Origin: Alphaproteobacteria bacterium
Lineage (GTDB): Bacteria > Pseudomonadota > Alphaproteobacteria > JAUHZY01
Reading direction: 5' to 3'
DNA: 64,000 nt
NCBI GenBank assembly: GCA_030425825.1
Contig: JAUHZY010000001.1
Span: 1,398,834-1,462,833, forward strand
Of the stretch, positions 1 through 64,000 are shown piece by piece (within the stretch, counting starts at the first letter, position 1; the number at the start of each line of letters is the position of its first letter). The translations under genes were made by a program, and so were the position numbers. The notes below the pieces were generated by a model. The model was given only the letters and a program-made list of their open reading frames with translations, was not told where the DNA came from and did no database searches.

Positions 1-73
1 GCAAGATCTCTTCGCGTCAAAGTCACTTCGTGTTGAAGCGGCTAAGCATGTCAACGTCTTAAGGAGACTAAAA

Positions 74-298
74 ATGGCAAACGGTACTGTAAAATGGTTT
101 AACTCAACAAAAGGCTTCGGTTTTATCGAGCCAGAACAAGGCCAAGGTGATGGTGATGTATTTGTACACATCACAGCGCTTGAGCGTGCAGGAATAACAA
201 GCCTTACGGAAGGTCAAAAGGTTTCTTTTGAACTTGCTACAGAAAAAGGTAAAACAGCAGCAGCAAACCTAAAGCTGCTTGATGCTGACGCTGCTTAA
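74..298 (+). CDS. cspA: Cold-shock domain protein (CspA family)
   Basis: This is a 74-aa single cold-shock domain that binds single-stranded RNA or DNA and keeps mRNA unfolded in the cytoplasm. The RNP1 motif KGFGFI (residues 13-18) and the RNP2 motif VFVHI are both present, and the length is typical of the family. AAGGAG lies about 8 bases before the ATG. The frame stays open upstream to the window edge, but the methionine start fits both the family and the ribosome site. Bases 1-73 contain no gene I can support; they are probably 5' leader or the tail of an upstream gene. The next gene is a DEAD-box RNA helicase, a common functional partner. Confidence 0.95.
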
Positions 299-414
299 AC
301 TCTAAAAACAAAAATCTTAAGCCTGCATTTTTGCAACTGGTATTTTGCGATCTATGCATCGTATATGTGCTGCTGCTTTGCATTGGCTATGATATAAATT
401 AAAGGAAAAAACAA

Positions 415-1980
415 ATGGAAAACTTTAAATCTCTTGGCTTGCCTCAGCTTCTGATGCATTCACTCGAAAAAATGAATTTCACAACACCAACACCTATCCA
501 AGCAGAATCTATTCCTTCTGCTTTAAAGGGCCGCGATATCTTAGGTTCTGCACAAACAGGAACAGGGAAAACAGCCGCTTTTGGTATTCCCTTGGTTGCC
601 AGACTGATGACTGACCCAAACAGTGCAGCTATTATCATGACGCCAACACGTGAGCTAGCAACACAAGTTATGAAAGCCCTACGAGAAATAATGGGCCGAG
701 AAAGCGGCATTAAAACAGCCGTTCTTATTGGCGGAGAGCCTATGCCAAAACAGTTCCAACAGCTGCGCAATAGACCAAGGCTTGTCGTTGGAACACCTGG
801 TCGTATTAATGATCACCTAGAACGTCGCAGCCTTAAACTAGACGAGACGAACTTTCTGGTACTTGATGAAACAGATCGTATGCTTGATATGGGCTTTACA
901 GAACAAATTGAACGTGTTGTCGCACATCTTCCTAAAAGCCGCCAAACTCTTTTGTTCTCAGCAACGTTCCCGAAAAATATTACAAAAATTGCTGGCAAAT
1001 ACTTGAATGATCCCGTGCGCGTTTCAATTGGATCAACAACATCGCCTGCAAAAAACATCAAACAAGAAACTTTGCGTGTTGAAGAAAAAGATAAATACCA
1101 ACAGCTTGTTGAACAACTTCATGAACGCCAAGGATCTATCATTGTTTTTGTAAAAACGAAGTGGAATGCTGAGAAAATGGCAAAACGCCTGCGCTCTGAA
1201 GACCATAGTGCAGATGCAATTCACGGTGACTTACGCCAGAACAGGCGCGATAAAGTTATCCAATCTTTCCGTAAACGGAAAAACCGTATTCTGGTTGCAA
1301 CAGATATTGCTGCACGTGGCTTAGATATTCCACATGTTGAACACGTCATTAACTATGACCTTCCACAATGCCCTGAAGATTATATTCACCGTATTGGACG
1401 CACAGCGCGTGCTGGCGCGAAAGGATCGGCACTTTGTTTGATCACATCCGCTGATGGGAAGAAATGGAACGCAATTGCACGCCTCATTAACCCAGATGCA
1501 AAACCTGAGTTCAAAGAAGAAAAGTCTTCAGGAGGTCGAAATCGTAGAAATTCTAGTGGCCCAAAGAAATTTGGAAAATACCGTAAGGATAAACAAAAAA
1601 GTTCATTCAGCGAAGGAAAGCCAAGATTTGAAAGAGATGGTGAGAAAAAGCCCTTTAAGAAAAGAGCAGAAAGCCCAACTCGTGGCGCACACCAAAAATC
1701 AAGCGAAGAAGGATCTTCTGAAAAGTCTTCTTGGGTAAAGAAAAAGCGTGCGACACACAACGGCGATGGAAAGCCTGCACGTTTTGAAAAACAAAATGAC
1801 GGCAACGCTAAACCTGAATGGAAAGGCAAGAAAAAGCCTTCGAATAGCAAAAAAGTTAAACCATTTAGAAAAGATGGCCAAAAAAAATCATTCGGCGGAG
1901 GGCAACAGAGTCTTCCTAAGAAAAGGTCATCAAGCCACTCAAAAGGCGGGCATCAGAGTCTTCAAAGAAGAACAAGCTAA
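415..1980 (+). CDS. DEAD-box ATP-dependent RNA helicase, RhlE/DeaD type
   Basis: This 521-aa protein has a two-domain helicase core (about residues 1-370) and a long basic, low-complexity tail (about 370-521) rich in Lys, Ser and Gly that probably binds RNA. Visible motifs are Q (PTPIQ), I (AQTGTGKT, 46-53), Ia (PTRELA), Ib (TPGR), II (DETD, 151-154), III (SAT), V (RGLDIP) and VI (HRIGRTARAG). Motif II is DETD rather than DEAD. The expected role is cold- or stress-related RNA unwinding, ribosome assembly or mRNA decay. It lies 116 bases after the cold-shock gene. RhlE, DeaD and CsdA cannot be told apart from the sequence alone. Confidence 0.93.
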   Translation: MENFKSLGLPQLLMHSLEKMNFTTPTPIQAESIPSALKGRDILGSAQTGTGKTAAFGIPLVARLMTDPNSAAIIMTPTRELATQVMKALREIMGRESGIKTAVLIGGEPMPKQFQQLRNRPRLVVGTPGRINDHLERRSLKLDETNFLVLDETDRMLDMGFTEQIERVVAHLPKSRQTLLFSATFPKNITKIAGKYLNDPVRVSIGSTTSPAKNIKQETLRVEEKDKYQQLVEQLHERQGSIIVFVKTKWNAEKMAKRLRSEDHSADAIHGDLRQNRRDKVIQSFRKRKNRILVATDIAARGLDIPHVEHVINYDLPQCPEDYIHRIGRTARAGAKGSALCLITSADGKKWNAIARLINPDAKPEFKEEKSSGGRNRRNSSGPKKFGKYRKDKQKSSFSEGKPRFERDGEKKPFKKRAESPTRGAHQKSSEEGSSEKSSWVKKKRATHNGDGKPARFEKQNDGNAKPEWKGKKKPSNSKKVKPFRKDGQKKSFGGGQQSLPKKRSSSHSKGGHQSLQRRTS

Positions 1981-1987
1981 CATCATC

Positions 1988-2019
1988 AAAAAGGGTCATA
2001 TGAAAATATGGCCCTTTTT
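1988..2019. terminator. Bidirectional hairpin terminator
   Basis: An 11-base-pair stem (AAGGGTCATAT paired with ATATGGCCCTT, one G-U pair) closes a GAAA loop. It is flanked by A residues on the left and T residues on the right, so it can stop transcription from both sides. It sits between the convergent helicase and Usp genes. Confidence 0.8.
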
Positions 2020-2021
2020 AT

Positions 2022-2882
2022 TTATCTGAACAACAAAACTGGCACATTCGTTTTGTGAATAAGATTTGTCGTTGAACTGCCTAAAATAAAACTACGAACA
2101 CGTGAGTGCCCATACGCACCAATCGCCAACAGATCAATATCATTTTTCTCAATATAATCGGACACAACCGTTGAAACAGGCTTTCCTTGTTGAAGCGACG
2201 CCTTCACATTAAACCCTGCACTTTTAAGTTTTTCTTCAGCTTGATTAAGAATTTCCTCAGCCTTACCACTTGCTTCACACACTTTTACAAGGTGACATTC
2301 CAAACCTTTTAAAAGTGGGCTCTTCATAACATATTCAACAGCTGTCTTAGCGCTTTCACTACCATCATATGCCAACAAGAAACGCTTTACAGGGCTAGGG
2401 TCTTTTGTTGCAACAAGAAGGGGCTTTGTCACTGCGCGCGCAACACGCTCCAGGTTTGATCCTAAGTGATCAGGAGCATTTTCAGCTTGCTCGCCGCGCT
2501 TTCCTATGACAATTAACTCAGCCTGATCTTCTAACTCAGAAATTGTTTCAACTAAAGACCCACGACGATGCAAGATATCAACTGATTTAATGTCCTTTTT
2601 ACCTAGTTCTTCTTGTGCGTGCGCCAACATGAGTTGACCTTTTTTTTGTTCTAGCTTGCCGCGTGCCTCATCCATTTCTGTCAGTTCTTTTAACAGGTCG
2701 CTTTTTGCACCAAGGCCAATAGATCCACTTAAATCACCTTTTGCGGCCACATCGCCATGTGGCGCAACAACATGTAATAAAGCAATTTCTGATGCAGACT
2801 TTTCTGCAGCCCAGGCACTTAAAAAACAGACGCTATCTGCCCATACAGACCCATCAATACATGCGATTACTTTACCCATCAT
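2022..2882 (-). CDS. Tandem-domain universal stress protein
   Basis: This 286-aa cytoplasmic protein is made of two UspA-like domains (about residues 1-140 and 150-286). The second domain ends with GAYGHSRVRSFILGSSTTNLI, which matches the ATP-binding loop G-x2-G-x9-G(S/T) of ATP-binding Usp proteins; the first has the weaker GKRGE...GSNLERV version. The family supports survival under stress or growth arrest. It starts 12 bases after the SulP transporter on the same strand, so the two are probably cotranscribed and the Usp may modulate the transporter or the stress response around it. Confidence 0.9.
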   Translation of the reverse strand: MMGKVIACIDGSVWADSVCFLSAWAAEKSASEIALLHVVAPHGDVAAKGDLSGSIGLGAKSDLLKELTEMDEARGKLEQKKGQLMLAHAQEELGKKDIKSVDILHRRGSLVETISELEDQAELIVIGKRGEQAENAPDHLGSNLERVARAVTKPLLVATKDPSPVKRFLLAYDGSESAKTAVEYVMKSPLLKGLECHLVKVCEASGKAEEILNQAEEKLKSAGFNVKASLQQGKPVSTVVSDYIEKNDIDLLAIGAYGHSRVRSFILGSSTTNLIHKTNVPVLLFR

Positions 2883-2894
2883 AAAAACCCCTTT

Positions 2895-4376
2895 TTAATG
2901 TTCTGGCATAAGCTCCATAGCGTTAGGCTTATCATGTACGCCTAACTCATCAACAATTGTCGCGCTTGCTTCATTCAGACCAACCAACTCAACCTCCGTT
3001 CCCTCACGGCGGAACTTTAACACAACATTATCAAGGGCACCAACGGCAGATAAATCCCAAAAGTGGCCTTGTGTTAAGTCAATTGTGACTTTTTCTACAA
3101 CTTCTTTAAAATCAAATGCAGCTCTAAACTCGTCTGCTGAGGCGAAAAAGATCTGCCCTAAAATCCGATATGTGCGGTGCTTCTTATCGGCAGAAAGCTC
3201 AGAATTAATTTCCAATAATTGCCCAACCTTGCGCGCAAAAAACAGGGCGCTCATCAAAACCCCAACAAATACACCTTGTGCAAGATCATGTGTCACAACA
3301 ACAACAGCAACCGTTGTGATCATAACCAAGCTTGATGTCTTCGGGTTTGTTCTCAGATTCTTAATTGAAATCCAGTTAAACGTTCCGATCGATACCATAA
3401 TCATTACAGCCACTAGTGCAGCCATCGGAATTTGGCTGACCCAATCATTTAGGACAAGAATAAGAAATAATAAAAACGACCCTGCAAAAAAAGTAGAAAG
3501 ACGGCCTCGACCACCTGACTTCACATTAATTACAGACTGACCAATCATTGCGCAACCAGCCATACCGCCAAATAAGCCTGAGACAATATTTGCAATTCCT
3601 TGCCCTGCACATTCACGATTTTTTGCACTTGGCGTATCTGTCAAATCATCAACAATCACAGCTGTCATAAGTGACTCTAACAAGCCAACAGCTGTCAATG
3701 TAACAGCGTATGGGAAAATAATATAAAACGTTTCCATTGTCAGAGGGACATCTGGAAATAAAAACATTGGTAATGTATCTGGTAATTGCCCCATATCACC
3801 AACGGTACGAAGGTCTAAACCAAAGAACATGCTAAACGCTGTTAAAAAAACAATCGCAACCAAAGGGGAGGGAACAGCACGCGTGAGATAAGGAAAAAGA
3901 TAAATAATGCCAAGACCCGCGACAACCATCGCGTACATTTGCCAGCCAGCGCCACTAAACTCTGGTAATTGTGCCATAAAAATAAGGATTGCCAGCGCGT
4001 TTACAAACCCAGTCATCACTGACCGTGACACAAAACGTAACAAGGATCCCAACTTTAAGAAGCCTGCAATTATTTGCAAAACACCCGTCAATAAGGTCGC
4101 TGCCATCAAGTATTCCAGGCCATGATCTTTGACAAGCGTCACCATCACCAAGGCCATTGCCCCTGTCGCCGCAGAAATCATTCCTGGTCGACCACCAACA
4201 AAAGCAATCACAACAGCAATACAAAAAGATGCATACAGACCAACCTTGGGGTCCACCCCGGCAATAATTGAAAAGGCAATCGCTTCGGGAATCAGCGCAA
4301 GCGCAACAACCATACCAGCAAGCAAGTCGCTACGAATATTTCCAAACCATTCCATTTTAAGGCGAGAGAAAGACAT
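2895..4376 (-). CDS. SulP/SLC26-family anion transporter with STAS domain
   Basis: This is a 493-aa inner-membrane transporter. The N-terminal 390 residues are strongly hydrophobic, with the SulP signature near residues 15-50 ([20 protein letters not shown]). The last 100 residues form a cytoplasmic STAS domain. Substrates in the family are sulfate, bicarbonate or dicarboxylates, and the sequence alone does not decide among them. I start at 4376, where AAGGG lies six bases upstream, rather than at the ATG at 4412, which lacks a ribosome site. The downstream gene is a Usp. SulP-Usp pairing suggests a stress-adjusted bicarbonate or sulfate carrier, but that is inference. Confidence 0.9.
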
Positions 4377-4446
4377 GTGAACCCTTATATTTATTCGTTC
4401 CAAAGCACCCATTTGTATAGAGACAAAGCCAACAGGTCAAGTCACG

Positions 4447-6246
4447 TTAGGCAGCCAGGATAACATCCAAAAAAACAGCACCGTAACGATCGAGTTTTGA
4501 TTGACCGATACCACTAATTTCTAACATTTCTTGCAATGATTGGGGCTTTTGATGAGCAAGCTCTATAAGCGTTTTGTCATGAAAAATAACATATGCCGGT
4601 ACATTCTTTTCTTGTGCAATTTCTTGTCGGGTTGTTCTTAACGTTTCAAATAATGCCTGATCGTCTTCTGTTGTAAGTTGTGTTGCCAGCTTTGAAGGTT
4701 CCCTTCTTGTGCGACTATTTTTAAGCTTTTGATAGCTGCGTAAGTCTATCACCTCTTTATCGCGAAGAAAGGAACGACCTTTTTTGGTAATACTCAGCCC
4801 ACCGTGGCCAACAATATCAACAGCCAATAAATTTTGCGCGACCAATTGGCGGAAAATATTTTGCCATTCATGTTTATTAAACTCTTCTCCTATACCGTAG
4901 GTACTGAGCTTATCATGGCCAAAATTAATAATACGTTCAGTCTCCTTGCCTAATAATACATCGATCAAATAAGACACACCAAAACGTTCACCCGTTCGGT
5001 GTACACAAGATAAAGCTTTTTGCGCAGCGATTGTGCCATCAAATGTCTCAGGCTTTGTCTGGCAAGTATCACAATTATTGCACGGCGTACACTGATCTCC
5101 AAAGTACTCTAAGACAATTTGTCGTCGACAACAGGCTGCCTCACACAAGCCAAGTAAAGCATTTAGTTTCTGGTGTTCGACTCTTTTCTGCGTGTCATCT
5201 GCTTCGGAATTTTCAATCCAATGACGTTGAATCGCGACATCACCAAGAGCATACAGCATATACGCATTAGACGGCAAACCATCGCGACCGGCACGCCCTG
5301 TCTCTTGATAATAGGCTTCAATATTCTTGGGAATATTCATATGAACAACAAACCTAACATCAGGCTTATCAATTCCCATACCAAAAGCAACTGTTGCAAC
5401 AATAATTACATTGTCTTCACGTAAAAAACGATTCTGATTTTCTGTGCGGTCCTCTGTTGATAGGCCCGCGTGATAAGGCAGCGCGTTAGTACCACGCGCC
5501 TTCAGCCATGCTGCTATATCTTCAACCTTTTTGCGCGAACTACAATAAATAATACCGCTGTCCTCTGCATGAGAAGATTGTATAAAGTCCCATAATTGCT
5601 TTTTAGGGTTATCAGAAGGCATAATTGTATAATGAATGTTTGGACGATCAAACCCACTGACAAATGTCTGACCATCCTGAAGACCCAAACGCTCGATAAT
5701 ATCTCTGCGTGTTGCAATATCAGCCGTCGCTGTCAATGCAATCCGCGGCACATCTGGAAATCGGTCAGCCAGCAAAGACAGTTCAACATAATCAGGTCGA
5801 AAATCATGCCCCCATTGCGACACACAATGCGCCTCATCGATGGCAAAGAGAGAAATTGGGCATTCCGCCAAAAGATCCAGGAACTCTGGCATTACTAATC
5901 TTTCAGGGGCAACATACAACAAGTCAATTTCGCCATTGCGCATTTGATCTTTCATGTCTCGAACATGCGACATCGACATCGCAGAATTAATAGCACCTGC
6001 TGAAATACCCAACTGGTCAAGTGCTGCAATCTGATCCTGCATCAATGCAATAAGCGGCGAGATAATAATACCAACACCTTCTCGGCACAGTGCAGGAATC
6101 TGATAACACAGAGACTTTCCACCACCTGTTGGCATTAAAACGAATGCATTTCTGCCCGCAAGAACATGATTTATAATATCAGCCTGCTTATCTCTGAACG
6201 CATCATAACCATAGCGTTCACGCAAAATGTCGAGTGGGTTTTTCAT
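4447..6246 (-). CDS. recQ: ATP-dependent DNA helicase RecQ
   Basis: This is a 599-aa 3'-5' DNA helicase for recombination and repair of stalled forks. Walker A is PTGGGKS, motif II is DEAH followed by [13 protein letters not shown], and the motif VI region is [11 protein letters not shown] RecQ-C-terminal zinc site is visible ([14 protein letters not shown] then CNNCDTC), followed by a winged helix and a C-terminal HRDC domain (about residues 520-599). The length is standard. The gene lies 70 bases from the SulP start on the same strand. Confidence 0.96.
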
Positions 6247-6312
6247 AAAATAACTATAGACGATAAAAAATAAGTTTACAGAATAATGTTATCACACAGA
6301 ATGATGCTTTGA

Positions 6313-6654
6313 CTAATCTGTTACCTTCTTCACAAACATTGATTTTAAACCCATTGGACCAACCCCAGGAATTTTACAATCAATATCGTGATCACCATCA
6401 ACAAGACGAATATTTTTTACCTTTGTGCCAACTTTGACGACAGAAGATGATCCTTTCACCTTCAAGTCTTTGATAACCGTTACAGTATCGCCATCCTGTA
6501 ACACGTTCCCATTTGCATCATGCACAGATTGAGCATCTGACGATGTATCAGCGCTACCAGACCACTCATGCGCACATTCGGGACAGACCAACAAGCTGCC
6601 ATCTTCATAGGCATAAGACGATTGGCATTTGGGGCACGGCGGAAGATCGCTCAT
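6313..6654 (-). CDS. PhnA/YjdM-family zinc-ribbon protein
   Basis: This 113-aa cytoplasmic protein has an N-terminal zinc ribbon (CPKC and CPEC pairs, residues 6-28) and a C-terminal PhnA domain with SH3-like strands (about 45-113). The E. coli homologue YjdM was named for alkylphosphonate use, but the family function is not settled. No phosphonate genes are nearby. It is a single gene, 66 bases upstream of recQ on the same strand. Confidence 0.9.
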
Positions 6655-7010
6655 AATTATTGTTCCTTTAATTTGTCCTGCAAGTCGATAAAAGGGGTTT
6701 TAAGAGATAAAGTGGTGATATATAGCTCTATACACCAATAACTTTGTTAAAACAAATAATCGCCCTGAAAACAATGAAAAGCAAGTTTTATGTTGCAACC
6801 GCATTATGCAAAGCTTCAGTAATGTTTTCAGAAGCTTATTCATTTTGCTATTCTGGTGTATTTTTAGTATATTGTTCATCATCTTTTAGGAAGACAATAA
6901 ATATTAACAAAAATTGCACAAAGAAAGAATGGAGAATTTATACGTCTCAGGATATTTTTAAATGTAGTTTTGGGACATTTCATTATTATTCAATGAACTA
7001 AGAGGGATAC
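6655..7010. other. 356-base AT-rich intergenic region
   Basis: This gap lies between the divergent PhnA-like gene and the KdpE-like regulator and should hold promoters for both. Short open frames on either strand lack a ribosome site and do not resemble known proteins. GAGGGA stands just before the regulator ATG. I see no RNA gene or long repeat here. Confidence 0.5.
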
Positions 7011-7754
7011 ATGACAGAAGCCATTGTGAATAAGAAAAACACTATCCTGATCGTAGATGACGAGCCACAGATCAGGAAGCTGCTTAAAATCACGTTAAAA
7101 GATGAAGGTTATAAAACGGAAGAATGTGAGAAAGGTGCGCAGGCTGTACGCATGACTGCTTCAATTAAACCTGATCTTATTATTCTGGACTTGGGTTTGC
7201 CGGACATGGACGGTAAAGAAGTCATCGATGCAATCCGCGAATGGTCCCAAGTGCCAATTATCGTTTGTTCCGTACGCGATGCAGACAAGGAGGTGGTCGA
7301 TGCGCTAGGGCGCGGTGCAGATGATTATGTCACTAAACCGTTCAACCCCGATGTATTAATTGCGCGCATTGAAGCAAATATTCGCAAGTCGGTAACACAG
7401 GAAGCTGGCGAACCAGATCTAGAAAATGGACGCATCCGTATGGACTTGGTACGTCATGAAGTATTTGTCGATGGCGAGAGCACATTCTTCACCCCGAAAG
7501 AGTATGAACTATTGCGCTACTTTATGATTAATCGCGGTAAAATGATCACCCATAAACAGCTGCTCAAAGATGTGTGGGGACCAGCGCATGGAGATGATAT
7601 GCAATATCTTCGTGTCTATGTAAGCCAGCTGCGTGAGAAGATCGAGCCCAACCTGAAAGAGCCAAGCTATGTGGTGACAGAACCAGGTATTGGGTACCGG
7701 ATGGAAGTGATAGAGCTATCTGAAAACACTGAAGATCAATCCAACACAGCCTAA
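7011..7754 (+). CDS. OmpR-family response regulator, KdpE-like
   Basis: This 247-aa regulator has a receiver domain (about residues 11-125; acidic pair D16/D17, phospho-acceptor D60, conserved K109) and a C-terminal winged-helix DNA-binding domain (about 140-235). The receiver reads like KdpE (ILDLGLPDMDGKEVI, CSVRDADKEVVDALGRGADDY). No histidine kinase is adjacent; the nearest candidate is the KdpD-like kinase at 12439-14421. No kdpFABC pump is present in the window, so the target is unknown. It ends convergently against the phospholipase D gene with a 4-base overlap. Confidence 0.9.
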   Translation: MTEAIVNKKNTILIVDDEPQIRKLLKITLKDEGYKTEECEKGAQAVRMTASIKPDLIILDLGLPDMDGKEVIDAIREWSQVPIIVCSVRDADKEVVDALGRGADDYVTKPFNPDVLIARIEANIRKSVTQEAGEPDLENGRIRMDLVRHEVFVDGESTFFTPKEYELLRYFMINRGKMITHKQLLKDVWGPAHGDDMQYLRVYVSQLREKIEPNLKEPSYVVTEPGIGYRMEVIELSENTEDQSNTA

Positions 7755-8830
7755 AGATAGTGTCTAAATGGCAGCAACACACAGCCTGCTATTTTTTGTG
7801 ACACAGGTCGCGCTTGCCAGTCCGCATAAGAAAAGCGTACAGAACTAGATTTATCAACTTCAAAATGTTTATCCAACGAGGCGGTGAATTCTGGATACAC
7901 AGATACCAGCATCACTTCCTGATTATGATGGATGCTTAGGCCGTCCAAGTTACAACTACCAATGGCTGACCACTCACTATCTATGATCATCATTTTTAGA
8001 TGTAGCATGGTGGGTTCATAATAATAGATATGCGCGCCGTGTTCGATAAGCCTTCCACACTGCATTTTCCCTACGACGTAAGGTAGATACTTCGAGTAGT
8101 TAGAAAGCAGTATTTCCAATTTTACATTACGTGATAATGCGTCTTGCATTACAGGAAGCAGCTTTTCGCCTGGTGTAAAATATGGTGATGTTAGCTTGAT
8201 ACTGTGTTTTGCACTTTTAATGCGATCAATCAGCTTATCAACAAAATGGTTTTCGTTTGAATCCGGGGCATTGGCATACACAGAAAAGCCACTGCTCGTT
8301 TCAAAGCTAGGATTAGCTGTTATATCGCGCTCATCTCCTTCAACTTTTTGCCACATGCGGTGGAAGGTATGCAGGAATTGCTCAGTTATAGAACCAGATA
8401 GTTCAACCATGGTATCACGCCAGTGGGTAATATTGTCGTAAATACATACTCCGCCCACAAAAGTAATTGCATCATCCAATATCAATAATTTACGATGATC
8501 TCTGGGAAATAGACGAGGGCTTTTCATCAACCAATCCCATTTTGGCGGCCTGAAAAAATGCACCTGCACCCCAGAATCCAGCAGGCGCTGATATTGCTCC
8601 GACTTTTTTAGGTCACGACAGCCGTACCAATCTAACAAAAGCTTAACAGTTAAGCCTTCTTGTGCCTTACGCGAAAGCACATCAACAAAAGCTGTGCCAA
8701 TCGTGTCTGGGCTAAGAATATACTCTTCTAGATAAATAGATTTTTTGGCGTCAGAACAGGCCTTCAGCATAGCATGCCATGCATCAGTGGTAGAGGTGTG
8801 GAATTGATATTGAGGAGTTGAGTCGGTCAT
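7751..8830 (-). CDS. Phospholipase D-family protein (cardiolipin synthase ClsB-like)
   Basis: This 359-aa protein has two HKD motifs, H112-x-K114-x4-D119 and H277-x-K279-x4-D284, the complete catalytic pair of the superfamily. It lacks N-terminal membrane segments, as in ClsB/YbhO enzymes, which transfer phosphatidyl groups to make cardiolipin. A membrane-remodelling role fits the envelope-stress genes around it. No good ribosome site precedes the start; a long hairpin lies ten bases upstream. An orphan PLD hydrolase is the alternative. Confidence 0.88.
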   Translation of the reverse strand: MTDSTPQYQFHTSTTDAWHAMLKACSDAKKSIYLEEYILSPDTIGTAFVDVLSRKAQEGLTVKLLLDWYGCRDLKKSEQYQRLLDSGVQVHFFRPPKWDWLMKSPRLFPRDHRKLLILDDAITFVGGVCIYDNITHWRDTMVELSGSITEQFLHTFHRMWQKVEGDERDITANPSFETSSGFSVYANAPDSNENHFVDKLIDRIKSAKHSIKLTSPYFTPGEKLLPVMQDALSRNVKLEILLSNYSKYLPYVVGKMQCGRLIEHGAHIYYYEPTMLHLKMMIIDSEWSAIGSCNLDGLSIHHNQEVMLVSVYPEFTASLDKHFEVDKSSSVRFSYADWQARPVSQKIAGCVLLPFRHYL

Positions 8831-8839
8831 AACAAAGTG

Positions 8840-8871
8840 ATAGCACTCTTTCCGTTAAGAAAGAGTGCTAT
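8840..8871 (-). promoter_or_regulatory. 13-bp perfect inverted repeat upstream of the PLD gene
   Basis: The arms 8840-8852 (ATAGCACTCTTTC) and 8859-8871 are perfectly complementary around a 6-base loop. The hairpin lies between the DUF1269 stop and the PLD start, ten bases before the PLD ATG, with no T-run after it. It could be an mRNA processing or attenuation hairpin, a weak terminator, or an operator. Confidence 0.7.
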
Positions 8872-8884
8872 TCCAGGCAGTGTT

Positions 8885-9379
8885 CTATGCAGCAATGTTA
8901 TGTGCGTCTTCCTTTTTAAATAACTCTTTGACGCGATTTGCACGCTCAGAGCTATTAGCTTCAACAGCCACTAACACAGCACCATTTTTGATCTCGTCCT
9001 CATAGCGCTTAGCTTCGTACTCTGGGATGCCAAGACCGATAAGCGCGCCCATCAAGCTACCAGCGGCACCGCCAACACCTGCACCAGCAGCAGCGGCAAT
9101 AGCCGTTCCGTATATCAATAGATTAACACCAGGAATAACAACGCTTCCGGTCGCTGCAAGGCCAGCAGCAATTGCGCCAATTAAGCCACCTGTTGCGCCA
9201 CCGATGGCACTACCCTCCGCAGCCTTATTTTCTTTTTCAATATTAAATGACTGGCCAATGCTATCATCAGTTGCAACGATACTGATTTGTTTTTCAGTGA
9301 AACCAGCAGCTTCGAGCTTCAGTAATGCCTTACGTGCTGCTGCCAATGTCTTAAAAGTAGCGGATATAGTATTGCTCAT
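8885..9379 (-). CDS. DUF1269/general-stress (GlsB-like) glycine-zipper membrane protein
   Basis: This 164-aa protein has an N-terminal alpha/beta domain that reads like the GSP17M/DUF1269 fold (TISATFKTLAAARKAL, about residues 1-50). A central glycine- and alanine-rich hydrophobic stretch follows (about 58-115, repeated GxxxG), likely membrane-inserted. A C-terminal part resembles the same fold (GIPEYEAKRYEDEIKNG). GGAG stands before the ATG. Homologues are stress-induced, but the biochemical role is unknown. It is upstream of the PLD gene on the same strand. Confidence 0.82.
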   Translation of the reverse strand: MSNTISATFKTLAAARKALLKLEAAGFTEKQISIVATDDSIGQSFNIEKENKAAEGSAIGGATGGLIGAIAAGLAATGSVVIPGVNLLIYGTAIAAAAGAGVGGAAGSLMGALIGLGIPEYEAKRYEDEIKNGAVLVAVEANSSERANRVKELFKKEDAHNIAA

Positions 9380-9498
9380 GGGTTTCTCCTTAATTTGTTT
9401 AACAAAAGAAGCATTCGCTTCAGTTAGAAGATTAGAAAATGACAGATTAAGTTACGAGACGATGAAGCATCATAAGTTATCAATGCGGCATAAATGGT

Positions 9499-10869
9499 TT
9501 ATGTCTTGACCTTCTTTTGAGCTTCTTTAAGCGCAGTCTTCAGCCCCTCTTCTAGAGTTGGGTGATAGAATGGTGTTTTAAGTAACTTCTTCAGTGTTAG
9601 ATGTTGCGTGAGCGCTTGTGCTAGAAAATGAGCCAGGTGCTCTGCCGCCGGGGCCATAATTTCTGCTCCGCGAATATAGCCTCCTTCTTCATCAGCAAAG
9701 AGGCGAATCTTGCCAAAATTCTTATCTTCCAGTGTCGCGCGACCCTGATTTTCAAAATCCGCCTCACCGATCACAGTGCGATCATGGCGCAGAGCATAAG
9801 CCGTATCACCGACAACGGCGATCACCGGCTTAGTAAAAATAATCTGCATTTGCGGATAACGCGGAGAGTGAGCTTTATCAACCTTCAGCGCATGAAAGGC
9901 TGCACGGATGCCTTCATCGCTGGCCTCATGCAAAATCATGCGTTCATCCGTTACATCGCCAGCAATGTAAATGGGATAATTGGGAATCTGCATCGTATAG
10001 CGATTAAAAAGCGGTACACCACTGCCATTGACATCAATACCCATGCGTTTTAGGCCAAGACTGCTCAGATTTGGCTTTCTACCTGCTGCCATAAAAATTC
10101 CATCAACAATGGCTTCCTTTTCTTTTGTATGTAACACAATGCCATCTTTGGTCTGCCTTACATCTGGGTCTGTATTAACCCAAACTTTCATATCTTCAGC
10201 AAGTGCTTCTAAAATCGTATCATTAATTTTAGGGTCATTCACTACCCCCACTTTCTTGTTTTTGTTAATAGCGGTTACATCAATACCCAACATGGCAAAG
10301 GCTTGTGCCATTTCCAGGCCGATAGCTCCCATACCAACCACCGCCATACGCTTTGGCAAGTCTTTACGTTCGAAGAGAGTATCGGAGGTGATGATATGTG
10401 GCTTGTAATCTCGATACTTCATGGGAATGAAGGGGCTAGAGCCAGTGGCAATGATACTCGCTTTGGTGTGCAGGAGCTTACCATCAACCCGAATGGTAGT
10501 AGGTGATTCGTATCGGGCAGTGCCCTGAATAATAAAGTCTTCCAACGATTCAGTTTCTTCTTTCATATGCGACACGAAATGATCGCGCTTCTCTCTCACT
10601 TTTGTGAGAATGCGAGGAATGTCCGGACTTAACCCCTGCGAACCTATGATACCGGCTGCTGGCATTTTTTTATGTGAATCATAAAGCTTCGCTGCATGAA
10701 TGAGCGACTTAGAAGGCATGCACCCAACGCGCGCACATGTGGTACCCTCCGGACCGCCATGAATCAGAAGCACATTACTTGTATGCTTTCTCGCTTCTTT
10801 AAGGGCAGATATCCCTGCAGTGCCAGCGCCAATAATAATCAAATCAAACGTGTGATAGGTACGTGCCAT
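9499..10869 (-). CDS. Dihydrolipoyl-dehydrogenase-like FAD disulfide oxidoreductase
   Basis: This 456-aa class I pyridine-nucleotide disulfide reductase has an FAD-binding GAGTAG (residues 14-19) and redox-active C45-x4-C50 (TTCARVGCMPSK). It also has an NAD-binding GMGAIG, an FAD motif IYIAGD and the C-terminal catalytic H-P-T-x2-E of the dimer partner. The length is normal for Lpd. There are no 2-oxoacid dehydrogenase or lipoyl-domain genes beside it, so it is a stand-alone copy, perhaps for redox stress. The ATG sits inside an 11-bp inverted repeat. Mercuric or glutathione reductase is less likely from the motif wording. Confidence 0.88.
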   Translation of the reverse strand: MARTYHTFDLIIIGAGTAGISALKEARKHTSNVLLIHGGPEGTTCARVGCMPSKSLIHAAKLYDSHKKMPAAGIIGSQGLSPDIPRILTKVREKRDHFVSHMKEETESLEDFIIQGTARYESPTTIRVDGKLLHTKASIIATGSSPFIPMKYRDYKPHIITSDTLFERKDLPKRMAVVGMGAIGLEMAQAFAMLGIDVTAINKNKKVGVVNDPKINDTILEALAEDMKVWVNTDPDVRQTKDGIVLHTKEKEAIVDGIFMAAGRKPNLSSLGLKRMGIDVNGSGVPLFNRYTMQIPNYPIYIAGDVTDERMILHEASDEGIRAAFHALKVDKAHSPRYPQMQIIFTKPVIAVVGDTAYALRHDRTVIGEADFENQGRATLEDKNFGKIRLFADEEGGYIRGAEIMAPAAEHLAHFLAQALTQHLTLKKLLKTPFYHPTLEEGLKTALKEAQKKVKT

Positions 10870-10901
10870 TATATTCTCCTTTCTACAAAAAGAATATAAT
10901 G
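10867..10901 (-). promoter_or_regulatory. Start-codon hairpin of the Lpd-like gene
   Basis: The arms 10867-10877 and 10891-10901 (CATTATATTCT on the plus strand) are perfectly complementary with a 13-base loop. In the minus-strand RNA the 3' arm contains the ATG, and the Shine-Dalgarno AAAGGAG lies in the loop and first arm bases. The structure could mask translation initiation. Confidence 0.7.
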
Positions 10902-11059
10902 ACCAATCATCAGAGCACTATCTGAGAAAAGGCTTAATAACATAAAGCAAACATAAGTCTTTCATATCTCACTTATACTGCCTTGATATTATGAGCCATC
11001 CATCCAATAGAATGTTGACCCGAAATAGTAAAGAATGACAGAAAATTAAGGAGATTATT

Positions 11060-11242
11060 ATGCTTGGATGGTCAATCACATTTTTCTTACTGGCAATTAT
11101 TGCGGCTGTGTTTGGATTTGGCGGATTAGCTGGTACATTTGCCTGGGCTGCAAAGTGGTTTTTTGTCGCGTTTATCATACTTTTTGTGATTACGCTTATT
11201 GCCAATATATTGACAGGTAAAAAGACAAATCCACCAATATAA
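11060..11242 (+). CDS. DUF1328 (YtjA-like) small membrane protein
   Basis: This 60-aa protein has two hydrophobic helices (about residues 4-26 and 32-53) separated by a short polar turn, with the FGFGGLAG signature of DUF1328. AAGGAG precedes the ATG. The family consists of tiny inner-membrane proteins of unknown function, often in stress clusters. A second DUF1328 gene lies at 20658-20834. About 190 bases separate it from the divergent Lpd-like gene, enough for promoters of both. Confidence 0.88.
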
Positions 11243-11277
11243 AAACAATTAATACCACTTTCAGTTGTTTTATTTTC

Positions 11278-11337
11278 GCTTTTCATAGACATACTCTCAC
11301 CTAGAACTTGATAAAGTGAGAAAAGTCTATGAAAAGC
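11278..11337 (+). promoter_or_regulatory. Long inverted repeat enclosing the start of the 82-aa gene
   Basis: The arms 11278-11290 (GCTTTTCATAGAC) and 11325-11337 match perfectly over 13 bases. An inner 6-bp stem (11295-11300 with 11316-11321) leaves a 15-base loop. The right side contains the likely ribosome site (GTGAG) and the ATG at 11329, so the folded RNA would hide both. There is no T-run, so a terminator for the upstream DUF1328 gene is less likely. Confidence 0.75.
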
Positions 11338-11577
11338 ATCACCGATGATATACTCAAAATCACCTATGAACTGAGGGATGAATTAAAGGTGCTGGAGGAA
11401 CGCATTAATCATTACGACAATAACAAAGCACTGAATGAGGAGGAATATAAAGTTTACAAAATGCTATTAGAAAAATGTCATGATAGTCTGCGCAAAAAAA
11501 TTCATTTGCTTGCAACAATACTGGAGACAGATTCTACCGAAATTTTAGATATCGTAGAACAAAAAAAACTTGTTTAG
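11329..11577 (+). CDS. Hypothetical 82-aa helical protein
   Basis: I do not recognise this 82-aa protein. It is highly charged and predicted helical throughout, with a heptad-like pattern of Leu and Ile that suggests a short coiled coil. It has no signal peptide, membrane segment or cysteine-based motif (a single Cys). The start codon lies inside the long inverted repeat just described. It ends convergently with the MgtC gene, overlapping by 4 bases. Coding status is supported by the ATG, a plausible GTGAG ribosome site and fit to the gene-dense layout, but not by homology I can name. Confidence 0.6.
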   Translation: MKSITDDILKITYELRDELKVLEERINHYDNNKALNEEEYKVYKMLLEKCHDSLRKKIHLLATILETDSTEILDIVEQKKLV

Positions 11578-12068
11578 CTTTTCTTCTTCTGGTTGTTGGC
11601 AACATCGCCTTCATCGCTTTCCAAATCACCCCGACATTTTACACGCAACCATCCAACAATTGCTAAGATAAAAAACGCATAGCCTGCCATAATGACAGCA
11701 TGCCAATAAAATCCATAACCACATGCAACGCCAATGGCTCCGCACACCCAAATACTTGCACCAGTAGCAACTCCGGTAACATGACCTTTGGCCTGCAAGA
11801 TGGCACCTCCTCCTAAAAATCCAATGCCAGTGACCACACCCTGAATCACGCGTGTGGGGTCAGGGTTTATTGTTTTATAAATAGTGGTATAAAAATGTGT
11901 CATCTCTAACGTCATCAGAGAAAACCCAGCAGCACCCAAACAAACCAACAAGTAAGTGCGTACTCCAACATTTTTATGCTTAATCTCACGATCTAACCCA
12001 ACAAATAAACCACAAAACACAGCAATGCCTAAGCGTAGCATTATTTCTTCTGGCGTCAGAACATTCAT
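11574..12068 (-). CDS. MgtC/SapB-family membrane protein
   Basis: This 164-aa inner-membrane protein has four or five helices and the MgtC signatures RLGIAVFCGLFVGLDRE near the N terminus and GVVTGIGFLGGGAI in the middle. It lacks the cytoplasmic ACT-like C-terminal domain of Salmonella MgtC, as in SapB/YhiD types. Homologues help cells in low Mg2+ or acid by acting on membrane energetics. It is the last gene of a three-gene minus-strand operon (kinase, receiver, MgtC) in which each pair overlaps by 4 bases, so the two-component genes probably serve it. Confidence 0.87.
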   Translation of the reverse strand: MNVLTPEEIMLRLGIAVFCGLFVGLDREIKHKNVGVRTYLLVCLGAAGFSLMTLEMTHFYTTIYKTINPDPTRVIQGVVTGIGFLGGGAILQAKGHVTGVATGASIWVCGAIGVACGYGFYWHAVIMAGYAFFILAIVGWLRVKCRGDLESDEGDVANNQKKKS

Positions 12069-12442
12069 GATTCTATTTCCTTTTCAATGATTTCAAGAAG
12101 GTCTTCTACCATAAAGGGTTTTGTAAGGTAGCCGTTTGCCCCCTTTTCAAAAGCTTCATGGATAGTTTCCTTACCTTTGCGTACTGTGAGTACAATCACC
12201 GGAGGATTGTCACCAGGTTGCGTTTCTTTGATCTGTGGCAAAATATCTAGCCCATCTACATCTGGCAGGCCAAGGTCAAGCACAACCAAGTCTGGGGATA
12301 TTTTTTTACACAGCTCCAATCCATCCTTCGCTGTGTATGCTTCATGAAACTCAGCACCTTCATATTCCAGCGACACACGTAAAAATGTGCGAATGGAGGG
12401 TGTGTCATCAATAACAACTATCTTACTACCCTCTAACGTCAT
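12065..12442 (-). CDS. Stand-alone receiver-domain response regulator
   Basis: This 125-aa protein is a CheY-like receiver only: acidic pair D12/D13, phospho-acceptor D56 and K108 are in place. No output domain follows. Its wording (VVLDLGLPDVDGLDILPQIKE, VLTVRKGKETI) resembles KdpE receivers. It overlaps the kinase gene upstream and the mgtC-like gene downstream by 4 bases each, so the three are translationally coupled. It may relay phosphate or compete with the full-length KdpE-like regulator at 7011-7754. Confidence 0.9.
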   Translation of the reverse strand: MTLEGSKIVVIDDTPSIRTFLRVSLEYEGAEFHEAYTAKDGLELCKKISPDLVVLDLGLPDVDGLDILPQIKETQPGDNPPVIVLTVRKGKETIHEAFEKGANGYLTKPFMVEDLLEIIEKEIES

Positions 12443-14421
12443 GCCACCTCGTTCCTTTCTTTCTCGTTTATTCTCATGTTAGGAAACCACAAAGTAAACT
12501 CTGCACCACCGTCTAGATGGTTATGCACAGAAATAGTGCCACCCTGTTTTTCCATTACTGCCTTAGCAATTGCGAGCCCCAGACCTGTTCCAGCCACCTT
12601 ACTATCTGATTGCTTCAATCGCTCATATTTATCAAAAACCGCCTCCAACTTATCTTCTGGAATACCAATACCGCGGTCTCGGATGACATAAGCAAAACCA
12701 TCGCCATGCTTACCATAAGTAAGGTCAATTTCAGTTTTATAAGGTGAATACTTCACGGCATTGTCAATGACGTTTTGTAACACCTGTTCTGTCATCATTT
12801 CATCCATCTGCACTTCCATCTCACCATGAGGGCTATAGATATTCAGCATATGATGGCTGAGCCGTTGGCGCAGGCGCTTTTTCACATTCCTAACTGGCTT
12901 TGAGGCATCTATCCATTCTTCGGCAAACGTAATTTCTCCGCTTTCAATACGAGTCATGTCGAGAATATTGGAGATAAAACTGTCCAGCCGCTGCGCTTCA
13001 TCTAACGTGGTTTCAACCAATTCATCGGCGGTTTCATCATTCAGTCTCCTTGCTTTTCTCATACGCTTATAGACACTCATAGAACCAATAATAGAGGCAA
13101 GTGGTGTTTTTAAGTCATGCGAAACACTGGAAAGCAGCATAGCACGTAGTTTTTCCCGCTCTTCACGCATCCGGCTTTCAGACATCATTTTTGTCAGCTC
13201 TAAGCGCTCTAGAATACTGGAAGCTTGATCAGCCAATGCTGTGATCAGCCTACCAAACGAAGCATCCAAACGGACATGCATTGGCACCTTAACAGCCATC
13301 ACACCTATCTCACTATTTGGTGTAGACAACGGTTCAAACCGCCAAAATGAATCAAAACGATTGACAGTGCCAAGCCCAGTGGTACGAACTTCTTCCCAAC
13401 ACGCAATGAGAGATTGCCTGTCTTTTTCAGAAAAATCCAAATTCTTTGGGTAGGCCAACTCAATCGCATCTGGATTCATAGTAGGGGGTAGAAAAAAAGC
13501 TATCTCCATTTCCAGTAGCTGCATCAGCTCTTCATATAAAGTTTTAAATGCCTCATCGCGATCAGTAGCTTCACTCGCCAGCCGATGCACTTTATAAAGT
13601 GCCTGTGACCTTCTCTCCTTACGCGCCAGCGCAGCATTCGTGGCACGGCTGAAAGCCCCCATCAAAGACAACACAACCGCAGAAGTCAGAAAAACAGAAA
13701 GACTGATACCATCACCAGAATGATCTATACTAAAGCTATGTAATGGAGCGGTGTAAAAATAATTAATCGTCGAGAAGCCGATGATTGCCGATAGTAGTCC
13801 TGGTATTAAACCATATCGTAGCGCAGATATAATCGTAGCAATGAGGAAAAATGCTGTAACATTGTGTGCTTGAGCTTGCCATTCTGTATTAGTGACACTG
13901 GCACGTAATATTTCAGACGCAAAATATGCGGTAATCACCGCAAAAAATGCAAAACTTATCTCTTTTAACCTCACGTCACGCAACTGCAACCTGTCAAACC
14001 AACTAGATGTATATTGCCTACCTGAGAGTGGAATAATCTGTACTTGTGTGTTGTGTTTGCGGAGCTTCCTAGTTACGCGTTCTGCAAGAGACGCCCGCAA
14101 TTCATTAAAGAAACCCTCTTTACTGCTTTGCCCCATAATGAGGTGTTCCACCTGTGAGTCACGAATGAAACTTGTTATACTCTGAAGAACATCGCTATTC
14201 TCCATGTGACATACTCTGCCCCCCATTTCTTCTGCCAGTGTTAAGAAACGCAGCATGCGCTCACGCGATTCGCGTTCGTCTGCATAGTGATCAGGGGTTT
14301 CTACATATAATACTGACCAAGGAACGCCCAGTTTTTTAGCTTTACTTGCCGCAGCGCGCAGCAATATATTCGTTTTCGGGTGGGCGTTGATACAAACAGC
14401 TATGGTCGATTTTTCTGGCAT
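12439..14421 (-). CDS. KdpD-like hybrid sensor kinase lacking the KdpD sensor domain
   Basis: This 660-aa kinase has a Usp-like domain (about residues 5-133), then a four-helix DUF4118 membrane block (about 155-260), a GAF-like domain (about 275-405), HisKA with the phospho-acceptor H435 (SVSHDLKTPL) and a HATPase domain (VIDNAVKYSP, DRGIGIP, GTGLGLAI). This is KdpD architecture without the roughly 200-residue N-terminal KdpD P-loop domain. It probably senses K+ or osmotic status or Usp ligands. It starts the coupled kinase-receiver-MgtC operon. No kdpFABC genes are in the window. Confidence 0.9.
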   Translation of the reverse strand: MPEKSTIAVCINAHPKTNILLRAAASKAKKLGVPWSVLYVETPDHYADERESRERMLRFLTLAEEMGGRVCHMENSDVLQSITSFIRDSQVEHLIMGQSSKEGFFNELRASLAERVTRKLRKHNTQVQIIPLSGRQYTSSWFDRLQLRDVRLKEISFAFFAVITAYFASEILRASVTNTEWQAQAHNVTAFFLIATIISALRYGLIPGLLSAIIGFSTINYFYTAPLHSFSIDHSGDGISLSVFLTSAVVLSLMGAFSRATNAALARKERRSQALYKVHRLASEATDRDEAFKTLYEELMQLLEMEIAFFLPPTMNPDAIELAYPKNLDFSEKDRQSLIACWEEVRTTGLGTVNRFDSFWRFEPLSTPNSEIGVMAVKVPMHVRLDASFGRLITALADQASSILERLELTKMMSESRMREEREKLRAMLLSSVSHDLKTPLASIIGSMSVYKRMRKARRLNDETADELVETTLDEAQRLDSFISNILDMTRIESGEITFAEEWIDASKPVRNVKKRLRQRLSHHMLNIYSPHGEMEVQMDEMMTEQVLQNVIDNAVKYSPYKTEIDLTYGKHGDGFAYVIRDRGIGIPEDKLEAVFDKYERLKQSDSKVAGTGLGLAIAKAVMEKQGGTISVHNHLDGGAEFTLWFPNMRINEKERNEVA

Positions 14422-14506
14422 TTTTAACTTTTTCCTTAGAGCGTTTTCATACAGACCTTATTATATGCCGCATAAATTCTCCATAAAAAGAAGCGTTATT
14501 CTCTGC

Positions 14507-14534
14507 AAAAGGTGACCTGCCTGAGCAAGTCACC
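14507..14534 (-). terminator. Possible terminator hairpin
   Basis: On the minus strand GGTGAC and GTCACC form a 6-bp stem around a 12-base loop, followed by TTTTGC. It lies downstream of the 53-aa membrane peptide gene and upstream of the kinase. The T-run is short, so termination would be weak. Confidence 0.45.
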
Positions 14535-14568
14535 CCTTCAACATAAAAAATAAAACACCTAAGAAATT

Positions 14569-14730
14569 CTAGCGCGCAGCATCTTCGATAGCATCACCTG
14601 CATCATCTGCAAGCCGCCTTACAGCCTCGCCTGTTTTTTCTGCAGGAGACTCATTTTCTTCATGAACCATGAAGGCACCAATAGCTAAAACTGAAGCCAA
14701 AATTAATATTAAAATCATTCTATTAGACAT
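14569..14730 (-). CDS. Small single-span membrane protein (53 aa)
   Basis: I chose the ATG at 14730 because AAGGA lies about eight bases before it; an ATG 17 codons further upstream lacks a ribosome site. The 53-aa product has one N-terminal hydrophobic helix (about residues 4-21) and an acidic, alanine-rich tail with the repeat-like text DDAGDAIEDAA, as in small stress-induced membrane peptides. I know no named family. Neighbours are a 45-aa gene upstream and the kinase operon downstream. Confidence 0.65.
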   Translation of the reverse strand: MSNRMILILILASVLAIGAFMVHEENESPAEKTGEAVRRLADDAGDAIEDAAR

Positions 14731-14761
14731 TGCTTTTTTCCTTGAATTATTGATTAAATTA

Positions 14762-14783
14762 AATTGCAATACACCTTGCAATT
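14762..14783 (-). terminator. Hairpin after the 45-aa gene
   Basis: An 8-bp perfect stem (AATTGCAA with TTGCAATT) surrounds a 6-base loop and is followed on the minus strand by TTAATTT. It starts 5 bases beyond the stop codon of the 45-aa gene, consistent with a weak intrinsic terminator. Confidence 0.55.
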
Positions 14784-14787
14784 GGTA

Positions 14788-14925
14788 CTAAATGTATAAC
14801 TTTACCTCTTGAAGCAAATCGTTCTTGGATAAAGGACACACCACATTACCGGGAATAAACTGTAACATATCGTGTTCTGGCAAAAGCATATCATCCAGCC
14901 TATCTGTATAATCTTGTTTCAACAT
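14788..14925 (-). CDS. Hypothetical 45-aa protein
   Basis: The start at 14925 is set by AAAGGAG seven bases before the ATG; the longer frame upstream has no such signal. The 45-aa product is soluble and mixed-charge, with a single Cys, and matches nothing I recognise. A 7-bp inverted repeat (14953-14959 with 14972-14978) lies about 28 bases upstream and may be an operator. Hairpins flank the gene, which suggests its own small transcript. Confidence 0.55.
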   Translation of the reverse strand: MLKQDYTDRLDDMLLPEHDMLQFIPGNVVCPLSKNDLLQEVKLYI

Positions 14926-15022
14926 TGTGATCTCCTTTTGAGTTGTTACTCTCTGAAATATATAAGATATCATTTCAGGGCGCAGCATGGTGATATGCAC
15001 ACCTTCATCAACAGAGCATAAA

Positions 15023-16369
15023 TCAAGATTTCTTCTTATTCTTTGGTGCCGCCTTCAACCCTTCCAGGCCACTGCGAATATGCAGATCACGCTGCGGAAA
15101 AGGAATCTCGATATCATGCTCTTTAAACGCATCCCAAATTGCAAACATCACATCGCTTTTCGCGCGCCAACGGCCTGTTGTCACATCCTCCAACCAAAAG
15201 GTGAGTAGAAAATTAACCGAGCTATCACCATATTCTCGTAAGAAACATTTGGGCTTATGATCGTCATCAGTCTGCAGAGATTTTTCATAATCGTTCGCGG
15301 CTTTCAAAATCAGATCATAAGCAAGGTGAAGGTCAGTATCATAGGAAACACCCACCGGTATCTCGATACGTCCATTAGTACTGCTATGCGTCAAGTTAGA
15401 GACACGGGAGGTAATAAAGTCCTCATTCGGCACCATTACCTCTTTACCATCAAATGTTTCAACAATGCTAGCTCTGGCTCCCAATTTGCGGACATACCCA
15501 AAAACACCATCATCCATCTCAATAAGGTTGTTTATGTTAATAGATTTCTCTGTAAGTAATATAAGTCCGCTAATAAAGTTGGAGGCTACTTTCTGTAGTC
15601 CAAACCCCAAACCAACACCCAGCGCACCACCAAAAACAGCTAGCGCCGTTAAGTCAATACCAATCAAATTAAGAGTGATTAAGAAAAGAATTGAATAAAG
15701 CACAATATCAAAAAGCTTAACAAGCAACTCCTTGGTTGGACGTGTTAGTGATGTATTGCTACGAATATATCCTTCGCCACTATTACTAATCAACTTACCA
15801 AGCCAGATCACGATACTGACAAAGAAAATTGATTTCACAAAGGTATAAGCAGTGATTTCCACCTCACCTAATGTAAAGCCATAACCATTGAGATAACTTA
15901 CCGTTGCATCAAACCAACCAAACAGCTGTAGCAATGCAGCAGGAAGCAATATCCATATGCCTACGGTACGCACCAAAGTACTGGTCACAAAAGCCTTCAA
16001 TGCGACCCATAAAAGCCAAATAAATGCTACCCGTTGCCCCGCATGAATCACCTCTACATGTTTTATAAGTTGCTGAGAAGCAGCCTCAGCAACACTGAGG
16101 AATATAATTGTAAGTAATGGATAAATTAATCGCCCAGAACGACGCATAAACCAGCGTCTGGAGAAAGCTTTTACCCGACCATCCGGTTCTTTTACTGCAA
16201 GCACATAATGCCTGACGAGCTTAGTAATGCCATAAGCCAACAAAACTGCTATCGCTATAGAAAATGCTTGGTAATAGGTGTATGGCGCAGACAGCCACAC
16301 CATAGCTCCTTCATAAAGAGGTGTTAAAGTTTTTTCTGCAGCTTCAATATATTCTTCTGTGGGTTCCAT
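15023..16369 (-). CDS. MscS-family mechanosensitive channel
   Basis: This 448-aa inner-membrane protein has about five N-terminal helices and the MscS core: a TM3-like pore helix with Gly/Ala spacing (TALAVFGGALGVGLGFGLQKVASNFISG, about residues 250-277). A cytoplasmic beta domain follows (EMDDGVFGYVRKLGARASIVETFDG). The family releases solutes at hypo-osmotic shock. It is longer than E. coli MscS (286 aa) because of extra N-terminal helices. It diverges from the CsbD gene with a 210-base gap, where I see no other gene. Confidence 0.92.
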   Translation of the reverse strand: MEPTEEYIEAAEKTLTPLYEGAMVWLSAPYTYYQAFSIAIAVLLAYGITKLVRHYVLAVKEPDGRVKAFSRRWFMRRSGRLIYPLLTIIFLSVAEAASQQLIKHVEVIHAGQRVAFIWLLWVALKAFVTSTLVRTVGIWILLPAALLQLFGWFDATVSYLNGYGFTLGEVEITAYTFVKSIFFVSIVIWLGKLISNSGEGYIRSNTSLTRPTKELLVKLFDIVLYSILFLITLNLIGIDLTALAVFGGALGVGLGFGLQKVASNFISGLILLTEKSININNLIEMDDGVFGYVRKLGARASIVETFDGKEVMVPNEDFITSRVSNLTHSSTNGRIEIPVGVSYDTDLHLAYDLILKAANDYEKSLQTDDDHKPKCFLREYGDSSVNFLLTFWLEDVTTGRWRAKSDVMFAIWDAFKEHDIEIPFPQRDLHIRSGLEGLKAAPKNKKKS

Positions 16370-16579
16370 AATATTTCCATATCTAATAATTTAAAGCCGT
16401 AGAATAAATGAAATGGTATAAGGTTGCCGTTAGAAGAGGCTGCATTAAAGATCAACCAAGCATCAATTGATGCTCTCTTAATACCTATTCAAACCACATC
16501 CTATTTAAAGCTGATGTGCAAACTGCCATTCTTTGTCATGCGTCATGAGACGTACTCAACTAACGAAAGGAGAAAACCT

Positions 16580-16783
16580 ATGAATAGTGATATTATTAAA
16601 GGTAAATGGGATCAGTTGAAGGGCTCTGTACAGAGTCAATGGGGCAAGCTGACAGATGATGAGGTGGACCAAATCAAAGGTGATGCAACAAAGCTTTCTG
16701 GCTTACTGCAAGAACAATATGGCAAGTCGAAAGAAGAGGCTGAGCGTGAAATCAATGAATGGCAAGAAAAAACCGCCGCATAA
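16580..16783 (+). CDS. CsbD-family stress protein
   Basis: This is a 67-aa soluble CsbD-like protein with the recognisable opening [27 protein letters not shown] and a [15 protein letters not shown] repeat. The start at 16580 is fixed by AAAGGAG eight bases upstream; a longer frame to the left has no signal. Homologues are among the most strongly induced general-stress proteins, but their function is unknown. It leads a plus-strand run with Pmp3 (14 bases later) and the GltS-like gene. Confidence 0.9.
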
Positions 16784-16797
16784 ATCAGGAGAATACA

Positions 16798-16980
16798 ATG
16801 GATTTAATTCGTATACTTTTCGCCATTTTACTGCCACCGCTTGGGGTCTTTCTTCAGGTTGGCATCGGGAAGCATTTCTGGCTCAACCTTCTGCTAACAA
16901 TTTTGGGGTATATTCCAGGGATTGTTCATGCAGTCTACATCATTGCATCACGCCCAGAAATGCCACATGAAGCCGTCTGA
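16798..16980 (+). CDS. Pmp3/YqaE-family (UPF0057) small membrane protein
   Basis: This is a 60-aa protein with two transmembrane helices and the family text LPPLGVFLQVG and LGYIPGIVHAVYII. AGGAG lies seven bases before the ATG. Yeast Pmp3 and plant homologues affect membrane potential and salt tolerance. Its end overlaps the start of the GltS-like gene by 14 bases, so the two are translationally linked. Confidence 0.9.
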   Translation: MDLIRILFAILLPPLGVFLQVGIGKHFWLNLLLTILGYIPGIVHAVYIIASRPEMPHEAV

Positions 16981-18391
16981 GCATCCTATTGATCTTATTT
17001 TGCTCACGCTGCTCAGCGCCTCGTTGCTGATTTTATGCGGGGCGCTGTTGCGCAAACTGTTTCCCATATTAGAGCGCTTGCACCTCCCTGCATCAGTCAT
17101 TGGTGGCGTATTGGGCGTGATTATCGGACCCCAAATTCTGACTGGTATAGTGTTCAGCGGTACGAAGTTTGGCGACACAGTTCATGAACTCTACGCCATC
17201 GGCAAAAGCCTACCGAGTTACTTAATTGTTGTCGTCTTTGCTGCGCTCATGATGGGCAAAACCATTCCTTCACCAAGAAAAATTTGGTCAAATGCTTCGT
17301 CACATCTGGTGATCGGTTACGGCCTAGCGTGGGGACAGTACGTGGTTGGGATTTTGTTGACACTGCTAGTGCTAATTCCATTCTTTGATGCCAATCCACT
17401 CAGCGGCGCATTGATTGCTATCGGCTTCCAAGGAGGCTATGGAACTGCTGCCGGGCTGGGGGATGTGTATAATCAACTGGGATTTGAGAGTGGCTATGAC
17501 CTAGCTCTTGGAATGGCGACAGCAGGCAAGGTATCTGCTATATTGGTTGGTATTGCTCTAATCAATCTGGCAACACGCCGCAATCAGATAGAATCACCGA
17601 AGCAAAAACGCGAAAAAGAAGAGCGCGAGAAAGTGCCAGAAAAAAAAGCGAAAGCGCTTTATAAAAAACAGCAAAAAGAAAAGCATTTTTCAGCAGACAG
17701 CCTGATTTTGCATTTTGCGTTGTTATGTACGGCCATTGTTTTGGGGTGGACATTAAGAAAGGGTCTATTGCTTATTGAAGTGTTATTCCTCGCAGAAGGT
17801 TCCGAAGGTGTGATACAATATATTCCCCTTTTCCCAATGGCATTGATTGGTGGTATTATATTACAGCTGCTTATCACTAAATTAAGTAAAGAGAAGATGG
17901 TAAATGCTCATCATCTGCACTCCATCAGTCACAGTTTCTTGGATTTGTTAATTGTTGTTGCTATTGCTTCACTTTCTCTCAAAGCCCTAGCTGCAAACTG
18001 GGAGATACTGGCCATATTGATTGCCACAGGGATTAGCTGGAACCTGTGTGTCTTTTTCCTGATAGCTCCAAGACTATATCAGAACGCACCATGGACACGT
18101 GGCTTGGGAGACTTCGCTCACTCAACTGGGGCCACCACCACTGGCCTGCTGCTCATGAAAATTGTTGATCCTAGCGATAAGACCGGCGCTAAATCAAGCT
18201 TCAGTATGAAACAACCACTTTATGAGCCAATCATCGGTGGTGGCTTTGTCACTGCGCTTGCTTTACCGCTCATTCATTCTATAGGGCTGTGGGGAGCATT
18301 GGTAGTGTTTTCAATATTACTAATTCTTGTAATACTGGCTGGCGTCAAAACACTTACCATCAAACCAAAAAACCCTGTACTGAGAAGCTGA
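16967..18391 (+). CDS. GltS-like sodium/glutamate symporter family protein
   Basis: I start at 16967 (474 aa) because this ATG lies within the end of the Pmp3 gene in a coupling arrangement. The protein has about ten hydrophobic helices in two halves, with GltS-like text such as LPASVIGGVLGVIIGP and GLGDFAHSTGATTTGLLLMK. A highly charged cytoplasmic loop (about residues 205-245, nearly all Lys, Glu, Arg and Gln) separates the halves. The likely role is Na+-coupled glutamate or related anion uptake, which fits osmotic stress. The substrate is not proven. Confidence 0.82.
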   Translation: MKPSEHPIDLILLTLLSASLLILCGALLRKLFPILERLHLPASVIGGVLGVIIGPQILTGIVFSGTKFGDTVHELYAIGKSLPSYLIVVVFAALMMGKTIPSPRKIWSNASSHLVIGYGLAWGQYVVGILLTLLVLIPFFDANPLSGALIAIGFQGGYGTAAGLGDVYNQLGFESGYDLALGMATAGKVSAILVGIALINLATRRNQIESPKQKREKEEREKVPEKKAKALYKKQQKEKHFSADSLILHFALLCTAIVLGWTLRKGLLLIEVLFLAEGSEGVIQYIPLFPMALIGGIILQLLITKLSKEKMVNAHHLHSISHSFLDLLIVVAIASLSLKALAANWEILAILIATGISWNLCVFFLIAPRLYQNAPWTRGLGDFAHSTGATTTGLLLMKIVDPSDKTGAKSSFSMKQPLYEPIIGGGFVTALALPLIHSIGLWGALVVFSILLILVILAGVKTLTIKPKNPVLRS

Positions 18392-18499
18392 TTTATACCC
18401 ACTTGATGTCATCTGATAGAACAACCTATCGAGATCTGACGAAAATCCTGAAAAACTGTTCTAGTCAATATAACTGATAGTCAAAAGGAGATTTAAATA

Positions 18500-18808
18500 A
18501 TGGCTACTACTCAAAAAGAAGTGAAAAATATGAAACAAGATATCGCTCAGATTAAAGATATGCTAGCGGATCAACTAGAAGAAATACCCACCAACGGGAA
18601 AACGAAAAACATTTTCAATAAAGAAGATCTGCAGAGCATAGCAAACCAAGCTGGTAAGGGAGTGAGAGCCTTCTTCTCTGACAAACAAAAACAGCTTGAA
18701 GAAGTAAAAACAGCGTGCAAAAAAACTATCAAAGAGCGCCCTCTGACCAGCGCTGCAGTCGCATTTGCTGGCGGCATGCTGATCACCACATTACTGAGGA
18801 AGAAATAA
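18500..18808 (+). CDS. ElaB/YqjD/DUF883-like tail-anchored protein
   Basis: This 102-aa protein has a long charged N-terminal helix and a C-terminal hydrophobic anchor (about residues 80-99), preceded by KERPLTSAAVAFAGG, the hallmark of the ElaB/YqjD group. AAAGGAG precedes the ATG. E. coli members are inner-membrane anchored, bind stationary-phase ribosomes and are stress-induced. The next gene begins one base after its stop, so the pair is cotranscribed. Confidence 0.85.
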   Translation: MATTQKEVKNMKQDIAQIKDMLADQLEEIPTNGKTKNIFNKEDLQSIANQAGKGVRAFFSDKQKQLEEVKTACKKTIKERPLTSAAVAFAGGMLITTLLRKK

Positions 18809-18809
18809 A

Positions 18810-19250
18810 ATGCAGTCAAGCACCCCAGAATTGATGAAGCGGCTTGGGTTGGCTGTGATCGGGCATGTCTTACCAAAAACCTCTGCTCTTTCTGATATTA
18901 TTCGTGATGTCCACCGTGGCTTATTGGCCGCTGTCATCACTGGCGTGCTATTATCATCTCTCGTATTGCTGGGGTGCTTGATGTTTTATCAATTCCTAAT
19001 CGCGGAAGGCTTATCCCATCACGGTGCTGTTGGTTTGAGTGCTGGATTATTATTTCTTTTAACCATCATCAGTGGACTGATTGCGGAAAAATATACATCT
19101 AAAGCAAAGCAAGCAAAGAAAAAACTAACACCATTTACCGCTGATAAAACAGAAGCAAATACCGCCAGCATCGAATCCCTTCTTCAGGCATTTATAGACG
19201 GTCTATGTGAAGAAAAAGACTCTGTCAAAAAACAATCAGGTCATAGGTAG
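18810..19250 (+). CDS. Holin-X/YqjE-like membrane protein
   Basis: This 146-aa protein has two transmembrane helices (about residues 37-63 and 72-90) with soluble ends. It follows the ElaB/YqjD-like gene by a single base, the same arrangement as yqjD-yqjE, which supports a phage-holin-superfamily YqjE-like assignment. A true phage holin role is unlikely because no phage genes are nearby. Function is unknown. Confidence 0.65.
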   Translation: MQSSTPELMKRLGLAVIGHVLPKTSALSDIIRDVHRGLLAAVITGVLLSSLVLLGCLMFYQFLIAEGLSHHGAVGLSAGLLFLLTIISGLIAEKYTSKAKQAKKKLTPFTADKTEANTASIESLLQAFIDGLCEEKDSVKKQSGHR

Positions 19251-19354
19251 GCACATGAAACGCTGGCATATTCACAAAGCCCTGCTGGACAGCCTATGTA
19301 TGTCTACCCTTAATGTGAGTTTCGCGCTTTTACCATATTGTACAGGATTTAAGA

Positions 19355-20374
19355 ATGGCCAATAAAAAAACACAGCAATATCGTTATTTGGGGTTTATCT
19401 GCCTGGTGCTGGGCTTTGCCGTAATACACTGGCTAAAGCCAGTGCTTTTGCCACTGGTCATTGCATTATTCATGATTGCAGTAGCATGGCCTATTACCAT
19501 CTGGCTGAATAAATTATTTCCAAAGCACATCAGCTATGTTCTTTCATATGTAGCCTTGGTCGCTATCCTTGGTACATTTGGTGGCATTGTGTATCTATCA
19601 ATTTCTGAACTGACAAACCAGCTGCCTCAATATGAAGAGCAATTTCTTGCGCTATTAAAAGAGGCTCGCCTCATATTAAGAAGCTACGGCCTTCCAGCGC
19701 CGCAAGAGTTCAACCCTGAACATTTACAAAGCTTCATCACACCACTTATCGGGACATTTTATACCATGATGGGGCATGTTATTCTCATTGTAGCACTTGT
19801 GATACTTGGGCTTCCTGAACTGGTGTTTTGGGAAGATAAGCTGGAAAACTGCCTTGGCAAAGATGGAAGTAGCTGGCAAAAAGCGGGGGCCGAGGCTGCG
19901 GCGTCATTCCAAAGATATATGACCGTGATGACCGGTATCGGTCTAATTGCTGCTGCACTTACAGCAGGATTCTCATGGATAGTCGGGTTGGATTTTGCCC
20001 TGCTATGGGGATTAATTGCTTTTATCATGAACTTTATACCCGTGCTGGGCGCAGTCTTAGTGCTGATACCACCTGTATTAATCGCTATGATGCAGTTTTC
20101 TGATCCCGCACAAGTCTGGGCCGTAGTAGCTGGGATTGGCCTCATTCAATTCTTCATGGGAAATGTGATTGATCCGAAATTCCAAGGCAAGTTTCTCTCC
20201 ATGTCCCCGGTCGTGATATTAATGAGTATTGCTTTCTGGAGCTTTCTTTGGGGTCCAGCTGGCGCGTTTTTGGCTGTGCCTCTCACCCACATTTTTATGG
20301 TGGTATGTTATCAGTTTACGAATACAAAGCGGATTGCCTGTCTGCTTTCTGAAGGAAGAGGAACGTGTAAATAG
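19355..20374 (+). CDS. AI-2E/PerM-family transporter (first copy)
   Basis: This 339-aa inner-membrane protein has about eight helices. The C-terminal half carries the family text GLDFALLWGLIAFIMNFIPVLGAVLVLIPP and FMGNVIDPKFQGKFLSMSPVVI. Members include TqsA (AI-2 export) and Na+/H+ antiporter-type proteins; the substrate cannot be chosen here. It stands about 100 bases after the YqjE-like gene. A second, divergent paralogue lies at 61324-62382 in a housekeeping context. Confidence 0.9.
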   Translation: MANKKTQQYRYLGFICLVLGFAVIHWLKPVLLPLVIALFMIAVAWPITIWLNKLFPKHISYVLSYVALVAILGTFGGIVYLSISELTNQLPQYEEQFLALLKEARLILRSYGLPAPQEFNPEHLQSFITPLIGTFYTMMGHVILIVALVILGLPELVFWEDKLENCLGKDGSSWQKAGAEAAASFQRYMTVMTGIGLIAAALTAGFSWIVGLDFALLWGLIAFIMNFIPVLGAVLVLIPPVLIAMMQFSDPAQVWAVVAGIGLIQFFMGNVIDPKFQGKFLSMSPVVILMSIAFWSFLWGPAGAFLAVPLTHIFMVVCYQFTNTKRIACLLSEGRGTCK

Positions 20375-20401
20375 TTAATTTATGCTGCGCTGATGGACTG
20401 G

Positions 20402-20413
20402 CGAAGGCCTTCG
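20402..20413. repeat. 12-bp perfect palindrome upstream of entericidin
   Basis: CGAAGGCCTTCG reads identically on both strands, about 80 bases before the entericidin ATG. Its position in the promoter region makes an operator possible. I see no second copy in the window. Confidence 0.5.
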
Positions 20414-20493
20414 AATTGAACACTGACTTGTTACTCCATACTCTCTAGACTACATCAAGTGATGTTCTGCTAACCTAACTAAAGGAGAAAGCT

Positions 20494-20646
20494 ATGCTGA
20501 ATAAAGTGAAGTTACTTTCTATTACTGTTGCGCTTTTCAGCCTTGTTGCCCTCAGTGCGTGTAATACCATTGAAGGTGCAGGCGAAGATATCAAAGCTGC
20601 CGGCGAAAAAATTGGAGAAACAGCTTCTGAGAACAAAAACTATTAA
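20494..20646 (+). CDS. Entericidin-like lipoprotein (50 aa)
   Basis: This 50-aa small lipoprotein has a Lys-containing N terminus, a hydrophobic core and a lipobox ending LSAC (acylated Cys at residue 23). An entericidin-type tail, [19 protein letters not shown], follows. AAAGGAG precedes the ATG. EcnA/EcnB proteins were described as an antidote/toxin pair of the envelope; only one copy is present here. It is followed after 11 bases by the second DUF1328 gene, with GGAG between, so the two share an mRNA. Confidence 0.88.
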
Positions 20647-20657
20647 AGGAGACAACC

Positions 20658-20834
20658 ATGTTACGTTTATCACTCATGTTTTTTGTTGTGGCCATTGTCG
20701 CAGCCTTATTTGGCTTCGGCGGAATTGCTGCGGCATCTACTGAAATTGCACAGTTTATTTTCTTCATCTTTGTGGCGCTCTTAGTCGTTTCCCTTATTTT
20801 TGGGGCAATTGACAGACGATCTGGCCTCAAATAA
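20658..20834 (+). CDS. DUF1328 small membrane protein (second copy)
   Basis: This 58-aa protein has two hydrophobic helices and the FGFGGIA signature, paralogous to the protein at 11060-11242. GGAG lies seven bases before the ATG. It is the last gene of the entericidin transcript, closed by a strong terminator. Confidence 0.85.
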
Positions 20835-20839
20835 ACCTT

Positions 20840-20873
20840 AACAGGGCACTCTTGAAGCGTGCCCTGTTTTTTT
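20840..20873 (+). terminator. Strong intrinsic terminator
   Basis: A perfect 10-bp GC-containing stem (AACAGGGCAC with GTGCCCTGTT) surrounds a 9-base loop and is followed by a run of seven T residues from the stem end. It closes the entericidin-DUF1328 unit. Confidence 0.92.
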
Positions 20874-20958
20874 ACCTATTATAAATAATTACTACCTATT
20901 CGTCATCAATACTCCCACTGTAACCGGAAAGATATAAAACAATTTCGCAGATTAGTTT

Positions 20959-21192
20959 ATGGAAGAAAAACACTCTATTAACAAGTATATTGCTCAGAAA
21001 ATGCGTGCCCGTAGAGCGGCGTTAGGCATTACTCAGGCAGAGCTGGCATATCGCATGGCAATTAGCCCACAACAAATACAAAAATACGAAAGTGGGAAAA
21101 GCAGCATGTCCGTACACAGGTTGCTGCAAATCTGCAGGGTGCTTGAAGTTAAAACCTCTTATTTTCTAGATCATTATACGCCATCTAATTAA
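20959..21192 (+). CDS. XRE-family helix-turn-helix regulator
   Basis: This is a 77-aa single-domain DNA-binding protein. The HTH reads RRAALGITQAELAYRMAISPQQIQKYESGKSSM, typical of Cro/C1-type repressors, and residues 49-77 resemble the SinR/HipB-like C-terminal helices. No ligand domain is present. It is the last gene of the accessory block before the tRNA-Ser. It could regulate the stress genes or be a remnant of a mobile element; neither is proven. Confidence 0.88.
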   Translation: MEEKHSINKYIAQKMRARRAALGITQAELAYRMAISPQQIQKYESGKSSMSVHRLLQICRVLEVKTSYFLDHYTPSN

Positions 21193-21240
21193 TCAGATAT
21201 CTCAACGGAATATTTGTGGTATGTATCGGATTATGATGAA

Positions 21241-21333
21241 TGGCGGAGAGGATGGGATTCGAACCCACGATACGAGTATTCCCCGTATAACGGTTTAGCA
21301 AACCGCCGCCTTCAGCCTCTCGGCCACCTCTCC
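21241..21333 (-). tRNA. tRNA-Ser (anticodon GCU)
   Basis: The minus strand gives a 93-base class II tRNA. The acceptor stem GGAGAGG pairs with CCTCTCC, the CCA end is encoded and the long variable arm expected for serine is present. The anticodon loop TTGCTAA has GCT, reading AGC/AGU codons, and the T-loop GTTCGAATC is intact. Its 3' end points toward the accessory block on the left. Confidence 0.96.
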
Positions 21334-21370
21334 AACCTGGACCCTTCAAGCATAAAGCTGAAGGACTGGC

Positions 21371-21400
21371 ACTATAAAGGAAAAAAGTGCTACTTATCAA
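21371..21400 (-). promoter_or_regulatory. Sigma-70-type promoter of tRNA-Ser
   Basis: On the minus strand TTGATA (21395-21400) and TATAGT (21371-21376) are separated by 18 bases. The -10 element lies 37 bases upstream of the mature tRNA 5' end, leaving a short leader with a small CTTCA...TGAAG hairpin. Confidence 0.65.
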
Positions 21401-21408
21401 GCATCATA

Positions 21409-22320
21409 TTAATCAAAGCTTATTTTTCTTAAAACGTCTTCAAGCAAAATATCAGATTGCAAGTCTTGTCCGATCAACGATATCACCTTCTTTGATTTTG
21501 GCGCACAGCGATGTGGTTCAGAAGCTTCTGCGAAAAGCATTACGCCTTTTACGCCAAGAGCGGCTATCAAGTGCGCTGGCCCTGTGTCGTTCCCAACAAA
21601 AAATTCTGCATCACGGGCCAAATCTGCTAGATCATCAAAACTTGTTTGGCCAATGAGAATCTCTGCACGCAAACAGCGTTGTTCAATTTCAGGGATAAGG
21701 TTTCTTTCTGCATCACTTCCGATAAAGACAGGAACAACATCATGCTCTAGAATTTTATTTGCAAGCTCAATAAAATAAGGCCACCTTTTAAAGGTTTTCC
21801 CCTTAGAGGCACCTGGGATAAGAATAGCATATGGTTTTTGTACCTTCATGTCCCTTCCCTGTCCTAGCCAAGAAAAATCTGCCGCCTTAACAGGCTTGAC
21901 GCCGGCTATTTTAATTTGTTCGTCCAGACGATCGACATTATGCATATCACGTCGACCTTCCAAATTTTGAGGGTGAGAACATCCTGCTGCAATCCCACAC
22001 CATTCAGGCTTTGGTTTTCCAAGCATTTTAAAATAAAAACCTGTGCGATCAGAGTTTTGAAGATCATAAATACGACTTATTTCTTCATGCTCAATTCTTT
22101 TCTTAAGCCTGCGCCAGTCAAATGTCCAAAGTGCCTTTCGCTGATCAGTCCAAACGGCGTCAAAACAACCCATTTTTTCCATTAAGTCTTTATAAGGTGG
22201 CGTTGTTAAAAGAATTAAGCGATCATTTTTATGGTGCTTCCGTAACGCCTGAAAGTGTCCAACTGCTTGAACAGTGTCACCAAATGCGCCATGCTTTATA
22301 ACAAGAATGTTTTTTGTCAT
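21409..22320 (-). CDS. Glycosyltransferase family 9 (ADP-heptose:LPS heptosyltransferase-like)
   Basis: This 303-aa protein has two Rossmann-like halves. It shows the N-terminal IKHGAFGDTVQAVGHF of family 9, the nucleotide-sugar region ILIPGASKGKTFKRWP, and the C-terminal VGNDTGPAHLIAALG that binds ADP-heptose in WaaC/WaaF. The probable role is adding a sugar to the LPS core at the cytoplasmic face. It overlaps the upstream GT4 gene by 4 bases and ends the ihfA-merR-GT4-GT9 run. Confidence 0.88.
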   Translation of the reverse strand: MTKNILVIKHGAFGDTVQAVGHFQALRKHHKNDRLILLTTPPYKDLMEKMGCFDAVWTDQRKALWTFDWRRLKKRIEHEEISRIYDLQNSDRTGFYFKMLGKPKPEWCGIAAGCSHPQNLEGRRDMHNVDRLDEQIKIAGVKPVKAADFSWLGQGRDMKVQKPYAILIPGASKGKTFKRWPYFIELANKILEHDVVPVFIGSDAERNLIPEIEQRCLRAEILIGQTSFDDLADLARDAEFFVGNDTGPAHLIAALGVKGVMLFAEASEPHRCAPKSKKVISLIGQDLQSDILLEDVLRKISFD

Positions 22321-23450
22321 TTCAAAATGCTTTTATAAATTTTGACAGTTTGCTCACACATTTTAAGTTTGGTAAAATTCTGTGCATTTATGATAGCAGC
22401 TTTTATGGTTTTATCACGCATCGGCTTTGAAAGATTCAAAGCATTGATCAATGCATCAGCTAAACTATCAACATCACCAGGCGTAACAAGCCACCCTGTT
22501 TTATTATCTTTCACAGTCTCACAAGCACCACCATGTTTGGAAGCAATTGTTAAGCGGCCCATCGCCTGAGCTTCAATCGCTGTACGGCCAAAGGCCTCTG
22601 GCTTTGTTGAAGGACAAACAACAATATCAGCAACCATATAGGCCGCTGGCATATCACGACAGACACCCGCCAAAACAACTTTTCCTGCAAGACCTTCATT
22701 TTCAATGAGCTGCGTTAAATGAGAGACGTAACTTTCACGGCCTTCTCCTATGAATAAACACTGAATATTTTCTTTTTCTTGTAGAACCTTTTTCAGGGCA
22801 GAAATTAAATCCTCATGGCCCTTCCAATGGGTCAAACGGCCTGGCAACATAATAATATGTGCATCTTCTTTCACACGCCACTGACTGATAAGGTTTGCGA
22901 TACGCACTTCAGAAACTTTATCTGGATGAAATGTTTCAACATCAACCCCTCTTGGAACAACTGTTATCTTCTGATTTTCTGCTAAATAGTCACTATATAC
23001 ATCTTCAATATGCTTCTTGATGTACTTTGAAGGTGCAATCACCTGCTGCCCTCTAAGCATCCCACTATTATACCAGCGCTTCAGACGAGACGCATGTCCA
23101 TACGCACCATGAAATGTTGTCAGCATTGGCACATCAGCCAAACGGCAAGCACGCGACGCAACCCAAGCAGGGCCACGCGATCGAACATGAACAAGATCAA
23201 TTTCATGATCTTGGATAAACTTTTTCAGGACGTGTGATTGACGAAGATAATGAAGAGGATTTTTTGATTTTATTTTTGGAAAAATATCATGTCTTATCAA
23301 GGCGCGATCTAACTCTACAACCATAGGACCGCCAGAAGAAATAACATAAGGATCCCATCCAATAGATTTTAAATGTTTTGCTGTATCAATCGTTCCTCTT
23401 TCAACACCACCAGAAACCAAAGAAGGAAGAATTTGTAGAATTTTGGGCAT
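22317..23450 (-). CDS. Glycosyltransferase family 4 (GT-B fold)
   Basis: The start at 23450 (377 aa) has AAAGGA six bases upstream; the longer frame from 23492 would overlap the MerR gene and lacks a signal. The protein has a GT-B fold: an N-terminal acceptor half with SGGVERGTID and a C-terminal half with LPGRLTHWKGHEDLI and the nucleotide-binding CPSTKPEAFGRTAIEAQAMG (E-x7-E motif). The likely role is LPS or surface-glycan synthesis with the coupled GT9 protein. Confidence 0.88.
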   Translation of the reverse strand: MPKILQILPSLVSGGVERGTIDTAKHLKSIGWDPYVISSGGPMVVELDRALIRHDIFPKIKSKNPLHYLRQSHVLKKFIQDHEIDLVHVRSRGPAWVASRACRLADVPMLTTFHGAYGHASRLKRWYNSGMLRGQQVIAPSKYIKKHIEDVYSDYLAENQKITVVPRGVDVETFHPDKVSEVRIANLISQWRVKEDAHIIMLPGRLTHWKGHEDLISALKKVLQEKENIQCLFIGEGRESYVSHLTQLIENEGLAGKVVLAGVCRDMPAAYMVADIVVCPSTKPEAFGRTAIEAQAMGRLTIASKHGGACETVKDNKTGWLVTPGDVDSLADALINALNLSKPMRDKTIKAAIINAQNFTKLKMCEQTVKIYKSILK

Positions 23451-23460
23451 CAAAATTCCT

Positions 23461-23850
23461 TTAAATACGGCTGAGCGTCGTTTGAAGGTCATCTCGAAGA
23501 GACTTCAGCGTTGACAGAACACGCTTAAGAGACTGTTCCTGGCTGTCTGTAATAGGCTGAATATTGATGTCACGATCTTGAGGCGCATCGGATAAATGCG
23601 GAAGATCTTGTGACGTTTTTAGGTATTTCTGCGCGCCCTTAATCGTAAAGCCCTCATCATGAAGAAGTGTACGAAGCTTTATCAAAAACGAAATATCCTC
23701 TGCGCGGTAATAGCGCCTTCCGGAACCTCTTTTGACAGGGTCTATCTGCTTAAATTTCTTTTCCCAAAAGCGCAAAACATGCGGCTCAACACCGACTTCT
23801 TTTGCGGCTTCACCAATTGTTCGGAGGGCATCTTTAGATTTCTCTGGCAC
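23461..23850 (-). CDS. MerR-family transcriptional regulator
   Basis: This 129-aa protein has an N-terminal MerR winged HTH (TIGEAAKEVGVEPHVLRFWEKKF, RRYYRAEDISFLIKLRTLL) and a short C-terminal part without metal-binding cysteines. It follows ihfA by 11 bases, a conserved alphaproteobacterial neighbour arrangement. The target is unknown. Confidence 0.9.
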   Translation of the reverse strand: MPEKSKDALRTIGEAAKEVGVEPHVLRFWEKKFKQIDPVKRGSGRRYYRAEDISFLIKLRTLLHDEGFTIKGAQKYLKTSQDLPHLSDAPQDRDINIQPITDSQEQSLKRVLSTLKSLRDDLQTTLSRI

Positions 23851-23861
23851 GTTTTAACACC

Positions 23862-24170
23862 TTATGATGTTGAAGACTCACCTGAGTTTACCTTATTACG
23901 CATCATTCTTGAAGAGCGAAATGTAACAACACGACGCGGCGTAATCATCACTTCTTCTTTGGTCTTTGGGTTTCGGCCAATTCTCTCTGTTTTCTTACGT
24001 GTAACAAATGTACCAAACCCAGCAAGCTTAACCTGTTCTTCTGTTTCCAAAGATTTTGATATTATTTCTAGAAAATCATCAATAATATCAAGAGATTCTG
24101 TTCTAGAAAGACCGACTTCCTTAAAAATTGCTTCGCTCAAGAATGCTCTTGTAACCGTTTGATTTGACAT
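23862..24170 (-). CDS. ihfA: Integration host factor alpha subunit
   Basis: This is a 102-aa HU/IHF-fold DNA-bending protein. Dimer helices (TRAFLSEAIFKEVGLSRTES) precede the beta-arm with RIGRNPKTKEEVMITPRR; the proline in RNP is the intercalating residue. IHF acts with the beta subunit at promoters, recombination sites and replication origins. The likely origin is about 20 kb away. The 139-base gap to divergent tyrS should hold promoters for both. Confidence 0.94.
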   Translation of the reverse strand: MSNQTVTRAFLSEAIFKEVGLSRTESLDIIDDFLEIISKSLETEEQVKLAGFGTFVTRKKTERIGRNPKTKEEVMITPRRVVTFRSSRMMRNKVNSGESSTS

Positions 24171-24309
24171 TTTTACCTCTTTTATATTGTGCCTAAGATG
24201 AGTAAGGTTGACGTAAGTAGCATATAATCCAACGCCTGGTCAACCAACAAAAGGGCGGAAATCGCGGTTTATGGCAAAAAAATTTGAACAAAAACATGAA
24301 GGTATCTAA

Positions 24310-25560
24310 ATGTCGGAAGATAATTTAAAATCTGAGTTCCTCAAAACCATTTCTGAACGAGGGTTTATTCACCAATGCACAGCGATAGAAGAGCTAGACA
24401 CACAGCTTTCCAAAGAAAAAATATCTGCTTATATCGGCTTTGACTGTACAGCAGACAGCCTTCATGTCGGCAGCCTTGTGTCAATTATGCTACTAAGGTG
24501 GCTGCAAAAATTTGGACACACCCCCATTGTTCTAATGGGTGGCGGCACAACAAAGATTGGCGACCCCTCTGGAAAAGATGAAGCACGACAACTTCTTTCA
24601 AGCGAAGGTATCCATAAAAACATGATGGGTATCCGAGAGGTGTTTACAAAATATATCGACTTTACAGATAATATCAAAAACCCTGGGTTTATGGTAAACA
24701 ACGCAGACTGGCTTGATACCCTCAACTATATAGGTCTTTTAAGAGATGTTGGTCGTCACTTCTCAATTAATCGCATGCTGACATTTGATTCTGTAAAACT
24801 GCGCCTTGAGAGGGAACAAAACCTCAGCTTCTTAGAGTTTAACTACATGATTTTACAATCATATGATTTTGTTGAGCTTAATAAGCGATTTGATTGTACA
24901 TTACAAATGGGCGGATCTGACCAATGGGGTAACATTGTCAGCGGTGTTGACCTTGGACGCAAAATGGGTGCCGACCAGCTTTTCGGCCTCACAACCCCGC
25001 TTATCACAACAGCAAGTGGGGCAAAAATGGGTAAAACAGCAAATGGTGCTGTTTGGTTAAATGAAGCACGCCTTTCTGCTTATGACTACTGGCAATTCTG
25101 GCGCAATACAGAAGATAATGATGTTGGCAAGTTTCTAAAACTGTTTACCGAGCTCCCCATGAGTGAAATTGCAAAACTTGAGAGCCTTGAAGGTGCAGAA
25201 ATAAATGAAGCAAAAAAAGTGCTTGCCTTTGAAGCAACAAAGCTTTGTCACGGAGAAGAAGCCGCACTAAATGCTCAGAAAACGGCAGAGAACGTCTTTG
25301 AAAAAGGAAACACAGACCAAGACCTGCCAACAAAGATACTCAATAAAGAGGCGCAATCACTTCTTGATATTTTAGTTGAAATGGAGCTGTGTAAAAGCAA
25401 AGGTGAAGCACGGAGACTTGTTCAGCAAGGCGGCGTTAAATTAGATGACAAAGCCTTGGATGACACCACAAAAGAAATTGTATCAAGCGACTTTGATGGC
25501 AAAGAAACAATAAAACTTTCTGTCGGGAAAAAGAAGCATGTGCTTCTTAAAAAAGGCTAA
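24310..25560 (+). CDS. tyrS: Tyrosyl-tRNA synthetase
   Basis: This 416-aa class I synthetase charges tRNA-Tyr. The HIGH-like motif is HVGS (after GFDCTADSL), the KMSKS-like motif is KMGKT, and the tyrosine-binding text [11 protein letters not shown] is present. The last 65 residues form an S4 RNA-binding domain ([18 protein letters not shown]). The length is normal for the TyrRS type with S4. Its stop overlaps the convergent AsmA-like gene by 4 bases. Confidence 0.96.
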
Positions 25561-28500
25561 CTACCGCCGCCAAAAAGATCTCTTATAACGCCAGGAACAA
25601 GTGCCGTAAGTGGGTTTACCGTTATTTTAGGGGATGAAACATCTCCTTTTACATCATAACTCACGGCAATAATTCCCTCTTTCTTAAACCCGGTTAAAAC
25701 TTGGCCCACCAAAGGGATATTACCCAAAACTTTATTGAGTGTATTCGCCGGTATAAGAAGGCCGCTTAGATTAATGTTTTGGCTTTTGCTGTTGTAATTC
25801 CCTTTAGCTGTGAAGCCAATAGAGGGGCCATTTAAAACAGCATCTTCAAAGCTGACATCCGCGCCTGATTTTTTAAAGGGAGCTTCCATCTTATCAAATT
25901 TAATCCCCTTACCGCGCAAATTATCCTGGGCACCGTGTAAAGAGGCGACATTTAAAAGCTGCATGACTGTAGGCGCTCGGACCAAGCGAAAATCTTCAAC
26001 AACAAGCTTGCCTTTCAGGCTTGGAATCTTGGCAACGTCATCAAAAAAGCCTGCAATTGAAATCACACCACCCATAATATTCTCATACAACCCAACCTCT
26101 CTAAGAAAAGCACCGGCATCATCGCTATAAACCCACAAACGTCTTGATCTGCCCTTCCCTGAAGAATCTGGGTAAATACCAACCTCAACCTTTTTAGAAG
26201 AAGCAAGCGTTCCACCAAAGATAAGCTTAGAAGACTTTTCACCATCATAAACCCACTCTACATCAACGCCCCCAACATCCTGGCCGCTACCTGCAAGAGA
26301 GACTCTCTCAAAATTACCCTTTAAAGAAAGAGGCGGGAAAGATACATCATCACCACCATCCATACCCTCTAACAAAAATGCACCATCAAATTGCTTGCCT
26401 TTTAAGGCTATATCCAAAGCGCCTTTCGGACTTCTTTGCACAAGGCCACTTAAAGATGTTTTGCCAATATTAGCCTTTCTAATGTTTGTCATAAGCCAGC
26501 CATTAGAAGCACGCTTTGCATCAGCTTGAATCTCCAAGCCTGGTGATGTTGCCGTTAAGTTGTTTATTTTAATAACTTCATTATTCTTCAAACGAAGTGT
26601 AGAAAAAAGACGGCCTGGCGTTTTTTGTTGCTTCTTCCAACCCAAAAGGTTTAGGGATGCATTTTCAAAATCAAGGTTTATTTTGGCCTGCATGTTTTTT
26701 GTATTTCCTGATACAAAAACATCCGCAAAAACCTTCCCGTCGAATATTTCTGGCGCACCAAGGTTTAAAGCCTTAAGGTCTTCAGGTCGCAACTTGGACG
26801 TCAATGATATTTCTGACTCTCCGTTGTCGAAAGGCTCTTTCCACTCAACGTTTACGGCGACATCATTGATGTTGGCTGGCCCCATTATTTTCATGCCTTT
26901 TCCTGTCAAATCAAGGCCTAGGTCACCATGACTAATAGAATATCCTTTTGCAAAGTCCTTATATGAGAATTTCTTAACATCTCCTTTTACATGTATACCA
27001 ACATCCTGCATTGGAAGATTGCTAAGAAGAGGAAGCTTGAAGTTCAAACTCATATTAACAAAGCCGGCAGCCTTCTCTTGCTCAATACCAAGCTTATCGA
27101 TATACCCTAGTCGTGGTGTATTAATAACCGAGAAAACCTTTTCCAGGGGCCCTTCCACAAACAAATCAATGTCGGCCATCGGCCTTTCATCATATAGGTT
27201 TGTTAATTCAACGACACCAGATTTAAGGCTAACACCCTTCAAGACACCGTTATTCAGATTCAGATCAAACCGGTCATTTTTGAATTGGGCAATCCCTGAA
27301 ACATTTTCCACAGGCGGCATGCCATCCATATACTTAACTGTTAGGCCTTCATATAAGAGTGTCCCCCGAATATCTTGAGGCTCCACACGAAGTCCTGCCA
27401 CACCTGAAGAAACCTGGCCTTTATAATAAAGCTTTCCTTCAACAATATCACCCTTCGAAAGATTTTCTGTTACCCATTCACGCGGGTTTTTGGCCAAATC
27501 GCTCGGCCAATATTTCTCAAGTGTGTCTATTTTTAGATCGGATAGAGTCGCGTCAACATCTATCTTATTACCAACAAGCGAGCCTTTTATTTTTGTTTTA
27601 AGCGCACCAAAATCCATACTGAGGTTCTTCAGGTGAACAGAGGCTGTTTGATCTTGCGTAACGTTCCCAGTTAATTCAACCATAGAGACAACATGGTCTG
27701 CATAGCCAAACTGTGAAAGGCGGACAACACCAGGACCACCATACAAATCAAAATCAAACTTTTTAAGCTGTAGCTGAGAGCCGGCAATAGGGTCATTTAT
27801 AATCTTTGAGAAATCAAGAATCAGGCGCCCGTTGACAGGCACGTCAAAAAGGTTAAAGAACTGTCTATTTCCTTCACTTAAGGTCGGTAAAAACTTAAGA
27901 ACTTTTTCTGTTTCAAGGTTACTTAATGTTAGCTCCACACGATTACCTGTCTCAGATAGTCGAGCTGCGACACCAACAGAGGCATAACCTAAAGGCACAC
28001 GGCCTGAAAAACCAATACCATCAGCTTCTCTTGTCAAAACAGCATCAACATCCACCAGATTCCAGGTGCTCTCTCTCAACTGGTCCTGAACAATAATGTC
28101 GGCCTCACGAACGTCAATTGTTTGCATATCTCTTAAAAACGACACATCTTCAAAAACCTTGTTGTCATCATCAGATTCAAAAACAGAGGACTCAGACAAA
28201 GAGAAAGAAAAAGCACCGCCTGGGCTTCTGACAAGCACAATTTTTGGATCTATAAGAACAGCCTTTTTGGGAACAAGCTGGAGTGCAAATAAGTGTGGAA
28301 TACTAAAGCCAACAGATATTTCAGGGAGATAAGCGACAGGGTCCCCACCAGGGTTTTTCATAGAAACGGACCTAAGGCGTACACTTAACGGCTGCCGCCA
28401 CCCCATCCAAATAAGTTCAGCTGATTTTATATTAAGAATAGAGCCGCTTTCTCCTTGCAGCGCACCTTCAATAAACCCTTTTGCAAAAGGAATAGATAAT

Positions 28501-28670
28501 GGTGAGTGAGAAATGCGCCAAGAAAGGGCGCCAAATAAAATAAGAAAAGAAAGGCTTGCTATTGCAAAAATCCGACCCAACTTTATAGTAAGGTTTCGAA
28601 AAGGTGATGAATTGTCCCGTCTTTTTCTGGGAAGTTGTCTTTTCGAGTGAATAATCTGAATATCAGTCAT
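25557..28670 (-). CDS. AsmA/YhdP-like giant inner-membrane protein (DUF3971)
   Basis: This 1037-aa protein has one N-terminal transmembrane helix (about residues 35-55) and a very long beta-rich periplasmic region with repeated short strands, ending in an AsmA-like C-terminal domain ([26 protein letters not shown]). This is the YhdP/DUF3971 pattern. Members of the AsmA clan form periplasm-spanning lipid-transfer bridges between the two membranes. It diverges from bcp with a 34-base gap. Confidence 0.85.
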
Positions 28671-28704
28671 GTGCTTTTTCTAATCAATACCGTAGGAGCT
28701 TACT

Positions 28705-29163
28705 ATGTCAGTCGAAATTGGATCACCCGCACCATCGTTTACCCTTCCAACAGACAGTAACGGAACCATAACGCTTTCTGACCTAAAGGGGAAGAAAGTT
28801 GTACTTTATTTTTACCCAAAAGACAATACACCCGGGTGCACTCAAGAATCTTGTGACTTTAGAGACAATGTTTCAAAGTTCACAGATGCAAACACCGAAA
28901 TTATTGGTATTTCAAAAGATAGCGTCAAATCGCACGACAACTTTAAAGGTAAATATAATCTTCCTTTTGTTTTGGCATCCGATCAAGATGGCACAACATG
29001 CGAAGATTACGGTGTTTGGGTGGAAAAAAACATGTATGGCAAAAAATACATGGGCATTGAGCGCGCAACATTTCTAATCGATGAAAATGGCATCATTCAA
29101 CATATTTGGCGTAAAGTAAAAGTCAAAAACCATGTCGATGATGTTCTTGCAACGGCAATATAA
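28705..29163 (+). CDS. bcp: Peroxiredoxin Bcp (thioredoxin-dependent thiol peroxidase)
   Basis: This 152-aa cytoplasmic peroxiredoxin reduces hydroperoxides with thioredoxin. The peroxidatic C45 in the PGCT motif and resolving C50 (NTPGCTQESC) are the BCP-type pair, and the wording YFYPKDNTPGCT is diagnostic. TAGGAG precedes the ATG. It lies 14 bases before a thioredoxin-fold gene, so a redox operon is likely. Confidence 0.95.
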   Translation: MSVEIGSPAPSFTLPTDSNGTITLSDLKGKKVVLYFYPKDNTPGCTQESCDFRDNVSKFTDANTEIIGISKDSVKSHDNFKGKYNLPFVLASDQDGTTCEDYGVWVEKNMYGKKYMGIERATFLIDENGIIQHIWRKVKVKNHVDDVLATAI

Positions 29164-29177
29164 TAAAGGGTCTTAAA

Positions 29178-29735
29178 ATGGCAGCGTTACAACCTCCTGT
29201 TTGTGAATTTGGATGGAAAGCAAAAGACTTCTCGCTTAAAGGTGTTGATGGAGAAATCCACAGCCTGGAGAATGTACGAGGAGAAAACGGTACACTGGTT
29301 ATGTTCATTTGTAATCACTGTCCTTTCGTTAAATCTGTTATTGATCGCATTGTCAGAGACGCAAAAGAACTAGAGTCTTTGGGCATTAAAACTGTCGCGA
29401 TCATGTCAAATGATACTGAGAAGTATCCTGAAGACTCTTTTGACAACATGATCACCTTTGCACAAAACAACCATTTCTCTTTTCCCTATGTTATTGATGA
29501 AACACAAGAGGTTGCAAAACTATATAATGCGATTTGCACACCTGATTTCTTTGGATTTAACAAAGATCTTGAATTACAATACAGGGGACGCCTTGACCCC
29601 TCTCGAATGGAGCCTATTCCTGACGCACCACGAGAGCTGTTTGATGCAATGACACTCGTTGCTAAAACAGGAAAAGGCCCAGAAAAGCAGATACCTAGCA
29701 TTGGGTGCTCTATTAAATGGAAAGAAAGCATATAA
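29178..29735 (+). CDS. Thioredoxin-fold AhpC/TSA-like redoxin
   Basis: This 185-aa thioredoxin-fold protein has the CxxC-type motif C45-N-H-C48 in FICNHCPFVK and a cis-proline region near the middle. It resembles the cytoplasmic thioredoxin-family redoxins found as single genes in many bacteria; substrate unknown. It has no signal peptide. It sits between bcp and the yfgM-like gene, whose ATG follows its stop immediately. Confidence 0.88.
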   Translation: MAALQPPVCEFGWKAKDFSLKGVDGEIHSLENVRGENGTLVMFICNHCPFVKSVIDRIVRDAKELESLGIKTVAIMSNDTEKYPEDSFDNMITFAQNNHFSFPYVIDETQEVAKLYNAICTPDFFGFNKDLELQYRGRLDPSRMEPIPDAPRELFDAMTLVAKTGKGPEKQIPSIGCSIKWKESI

Positions 29736-30374
29736 ATGACACAGCCCGAAGAAAGTTTTATCAAGGAAATTGAATCTGAACTTCGCGATGAAAAAATCGC
29801 CCAGGCATGGCAAAAATGGCGACGCCATATTATTGCTGGTATTTCTTTCGTTGCCCTGACTGCATTTGCTGTCTCAAATTGGAACCACTATCAACACAAA
29901 GAAGTTCTGAAAAAGTCAAAAGGATATATTTCTGCTCTTATTCTTCAAGAAGAAGGAAATAAAACTGCTGCAAAACAAAGGCTAGAATCACTTTCTCAAA
30001 AGGGCGGCAACTATGGTGTGCTTGCATCAATTAACAATAATACTCTTGATAAAACTGCCCACCTAAAAGCTGAAAATGAAGCCCTTCAAAACTACAAAAC
30101 ATACCTCACTGTTCTCAACAGTATTGGAAAAGAAGAGGCCTCGGTTCTTAAAAAAAGGCTTAAACCCCTCCTTGCTAAGAACGATTCATGGAAAGCCAGC
30201 GCAATGGAGCTTAAGGGCTTTATTGAAATTCAGGCTGGACAAAATGATGAGGCGAAAAAGTCTTTGGAAAGCCTCTTGGCACTCAAAAATATTCCCGAAT
30301 CCCTTAGGCTTCGATCTTTAAATCTTTTATCAATCTTGAATGTTGAGAAAAATGCTCAAAAACCTCTTTCTTAA
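29736..30374 (+). CDS. YfgM-like tetratricopeptide periplasmic protein
   Basis: This 212-aa protein has a cytoplasmic N terminus with KIAQAWQKWRRHI, one membrane helix (about residues 28-48) and a helical TPR-type periplasmic domain. E. coli YfgM works with the SecYEG-linked chaperone PpiD and lies beside bamB, as here. The 3' end overlaps the bamB-like gene. Confidence 0.8.
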   Translation: MTQPEESFIKEIESELRDEKIAQAWQKWRRHIIAGISFVALTAFAVSNWNHYQHKEVLKKSKGYISALILQEEGNKTAAKQRLESLSQKGGNYGVLASINNNTLDKTAHLKAENEALQNYKTYLTVLNSIGKEEASVLKKRLKPLLAKNDSWKASAMELKGFIEIQAGQNDEAKKSLESLLALKNIPESLRLRSLNLLSILNVEKNAQKPLS

Positions 30375-31656
30375 AAGCCTTGTCTTTTTATTGGTTTTAT
30401 CTGGATGCTCTACAGCAGAAGTAGAAGAAGTAAAGCTAAGCGGAAAACGCATACCTCTTTTTGAAATCCAGAAAATACAAAGAAGCAACAAGTTGTCACT
30501 TCCATCTTTACTGCCCGCAGAAGAGAACCAGAGCTGGCAACAGCCGGGGCACAACCCTGCGCACCTTATCGGACACCATAAGGTAAACACCCCTCTAAAC
30601 TTAAAATGGTCCTTTGATATCGGTAGCGAGATTGATGAAAACACCCCCTATATTCCGGCACCAATTGCATCAGAAGAAGGTATTTTTATTTTAAATGCCG
30701 AAGGCGTTATAACGCATCTTGACCGCAAGGATGGACACACAAAATGGCAGAAAAGCCTACGATCCGGGAAAGATAACTTTATCCCAAGAGGCGGGCTTTC
30801 TTATCAAGAAAAAAAGGTTTTTGTGACGCTTGGTTACAACCAAGTTATTTGTATTTCTGCTGAAAATGGTGAAGTACTTTGGACACAAGATAAGTTCGAT
30901 GTGCCGGTTAAATCCGCCCCAACGCTTTATAATGGTCGTGCCTTTGTCATCACAATTGATGATAAGCTTTATGCGCTTGACCAGAACACAGGTGACATTC
31001 TTTGGCAATATGCAAACGTCTCTGAAAATGCTGCAACACTTAACGCTGTTCGCCCATCTGCTCGTTTTAACAACATTATTGGCGCTTTTAATTCTGGGGA
31101 TATTGTTGCGCTTCGCGCTGAAACAGGACTTGTTAACTGGTCAGAAAATAGCCTACCCTTTAAAAAAGCAACCTCTTTATCGCTTAACAACACAACAGCA
31201 CCGCCAGCCTATGACAAAACAGGTATTCTTGTATCAAACCAACAAGGTCTTCTTACTTGGCTAAACCCTGAAACAGGAAAACAAAAATGGCAAAAGCCTT
31301 ATACACTTTCACAAAGTGCTATCGTTTTTGATAACTACGTTTTTGGCCTAACAGAGGAAAGCGAGATCATTGCGCTGAACAAAAACACCGGTGATCTTTT
31401 TTGGTCAACCCAACTTGAAATCGGCAAGGGAGAAGAAAAGAAAACATGGGCTGGCCCATTACTTGTTAACAACTCGCTTGTTTTGTTAAGTAACAAAAAT
31501 GATCTCATTATCATTGACCCTCTGACAGGTAATGTGAAAAAGAATGCGCTTTTTGAAACCTCTTCTGACATCGGGTCTGTTTATTCTTCACCAATCGTTG
31601 TAAATGGGTGGATTTACTACATAACCGAAGATGGCACCTTAAAAGCGTTTAATTAA
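30340..31656 (+). CDS. bamB: BamB-like PQQ-repeat outer-membrane lipoprotein
   Basis: This 438-aa protein (434 if the internal ATG at 30352 is used, which has GAGAAA before it) has a lipobox LSGC near residue 22 and a beta-propeller of repeated blades of the form ALDQNTGDILWQ. BamB is the propeller lipoprotein of the BAM complex that inserts outer-membrane proteins. It overlaps the yfgM-like gene. In many relatives der follows; here folK does. Confidence 0.88.
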   Translation: MLRKMLKNLFLKSLVFLLVLSGCSTAEVEEVKLSGKRIPLFEIQKIQRSNKLSLPSLLPAEENQSWQQPGHNPAHLIGHHKVNTPLNLKWSFDIGSEIDENTPYIPAPIASEEGIFILNAEGVITHLDRKDGHTKWQKSLRSGKDNFIPRGGLSYQEKKVFVTLGYNQVICISAENGEVLWTQDKFDVPVKSAPTLYNGRAFVITIDDKLYALDQNTGDILWQYANVSENAATLNAVRPSARFNNIIGAFNSGDIVALRAETGLVNWSENSLPFKKATSLSLNNTTAPPAYDKTGILVSNQQGLLTWLNPETGKQKWQKPYTLSQSAIVFDNYVFGLTEESEIIALNKNTGDLFWSTQLEIGKGEEKKTWAGPLLVNNSLVLLSNKNDLIIIDPLTGNVKKNALFETSSDIGSVYSSPIVVNGWIYYITEDGTLKAFN

Positions 31657-31657
31657 T

Positions 31658-32119
31658 ATGAAAGCATATCTTGGAATCGGATCAAATATTGGCGACCGTA
31701 ATGGTTTTATAGCCAAAGCACTTCAAGCAATTAATGAAGAAAACATCATACTTGAAAAGTCTTCAATCTATGAAACAGAGCCTGTTGGATACAAAGACCA
31801 AGGAAAGTTCTTAAATGCTGTCATCTTGGTAGAAACAAGAAAAACGCCGCAACAACTTTTGGCACACATATCAAAAATAGAGTCTTCCCTTGATCGAGAA
31901 AGAATTATTAAAAATGGCCCGCGCACTATTGATATAGATATATTATTTTTTGAATCAAAAATAATACAAGAAGACGCATTAACGATTCCACATCCCAGGG
32001 CACATGAAAGAGAGTTCGTTTTACAGCCTATGTGCGATATCAATAAAGACTTAATACACCCTGTTTATCAAAAAACAATGGCAACTTTATTAGAGGGCCT
32101 ACAAAATGACAAAAAGTAA
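31658..32119 (+). CDS. folK: 6-hydroxymethyl-7,8-dihydropterin pyrophosphokinase
   Basis: This 153-aa enzyme transfers pyrophosphate from ATP to hydroxymethyldihydropterin in folate synthesis. Family motifs are visible: GIGSNIGDR at the N terminus, the central YETEPVG segment and GPRTIDIDIL, whose aspartates bind Mg2+. The ATG is two bases after the bamB stop and its end overlaps trmJ by 14 bases, so the run is one operon. The other folate genes are not here. Confidence 0.94.
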   Translation: MKAYLGIGSNIGDRNGFIAKALQAINEENIILEKSSIYETEPVGYKDQGKFLNAVILVETRKTPQQLLAHISKIESSLDRERIIKNGPRTIDIDILFFESKIIQEDALTIPHPRAHEREFVLQPMCDINKDLIHPVYQKTMATLLEGLQNDKK

Positions 32120-32882
32120 TGCGCCTATTATCCTGCTAGCACAACCACAGCTTGGTGAGAACATTGGTGCCGCAGCACGTGCAATGCTAAATTGCGGTTT
32201 TACAGAGTTAAGATTGATCGACCCAAGAGATGGATGGCCTGGCTACACACCTATGAATTCTCGTCACAAGGGTCCACACAATGATGCCGAGACGTCTTAT
32301 CAGAATGCCCTCGCGGCATCTGCTGGCGCAACGGCAGTTATTGAAAATGCCGCCATTTTTGACACGGTAGAAGAAGCAACAAAAGACCTAAAATTCGTTC
32401 TTGCCGCAACCGCACGCAACAGAGAAATGACAAAGCCAACATACAATCTGCCCGAAGGGTGTGAAAAACTCGCCAATCATAAAACTGGTATTTTATTTGG
32501 GTGTGAGAAGGCAGGACTTCTCAATGATGATATTGCCCTTTGTGATGGCATCATAACGATCCCATTAAACCCTCATTTTAGCTCGCTAAACCTTGCACAA
32601 GCTGTTTTGATTTGCTGTTATTCATGGTCTACACAAACAACCTTCCAGCCTCCTTCAACCGAAAGAGACATTTGTAGCAAAGATGATTTATATTTCTTCC
32701 TGAACAGCTTAGAGACTTCACTAAAAGAAAAGGGATTTTTCGACAAAACACCACAAAAAGAAGAGCGTATGAAGCGCAATATTAAAAACATTTTTTCACG
32801 AAACGGCCTAACGGAGACCGAAGTAAACATCCTTCACGGGATTCTGAAGGCCCTCACAAAAAAGACTACTCTTCCAGAATAA
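32106..32882 (+). CDS. trmJ: tRNA (cytidine/uridine-2'-O-)-methyltransferase TrmJ
   Basis: This 258-aa SPOUT-fold methyltransferase modifies position 32 of tRNAs with S-adenosylmethionine. The N-terminal PQLGENIGAAARAMLNCGF is typical of TrmH/TrmJ proteins, and the knot is formed by FGCEKAGLLNDDIALCD and IPLNPHFSSLNLAQAVLI. The C-terminal 80 residues form the helical extension of TrmJ. Its end overlaps convergent rnd by 17 bases. Confidence 0.9.
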   Translation: MTKSNAPIILLAQPQLGENIGAAARAMLNCGFTELRLIDPRDGWPGYTPMNSRHKGPHNDAETSYQNALAASAGATAVIENAAIFDTVEEATKDLKFVLAATARNREMTKPTYNLPEGCEKLANHKTGILFGCEKAGLLNDDIALCDGIITIPLNPHFSSLNLAQAVLICCYSWSTQTTFQPPSTERDICSKDDLYFFLNSLETSLKEKGFFDKTPQKEERMKRNIKNIFSRNGLTETEVNILHGILKALTKKTTLPE

Positions 32883-34008
32883 GAAGTCCTTTATCGTCAT
32901 AAGCAAGGGCAATCTTACCGTCTCTAAGGTCGCTGGCGTCTTTACCAAAAACATCAAAACGCCACCCCTTTAGGAAGGCAACTTTTGAACTCCCCGAGCA
33001 GAAAAGTTCTAGGTCTTCTGTTGTTGCAACAAGTTTTTGCGCAACCTTATAATAGCGGCATTTGTTTTTAATAAGCACCTTCAATAAATCAAGTAGCGCT
33101 TCAGACTTATCGTTAAGCTTAACTCTTTTGCTATTATAAACAGGGTATTTCTTTGGAGAAAGCTTGTCTGCGCGCGCAATTGCTTCCAAGACGCCATCAA
33201 CATAGTCAGACTCTGCAAAACCGCGAGGTAAAGCACGACCACGACCAAGGTCTTTTTTGCTTTTAGGCTGAATTGATGCAAGCTCAATCACAGCGTCATC
33301 ACGAATAACACGACCGCGTGGAACGTTTTTCTGTTTTGCCATTTCTTCACGCCATGCTGCGACTTCCATAACATGCGCCAAAAAACGAGGTTCTTTGTTT
33401 TTTATCTTTAATCTTTTCCAAGCCTCATAAGGATCATTCTTATACTCATCCTCATTCAGCATTTTCTCGTTTTCTTCATTTAACCAGTCTGATCGTTCAC
33501 CCAGCTTTTCCTTTAACTGGTCATAAATAGGCCTTAAATAAACAACATCATTAAGCGCATACTCTTCTTGATCAGACGTCAATGGACGACGAGACCAGTC
33601 AGTAAAGCGGTTCGTTTTACTAATCTTCTTGTCCAAGAATGAAGACACCAAAGATGAGAAACCAATTGCATCACCATAGCCCATAACCATTGCCGCAATT
33701 TGTGTATCAAAAAGGGGCGTTGGAAGCTTTCCCATAAGTTGATAGAAAATCTCTAAATCTTGGCGTGCTGCGTGAAACACTTTCAGGATTTTTTTATTCA
33801 ATAAAACCTTAAAGAATGGCTTCATATCAAGGTCTTCAGATAAAGGGTCTATAAGAACAGCTTCTTTAGATGAAGCAACTTGTATGAGGCAAAGTTTTGC
33901 ATAATATGTTGACTCTCTCAGAAACTCTGTATCAACAGCAATATATTCCTCGCCCTTTAGATTTTTACAAAACTCTTTTAACTCATCAGTTGTATTTATA
34001 TATTTCAT
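32866..34008 (-). CDS. rnd: Ribonuclease D
   Basis: This is a 380-aa 3'-5' exoribonuclease for tRNA and small-RNA trimming. The DEDD residues appear in AVDTEFLRE (D and E), VFHAARQDLEIF (D) and the YxxxD form YALNDVVYL. HRDC-type helices follow (about residues 210-380). It overlaps the upstream binding-protein gene by 4 bases, so it ends the hisN-40aa-YejA-rnd operon. Confidence 0.94.
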   Translation of the reverse strand: MKYINTTDELKEFCKNLKGEEYIAVDTEFLRESTYYAKLCLIQVASSKEAVLIDPLSEDLDMKPFFKVLLNKKILKVFHAARQDLEIFYQLMGKLPTPLFDTQIAAMVMGYGDAIGFSSLVSSFLDKKISKTNRFTDWSRRPLTSDQEEYALNDVVYLRPIYDQLKEKLGERSDWLNEENEKMLNEDEYKNDPYEAWKRLKIKNKEPRFLAHVMEVAAWREEMAKQKNVPRGRVIRDDAVIELASIQPKSKKDLGRGRALPRGFAESDYVDGVLEAIARADKLSPKKYPVYNSKRVKLNDKSEALLDLLKVLIKNKCRYYKVAQKLVATTEDLELFCSGSSKVAFLKGWRFDVFGKDASDLRDGKIALAYDDKGLLILEE

Positions 34009-35813
34009 TTTAGATAGTTTTCTATTTCTTGACGTTTATTGTGATCAACCCACCAAGTGTCCAAAAATCCAAGTGCGTATTTTGGAGCCTTTGCAGGATA
34101 TGCGAACTTATTCCAGTATGATACCCGATAAAGATCAATATACCAATGCGGAATCGCATAATAGCCGAATAATAAAGCGCGGTCCAATGATTGCGTATAT
34201 TTTTCAACATCTTCCAAAGAAGGCGAGGAAATAATCTTTTCAACAAGCGCATCAATCGCTTTATTTTGTATGCCAGCAATATTTCTCGACCCCTCTTCGT
34301 TTGCGCGCGATGAGTGCCAGTATTCTTTTTGCTCATTCCCTGGATAGAGGGATTGACCAAGGCCAGAAACAACCATATCAAAATTGAATTTCCGGAAGTT
34401 TTGTTGATACTGAGATGGATCAACAAGACGAATTCTCGTTTTGATACCTAGTTTTTCTAGGTTTCTTGAATATGCATGTGCCACCTTTTCAAACGCGGGA
34501 CTTACAAGCATAATCTCGAAAGAAAAAGGCTGTCCAGTTTCAGCGTTGACAAGCTGGTTGTTTTTAATAATCCAACCACTCTCTTTTAAAAGCTTAAAAG
34601 CCTCTCGCAAAGAAGGCCTTATCTGCCCGTCACCAGCAAAAACAGGAAGCGTAAATTCGCTCAAAATATCTGAAGGCAAAGAATCTTTGTAGGAAGAAAG
34701 GATCTTTTTTTGATCACCACTAGGAAGAGCAGGAGAAACAAAGGGAGAATTCTCAAAGAAACTTTGTGTTCTTTTATAACTGGAGTAAAAAAAGTTTTTG
34801 TTCATCCACTCAAAATCAAAAACCAAGGTTAATGCTTTACGAACATTCCGGTCTTTAAAAATATCCCGACGCGCATTAAAGAAGAAGCCCTGAAAGCCAA
34901 CTGGGTTCTCATGCTGGATCTCTCTTTTTAAAACCACCCCCGCTGTTACAGCTGGAAAGTCGTAGGATTTTGCCCAATTTTTTGCGATGTTTTCTTGGCG
35001 AAAATCATATTCTCCTGATTTGAAAGCTTCTAAAGCAACATCTGCATCTCGGTAATAATCGTGCTGAATAAAGTCAAAATTATATCTGCCGACATTAACA
35101 TTTAAGTTCTGTGCCCAATAATCTTTAACTCTTTCATAAACAATACGGCGGCCCTGAACAACATCTGCTATTTTATACTGACCACTTCCCAATGGACGGT
35201 CAAGACTGGGCACATCAAAAGCTCTCTCTTCCCAATAATGCTTTGGCAATATGGGCATTTGACCAATAATAAGTGGCAGCTCTTTGTTTTCACTGGATGA
35301 AAAATGGAACCGCACCTTAACCGGAGAAAGAACCTCAACGGATGAAATTGCACCATAATAGCTTCCATATGTTGGGTGCCCTTTAGACTTTAATATATCG
35401 AATGTAAACTTTACATCTTCTGCACGAATAGGATGTCCATCTTGAAACGTCGCATCTTCGTGCAAAACAAAAGTGACAGAAGAGCGATCTTTTGAAACCA
35501 CAACATCTTTTGCAATAAGGCCATATGCCGTAAAGGCCTCATCTGATGATGGCGTTAACAAAGAATCATAGAGCAACCCAAGACCTGCAGCCGAGCGGCC
35601 CTTCAAAATAAACTGGTTCAGACTGTCAAAACCACCAATCGCCGCAAGCTTAACCTTCCCTCCCTTGGGAGCACGAGGATTAACATAGTCAAATTGAGAA
35701 AAATTTTGAGGATACTTTGGCTCACCCGAGATTGACAGTGCATGGCCTGCAAAACCACTTTCAGGACAGGATAAGAAAATCAAAAAGAGGACTAAAAGCT
35801 TTTTCTTCAGCAT
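34005..35813 (-). CDS. YejA-like family 5 extracellular solute-binding protein
   Basis: Starting at 35813 the product is 602 aa, with a signal peptide (KKKLLVLFLIFLSCPESGFA, cleavage after residue 22 or so). It is followed by a periplasmic oligopeptide-binding fold. The wording HALSISGEPKYPQNFSQFDYVNPRAPKGG matches the start of YejA, the binding protein of the YejABEF microcin/oligopeptide importer. No permease or ATPase genes follow; the next gene is rnd. The longer frame from 35870 overlaps the 40-aa gene and has no signal, so I reject that start. Confidence 0.85.
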   Translation of the reverse strand: MLKKKLLVLFLIFLSCPESGFAGHALSISGEPKYPQNFSQFDYVNPRAPKGGKVKLAAIGGFDSLNQFILKGRSAAGLGLLYDSLLTPSSDEAFTAYGLIAKDVVVSKDRSSVTFVLHEDATFQDGHPIRAEDVKFTFDILKSKGHPTYGSYYGAISSVEVLSPVKVRFHFSSSENKELPLIIGQMPILPKHYWEERAFDVPSLDRPLGSGQYKIADVVQGRRIVYERVKDYWAQNLNVNVGRYNFDFIQHDYYRDADVALEAFKSGEYDFRQENIAKNWAKSYDFPAVTAGVVLKREIQHENPVGFQGFFFNARRDIFKDRNVRKALTLVFDFEWMNKNFFYSSYKRTQSFFENSPFVSPALPSGDQKKILSSYKDSLPSDILSEFTLPVFAGDGQIRPSLREAFKLLKESGWIIKNNQLVNAETGQPFSFEIMLVSPAFEKVAHAYSRNLEKLGIKTRIRLVDPSQYQQNFRKFNFDMVVSGLGQSLYPGNEQKEYWHSSRANEEGSRNIAGIQNKAIDALVEKIISSPSLEDVEKYTQSLDRALLFGYYAIPHWYIDLYRVSYWNKFAYPAKAPKYALGFLDTWWVDHNKRQEIENYLK

Positions 35814-35814
35814 C

Positions 35815-35937
35815 TTACTCTTGAACTGCGACAGTTCCCGGCAGCTGAAAAGTAACACGGCCTTGATCATCTGTGTTCTGAAAAACAGAATACATTACAT
35901 ACATACCAACCAAGATACCTATCAACAAACGAAGCAT
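35815..35937 (-). CDS. Conserved-looking 40-aa membrane peptide
   Basis: This short gene was found by reading the gap. ATG at 35937 overlaps the hisN stop (TAATG), and its TAA is one base before the YejA-like ATG. The 40-aa product has one N-terminal hydrophobic helix (about residues 4-19, LLIGILVGMYVMYSVF) and a polar tail ending TVAVQE. AAAGG lies about nine bases before the start. The tight coupling on both sides argues that it is translated. Family unknown. Confidence 0.7.
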   Translation of the reverse strand: MLRLLIGILVGMYVMYSVFQNTDDQGRVTFQLPGTVAVQE

Positions 35938-36731
35938 TACATGTTACCTTTCAAAACGTTCAACGCCAAACCATGAAGCTCTTTCGATGCACCAGCAACG
36001 ATCATAACCTTATGCCCTCTTGGAGCATCACCATTCCAGTCCGTCATCACGCCGCCAGCACCTTCGATAATTGCTTTTCTTGACATATAGTCCCATGATT
36101 TTAGGCCTGCTGAAAGAATAATATCAATACACCCCATTGAAAGAAGCCCTGAAGCATAACAAGAGGTTCCATATAACCCTTGCTTTGTGCTTTTTTCCAC
36201 ACGCACCATCGCATCTTCATAAGACTGACCAAATGTTCTCAGATAATCAGGAGATGTCACAGCAAGAACAGCTTCATCAAGCGCAGACTTGTTGCTTGTT
36301 TTAACAGTCCTGCTATTCATTGTCGTACCAATTCCAGCACCACCAATCCAACGGTCTTTTACATAAGCCTGGTCTAATCCACCAATAACTGGTTCACCCT
36401 TATGCTCCAACGCAATAAGGGTACCAAAAACAGGAATGCCACCGATAAACGCACGTGTGCCATCAATCGGATCAATATGCCACCTGTATTCAGCGTCTTC
36501 TTTTTCAACGCCGTGCTCTTCACCGATAATGCCATGATCAGGAAAAGTCGCACGAATTCTTTGACGCATTAATGTTTCAACTTCTTCATCTGCGATCGTT
36601 ACAGGAGACTTATCGGACTTCGACCGAACCTTAACACCAGACCGAAAATAATGTCGAACAACATCACCCGTCTCATCAAAAACACTGTTTATAAAACGAA
36701 TAATCTCTTCTATATCTGGCTGTAGAGACAT
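35937..36731 (-). CDS. hisN: Inositol-monophosphatase-family histidinol-phosphatase
   Basis: This 264-aa Mg2+-dependent phosphatase has the family metal-binding text GEEHG, DPIDGTRAF and SWDYMSRKAIIEGAGG. The sequence around DPIDGTRAFIGGIPVFGTLIAL is closest to the HisN type, the last phosphatase step before histidinol, in alphaproteobacteria. SuhB or CysQ is the alternative. It is followed by the coupled 40-aa gene. Confidence 0.82.
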   Translation of the reverse strand: MSLQPDIEEIIRFINSVFDETGDVVRHYFRSGVKVRSKSDKSPVTIADEEVETLMRQRIRATFPDHGIIGEEHGVEKEDAEYRWHIDPIDGTRAFIGGIPVFGTLIALEHKGEPVIGGLDQAYVKDRWIGGAGIGTTMNSRTVKTSNKSALDEAVLAVTSPDYLRTFGQSYEDAMVRVEKSTKQGLYGTSCYASGLLSMGCIDIILSAGLKSWDYMSRKAIIEGAGGVMTDWNGDAPRGHKVMIVAGASKELHGLALNVLKGNM

Positions 36732-36735
36732 AGAA

Positions 36736-37269
36736 CTATTTCAACGGCTTGGGAGAATCACTTAGCGAGCGAAGATATGCGATGATATTTGCACGATCTT
36801 TTTCTTTTTTCAGCCCTGCAAATGCCATTTTTGTTCCTTTGACATATTTCTTAGGCTTATGAAAGAAGGCGTTTAGCTCTTCATATCCCCAGCTTCCGCT
36901 TTTCGCTTTCAAAGCAGGAGAGTAAGAAAAGCCTGCTTTCGCAGCTTTTGGCGCACCAACAATGTTATAAAGATTTGGCCCAACTTTGCTTGCGCCGTCT
37001 TTACCAGGAGTGTGACATGCGGCACATTTTTTGAACACTTTTTGTCCTTCTTCTACGGACGCAGATGCCAAAAGTGGTGTGATTGGCGCAAGAACCTCTT
37101 CTTTCACAGCGGCAACTTTATTATGCCCACCGTCTTGCGTAACGCCCTCAACAACATATGCATTTTTTTCGGGATGATCTACGTGATAAATGTGGTCTGT
37201 GGCGACTTTCGCAATCGTCGGAACCAAAATAGCAATCAGTATTGCTGCAAATATTTTATTAAATTCCAT
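36736..37269 (-). CDS. Membrane-anchored cytochrome c (CycM/c552 type)
   Basis: This is a 177-aa protein from ATG 37269 (AAGGA upstream; a TTG three codons earlier is possible). An uncleaved N-terminal helix (about residues 6-22) anchors a periplasmic class I cytochrome c. The haem site is C82-A-A-C85-H86 and the axial methionine lies in GTKMAFAG. Alphaproteobacterial CycM-type proteins carry electrons from the bc1 complex to terminal oxidases. It precedes hisN by 4 bases. Confidence 0.9.
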   Translation of the reverse strand: MEFNKIFAAILIAILVPTIAKVATDHIYHVDHPEKNAYVVEGVTQDGGHNKVAAVKEEVLAPITPLLASASVEEGQKVFKKCAACHTPGKDGASKVGPNLYNIVGAPKAAKAGFSYSPALKAKSGSWGYEELNAFFHKPKKYVKGTKMAFAGLKKEKDRANIIAYLRSLSDSPKPLK

Positions 37270-37360
37270 CTGGCACAATCCTTCTTCTTCAATAGAATTA
37301 CCTCAAGAAAACTCTACTTCTTAAAACAAGGCTTGTCCAGAGAAGGAAATATTTAACGCT

Positions 37361-37708
37361 CTATGCAAGAACAGAAGTGTTCCACATTTGCTCCAAGTTG
37401 TAATGATCTCTAAGCTGTGGATGAAAAAGATGAACAATAATATCGCCAGCATCAATCAAAAGCCAGTCGCCTGCACCTTCTAAGCGAGGCTTATTATCAG
37501 CGTTTTTCAGATCCTTCAAAAGATAGCCCGCAAGTGCAGAAAGCTGTCTTTGCGAAGACCCAGAAGCAACAACCATATAATCTGCCAATGCGGCAGACTC
37601 AGGAAGAGGAATTGAAACGATGTTTTCTGCTTTGTTGCGGTCGAGACACTGGATAACGATATTGACGAGTTTCTCATTTCTGTCGAGAAGTGAACTATTT
37701 GCCTTCAA
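37361..37708 (-). CDS. rsfS: Ribosomal silencing factor RsfS
   Basis: This 115-aa RsfS/Iojap protein binds ribosomal protein L14 and blocks subunit joining in starvation. The text DYMVVASGSSQRQLSALAG, GDWLLIDAGDIIVHLFHPQLRDHYNLEQMW is diagnostic. The start codon at 37708 is TTG, with GGGGGG about ten bases upstream; no ATG exists nearby in frame. The 259-base gap upstream probably contains its promoter. Confidence 0.92.
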   Translation of the reverse strand: MKANSSLLDRNEKLVNIVIQCLDRNKAENIVSIPLPESAALADYMVVASGSSQRQLSALAGYLLKDLKNADNKPRLEGAGDWLLIDAGDIIVHLFHPQLRDHYNLEQMWNTSVLA

Positions 37709-37783
37709 TATGCTATGACCCCCCTTGCTCTATAGAAAGAGTGTTATCATTAGATGTTCTTAAGGGAAGGAGGCTACATAAAT

Positions 37784-38031
37784 ATGACGCAAAAGGAGAC
37801 GTTAACTTTTTATTCTTATTTTTTTTACCAATGAGTATCGTAACTGTTCTCAAGAAAACCTCCGAAACTTATTTCTATTCACATCGTATCAAGTTAAGGC
37901 TACTTCCTCAAGAACTAGTTATCTTATTTGAAGAATACCACAAAATCTTGTCGTCTAAATACGACAATTACAGGATAAACTTCGACAAGTCGCTGTTCCT
38001 TGCGAGGTCTGCCAACTTTTCTTCGACATAG
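37784..38031 (+). other. Possible short coupled ORFs in the rsfS-hslU gap
   Basis: A 16-codon frame (37784-37834) with a strong AAGGGAAGGAGG site is followed by a 66-codon frame (37831-38031) overlapping it ATGA-style. The second frame runs antisense into the hslU 3' end and matches nothing I know. They may be real or chance frames in AT-rich DNA; I list them as uncertain. Apart from these and the hslU terminator the 259-base gap shows nothing. Confidence 0.25.
37948..37967 (-). terminator. Terminator hairpin after hslU
   Basis: A perfect 7-bp stem (TTGTCGT with ACGACAA) and a 6-base loop begin directly after the hslU stop on the minus strand, followed by AAGATTTTG. The T-run is weak. Confidence 0.55.
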
Positions 38032-39293
38032 TCTGCGCTGACAACAAATTCTGTATCAGACTTGTCTGGCGCATCAAAACTAATATCTTCCAACACACGC
38101 TCCATAACGGTGTGAAGGCGCCTTGCACCGATATTTTCGACAGACTGGTTAATGTCTGCCGCCATAGAAGCAAGCGCATCAATGGCCTTGTCATCAAAGA
38201 TAAGCTCTACCTTCTCGGTGCCTAAAAGCGCGACATATTGCTTCACCAGACTTGCCTTAGGCTCGGTGAGAATACGAACGAAGTCTTCTTTTGTGAGCGG
38301 CTTAAGCTCAACCCGCGTCGGCAACCTTCCCTGAAGCTCTGGCAGAAGATCAGAAGGCTTTGCAAGGTGAAAAGCGCCGGAAGCAACAAATAAAATATGG
38401 TCCGTTTTTACAGTGCCATGCTTTGTGGAAACGGATGTCCCTTCAATAAGAGGAAGCAAATCACGCTGAACACCTTCCCGGCTGACATCGCCACGAGAAT
38501 TGTTTTCATATTTTGCACAGACCTTGTCTATTTCATCGATAAAGACAATGCCATTTTGCTCAACAGCCTCAATTGCATTTTTCAAAACCTTTTCTTGGTC
38601 CAAAAGCTTATCGCCCTCTTCATCAAGCAAGATAGCTTGGGCCTCGGCAACCGTAACTGTTTTCTTTTTTGTTGGCGTGCCAAACCCCTTACCCAAGACG
38701 TCGCCTAGATTAATCATACCCATCTGGGCTCCTGGCATACCTGGCACATCGAATGTTGGCATTGACGAAGAAGCTGTGTCTTGCACTTCTATCTCAACTT
38801 CTTTTTCATCCATAAGACCTTGTCGTATTTTTTTTCTAAACTTTTCACGCGTTTCATCGCTCGCCGTTTCACCAACCAAAGAGCTCAGGATCTTTTCTTC
38901 AGCTTCATGTTCTGCCTTGGCAAGAACTTCCTTACGCATAATATCTCGCTGCTGCGTAATTGAAATTTCGATCAAATCACGAATGATCTGCTCAACATCA
39001 CGACCAACATAACCAACTTCTGTGAACTTTGTTGCCTCAACCTTCAAAAAAGGCGCGTCTGCAAGCTTTGCAAGTCGTCTTGCGATCTCGGTTTTCCCAA
39101 CGCCTGTTGGCCCAATCATTAGAATATTCTTTGGCAGCACTTCTTCTTTTAAAGAATCATCCAGCTGCTGTCTGCGCCAGCGGTTGCGAAGCGCAACAGC
39201 AACAGCTTTTTTGGCTTCATTTTGACCAATGATATGCTTATCAAGCTCTGAAACAATTTCTCGTGGGCTGAAGTTTTTCAGTTTTATTGTCAT
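37968..39293 (-). CDS. hslU: ATP-dependent protease ATPase subunit HslU
   Basis: This is a 441-aa AAA+ unfoldase of the HslUV protease. Walker A is GPTGVGKTE, Walker B FIDEID, and the pore GYVG lies in TEVGYVGRD. The variable I domain (about residues 110-230) and sensor 2 region ([12 protein letters not shown]) are present. The start overlaps the hslV stop by 4 bases. Confidence 0.97.
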
Positions 39294-39829
39294 AGTTTTT
39301 CCATCGTTACATTATCATTTGTATAAACACAAAGGTCTCCTGCTACCTTCATTGCTTTTCTAACAACGTCCTCCAAGGGAAGCTTTTCATCATCAATCAA
39401 AGCCTTTGCAGCAGCCAGCGCGAAATTACCGCCAGACCCAATCCCAATTAAACCACCTTCTGGCTCTAAAACATCTCCTGTCCCAGACAAAATAAAAGAA
39501 GCTGTTTTATCTGCAACTGCCATCATAGCCTCTAGCCGCCTTAAATATTTATCTGTGCGCCATTCTTTTGTCAGCTCGACACACGCGCGAGCAAGTTGGT
39601 CTGGATGTTTTTCAAGCTTAGCCTCTAGGCGCTCAAAAAGAGCCAGTGCATCAGCCGTTGCACCAGCAAACCCTGCAACAACTTTTCCGCCCCCAAGTGT
39701 TCTTAATTTCTTTGCATTTGGCTTGACAACAACAGATCCCATCGTCACCTGACCATCTGCTGCAATCACAACTTTATCGCCTCTTCGCGCGCACAAAACT
39801 GTTGTGCCATGCCATATTTGTTCACTCAT
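39290..39829 (-). CDS. hslV: HslV peptidase subunit
   Basis: This 179-aa proteasome-type threonine peptidase forms the core of HslUV. The catalytic Thr9 would be exposed by removal of the first eight residues (HG before TTVLC). The text [14 protein letters not shown] and [15 protein letters not shown] is diagnostic. It leads the hslVU operon. Confidence 0.96.
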
Positions 39830-39858
39830 TTTTTTCTCTTTTTGATCTGTTTATAAAG

Positions 39859-39886
39859 ATATTGTGACACAATAACGAAATTCAAG
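39859..39886 (-). promoter_or_regulatory. Candidate heat-shock (RpoH-type) promoter of hslVU
   Basis: On the minus strand CTTGAA (39881-39886) stands 16 bases from CAATAT (39859-39864), 30 bases before the hslV ATG. CTTGAA matches the -35 element of RpoH promoters; the -10 match is partial. Confidence 0.45.
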
Positions 39887-39957
39887 GGACGATTTCAATG
39901 ACTAAAGAGCAAGCAAATTAATTACTGAAGAAGACTTTTCTATAAACGCCTTAGGTT

Positions 39958-41208
39958 TTAAGAGTTCATTGCCGTAAAGAATTCGTCATTTGTTTTTGAA
40001 TCTTTTAACTTCCCAATCAAGAAGTCAACAGCATCTGCTGTTCCCATAGGATCCAGCACGCGACGCAGAACCCAAATTTTCGAGAGATCTTCTTTTCCAA
40101 CAAGAAGCTCTTCTTTACGTGTTCCAGATTTTGCGATGTCAATCGCAGGGAAAGTTCTTTTATCTGCAAGCTTACGGTCCAGAACAACTTCAGAGTTCCC
40201 TGTTCCTTTAAACTCTTCAAAAATAACCTCATCCATGCGTGAACCTGTTTCGATCAACGCTGTTGCAACAATTGTTAAAGAACCACCTTCTTCAATATTT
40301 CTTGCGGCACCAAAGAACCTTTTTGGCCTTTGCAAAGCATTTGCATCAACACCACCGGTTAGAACCTTACCCGAAGAGGGTAGCACAGTGTTAAAAGCAC
40401 GCGCTAAACGCGTTATCGAATCAAGCAAAATAACAACATCTCTTTTGTGCTCAACAAGCCTTTTTGCCTTTTCAATAACCATCTCAGCAACACGCACATG
40501 TCGCGAAGCAGGCTCATCAAATGTTGAACTAATCACCTCACCCTTTACAGAGCGAGCCATGTCTGTCACCTCTTCAGGGCGCTCATCAATCAGAAGAACG
40601 ATAAGATATGCCTCTGGATGGTTTGCTGTAATTGCGTGTGCAATTTTTTGCAGCATAACTGTTTTCCCCGTACGTGGTGGGGCAACAAGCAAACTTCTTT
40701 GTCCCTTACCAAGAGGGGCAACGATATCAATAACCCTCGATGTCATGTCTGTTGCGTCTGTTGTTTCAAGACAGATGCGATCATCAGGATAAAGTGGCGT
40801 TAAGTTATCAAAGTTAATGCGATGCTTTAAATTCGCAGGGTCCTCAAAGTTAACTTTTTCGATTTTTTCTAAAGAAAAATATCGCTCACCCTCTTTTGGC
40901 GCGCGAATCTCGCCTTCAACAGTATCTCCTGTACGAAGACCAAATCGTCTAATTTGCTGTGGAGAAATATAAATATCATCCGGGCCAGGAAGATAGTTTG
41001 ATTCTGGCGCTCTTAAAAAGCCAAAGCCATCCTGTAAAACCTCAATGACACCATCTCCAACAATATAAGAATCTTTTTCGGCCATTTTCTTAAGGATCGA
41101 AAACATCATGTCTTGCTTACGCAGCGCACTTGCGCCCTCAACATCCAAGCTTTCTGCAAGCTCTAGAAGATCTTTTGGTGTTTTACTTTTTAATTCTTTT
41201 AAATGCAC
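39958..41208 (-). CDS. rho: Transcription termination factor Rho
   Basis: This is a 416-aa hexameric RNA-dependent ATPase that ends transcription. It has an N-terminal RNA-binding cold-shock-like domain ([22 protein letters not shown]), Walker A APPRTGKT, Walker [15 protein letters not shown], and the ring residues near [20 protein letters not shown]. The start at 41208 is GTG with GGGAGG before it. The rho-hemJ-hemH-hemE order near the origin is typical of alphaproteobacteria. Confidence 0.97.
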
Positions 41209-41333
41209 GAATGCCTCCCGATGGATGAAATGGCTAAGACAAAATTAAAGCGAATAGATTATTTTCCGGATTTTCGGTTTTATTTAGAGTTTAGATGTTA
41301 AAATTACTAACAATTTTTGAGTGAAAGATCAAG

Positions 41334-41777
41334 TTAAAAAGGTTTATTTACAACCAAAATAACAATTATAACCATCAAAACAGCTGGAACCTCATTCAAG
41401 ATACGATAAAACCTTTCTGATTTCACGTTTCTATCCTGCTCAAAGTCCTTGCGATATTTGGCAAGCATGCCATGAACGCCAGACATTACAAGAACAAAAA
41501 AGATCTTTGCATGAATCCAGCCTTGTGACCAGTCTTCCCAAATATAAAGCAATAAAGACCCTGTTAAAAATGTCACAATCATCGCTGGATTAATGATAAT
41601 TCTTAAAAGTCTTTTTTCCATCACTTTAAAAAGTTTTGATGTCTGTGACTCGGGCTTAACGGTTGTATGATAAACAAAAAGGCGTGGCAAATAAAGCATT
41701 CCCGCCATCCAAGAGATAACAGCCAAAATATGGATTGTTAAAAAAATCAAATAATATTCAACAAGCAGATCTCTCAT
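41334..41777 (-). CDS. hemJ: Protoporphyrinogen IX oxidase HemJ
   Basis: This 147-aa inner-membrane protein has four helices. The text IHILAVISWMAGMLYLPRLFVYHT contains the conserved histidine and the W-x-G-x3-LPR motif of HemJ, which oxidises protoporphyrinogen IX. The gene starts two bases after hemH. Confidence 0.93.
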   Translation of the reverse strand: MRDLLVEYYLIFLTIHILAVISWMAGMLYLPRLFVYHTTVKPESQTSKLFKVMEKRLLRIIINPAMIVTFLTGSLLLYIWEDWSQGWIHAKIFFVLVMSGVHGMLAKYRKDFEQDRNVKSERFYRILNEVPAVLMVIIVILVVNKPF

Positions 41778-41779
41778 TT

Positions 41780-42823
41780 TTATTCCTTATTTTTATGCGG
41801 GCACCCAGAAAAAAGAGGTGGGCATACTTTCTCTGGTAGATCAGACATCATATTGTCTTTAAATTCAATGATTTTTTCAACCAATTCAGCAAGCCCTTTT
41901 ATAAAGGTTTTTGATTCTTGAACTGTTTGAATGCGAATATATTCCGGTATACCAAGAGCTATAGCCTCTTCTTTTACTTCCATATCAAGCTCGTAAAGTG
42001 TCTCTGAATGCTCAGAAACAAAGGCAACTGGTATAATGGCAACAGCGACTTTATCCTTTCCTGCACGTTGAATTTCGTCGTCTAGAGAAGGACCTAACCA
42101 TTCTAATGGGCCAACCTTACTTTGATAACAAATGGTAGATTGTTCAAATGATTCTCTATCAAGTTTTTCTAAAACTTTATGGACTGTTTTTTCAACTTGC
42201 CATTGGTATGGATCACCTTGATCAACGATTTTCTTTGGTAGCCCATGGGCTGAAAACAAAAGGCGTGGTTTATGTTTTGCTTTTTTTAGTTCTTTTTTAA
42301 TCAATCCTGTTACAGCATCAATAAAACCTTCTTCTACTGGGTAACAACAAATTGTCTTCGTCGGTGCTGTAAATCCTTTTTTTTCACAAATGTCTTTCCA
42401 TTCGTTGATTGATGAGTCTGATGTTGTTGTTGAAAATTGCGGATAAAGTGGTAATAAAACAACCTTATCTGGATTATATTTTTTTACATTTTCAACAACT
42501 TCTTCTGTCATTGGATGCCAGTATCTCATACATGTAAATGTTTTTATATTCTCATTTTTGAGATTTTTTTTCAGAACTTTCTCAAGTGATTTAGCTTGTT
42601 TTTCTGTATTTTCAAGCAATGGAGATGAACCACCAATTTTTGCATAAATACCTGATGCATAAGGCGCGCGCTTTTTTGAAACAAATTTTGCTAAAGGCTT
42701 TCTGATAAAAGAAGGCATACGAAAAATAGCTGGATCATTAAAAAGGTTAAACAAAAAGGGCTGTACAGATTCTAGTTTATCTGGCGCACCAAGATTAAAA
42801 AGAATGACAGCTATTTTTTCCAT
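41780..42823 (-). CDS. hemH: Ferrochelatase
   Basis: This 347-aa enzyme inserts Fe2+ into protoporphyrin IX to make haem at the membrane. The text NLGAPDKLESVQPFLFNLFNDP, LFSAHGLPKKIVDQGDPY (catalytic His) and PVAFVSEHSETLYELD (second metal His/Glu) is diagnostic. The last 25 residues contain cysteines (CPPLFSGCPHK). It overlaps the hemE end by 13 bases. Confidence 0.96.
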   Translation of the reverse strand: MEKIAVILFNLGAPDKLESVQPFLFNLFNDPAIFRMPSFIRKPLAKFVSKKRAPYASGIYAKIGGSSPLLENTEKQAKSLEKVLKKNLKNENIKTFTCMRYWHPMTEEVVENVKKYNPDKVVLLPLYPQFSTTTSDSSINEWKDICEKKGFTAPTKTICCYPVEEGFIDAVTGLIKKELKKAKHKPRLLFSAHGLPKKIVDQGDPYQWQVEKTVHKVLEKLDRESFEQSTICYQSKVGPLEWLGPSLDDEIQRAGKDKVAVAIIPVAFVSEHSETLYELDMEVKEEAIALGIPEYIRIQTVQESKTFIKGLAELVEKIIEFKDNMMSDLPEKVCPPLFSGCPHKNKE

Positions 42824-43845
42824 GATTTTATAAACTCACTCAAAACCCCTACTTGATCAGGATTTGTATATTTCATGACACCATGGCCAAGATTAAAGAT
42901 AAAACGCCTATTTTTCATCTTATGAAGAATTTTTTCTGCTTCAATTAACATTTTTTCTTCATTTCCTAAAAGAAGCCCATTATCTAAGCATCCCTGCAGA
43001 AGAACTTTTTCATCAATTGTTCCAAGTGTTAAATCCAAATCAACTGTTTCATCCAGACTAACACCATCTATACCCGTTTCTCTGACATATTTTGGAAGAT
43101 TTGATCCACATTTACGCGGAAAACCGATAATAGGAATATCAGGAAAGTCAGCTTTAACACCTTCCACAATTTTTTTTGTTGGTTGAATTGAGTACTTATC
43201 AAAGTTTTCTTTTGTTAAAACACCACACCAGCTATCAAAAATTTGAAGAACTTCAGCACCAGCTTTAACCTGTTTTTTTAAATATTGGATAGATGCTTCT
43301 GCTAGAAGGTCAATCATCTCTGAAAAACTTTCTTCATCTGTGTACATCCATTTTTTCATATTTTTGAAATCTTTACTAGAACCGCCTTCAACCATGTAAG
43401 TTGCAACAGTCCAAGGTGCTCCACAAAAACCAATCAAGCTTGTTTCATTCCCAAGTTCTGATTTAATTCTATCTAGGGCTTCGTAAACAGGATTAAGACG
43501 ATCAAAAGAGTCGAAAGATAGTTTTGTTAAATCTTGTGCGTTTTGTATTTGTGAAAGTTGTGGTCCTTTTCCTTCAACAAATTCAACATCAACCCCTAAA
43601 CCATATGGAATCATTAAAATATCTGAAAAAAGAATAGCACCAGACATCCCAAAACGACGAATAGGTTGCAATGTTACTTCACAAGCAAGTTCAGGGTTTA
43701 AAGCAAGATTCATAAAGCTTCCTGCTTGCTTTCTTACCTCACGATATTCAGGCAAATATCTACCAGCTTGTCTCATAAACCAAAAAGGAGTCTGAGAAGA
43801 AGTTTTGTTTTGAAAAGAAGAAAGAAGAAGTTTTGTCATATCCAT
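42811..43845 (-). CDS. hemE: Uroporphyrinogen decarboxylase
   Basis: This is a 344-aa TIM-barrel enzyme that decarboxylates uroporphyrinogen III to coproporphyrinogen III. The signatures PFWFMRQAGRYLPEYR and GFCGAPWTVATYMVEGG are present. It starts the hemE-hemH-hemJ run, transcribed away from the predicted replication origin, as in Caulobacter. Confidence 0.97.
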   Translation of the reverse strand: MDMTKLLLSSFQNKTSSQTPFWFMRQAGRYLPEYREVRKQAGSFMNLALNPELACEVTLQPIRRFGMSGAILFSDILMIPYGLGVDVEFVEGKGPQLSQIQNAQDLTKLSFDSFDRLNPVYEALDRIKSELGNETSLIGFCGAPWTVATYMVEGGSSKDFKNMKKWMYTDEESFSEMIDLLAEASIQYLKKQVKAGAEVLQIFDSWCGVLTKENFDKYSIQPTKKIVEGVKADFPDIPIIGFPRKCGSNLPKYVRETGIDGVSLDETVDLDLTLGTIDEKVLLQGCLDNGLLLGNEEKMLIEAEKILHKMKNRRFIFNLGHGVMKYTNPDQVGVLSEFIKSWKK

Positions 43846-44119
43846 TATAATAATATATTATTTAATATAAAAAGGTAGTTGTTATTTGTTGTCTTCGAAA
43901 AAACAAGGATTAAATTTTGTACACAGTTTTTCCACAAAATAAAACACTTTATATTCCTTTTGTTTTGTAAGTGTTTTGATATTTTTACACCTTATTAAAA
44001 CAAGTTTAAAAAAAATATCAACAAGACAGTGATTCTGTTGATAGCTTGTGACTAAAATGTGTAAAAAGTATTTTTGTAAGTTATCTTAAAGTTTTCCACA
44101 GGTTTTTAAAAAGTTATAC
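43846..44119. other. Predicted chromosomal replication origin (oriC)
   Basis: This 274-base AT-rich gap separates hemE and ppsR. It contains DnaA-box-like nonamers: TTGTACACA (43917-43925), TTTTCCACA (43928-43936), TTTTACACC (43983-43991), TTTTACACA on the minus strand (44058-44066) and TTTTCCACA (44092-44100). A perfect TTAA-N7-TTAA (43995-44009) is the CtrA recognition form. An 8-bp inverted repeat TATCAACA (44016-44023 with 44036-44043) and an A/T-only stretch near hemE (unwinding element) complete it. In Caulobacter and Rickettsia the origin also lies beside hemE. Confidence 0.75.
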
Positions 44120-44962
44120 ATGACACATTTAAAAGAATCTCACATACACCTTATATCAGACGCAACGGGTGAAACAGTCCTTCAAATTTTTCAGGCGTGT
44201 ACAACGTATTTCAAAGGCGTTGAGTTTCATGAACATGTTTGGTCTTTGATTCGAACCAAAACGCACCTTGAGAAGGTTTTACAGCGTGTAAAAGAACAAC
44301 CTGGTATTGTTTTTTTTACAACTTCAGATCCTGAAAAAAAACTTTTAATAGAAGAGGAATGTGAAAAATTAAATGTTCCAACGTTTAATTTATTAGAGCA
44401 TCCAGTTTCTGTTATTTCTGAATATTTAGGCGTTGAAACAGTTGACTTCCCTAAGACAAAGCGAAAACTGGATGAGGCTTATTTTAGGCGTATTGATGCA
44501 ATGGATTTTACAATGCGTCATGATGATGGACAAATTAATGATGACCTAGATCAAGCAGATATTATTTTGGTAGGTGTTTCTAGAACATCAAAGTCTCCAA
44601 CATGTATTTACCTTGCTAACAAAGGTTATAAAGCGGCTAATATTCCTTATGTAATGGAGTGTCCTCTTCCACAACAGCTTTTGGAAATGGACTCTTCAGA
44701 CTTAAAAAACCCACTTATTGTTGGCCTTCATCAGGATGTTCAACTTCTTGTTAAGATTAGAACAAATCGCCTTAGAATGCTAAATTCTGATTCAAACACA
44801 AGCTATACAGATCTTGACCTTGTTAAAAAAGAAGTTAATCAGGCCCGAAGATTTTATAGTGAAAGAAAATGGCCCATCATAGATGTGACAGGCAGGTCTA
44901 TCGAAGAAACTTCTGCGGCTGTCCTACAAATATATCAAAAAACAGGTCGGGAGAGACACTAA
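44120..44962 (+). CDS. ppsR: Pyruvate, water dikinase regulatory protein (DUF299)
   Basis: This 280-aa bifunctional kinase/pyrophosphorylase reversibly phosphorylates PEP synthase or PPDK. The N-terminal IHLISDATGETV and the P-loop GVSRTSKSPT are typical of the DUF299 family. It is the first plus-strand gene after the predicted origin. Its TAA overlaps the maf ATG by one base. Confidence 0.95.
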   Translation: MTHLKESHIHLISDATGETVLQIFQACTTYFKGVEFHEHVWSLIRTKTHLEKVLQRVKEQPGIVFFTTSDPEKKLLIEEECEKLNVPTFNLLEHPVSVISEYLGVETVDFPKTKRKLDEAYFRRIDAMDFTMRHDDGQINDDLDQADIILVGVSRTSKSPTCIYLANKGYKAANIPYVMECPLPQQLLEMDSSDLKNPLIVGLHQDVQLLVKIRTNRLRMLNSDSNTSYTDLDLVKKEVNQARRFYSERKWPIIDVTGRSIEETSAAVLQIYQKTGRERH

Positions 44963-45552
44963 TGTTTATACTTGCTTCTGCAAGCAAGGCGCGATCCTCG
45001 CTTCTAAAAAATGCACGCTTAGATTTTGATATTTATCCAGCTGATATTGATGAGTCAATCATTAAAAATAAATGCAAGTCAGAAAATAAGCCCTCTAAAG
45101 AGGCAGCTTTAGAGCTTGCGATTGATAAGGCCAAATTGATATCAAATAGATATCAAGAAAGACTTGTTGTTGGTGCTGATCAAATGATGTCTTGTGAAGG
45201 GCGGTGGTTTGATAAACCTGAAAATAAAGAAATGGCGCGTGAGCATCTTTCTTTTTTAAGAGGAAAAACGCACCTTCTTTCAAGTGCAGCTGTTGTTGTA
45301 AAAGATGGAGAGGTTGTTTGGCGGCATATTGACCAAGCCCGCTTAACAATGCGTGATTTCAGTGACGACTTTCTAAACGATTATTTAGAAGAAATGGCTG
45401 ATGATACACTTCAGACAGTTGGCTCTTACCGTTTAGAAAAAAGAGGCATTCAATTATTTGATAAAATAGACGGTGATTATTTTACAATTCTGGGCTTTCC
45501 TCTTTTGGACTTTATGGGGTTTTTAAGAGAACAAAATATTGTGAGAACTTAA
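44962..45552 (+). CDS. maf: Maf-like nucleoside-triphosphate pyrophosphatase
   Basis: The start is at 44962 (TAATG with ppsR), giving 196 aa; a longer frame lies inside ppsR and is rejected. Maf proteins hydrolyse non-canonical NTPs such as dTTP/UTP or modified bases. The ASASKARSSLLKNARLDF start and GADQMMSCEGRWFDKPENKEMAREHLSFLRGKTHLL core are typical. It lies immediately before aroE. Confidence 0.93.
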   Translation: MFILASASKARSSLLKNARLDFDIYPADIDESIIKNKCKSENKPSKEAALELAIDKAKLISNRYQERLVVGADQMMSCEGRWFDKPENKEMAREHLSFLRGKTHLLSSAAVVVKDGEVVWRHIDQARLTMRDFSDDFLNDYLEEMADDTLQTVGSYRLEKRGIQLFDKIDGDYFTILGFPLLDFMGFLREQNIVRT

Positions 45553-46368
45553 ATGAAAAAAGCAGCTGTTATTGGGTATCCGATAAAACATTCTCTTTCT
45601 CCAACGCTTCACTCATTTTGGCTGAATGCGAATAGTATACAAGGTTCTTATGAGGCCATAGAAATAACGCCGGACACTTTCGAAGAACAAATAAAAGAAT
45701 TAGCTTCTCAAGGTTATGAGGGGTTTAATGTAACGCTTCCTTTCAAAGAAAAGATTATGGATTTTTTATCCTCAATTTCACCAGAGGCTCAAGCCCTTGG
45801 CGCTGTAAATACCGTTGTTGTAAAAGATAAGAGTCTTCATGGATATAATTCAGATGTTTATGGATTTATTAAAAACATAGAAGAAAACCACCCATCTTTT
45901 AACTTTAAAGGTGCGGCCCTTATTCTTGGTGCGGGCGGTGCGTCTCGCGCAGCCATTTACGCCTTGCAACAAAAAGGTATGGAGATTTTTGTCAGTAATC
46001 GCACCAAAGAAAAAGCATTTTCACTGGAAAGTGACTTTGATGGCATCACAGTCATAGACTGGCAAGATAAGGAAAACTGCTTATCAGAAATTACGTTGCT
46101 TGTGAATACAACGTCTCTGGGAATGGCTGGAAACCCTGACTTAGAAATAGATCTAAGCGAAATCAATCAGAAGTCTTTGGTCTATGACATTGTCTATAAC
46201 CCTATTGAGACAACTCTTTTAAAGAGTGCTGCCGCGCATGGGTGCAAAACACTAGATGGCATAGAAATGCTTATATATCAAGGTGTTATGGGGTTTGATA
46301 TGTGGTTCGGTGTAACCCCATCTGTGACAAAAGAAATAAGAGAAAAACTATTGGAGCAATTAATATGA
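45553..46368 (+). CDS. aroE: Shikimate dehydrogenase
   Basis: This 271-aa NADP-dependent enzyme reduces 3-dehydroshikimate. The substrate site HSLSPTLHSFW, the catalytic lysine in NVTLPFKEKI, the NADP loop GAGGASRAAI and NTTSLGM are all present. Its ATG follows the maf stop directly. Its TGA overlaps the coaE ATG (ATGA). Confidence 0.96.
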   Translation: MKKAAVIGYPIKHSLSPTLHSFWLNANSIQGSYEAIEITPDTFEEQIKELASQGYEGFNVTLPFKEKIMDFLSSISPEAQALGAVNTVVVKDKSLHGYNSDVYGFIKNIEENHPSFNFKGAALILGAGGASRAAIYALQQKGMEIFVSNRTKEKAFSLESDFDGITVIDWQDKENCLSEITLLVNTTSLGMAGNPDLEIDLSEINQKSLVYDIVYNPIETTLLKSAAAHGCKTLDGIEMLIYQGVMGFDMWFGVTPSVTKEIREKLLEQLI

Positions 46369-46934
46369 TCGTACTTGGTCTAACAGGGTCCGCTGCGATG
46401 GGAAAATCGACGGTTGTGGAAATGTTCAAGCAGGAAGATGTTCCTGTTTTTGATAGCGATGCTGAAATTCACAAGCTGTTTGGTATTGCAGATGTCACGA
46501 TTGCTTTGGAAGAGCTTTTTCCCGGTGTTTTGGTTGATGGTCAGTTTGATGCAAAACGTTTACGTGAGAAAGTTTTTGGGAACCATGAAGCGCTGAATAT
46601 ACTTGAAAAGTACCTTCACCCTTTGCTGCGGGAGCTGATGAAAGAATTTATCAGCAATACAAAGGCGCCCGTTATTTTATTAGATGTTCCGCTTCTTTAT
46701 GAGGTTGGGTTTGATGTGTTTTGCGACCAGGTTTGTGTTGTTAATGCGCCAAAAGAAGTTCAGCTTAATCGCCTTAAAGAGCGTGGCTGGTCTGATGAGG
46801 ATATTAAGTTTATCCTTGCGCGCCAAATGCCAAATGAAAAAAAGTGCGAAAAAGCAGACTTTGTTATTCCAACCAATTGTAAAGAATCTGAAACCATTCA
46901 AACGGTTAAGAATATTTTATCTTCTTTACAATAA
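46365..46934 (+). CDS. coaE: Dephospho-CoA kinase
   Basis: The ATGA overlap with aroE sets the start at 46365 (189 aa). The enzyme makes the last step of coenzyme A synthesis. The P-loop GLTGSAAMGKST, DSDAEIHKL and LLDVPLLYEVGFD motifs are characteristic. Its end overlaps convergent yifB by 9 bases. It ends the ppsR-maf-aroE-coaE operon. Confidence 0.95.
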   Translation: MIVLGLTGSAAMGKSTVVEMFKQEDVPVFDSDAEIHKLFGIADVTIALEELFPGVLVDGQFDAKRLREKVFGNHEALNILEKYLHPLLRELMKEFISNTKAPVILLDVPLLYEVGFDVFCDQVCVVNAPKEVQLNRLKERGWSDEDIKFILARQMPNEKKCEKADFVIPTNCKESETIQTVKNILSSLQ

Positions 46935-48443
46935 AGATTTTTGACGGCGATATCCCAGTGCTTCGGAGATGTGAATGGCTGTGATTTCCTCTTCGCCAGC
47001 AAGGTCAGCAATGGTGCGGGCGACTTTTAGCACTTTGAAATAGGACCTGGCAGAGAGACCAAACTCTTCTGCAGCCTTCATAAGAAGCTCTTTTCCTTCT
47101 TGATTTGGGCTGGCAAACTTTTCCAAGACTTCACCTTCTATATCTGCATTCGTGCGAACGTTTTTAACGTCTTGATAGCGTTGAGATTGCTTATTTCTGG
47201 CGAGAAGGACACGAGATTTTATACTTTCTGATGATTCATTCTCACCAACATGACCCACAAGGTCTTTCGGTGTAACGGCAGGAACCTCAATATGGATATC
47301 AATGCGGTCGTAAAGCGGCTCAGAAATTTTGGCCTGGTATTTTTGAATACACCCTTTTCCTTTGCCGCAGTTTTTAATGTTTTCAGGGTTGCCACAGTAA
47401 CAAGGGTTCATTGCTGTAACGAGCTGTATGTTGGCAGGGTAAGTGACATGGGCATTGGCACGCGCAATGGTGACAGACTTGCTTTCCAGCGGTTGTCTTA
47501 GGGATTCTAGGCCTTGGCGTGAGAATTCTGGTAATTCATCCAGAAAAAGGACGCCATTATGTGCGAGGGATATCTCGCCAGGTTTTGCTTTTGTGCCGCC
47601 GCCAACCAAAGCAGGCAGTGAGGCGGAGTGGTGCGGGTCGCGAAAGGGGCGTGTTGTTGTGAGTTTGCCGTCAGTGAGCATGCCTGCAATGCTGTGAATC
47701 TGGCTGACTTCCAGGGTTTCTTCAACGCCCATGCTGGGTAAAATACTGGGCAGTCGAGCTGCTAGCATTGATTTTCCTGATCCTGGTGGTCCAATCAACA
47801 AGATATTATGTCCCCCTGCTGCAGCAATTTCCATTGCACGCCTCGCAGACTCTTGTCCTTTAATGTCTTTGAAATCAGGAAGGGGTCCGGTTTCTGGTAC
47901 TGAGCTTTTGATCGTTGGTGGAGATAAAACCTGTGTTCCTTTAAAGTGGTTAATAAGTTCCAGTAGGCTTTTGGGCGCAAGAATTTCTAGGTCTTCCCCC
48001 GCCCAGCAAGCTTCACCTGCACCGTCTTTAGGGCAAATAAGACCCTTTTCATGTGCATTTGCATGAATGGCAGCAGGAAGAATGCCAGCGACAGAACGCA
48101 AGGCACCATCAAGTGATAGTTCTCCCAATGCGACATAGTTTTCGATTTCTTCAGAGGGAATAACGTTCATCGCAGCAAGCAAGCCAAGTGCGATAGGTAA
48201 GTCATAGTGAGACCCTTCTTTTGAAACATCAGCAGGCGCAAGATTGACTGTGATACGACTTGCGGGAAGTGAGAGGCCAAGAGCCGTAAGAGCGGCGCGT
48301 ACGCGCTCTCGTGATTCACCAACGGCTTTGTCGGGTAAGCCAACAATTGTAAATCCAGGAAGTCCAGAAGCAATATGGACTTGCACGTCAATATCTTGGA
48401 TCTTAATGCCTTGAAATGAAACAGTGTGTGTTCTTGCGACCAT
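46926..48443 (-). CDS. YifB/ComM-family Mg-chelatase-like AAA+ ATPase
   Basis: This 505-aa protein has an N-terminal ribosomal-S5-like domain (GLPGFTIVGLPDKAVGESRERVRAAL), the Mg-chelatase AAA+ core (Walker A IGPPGSGKSML, FLDELPEF) and a C-terminal extension. ComM members are DNA-branch-migration helicases used in natural transformation and recombination. It is the last gene downstream of sucCD and rlmB. Confidence 0.92.
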   Translation of the reverse strand: MVARTHTVSFQGIKIQDIDVQVHIASGLPGFTIVGLPDKAVGESRERVRAALTALGLSLPASRITVNLAPADVSKEGSHYDLPIALGLLAAMNVIPSEEIENYVALGELSLDGALRSVAGILPAAIHANAHEKGLICPKDGAGEACWAGEDLEILAPKSLLELINHFKGTQVLSPPTIKSSVPETGPLPDFKDIKGQESARRAMEIAAAGGHNILLIGPPGSGKSMLAARLPSILPSMGVEETLEVSQIHSIAGMLTDGKLTTTRPFRDPHHSASLPALVGGGTKAKPGEISLAHNGVLFLDELPEFSRQGLESLRQPLESKSVTIARANAHVTYPANIQLVTAMNPCYCGNPENIKNCGKGKGCIQKYQAKISEPLYDRIDIHIEVPAVTPKDLVGHVGENESSESIKSRVLLARNKQSQRYQDVKNVRTNADIEGEVLEKFASPNQEGKELLMKAAEEFGLSARSYFKVLKVARTIADLAGEEEITAIHISEALGYRRQKSLL

Positions 48444-48501
48444 TTATTTTACCTAAGCGGGGTTTTTCCCAAGTCTAACAGCCTTCATCGTGCGCGTAAA
48501 T

Positions 48502-49197
48502 TTATTTTCTTAACGCAGCATAAAGTGTGACAGCAACAGCATTTGAGACATTCAAACTAGAGATAGGCGGCTGCGTTGGTAGTTTTAACAATTCATCGCA
48601 AGATTCTTTTGTCAGGCGTCTTAGCCCCTTTCCCTCCGCACCAAAAACAAGGGCGACTTTTTCGCTAAAAGATGTTGCACGTATGTCTTCGCCGCGCTCA
48701 TCCAAACCATAAACCCAAAACCCACTTTCTTTTATATCATCCAACGCACGCTTTAGGTTGGTGACTTCGATAATTGGAACATGCTCCAAGCCGCCACAGG
48801 CAATTTTTGCAACAAGCCCAGAGATTTGAGGTGCGTGATCTCTTGTCACAACCAGGCCATCGATACCAAACGCTGCACATGAGCGTATGATTGCGCCAAC
48901 ATTATGAGGGTCTGTTACGTGGTCTAATATTGCAAGACACGCTGCATCTTTGTCCTGATTTAGAATATCCTCAAGGTGTTTTCCTTCAAGTGGGGCAACT
49001 TCTGCTGCTATACCTTGGTGAACGCTTCCAGGGGGAAGTTTCTGATCAACTTCTTTGCGTGTTAAGAGTTGTAGAGGTATTTTTTTTGGAAGGTTTTGAA
49101 GCTCTTTCTCGCTTTCTTTTGTCACAAAAACCCGAAGCACATTGCGCTTCGGGTTCTCTAGAGCTGCCTTTACAGCATGTATGCCGTAAATAAGCAT
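48502..49197 (-). CDS. rlmB: 23S rRNA 2'-O-ribose methyltransferase RlmB/TrmH type
   Basis: This 231-aa SPOUT methyltransferase has an N-terminal substrate-binding domain (IYGIHAVKAALENPKRNVLRVFV) and knot motifs DHVTDPHNVGAIIRSCAAFG, VFGAEGKGLRRL and LPTQPPISSLNVSNAVAV. RlmB methylates G2251 of 23S rRNA. Its ATG overlaps the sucD stop by one base (TAATG), so it is part of the mdh-sucCD run. Confidence 0.9.
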   Translation of the reverse strand: MLIYGIHAVKAALENPKRNVLRVFVTKESEKELQNLPKKIPLQLLTRKEVDQKLPPGSVHQGIAAEVAPLEGKHLEDILNQDKDAACLAILDHVTDPHNVGAIIRSCAAFGIDGLVVTRDHAPQISGLVAKIACGGLEHVPIIEVTNLKRALDDIKESGFWVYGLDERGEDIRATSFSEKVALVFGAEGKGLRRLTKESCDELLKLPTQPPISSLNVSNAVAVTLYAALRK

Positions 49198-50072
49198 TAA
49201 GCTGCAATAGCTTTCAGTACTGCTTGACCAAGGCCTGCAGGTGAGTCTGAAACAACAATGCCTGCGTCGGCCATTGCTTCAATCTTACCTTCAGCTGTGC
49301 CTTTACCACCAGAAACGATTGCACCAGCGTGGCCCATACGTTTTCCGGGAGGCGCTGTGCGACCTGCGATAAATCCAGCCATTGGCTTTTTGATTTTGTG
49401 GTTTTTAATGAACTCAGCTGCTTCTTCTTCTGCAGAGCCGCCAATTTCACCAATCATGATAATAGATTCTGTTGCATCATCATGGAGGAACATATCAATC
49501 ACATCGATAAAGTTTGTCCCGTTTACGGGGTCGCCACCAATACCAACACATGTTGATTGACCAAGGCCAACAGCAGTTGTCTGTGCAACGGCTTCATATG
49601 TTAGTGTTCCAGAGCGTGAAACAACACCAACAGTGCCTGTTTTGTGAATATGACCAGGCATAATACCAATTTTACAAGCATCAGGCGTGATCACACCAGG
49701 GCAGTTTGGCCCAACAAGGCGTGTTTTTGAGCCTTGAAGCGCACGCTTTACCTTAACCATGTCAAGAACAGGAACGCCTTCTGTGATACAAATAACAAGC
49801 TCCATCTCTGCATCAATCGCTTCTAAGATTGCGCCGGCCGCAAAAGGCGGAGGGACATAAATCACAGAAGCGTTTGCGTCTGTGGCTTTCTTTGCATCAA
49901 TGACTGTGTCAAAAACAGGCAATCCAAGATGTTCTGTGCCGCCTTTTTTCGGTGTTACACCACCAACCATTTGTGTGCCATAAGCAATTGCTTGCTCACT
50001 GTGGAAAGTCCCTTGAGACCCTGTGAAGCCTTGGCAGATGACCTTTGTGTTTTTATCTACGAGAATAGCCAT
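49197..50072 (-). CDS. sucD: Succinyl-CoA ligase alpha subunit
   Basis: This 291-aa alpha subunit makes succinate and ATP from succinyl-CoA in the TCA cycle. The CoA-binding fold begins [18 protein letters not shown]; the phosphorylated His lies in [14 protein letters not shown]. The start at 50072 has AAGGTGG before it and lies one base after the sucC stop. Confidence 0.97.
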
Positions 50073-50073
50073 G

Positions 50074-51246
50074 TTATGCCACCTTTCTTTTTTTAACTTC
50101 TTCAACAATTTTCTTTGCAGCATCGTCTAGATTGTCTGCTGAAACAATATCAAGGCCAGAGTTGTTTAATAGCTCTTTCCCTTGTTCAACATTCGTTCCT
50201 TCCAAGCGCACAACAAGCGGCACGTGAACATCAAGCTCTTTCGCTGCAGCGATAACGCCTTCTGCAATCACATCACAACGCATGATGCCGCCAAAGATGT
50301 TTACTAAGATGCCTTCAACATTTGGATCAGAAAGAATTAACTTGAATGCTGTTGAGACGCGCTCTTTCGTTGCGCCACCGCCAACATCAAGAAAGTTTGC
50401 AGGCTCAGCACCATATAGCTTAATAATGTCCATAGTTGACATTGCTAGACCAGCGCCATTTACCATACATCCAATATTTCCATCCATCTTAACGTAAGAC
50501 AACTCATGATCGGCAGCTTCTTTTTCAGAAGGATCTTCTTCTGTTATGTCACGTAGTTCAACAATATCAGGATGACGGAATAAGGCATTCCCATCAAAGC
50601 TAACTTTTGCGTCAAGTGCGCGAAGACCGCCACCTTCCATAACAACAAGTGGGTTGATTTCGATCATGTCAGCATCTTTTTCTGTGTAGAACTTATACAT
50701 GCTGTGAAGGAAGCTTTTAGCGTCTGCGGCTTGATCTTCAAGGCCTAGTGCAGAGGCGATTTTATCGCACTGCTCATCTGTAAGGCCGGTTGCAGGGTCA
50801 ATGATAATCGTGTGTACTTTTTCAGGAGTGCTTTCTGCAACTTCTTCAATGTCCATGCCGCCTTCTGTTGAGTAAACAATAGAGATGCGACCAGAAGCAC
50901 GATCCAGAACAAAGCTTAAATATAGTTCACGCGCAATGTCGCAACCATCTTCAATGTAAAGGCGCTGTACTTCTTTTCCTTCAGGGCCAGTCTGGTGCGT
51001 CACAAGTGTTGAACCAAGAAGTCTTGTTGCTTCTGTTTTCACTTCTTCGATTGTTTTAACAACTTTAACACCGCCGGCTTTACCGCGTCCACCTGCGTGA
51101 ATTTGCGCTTTGACAACGTAAATTGGGCCGCCAAGCTCTTCCGCGCCTTTTACGGCTTCTTCTGGTGTAAAGGCCACACGACCTTCAGCAACATTAACGC
51201 CATACTGCTTAAGCAGTTGTTTGGCTTGATACTCATGAATATTCAT
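50074..51246 (-). CDS. sucC: Succinyl-CoA ligase beta subunit
   Basis: This 390-aa ATP-grasp subunit starts [19 protein letters not shown]-binding text [17 protein letters not shown] and the nucleotide-side [16 protein letters not shown] and [13 protein letters not shown] are present. It is 12 bases after mdh. Confidence 0.97.
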
Positions 51247-51258
51247 TTGTGCTTCCTC

Positions 51259-52308
<1,050 letters not shown>

Positions 52309-52313
52309 TTAAA

Positions 52314-53429
52314 CTATGTATTTGGATTAGAGTTGGATGCTGAAAGCAACAGAAACGAGAATTGTTTCATATAAAGGACGTCATACTCTTGTTCGTCTTT
52401 GAAGAAGGCAATCATCTTCTTTTCGCCAGCAGTTAGGCTTTGGAAGCCTTCAGAGTCTTTTGTTATTTCTTGAACAAGGTCATCTATTTTTGCGTAAAGT
52501 TTCTGCATTACCTTTTCAAATTTTCGTCGTGCATGTTGACCGCCAATACCATGGAGAGCTTTTAATTCTTGTTTTTTTAGCTCCATAAGTTTTTGTACAT
52601 ACAAAGGAATGGCTGCGTGTTCATCTCTGATCTTTTGTAGATACTCAAGCGCAGCAGCACCATATATCGAACGCTGTTGTTCATCTGGTGTGACAGAAAG
52701 AAGATGTGACTTTTGGAACAACATTTTACTTGGCAGCTTCGCTTCAATATGTGCCTTAACAAGCTTTGTAAACAGGTCTGCCCAGATTTCTGCGTGCTTT
52801 CTTGCAGCCTCCTTTTCTTGCGACAGCCTTTCTTGTCCATATGTCCTTAGAATGTTTTCTGCAAACCTGAAAAGTCTTTTTTTGAAAAAAGGGAATTTGT
52901 TAGAGAACTGCGTGGCAAAGGATGTACATCTTTCGTCATAGTCTTTTTCAATAATTGATAAGAAATTCTTCTCAAGCTTTTCTTCAAGCATGTTTTCTTT
53001 ACCAAAATATTCGCCTGTTTTGATGTTGATAAAGTTATAAGCCTTGTCTAGGCAGTTTTTCATAATTGTTTCAAAGGGCTTTCGCTCTTTATACATGGGA
53101 AGCTTGGGGTCATCGAAGAAGTAATTTGCATCTAAACAAATTTTTTCTTGAGCAAAGATTGCATCGAGAATTTTTTCTTGAGCCTCTTCTTCTTTTCCTC
53201 CAAGCGCCTTCTCGACTTGTTTTTTCATTTCTGAGCGTTCGTAAACATAGTCGAAGTCATAATCGTGGTGTGATGCAAAGTCTTCGTCGCGGTATTTAAC
53301 GCCCATTTCTTCTAGCTTACATTCAATTTGGTAAATAATTGAGCTTTTATATCCCGCCTCAATAACAGGTTTATACTCTTGCAGGAGCGTGCGAAGTTCT
53401 TCAATTTTACCATCTTTGTTTTCTGACAT
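52314..53429 (-). CDS. Unknown cytoplasmic 371-aa protein (gene 5 of the unassigned cluster)
   Basis: I do not recognise this protein. It has no signal peptide or membrane helix, and is rich in Lys, Glu and aromatic residues. Two features stand out: the acidic aromatic stretch HHDYDFDYVYERSEM near residues 54-68 and the helical, coiled-coil-like C-terminal half (about 210-350). It starts 15 bases after the 1209-aa gene, so it belongs to the same transcript. In a cluster whose other members are exported it may be a cytoplasmic chaperone, regulator or ATPase partner, but no nucleotide motif is visible. The frame is long and clean, so it is surely coding. Confidence 0.8.
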   Translation of the reverse strand: MSENKDGKIEELRTLLQEYKPVIEAGYKSSIIYQIECKLEEMGVKYRDEDFASHHDYDFDYVYERSEMKKQVEKALGGKEEEAQEKILDAIFAQEKICLDANYFFDDPKLPMYKERKPFETIMKNCLDKAYNFINIKTGEYFGKENMLEEKLEKNFLSIIEKDYDERCTSFATQFSNKFPFFKKRLFRFAENILRTYGQERLSQEKEAARKHAEIWADLFTKLVKAHIEAKLPSKMLFQKSHLLSVTPDEQQRSIYGAAALEYLQKIRDEHAAIPLYVQKLMELKKQELKALHGIGGQHARRKFEKVMQKLYAKIDDLVQEITKDSEGFQSLTAGEKKMIAFFKDEQEYDVLYMKQFSFLLLSASNSNPNT

Positions 53430-53444
53430 GAAATCTCCCCTTGC

Positions 53445-56400
53445 TTAGGGCGTTTCAACAGGTTCACGTATGATATACGGAGGCAAGGGAGGCGGATCAA
53501 CCAGATGATCAAGAAGCTTTTCATTTACATTTCTTGCACAAGGGTTATCACGAACGGCTGTGTATGCTTCGTCGAACTCTTCCATGTATTCATTGAAGAG
53601 ATCTGTATCAAATATTTCTTCGCCTTCTGGCGCGTCAATTTGTGCCTGTCGCCATTCATAAAACTTTTCAAGCTCTTCATGTATTCTTTCTAAGGCCGGC
53701 CTGCTGGTTGGTGTTGAGCCACCACACCCTTCTGCAGTGAAGCTCGAGCGAATTTTTGCGTACTCTAATCCTTTAACAATAATGGCGAGCCTTTCTTTGT
53801 GCATTTGGTAGATACCAAAGAAGTTTGCAACAATCTTCATTGAGATCATGAAGTTTCTCATAATCACGATGAACATTCTAAAGGAGTCAAGTGCAATCGT
53901 CAGAGACCTTGCCAGCGTGAAGACCAGTTTTTCAAGAAGACCTTTTATGGTGTTTTTGGCTTTTGTGAATATATTGCCTGCGGAAGTCTGCCCTGCTGTT
54001 GCCCTAATTTTATTTGCAATACTGTTTTTCATTGTATTCCATACAACCTTGATGGCCTGCATGAACTGTCCCTGAAGAATATGAGAAATGGCAGACATTA
54101 CAGATAGAAAAACACCTTCTGCGCCATCTTTCGCTTCCTCAAGCTCGTCTCTTATGCTTGGCTTTACGTCAATGCCTGCTTCTTCAAGTTCGTCATAAAC
54201 ACTTTGAAGCACGGGTGACTTTAGGGTGTTTTTAACAATGTCAAAAAACCAGCCGAATGAAACAAACTTCTTCTGAGCAGCATCAATTTTTAAGGATATT
54301 TCTTCAATATCCTGACTAATTTGTTCAGGTGATGCGCCTGTTTCACAAGAAGCTGGCGTGAAGAGAGCATCATAGTTCTCATTAAAAGGTGTGATGCTTG
54401 TAAATTCTTTTGCAACATCTATTGTCAGATCTAGGAGAAGCTGGGGCATTTTCACGCCCGTACAAACAACGTCACGAATTTTGACAGATTCAGATGGTGG
54501 AAATGCTTCGCTTAAGACATTGTCTTGTTTTTTAATGTGGTCTTCAAGCTCTTCAAGTTCTTTTTTTGCCTTTTCTGGCTTCTCGTCTTCAATGTGGGCC
54601 GCAGCAGTGTCTAAGAAATCATTTGAATCAGGCGCATATTCTGAAATAACAAGAACTAGAACATCTTCTGCAAGCACATCCATCAAGCTCTGGACATTTG
54701 CTTTTTGCTCTGCATTAAAGGCATCCTTACCGTCTTTCTCGCGCGCAATGGCAAGATCAATTTCATTCATAACAAAGTCAAGTGAGGTGAGAGCTTTGTT
54801 GATGTCTACCTCGATTTCTTCTCTGTTGCGGTACATTGACTTGATGATTTCGTGCGCGGCGCCTTCAACAAGGTCTTCCAGAGAAACCTCTGTGACGTTG
54901 ACGATGTAGAGGTTCATAACTTCTTTAGCAAGGTTTTCAAAAAAGGTGTTTGCAGACTCATCCATTTTCTCAAGTGTTATTTTTGCGGCTTCTGAGTCTG
55001 ACATTGTAAAAATAGGACGCTTTACTAAAAGCGATTGCTCATAATTTAGGCCGCTAATGGCAAATGTAAGGGGATCGAGTTTCTTGCGCCAGTGAATAGA
55101 CCTGTCGCGAACAGCATCTTCTAGTGCAATTACCGAGTCTGTTTCTAGAAGCGGAACCTCCCACTCCAGGGATGATGCATCAATCCCACGTAAAACTTCT
55201 TCCACTAATAAGTCTGAGTTGTCAGAAGACATTTTTGCAGGGTTTGAGACATTTGGCAGTTTTCCACAGGCTGTAATTTTACTGTAACACTCTTTAAGGC
55301 CACCTTCTGGTTTGATCGCACAGGGAGATAAGTCTGTTTTTTGTGCCTTTTTTTCTTCGTCAAAGCACCAATCTGGTGTTTTGCTTGCCTCTTTACACGC
55401 CCTTCTTTCTTCATAGCATGTGCTATGGAGGCCAAATGCTGGGTCAATCTGTGCTTTTAGAACAAGGTCAGAGTTACAACTCATTGGCGAGAGATTCAAA
55501 AGCATATTCAGAGACCCTGTTAGTTGGGGGAACTCTGGTAGGTAGCCAGGGTCAAAAAGGTCTTTGAAGTCATAAGATGCTTCCAGAGGGTATGGTAATG
55601 AATAAAAGCCCTCCCTTGCATAAATACATGCATTATGCAGGTTTGCGATAATATCTGCTTGTTCTTGAAGGCGTGTCAATTGAGCTTCTGGTGAAATGCT
55701 ATTGTTGGTGTTGGTCTTTTTTTCTGTGAAGGCTGGATTGCGAATAAGAGTGCTTGTTGGTGGAGCTTCATCTGTTTGTCTCGTTGGTGTCGGCGGCGCT
55801 GTTGACGAAGACGTTGTTGTTGGCGGTGTTGTTGATGTTGTTGATCTTGATGTCGGCGTCGTTGACGGGGGGGTAGATGTTGTGTCTTGTGATGTAATAG
55901 AAAAATCTCTTCCTGAAAGATTCGGCCCAGAAGTGTTTGGGGTACTCTCTGTCTCGCTGGATTGAAGACTTTGAGTGCTTTCCTCTTTTGATGAGAACTG
56001 CTTTTGCCAGGCATTACGCAAGCGACCAACAAGGCTTGTATCCTCAGTTGATTCAACTTGAGATCCGGGTGTGTCACCAACAGTATTGAGTTGTGACGTG
56101 CCTGAGTCTCTTTCGCCTATGCCCGCAGACCCTGCGCCAGCATTGCCGCCTTGTGTAGACAAGCTACGCGCTTGGTCCGCTCTTGTGCCAATTTGCTCAG
56201 AGCTTTCATTCGTTGCTTGCCCAGCACTTGTTTGTGCTTCGGTAGAGCTTTGTCCAAACGTTCCTTTCGGGACTTGTCGCCCTTCTGACTCGGTTGACTG
56301 ACCAGGGATGCCAGGAACTGTAAGGGTCGTATCAGGGTCGCTTGTTTCTGGCTGTGCTTGACCTGTTGTTGTGCTTTCATTTTGTCTTGCTCGTTCTGGG

Positions 56401-57074
56401 TCTTGCTCACCAATACTTGTTCCTGTTGGGCTTCTTTGGGTGTTTGCTGTTGTTGACTCAGAGGGTGTCTCGCTTTGTCCTGAAGCTGTTGTTTCTGGTG
56501 TATTTCGTTCATCTTGAGGGCCGCTTGCTGTGTTAAGTTGAGAGTCCGGTGTTCCTTCGCCAGAAGTGCTGCCATCTGTGTTGTTGTCTTCGGAGGCATT
56601 TTGTTCTTCCTGACCTTCGGCTTCGTCCATCCCTTCGTCTCTTTGATCTTCGTCAGACTCAAACTTTAGAATAATAGCACCCTTAACAGACCCATTTGTA
56701 CCATCACCGATAGTATCGTTAAGTGTTAAGGTCATCGCCTCACTCATTGAAACGACTGCTGCAGCAAGCTTGCGATCCCTAAAAAGGGCAGCAGGAGACT
56801 TTTGTTTTTTCTTCATCCCTTTTGACTGTCTTGCGGGAACTAAGCGTACATCTGGGATTTTTAGGCCTGCTTTTTCAAGAAATTCAGATAAAAAGTTTGT
56901 TGAAGATCCATGAATTGCAATAGCTTTCCCTTTCAGGGCTTGAGGGCTCGAAGCTGCTTTTTTAAGGGCAACAATAGCAAACCCACTCTCTTGAGCGTGC
57001 ACAGAAACGGGAGCGTTCAAAAGAACGACTGCAAGAAGAACAAAAAGATGGTGTATTATTCTTATTTTCATCAT
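53445..57074 (-). CDS. Unknown 1209-aa exported multidomain protein (gene 4)
   Basis: A signal peptide (residues 1-27, VHA cleavage) is followed by a lobe at about 31-137 that reads like the second half of NMT1/TauA-type substrate-binding proteins (LKGKAIAIHGSS, FLEKAGL, GSVKGAIIL). Residues about 138-465 form a low-complexity acidic, then Ser/Thr/Gln/Gly/Pro-rich linker. Residues 483-603 hold eight cysteines (483, 533, 553, 560, 570, 585, 596, 603), followed by a long helical region with four more. A hydrophobic segment lies near 1052-1090 and a proline-rich tail ends the protein. Its ATG overlaps gene 3 by 4 bases. It looks like a surface or envelope scaffold; the function is unknown. Confidence 0.85.
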   Translation of the reverse strand: MMKIRIIHHLFVLLAVVLLNAPVSVHAQESGFAIVALKKAASSPQALKGKAIAIHGSSTNFLSEFLEKAGLKIPDVRLVPARQSKGMKKKQKSPAALFRDRKLAAAVVSMSEAMTLTLNDTIGDGTNGSVKGAIILKFESDEDQRDEGMDEAEGQEEQNASEDNNTDGSTSGEGTPDSQLNTASGPQDERNTPETTASGQSETPSESTTANTQRSPTGTSIGEQDPERARQNESTTTGQAQPETSDPDTTLTVPGIPGQSTESEGRQVPKGTFGQSSTEAQTSAGQATNESSEQIGTRADQARSLSTQGGNAGAGSAGIGERDSGTSQLNTVGDTPGSQVESTEDTSLVGRLRNAWQKQFSSKEESTQSLQSSETESTPNTSGPNLSGRDFSITSQDTTSTPPSTTPTSRSTTSTTPPTTTSSSTAPPTPTRQTDEAPPTSTLIRNPAFTEKKTNTNNSISPEAQLTRLQEQADIIANLHNACIYAREGFYSLPYPLEASYDFKDLFDPGYLPEFPQLTGSLNMLLNLSPMSCNSDLVLKAQIDPAFGLHSTCYEERRACKEASKTPDWCFDEEKKAQKTDLSPCAIKPEGGLKECYSKITACGKLPNVSNPAKMSSDNSDLLVEEVLRGIDASSLEWEVPLLETDSVIALEDAVRDRSIHWRKKLDPLTFAISGLNYEQSLLVKRPIFTMSDSEAAKITLEKMDESANTFFENLAKEVMNLYIVNVTEVSLEDLVEGAAHEIIKSMYRNREEIEVDINKALTSLDFVMNEIDLAIAREKDGKDAFNAEQKANVQSLMDVLAEDVLVLVISEYAPDSNDFLDTAAAHIEDEKPEKAKKELEELEDHIKKQDNVLSEAFPPSESVKIRDVVCTGVKMPQLLLDLTIDVAKEFTSITPFNENYDALFTPASCETGASPEQISQDIEEISLKIDAAQKKFVSFGWFFDIVKNTLKSPVLQSVYDELEEAGIDVKPSIRDELEEAKDGAEGVFLSVMSAISHILQGQFMQAIKVVWNTMKNSIANKIRATAGQTSAGNIFTKAKNTIKGLLEKLVFTLARSLTIALDSFRMFIVIMRNFMISMKIVANFFGIYQMHKERLAIIVKGLEYAKIRSSFTAEGCGGSTPTSRPALERIHEELEKFYEWRQAQIDAPEGEEIFDTDLFNEYMEEFDEAYTAVRDNPCARNVNEKLLDHLVDPPPLPPYIIREPVETP

Positions 57075-58159
57075 TGTAACCCTAAAATATTTTTACCATT
57101 GTCGGGCTTTTTATCAAAACCAATATTGTATTTATTGCTGCTTGTCATTTCTCGTGCATTCATAAATGACACCCTTGCCGCTTCTGTGACTGCTGCGTTT
57201 ATTTTCTGAGCATTTTTTAATCTTTGAAGAGCAATGAGATAGTGCGTCAAAGTTCTAACGGTAACTTGTCGCTTGCCTTTAATATTCAGGTTGTCCATTA
57301 GCCGACTTAATTCACCAAAAAGACCTGCAAATTCTGTTGCCATTCCTGCGTTTTCACCAAGCTTATTAAAGAAACCGCCCATATCTTCACGATCACCTTC
57401 CGCAACACCATTTACACTTCCAAGAATGCCGTCAATCTTCTGTGGGTCATTAACGCCGTTTTCCTTAAGAAATGCGGTTTGTTCATCGACGGAGCCGTTG
57501 AACAGATTGTTAAAGTCACCAGTGTTTTCTTGTGAAAGAAAATCAACCATATCTTTGTTGCTTGTTGGATCATCAGCCCATTCTTGTAGTTTTGTTGCAG
57601 GTTTTGCGTATGCATCACCGCTTTTACCAGAGATTCCGCCAACTATTTTCGAGATGGGGTTACTTACAGGCATGGCCTTTTCAGCCGAAGAGGCAAGCCA
57701 ATCCAGGTTCTTGTAGCTCGCTTCGATCAGGCCATTTGCAAGGTGAATATTTCTTAAGGCAAGCTCGTTATTAATTGCTACAACGTCTTTTTCGATCTGG
57801 TCTTTCATGATCTCTTTGTTTGTTGTCCTTGCCTGTGGCATTTTAATGGGTGCAAACATGCTTTTATCTAGTGTAATAGGACTTTGTCCCGGGCCGTCAT
57901 CTTCTCCCAGAGGGCCTGGACCACCAATGGCTGCAAGTGTTTCTTCGACCTCTTCGTTGGAGATTTCCTTTTCTTTGTTTGTCTCGTTTGCAACTTCTGC
58001 CTGATACTCTGTTTGCAAGATTCCCAAAGAATCAACGAGGGAGCAAAGGGGAATGGCAAAAGGCATTGGAACATAAAAGTTACAGGTAATGATAGCATTT
58101 GCACGCTGAGGTGCTAGAAGCAAGCAAACTGTAAAGAGTAGAACTAAAGGCTTTCTCAT
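57071..58159 (-). CDS. Unknown 362-aa exported protein (gene 3)
   Basis: A signal peptide (residues 1-22, cleavage after ANA) precedes a short hydrophobic segment with Cys26 and Cys39 (ITCNFYVPMPFAIPLCS), which could pair. The rest is mostly helical, acidic and Gly/Asn-rich, with an amphipathic C-terminal helix (about 305-340, LTHYLIALQRLKNAQKINAAVTEAARVSF). It overlaps genes 2 and 4 by 4 bases at each end, so it is translationally coupled with both. I know no family. Confidence 0.82.
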   Translation of the reverse strand: MRKPLVLLFTVCLLLAPQRANAIITCNFYVPMPFAIPLCSLVDSLGILQTEYQAEVANETNKEKEISNEEVEETLAAIGGPGPLGEDDGPGQSPITLDKSMFAPIKMPQARTTNKEIMKDQIEKDVVAINNELALRNIHLANGLIEASYKNLDWLASSAEKAMPVSNPISKIVGGISGKSGDAYAKPATKLQEWADDPTSNKDMVDFLSQENTGDFNNLFNGSVDEQTAFLKENGVNDPQKIDGILGSVNGVAEGDREDMGGFFNKLGENAGMATEFAGLFGELSRLMDNLNIKGKRQVTVRTLTHYLIALQRLKNAQKINAAVTEAARVSFMNAREMTSSNKYNIGFDKKPDNGKNILGLQ

Positions 58160-59247
58160 TTTTTAGCCTCTTTTCGTTCTGCAAAACTTTGACCCCAATT
58201 CTTATTTGGTTTCGGCACGACCTCTGTATAGAGCATGTGCAGTTGTGGATAGGGTAGCCAGGCTCTTGCAACTTGTACTTGGAGTTTTGGCTTGTTTTCT
58301 AGGTATTTTGCCAGTTTTTCGATGCGATCTGGGTGTTGTGCTAAAATATGAGGGTTTTGGGCAATAAGCTCTGGTGCATGAGCAAAAAGATCGGGGTTCT
58401 TCTCAAAAAAAGAAGGATTTTCTTTGAAAAATCCAGCAAAAAAAGTCTTTTTATCAATAACTTGACCTTCTGAATTAAGGTACAGGGGCGCCTTGGTTAC
58501 TTCTTTTGTCGAGACTGACCCAGCTTTTGCAGTAAAAAGAGGTGCTGTATAGCGTCCCCACTTTTGAATACCAGAAAGTTTTTCGATAAGCAGTACATTA
58601 TTTTGGCCTGTAAGGCTCGTCGCATATTCTGACTCTTTCCGCCTTCCTTCCATATCTCTTACATCTGCACCATTTGAAATATCTTCTCCAAGCTCTTGAG
58701 CTATTCTTAAGGCATCTTTTGAGGTCTCATCTTTTTTCTTTTGGCGTGACTTTGTAAGGTTTGCAATCATGTTTTCATGTGATCCTGACCCTTGTGGCCC
58801 AAATTCGCCAATTCTTTTCCCAAAGGCGGACCCAGAAACACTGCCAAGAGAGTAAAAGTAGTTTTGTGTCATTTGTAACTTACCAGTTTCCGAGCAATTA
58901 ATAACCGTTGACCCTGAAAACCTAGGGAATTGGAAATTTATATTTCCGTCCAATTGAGGAAGACAATTTGAAAGATCTGCATTTATGTTGCCACTTAAAA
59001 TGCTGCCTGCTGTTGAAAGAAGAACAGTTTTCCACTTGTCATCTTTTAAAGCTCTTTCCAGGCGTCTTGCGTTGCGTTCTTCCTTATAGCCTTCAATTTG
59101 CTCATTTAATTTCTTGAGAGACATTCTTAGCTCTCTAATGACCTTTGTTAAGTCTGTTGTCACATTAAAGTTTGCGTAAGCTTGTTGCTTTGGCGAAAGC
59201 GATACCATCATAATAACAAGCAGGGTGAATATAAAAAAGTGCTTCAA
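58156..59247 (-). CDS. Unknown 363-aa exported protein, paralogue of gene 1 (gene 2)
   Basis: It has a signal peptide (about residues 1-25). A helical segment (29-75) then leads to a conserved block with Cys95 and Cys118 around NCLP, SETGKLQ, TQNYFYS and GSVSGSA. A polar helical region follows, then five heptad repeats (277-311) and the ending RAWLPYPQLHMLYTEVVP. The block, the repeats and the ending all match the neighbouring 440-aa protein, so the two genes arose by duplication. It is 12 bases after gene 1 and overlaps gene 3. A VirB5/TrbJ-like role is only a weak guess. Confidence 0.83.
   Translation of the reverse strand: MKHFFIFTLLVIMMVSLSPKQQAYANFNVTTDLTKVIRELRMSLKKLNEQIEGYKEERNARRLERALKDDKWKTVLLSTAGSILSGNINADLSNCLPQLDGNINFQFPRFSGSTVINCSETGKLQMTQNYFYSLGSVSGSAFGKRIGEFGPQGSGSHENMIANLTKSRQKKKDETSKDALRIAQELGEDISNGADVRDMEGRRKESEYATSLTGQNNVLLIEKLSGIQKWGRYTAPLFTAKAGSVSTKEVTKAPLYLNSEGQVIDKKTFFAGFFKENPSFFEKNPDLFAHAPELIAQNPHILAQHPDRIEKLAKYLENKPKLQVQVARAWLPYPQLHMLYTEVVPKPNKNWGQSFAERKEAKK
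58315..58419 (-). repeat. Heptad proline repeats in gene 2
   Basis: Residues 277-311 read as five consecutive 7-residue units with proline second and Leu/Ile/Phe fourth or fifth: NPSFFEK, NPDLFAH, APELIAQ, NPHILAQ, HPDRIEK. The DNA itself is not an exact repeat, so the pattern is kept by selection or is ancient. Confidence 0.75.
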
Positions 59248-59259
59248 AACAACTCCTGT

Positions 59260-60582
59260 TTATTTAAGCAGCATAGAGAAAATCTTTTTCGCGCGATCTG
59301 CAAACTTCTTTTCAGGTGTTTCTGGCGGAACGATTTCTGCGAAAAGTGTGTGAAGCTCTGGCGCGTTCCTCCATGCCTCCGCAAGCATGATCTTTTTTTC
59401 AGGATAGTCATCTAAATAGATTGCCATCTTTTTCTTTGCAATAGGTTCATTGTCCAAGATGTTTGGGTTGTGAACAAGAATATATGGTGATTCGATAAGA
59501 AGGTCAGGAAACTCAATAAACAACCTTGGATCGTGCGCATAAATTTTTTGAAGGTATTCTGCAGCCGTTACAGGCTGAAGGTTACTGGCAATGAAAAGAG
59601 GTGCTTCATTATTAATATATTGCATTGCCTCAAACCTTAACAGGTGACTGTCGGCGATCTGTTTTTGAGCAAGTGTTGTGTTTGCAATACTTTCCGTCAG
59701 GACAAGATTGTATTGCAGGTTAGTGAGGGCATTTGTTTCTTCCAAAGAGTCCACAATGTCCGCTGTGCTTTTAAGTGCGTGAGTCGCATTTGCTGCAATT
59801 TCACCCGATGCGCCATAAAGCTCTCTGTTTGAGTCTGCAAGCGCTTTAGCGCGCTCTTTGCGTAGAGCATCTTGATATTCTTCAACGCTTCTTCTTGCCA
59901 GTCCAAAATTGGCCACTTGATGGATCCAAAGGCTTTGTTCTCCACAGTTTTCACAAGATGCCATCTGCATTTTTGGATCATCAGGAAGCGATCTTAGGTG
60001 CGCGATAGATTTGCGGTCTAGTTCTGTTAGGGGCCCATAAAACATGCCTGACTGCTTCCCAATGGGTGTGTCCAGCGTGCCACTGCCGCTGCCTGCGCAC
60101 CCTCCACCACTTTCATTAAGGCCTTTACCATCGACGGTTGCTGTTGCGCTTCCGTTTACACATCCTGCGTTATAAAAGTAGTTTTGTTGAAGTCTTAATT
60201 TGCCAGGCTCAGAACAATAAAGAGTCGTATTCCCGCTGAGAAGTTTGTCAAAATTAATGTTAAGATTTCCATTAATGTTAATTCTTGGGAGGCAGTTTGC
60301 AAGGTCTACCATTGCATTGCCTGAAGCAATGGATCCGACAGTAGCCAGCACGCGTTGCAAGCCTTTGCGGTCTTCAATAGCGCCATGTATTTGTTTGTTT
60401 GTTTCTTTGATCTTTGTTGCTGTTGCTTTGATTGTTGTGACAAGGCCACTTTGTTTCAGTTCTTCTATAAAGTTTGGCGTGTCAAAGTTAACAATTTGCG
60501 CGCTGGCTTGGTTGGTTATTGCAAGACAAAAGATAGCCAGGGTAGTAGCAGCAAGTGCAGAAAGCGAGATTGACTTTTTCAT
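59260..60582 (-). CDS. Unknown 440-aa exported protein, paralogue of gene 2 (gene 1)
   Basis: A signal peptide (residues 1-29, cleavage after ASA) is followed by a helical N-terminal region and the shared block with Cys97 and Cys123 (ANCLPRI, CSEPGKLRL, QNYFYNAGC). Extra cysteines at 141, 162, 210 and 213 are absent from its paralogue. A long amphipathic helical stretch (about 290-340, SLEETNALTNLQYNLVLTES) recalls VirB5/TrbJ-type pilus-tip proteins. Five proline heptads (351-385) and the ending EAWRNAPELHTLFAEIVP follow. It is the first gene after its own promoter. Confidence 0.83.
   Translation of the reverse strand: MKKSISLSALAATTLAIFCLAITNQASAQIVNFDTPNFIEELKQSGLVTTIKATATKIKETNKQIHGAIEDRKGLQRVLATVGSIASGNAMVDLANCLPRININGNLNINFDKLLSGNTTLYCSEPGKLRLQQNYFYNAGCVNGSATATVDGKGLNESGGGCAGSGSGTLDTPIGKQSGMFYGPLTELDRKSIAHLRSLPDDPKMQMASCENCGEQSLWIHQVANFGLARRSVEEYQDALRKERAKALADSNRELYGASGEIAANATHALKSTADIVDSLEETNALTNLQYNLVLTESIANTTLAQKQIADSHLLRFEAMQYINNEAPLFIASNLQPVTAAEYLQKIYAHDPRLFIEFPDLLIESPYILVHNPNILDNEPIAKKKMAIYLDDYPEKKIMLAEAWRNAPELHTLFAEIVPPETPEKKFADRAKKIFSMLLK
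59428..59532 (-). repeat. Heptad proline repeats in gene 1
   Basis: Residues 351-385 read as five 7-residue units: DPRLFIE, FPDLLIE, SPYILVH, NPNILDN, EPIAKKK. Number, length and position match the block in gene 2 while the residues differ widely. Confidence 0.75.
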
Positions 60583-60615
60583 ATTTTATAAACCAATGAT
60601 TAAGTTACGGTAACA

Positions 60616-60645
60616 ATTATACCATGCATTAAAGGGTAAGGTCAA
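60616..60645 (-). promoter_or_regulatory. Sigma-70-type promoter of the unassigned five-gene cluster
   Basis: On the minus strand TTGACC (60640-60645) and a perfect TATAAT (60616-60621) are 18 bases apart, with the start of transcription expected near 60609. The -35 element overlaps the hda stop codon. It gives the cluster an independent transcript although it lies only 59 bases from hda. Confidence 0.75.
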
Positions 60646-61313
60646 TTTTGTGGCTTCTCAATGAAAAACGATTCGATGATTTTTTTCACAAAGGGAAGTG
60701 TGATATTTCGCTTGTGCTTGAGGGCTTCTTCATCAAGAGCCTTAACAAGTTGTGAAAGTCTTTCTACTGATCGATCAAAGTGCGTTAAAATATATGAGAC
60801 AACGGTTGGGTCGATATTCAACTGTTTGTCGTTCAAAAGCTTAATAAAAATGGATTCTAGCAAGGCGTTATCAGCGACCTCAATTCTTGCAACAGGCAAC
60901 AGACTTAAGCGCGAGTCCAAGTCCTTCAGTTTTATTTGCCATTGGCTTGGTGCAGAGTTTGATAAAAGAACGAAGTATTTACCTGTCGCGTTGAAGTGGT
61001 TTATAAGGTGAAAAAGCCCTTCTTCGTCAACGCTTTCCGGGCAAAAGTTATCAAAAACAATTGCCTGATGGTTTAAAAAAACGTCTTTTTCTATTTTGCG
61101 TGCATCTGCCCAGTATGCATTTGCTTTTTCTGCCCAAACATGTCCCCAGTGTGTTTTTCCAACACCGCTTTGTCCAAACACAATCAGGCCTTTTTCAGGC
61201 CATTCAGGCCATGTGTCTACCCACTTCTTCGCCACTTTATTTGCCTCAGAAATAAGGAAGTTTTCTGGCGCATAAGATGTTTCGGCTTCAAGAGAAAAAG
61301 GAATTTGTTCCAC
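60642..61313 (-). CDS. hda: Hda/DnaA-like regulatory ATPase
   Basis: The GTG at 61313 gives 223 aa beginning VEQIPFSLEAETSYAPENFL, which fits the usual Hda start; the longer frame runs inside the perM gene. Walker A GQSGVGKTH, Walker B VFDNF and sensor regions of the DnaA-type AAA+ domain are present, but the DNA-binding domain of DnaA is missing, as expected. With the sliding clamp Hda converts DnaA-ATP to DnaA-ADP after initiation, so it controls the origin predicted at 44 kb. Confidence 0.9.
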   Translation of the reverse strand: MEQIPFSLEAETSYAPENFLISEANKVAKKWVDTWPEWPEKGLIVFGQSGVGKTHWGHVWAEKANAYWADARKIEKDVFLNHQAIVFDNFCPESVDEEGLFHLINHFNATGKYFVLLSNSAPSQWQIKLKDLDSRLSLLPVARIEVADNALLESIFIKLLNDKQLNIDPTVVSYILTHFDRSVERLSQLVKALDEEALKHKRNITLPFVKKIIESFFIEKPQN

Positions 61314-61323
61314 ATTTGGCTCG

Positions 61324-62382
61324 TTATTTTGAGTTGTAAAGCTTTGATTTCTTGTAGCTGTCTGTGAGTGCGTGCGCAAGAACGCCGATAACAGCAGCAA
61401 GCGGAAGGGCCAGTAAAATGCCAAGAAACCCTGCAAGCGCTCCACCTGCCATAAGAGAGAAAATCACCCAAACGGGATGGAGGCCAATTTTGTCGCCAAC
61501 CAATGTTGGAGTCAGAAAATTTCCTTCTGCAATCTGTCCAACGGCAAAAACACCAACAACTAAGCTAATAAGAAAAGGGTCATTAAACTGAAGATACGCA
61601 AACCCAACGCTAAGAAGGAGGCCTATGAGTGTGCCTATAAATGGTACGAAAGAAAGAGCACCGCTTAGAATGCCAATGATAAAGCCATATTCCAGCCCTA
61701 CAATACTAAGGCTGATAGAGTAAAAGGCCGCTAAAGTAAGGCAAACAAGTGTAATGCCTCGAAAGTATGAGGCTAAAATATTATCAATCTCCTGACATCT
61801 TTTGCGGATCGTTTTTGCATATTTTTTAGGAAGAAGATCATTGAGGCGAGATACAATCTTGTCCCAGTCACGCAGAAGAAAGAAAGTTACAACGGGTGTC
61901 ACAACCATTAAAGAAAGAAAATTAAATATATAGTTGCTTCCAAAGCTTATTTTTTCAACGAATGCACCAGACCATGCAATAAGCCGTGCAGAGTTCTGCT
62001 TTGCAAGCGGCAAGAATTTTTCTGAAATCTCATCAGGGTTTTCAGACAGGAATGTTGCTATGGTGTGTGAGATTTTTTGTTGAAAATGACCTGAATATAA
62101 AAGGGCTCGATCAAGAAACCCACTGAATTGCGTTTGTAGTAGTGGTACGAGAAGGACAAAAAACCCAATAATAAGCGTAGCAAAAAGACAAAGAGCTATA
62201 AAAGTAGAAAGGGTCCGAGACCTTAAAATAGACTCAGTTCTATCTACAAGCGGGTCAAGTAAATAGGCGACAATAAATCCAATAACAAAAGGCAATAATA
62301 TCGCCTGAAAGATTGAAATGAAAGCGAGACAACCACCAAGAAAAAGAAGCCCGGCATATTTTTCATAAAAAGATGCATTCAT
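61324..62382 (-). CDS. AI-2E/PerM-family transporter (second copy)
   Basis: This 352-aa inner-membrane protein has about eight helices and the C-terminal family text ALSFVPFIGTLIGLLLSVGFAYLQF and FLTPTLVGDKIGLHPVWVIFSLMAGG. It lies between DUF2066 (2 bases upstream) and hda (10 bases downstream), a conserved alphaproteobacterial order. It is only distantly similar to the accessory copy at 19355-20374. Confidence 0.92.
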   Translation of the reverse strand: MNASFYEKYAGLLFLGGCLAFISIFQAILLPFVIGFIVAYLLDPLVDRTESILRSRTLSTFIALCLFATLIIGFFVLLVPLLQTQFSGFLDRALLYSGHFQQKISHTIATFLSENPDEISEKFLPLAKQNSARLIAWSGAFVEKISFGSNYIFNFLSLMVVTPVVTFFLLRDWDKIVSRLNDLLPKKYAKTIRKRCQEIDNILASYFRGITLVCLTLAAFYSISLSIVGLEYGFIIGILSGALSFVPFIGTLIGLLLSVGFAYLQFNDPFLISLVVGVFAVGQIAEGNFLTPTLVGDKIGLHPVWVIFSLMAGGALAGFLGILLALPLAAVIGVLAHALTDSYKKSKLYNSK

Positions 62383-62384
62383 TT

Positions 62385-63431
62385 TTATTCTCCCGTTAGG
62401 TCTAGGTTTTTTTGTGTCAAGGCGAGGCGGAGCTGTTCAATTGTTCCAACATACCAAAGTGTTATTCTCATTGTTTCACGCGTCATAGAGGCCAGTTCAA
62501 TTTTTTGAATGATAGATATTTTGCTGAGTTTTTCTTTGACGTCTGTCCAGGATCGGAGTGACTTTACCGGGAGCTCAATAGTCATTTCCTGCGGTGAATT
62601 TAGATTAACAAGGTTTGCTTGCTTCCACATTTCTTCCAGCTGAAACGCTACTTCGTAAGCTGCCTTTAAGATGCGCTGGTCAAATTCCCCTTCTTTGTCG
62701 ACCGAAAAGCTAATTTGATTTTTTTGTATGTCACCATCTTGAGGTTGAAGGCTGGTAAGGTCTATGTTGATGTCCTCACCGTCAATTGTGGCAGTTACGA
62801 ACAAAATACCACCTGCTTGGTATTTCTTTATAAGTGGGAGGGCTTCTTCGTAACTTTGTCTTAGCATCATCTTTTTATTAATAACCTTTTGATCTTGCAG
62901 GTCCCCTCTTGGCAAAACAAAGGGGACGAGACCAATGCGTGGAAGAATTTTGTTCCATGCTTTCATCCAGGGGTTTTTTTCTTCCCAAAGCAGGTATTCA
63001 TACTCGTTCGAGAAAAAGGGAACGACCAAATAAGGCTTGCTGTCTGTTTCGGCGTAACTGATATCATTTTTTTTCAGGAAATCCCGCACTTTCGAAGATT
63101 TAAAAGAAATGTTAAGGGTTGCGATATAGCGGACAGCTGAGCTTTTTTCGCCTTGAATACCAAGGCTTTTTACCATCGCAGAGATTTCTTTTTCTTCTAA
63201 GTGGGGAAGTCGTCTTAAGTCTTCTTTCAGTAAAAGGCGACTTAAAAGAACCTTGAAACCCTTTATTTGTCCTTTGCTAAGGGCAACTTTTTTTGCTTCT
63301 CGAACAGTTGTTGCAGTCTCATCAACTGTGATGCCCCTGACGGTAAAAACATCACCCGTAGAAGCATAAGCTGTGCTGTAGGTAAAAAAAGTAAGGACAA
63401 AGATAAAAAAAGCTCTTAAAAACATAATCAT
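62385..63431 (-). CDS. DUF2066 exported protein
   Basis: This 348-aa protein has an N-terminal signal peptide (about residues 1-24, ending TAYAS) and the DUF2066 text FTVRGITVDETATTVREAKKVALSKGQIKGFKVLLSRLL. It is periplasmic, of unknown function, and widely kept upstream of perM and hda in alphaproteobacteria. The ATG at 63431 and a second in-frame ATG two codons on are both possible. It diverges from purM with a 35-base gap. Confidence 0.87.
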   Translation of the reverse strand: MIMFLRAFFIFVLTFFTYSTAYASTGDVFTVRGITVDETATTVREAKKVALSKGQIKGFKVLLSRLLLKEDLRRLPHLEEKEISAMVKSLGIQGEKSSAVRYIATLNISFKSSKVRDFLKKNDISYAETDSKPYLVVPFFSNEYEYLLWEEKNPWMKAWNKILPRIGLVPFVLPRGDLQDQKVINKKMMLRQSYEEALPLIKKYQAGGILFVTATIDGEDINIDLTSLQPQDGDIQKNQISFSVDKEGEFDQRILKAAYEVAFQLEEMWKQANLVNLNSPQEMTIELPVKSLRSWTDVKEKLSKISIIQKIELASMTRETMRITLWYVGTIEQLRLALTQKNLDLTGE

Positions 63432-63466
63432 TCTGACGTAAGTTAGGGTTCATTCATATAAAGCCT

Positions 63467-64000
63467 GTGGAGGATACCATTAAAAATTTAAAATACAAAG
63501 ACTCTGGTGTGAATATAGATGCAGGAAATGATCTTGTTGATAAAATTAAACCTGACCTTAAAAAAACACACCGTCCGGGTGCAAATGTTGATATTGGTGG
63601 GTTTGGCGGCCTTTTTGATTTAAAAGCCGCAGGTTTTAAAGACCCAATTTTAGTGTCTGGTACAGACGGGGTTGGCACAAAGTTAAAAGTTGCAATTGAG
63701 ACAGGTCGACATGACACGGTTGGTATCGATTTGGTTGCGATGTGCGTTAATGATCTGATTGTTCAGGGTGCTGAGCCCCTTTTCTTTCTTGATTATTATG
63801 CTTGTAGTGCGCTTGAGGTTGATGATGCAGCGGATGTGATCAAGGGCATCGCAGAAGGTTGCGCGATTTCGGGTTGTGCGCTGATTGGTGGTGAGACAGC
63901 AGAGATGCCTGGTATGTACACCAAGGGTGACTATGACCTTGCAGGGTTTTGTGTCGGTGCTGTTGAGCGTGAAGGCGTTATCACAGGCCAAAGCATTACA
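63467..64000 (+). CDS. purM: Phosphoribosylformylglycinamidine cyclo-ligase, 5' part
   Basis: The frame is open to the window edge (178 codons seen; the gene is normally about 345). The enzyme makes aminoimidazole ribotide in purine synthesis. [30 protein letters not shown], the ATP-binding [14 protein letters not shown] and [13 protein letters not shown] are diagnostic. The best conventional start is GTG at 63467, but GGAGG lies just after it, 5 bases before an ATT at 63479, so a rare ATT start is possible. Confidence 0.95.

Follow-up and report, generated by a model that had tools for sequence, protein, structure and literature searches.

A four-gene exported module between hda and mdh as a probable displaced VirB5-like part of an alphaproteobacterial type IV secretion system

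Analysis of a 64,000-nucleotide stretch of DNA (the window) from an alphaproteobacterium with a 1.95-Mb genome suggested that the first four genes of a five-gene cluster probably form a VirB5-like extracytoplasmic module, now displaced, that belongs to the host's own chromosomal type IV secretion system (T4SS) of the virB type. What is proposed, with the same degree of confidence, is that these genes work like the modules found next to VirB4 in other alphaproteobacteria, and not that they are members of the VirB5 family. The module would have moved from the place between virB4 and virB7/8 to the junction of hda and mdh.

The five genes lie on the minus strand in the order P5, P4, P3, P2 and P1. 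Gene 1 (P5, 59260..60582, 440 aa), the VirB5-like candidate, and gene 2 (P4, 58156..59247, 363 aa, with a TTG start) encode paralogues predicted to be exported; gene 3 (P3, 57071..58159, 362 aa) encodes a predicted exported and mostly helical protein, gene 4 (P2, 53445..57074, 1209 aa) a giant protein also predicted to be exported, and gene 5 (P1, 52314..53429, 371 aa) a cytoplasmic, helical-looking protein of no recognised family. The gaps between them are 12, -4, -4 and 15 bases, and at both overlaps (genes 2/3 and 3/4) an ATGA places the start codon over the preceding stop. The coordinates, strand, lengths and spacing agree with those of a preliminary description of the cluster, as does its division into exported and cytoplasmic products, with a hydrophobic N-terminal core found by hydropathy in genes 1-4 only. 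That description had also placed a near-consensus promoter before gene 1, and a sigma-70-like site with an extended -10 (TG) was found there on the minus strand (TTGACC-N18-TATAAT, 60616..60645). This site lies 33 bases ahead of gene 1, overlaps the hda stop, and matches the consensus at 11 of 12 positions, a level expected by chance 0.12 times per 9 kb in a first-order simulation; it is the sole site so good in the 64 kb. Neither between the five genes nor before mdh was a minus-strand terminator-like site found, and two terminator-like matches within gene 4 were at chance level. Common transcription of the five genes is plausible. The search of Rfam gave no match, and no promoter motif common to the cluster and the T4SS operons was found.

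The cluster is flanked by housekeeping genes, hda 59 bases upstream and the likely mdh start 98 bases downstream. Hda is not adjacent to mdh in the relatives examined, which would suit an origin of the cluster from a mobile element that entered between the two genes and left it as remnant or cargo. This origin is disfavoured and appears very improbable: GC3 and codon use of the cluster are typical of the host genome, which argues that it is resident DNA, the coupled ORFs are intact, no phage family was found among the five proteins, and searches of genome contigs, plasmids and IMG/VR gave no match to the cluster. The 57 relatives drawn for comparison belong to the same class only, apparently none of them to the order of the host, and the malate dehydrogenase of the host is at most 76% identical to those of the relatives found.

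None of the five proteins, which the preliminary description had not recognised, reached any family cut-off in Pfam, NCBIfam or PHROGs, and no known system gave strong profile matches to the whole set. When genes 1/2 and a concatenate of the five genes were searched against 385 alphaproteobacterial genomes, only the cluster itself and weak matches were returned; four of the latter were set aside as chance matches (MurD in L009, an alanine dehydrogenase-like protein in L012, a UDP-sugar dehydrogenase in L306 and a PAS kinase in L005). The PDB sequence search returned nothing meaningful.

The paralogy of P5 and P4 (BLASTP 8e-35), which had been overlooked before, extends to a common Cys pair and to proline heptads that align. 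The paired cysteines and heptads had been listed as shared features and both are real, the heptads lying at the C-termini of genes 1 and 2: those of P5 (59431..59532, minus strand, residues 351-384) lie in a small helical C-terminal domain, and those of P4 are at 58315..58419 (minus strand, residues 277-311). The P5 domain, with an AF2 pLDDT of about 78 over residues 339-423, is the sole confidently folded part; the mean pLDDT was 37-40 for P5 together with P4 and for P3, structure prediction being uninformative because there was no alignment. A Foldseek search with the low-confidence P5 model gave no match, and P3 is helical in its low-confidence AF2 model. Mature P3 carries the N-terminal motif CNFYVPMPFAIPLC (C...P.C; 58043..58084, minus strand). 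Of 227 signal-peptide-like proteins in the genome, 2 have this pattern, the other being LpxK-like, so that P3 alone is both clearly exported and marked by the motif at the N-terminus; among VirB4-adjacent exported proteins it is present in 8 of 59.

P2 is modular, with a signal peptide, a domain near the N-terminus that looks like a single lobe of substrate-binding proteins of the NMT1/THI5 type (56625..56990), a low-complexity linker rich in Ser, Thr, Pro, Gln and Glu (about 300 residues, 55710..56639, assigned from the sequence), and a Cys-rich and helical region in which no strong transmembrane helix is present (53445..55709), all on the minus strand. Its sole family match is PF09084 (17.9 bits, below the cut-off of 20.5; E 0.003), which spans residues about 33-84 and thus covers part of one lobe and not both; P2 also differs from that substrate-binding family in that the lobe is fused to a giant protein. 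The sub-threshold match in P2, the lack of family matches in general, the solitary position of the cluster behind its own promoter-like site and the lack of detectable homologues in the 385 genomes would suit the main rival explanation, in which the cluster encodes a lineage-specific structure at the surface or in the periplasm (an adhesin or a nutrient-scavenging device) that is independent of and unrelated to the T4SS, with the P2 lobe binding a ligand and P5, P4 and P3 serving as the anchor. We regard this explanation as rather unlikely, since the shared gene plan, the ranking in the profile comparisons and the P3 motif would go unexplained, and the chromosomal T4SS would have no VirB5-like gene at all.

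The gene plan was found at VirB4 loci of other alphaproteobacteria. A VirB4 of the chromosomal type of the host (contig C5) was present in 37 of 385 sampled alphaproteobacteria, host genome included. Most of the VirB4 loci read contain two to six consecutive same-strand exported proteins between VirB4 and VirB7/VirB8, the last of which is often giant (600-1400 aa); the proteins are of 226, 236, 262, 268 and 649 aa in L298 and of 363, 230, 583 and 1281 aa in L302. The cluster follows the same plan, namely an exported protein, an exported paralogue, an exported protein with C...P.C and a giant exported protein in the last place. This stretch between VirB4 and VirB7/8 is missing from the chromosomal locus of the host; L287 and L305 also have no such exported genes after VirB4, so that a displacement would not be unique to the host. 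Several of the VirB4-adjacent proteins are VirB5-like: one in L309 passes PF07996 (30.3 bits, cut-off 24.7), L302 weakly matches TIGR02791 (5e-4), L295 and L302 match DUF4141 weakly, and the L309 VirB5 can be aligned with the CPxC family over almost its whole length (195 columns; P 3e-5). On an Erythrobacter aureus plasmid (NZ_CP031358.1), a VirB5 above the Pfam cut-off stands in the VirB4-adjacent place.

Profile comparison was used to relate the cluster to these proteins. The best hhalign match of P5, above all controls, was the VirB4-adjacent family of L252 (310 aa) and L292 (403 aa). After the signal peptides had been cut off, the profile of P4/P5 scored 30.8 against L252/L292, in comparison to 14.4 +/- 2.9 (maximum 25.5) for 110 signal-peptide-like proteins of the same genome. 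The hhalign probability of P4/P5 was 75% with signal peptides and fell to 12% once they were trimmed, and only the trimmed figure was relied on. In the reverse test with the L252/L292 profile, P2, P4/P5 and P5 ranked first, second and third of 116, the top-ranking P2 match being to its C-terminal part. P2 was supported by one of the eight VirB4-adjacent families used as queries; the seven further queries ranked the window proteins inconsistently, and P3 showed no profile similarity to VirB4-adjacent families. A general VirB5-type profile did not separate P4/P5 from controls, and it is weakly informative because several syntenic members fail it too. The L252 310-aa protein gave no match in plasmids. 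These results give statistical support to a relationship of P5/P4 and P2 with VirB4-adjacent proteins, mainly the L252/L292 family, and the P3 motif is likewise supported by its counts; gene by gene the sequence evidence is weak, and the link rests largely on genome organisation.

The cluster genes also resemble the VirB4-adjacent genes of L252, L292, L295, L298, L301 and L302 in number, order and size pattern, often with a giant last gene, in the Cys-Pro N-terminus and, weakly, in the profiles of P5/P4 and P2, but differ in that the latter stand inside a T4SS operon and that the sequences have diverged almost beyond recognition. With the VirB5 pilus-tip family (PF07996, TIGR02791; A. tumefaciens VirB5 and R388 TrwJ) they share a predicted export, a helical look, equivalents placed directly after virB4 in related operons, and a host machine otherwise lacking VirB5. 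They are not filed as VirB5 because no significant match to the family models was found and none of them directly follows virB4, roughly 200 kb separating the cluster from the T4SS locus; in addition, there are four genes instead of one, and one of them is of 1209 aa.

Two VirB4 genes were found in the host genome, one on the chromosome (C5) and one on a plasmid-like contig (C11). At the chromosomal locus, VirB3, VirB4, VirB8, VirB9 and a secretin are encoded at C5:946-7648, with a 64-aa VirB7-like lipoprotein between VirB4 and VirB8; VirB10 and VirB11 lie at C2:1654986-1657839 and VirD4 at C2:1657853-1660579. VirB7, VirB2 and VirD4 were identified by homology to relatives, and VirB3 by a sub-threshold Pfam match together with homology. 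The right end of C2 and the left end of C5 both break inside the Glu-Ala repeat of one T4SS-linked gene, so the two contigs are neighbours and these T4SS genes form one contiguous locus. Nine VirB2-like pilin genes are scattered in the genome, six in tandem at C2:1162698-1165625, two at C2:1479490-1480387 and one at C2:1538234-1538656, three of them recognised by homology and the others by neighbourhood and a plan of signal peptide and two helices. The tandem of six adjoins an XRE-type regulator, which in L290 and L292 likewise stands next to VirB2/VirB3. The genome thus encodes VirB3, 4, 7, 8, 9, 10, 11 and D4 together with VirB2 pilins. No VirB5-like gene is present within the chromosomal locus; PF07996 (VirB5) has no match in the readable genome, which excludes C2:512001-584000 (72 kb that read N and could hold a real VirB5-like module), and PF04610 (VirB6) matches only C11, leaving the chromosomal machine without a recognisable VirB6.

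The preliminary description had taken the cluster to encode an assembly of several proteins in the envelope or at the surface, organised much like secretion or pilus operons but with no ATPase, pilin or channel in view. The direction of that reading holds, since genes of the same plan sit inside T4SS operons of other alphaproteobacteria, and the three components are indeed lacking within the cluster. Genes for all three lie at other sites of the host genome (C5:1-7648, C2:1654986-1662365 and the nine VirB2-like genes), so the cluster is probably not self-contained. That the cluster is by itself a complete system for secretion or pilus formation, so far unrecognised, would fit the operon organisation and the exported proteins, but is highly improbable: neither the cluster nor any adjacent gene that could serve it encodes an ATPase, a pilin, a secretin or a multi-spanning protein, and housekeeping genes lie on its flanks; compared with a type IV pilus/T2SS operon, the cluster has no ATPase, GspF-like or pilin genes.

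VirB5 is located at the pilus tip, forms a pentamer on VirB6 and nucleates VirB2 pili (PMC12857230), and the mechanism suggested for the displaced module follows by analogy with that literature. P5, P4, P3 and P2 would be exported by Sec, their Cys pairs would form periplasmic disulfides, and the four proteins would assemble on the VirB3/VirB4 inner-membrane platform as a stalk or pilus tip, on which VirB2-type pilins would build and which would pass the outer-membrane complex of VirB7/9/10 and secretin. P2 probably reaches outward, with its NMT1-like lobe on the long flexible linker and the Cys-rich helical base as holder, and the lobe would touch the target cell or a ligand; P1 may be a cytoplasmic helper or a substrate. 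The assembly, the surface exposure and the role of P1 are what we infer from this analogy. It is tentatively conceivable that the host represents a T4SS class lacking VirB6, in which an expanded VirB5-like exported set and a giant protein with a substrate-binding-protein-like lobe replace the VirB5/VirB6 stalk and leave through a VirB9-secretin outer pore, the module being a free-standing operon here.

If the assignment is true, four orphan genes would be given to a machine, a T4SS could be spread over the chromosome, and the host would provide a test case for stalk and pilus building in a T4SS without a recognisable VirB6. Because the outer parts of T4SS evolve very rapidly, they escape family models, and many T4SS look incomplete for this reason; a missing part may be located by operon order in distant relatives together with what the genome lacks. 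Expanded VirB6 proteins are carried by the rvh T4SS of Rickettsiales, in comparison to which the host has no VirB6 family match outside C11 and does have a secretin. What the two have in common is that the rvh system, too, is an anomalous T4SS of alphaproteobacteria, unlike the vir archetype of Agrobacterium (PMC2653234). The E. aureus plasmid T4SS has the order VirB2-3-4-VirB5-large protein-small lipoprotein-VirB8-9-10-11-D4 and differs in being a compact operon of the conjugative type, in which a single VirB5 can be recognised and the annotation of the stretch shows no secretin.

Clusters in L252, L253 and L260 join VirB8-VirB9 to a secretin, a GspE-type ATPase and a GspF-like protein, VirB3-VirB4 being present as well in L252 and L290 and pilin-like genes in L252; those of L252, L253 and L260 are apparent T4SS/type IV pilus hybrids. 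A literature search found no paper on an alphaproteobacterial T4SS combining VirB4, secretin and GspE or on a Micavibrio T4SS with secretin, so this wider T4SS class may be undescribed, the search being limited and absence of a paper not being proof. Because relatives have GspE/GspF beside the secretin, a hybrid was also considered for the present genome and rejected, as the contig junction falls inside one gene and the readable genome holds no GspE homologue beyond VirB11-type ATPases. A 3532-aa ORF (C2:497613-508211) just precedes the N stretch of C2. The second T4SS of the genome (C11:8422-19343) has VirB4, VirB6 and VirB8-11-like genes, and the same contig carries a ParA-like gene and a gene that is VirB5-like by position and appearance. 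The VirB10 homologue (C2:1654986-1656725) has a lipoprotein-like signal and an Ig-like/DUF1573 stretch, and two nearly identical lipoprotein-like genes of 414 and 426 aa lie in tandem at C2:1107212-1109825.
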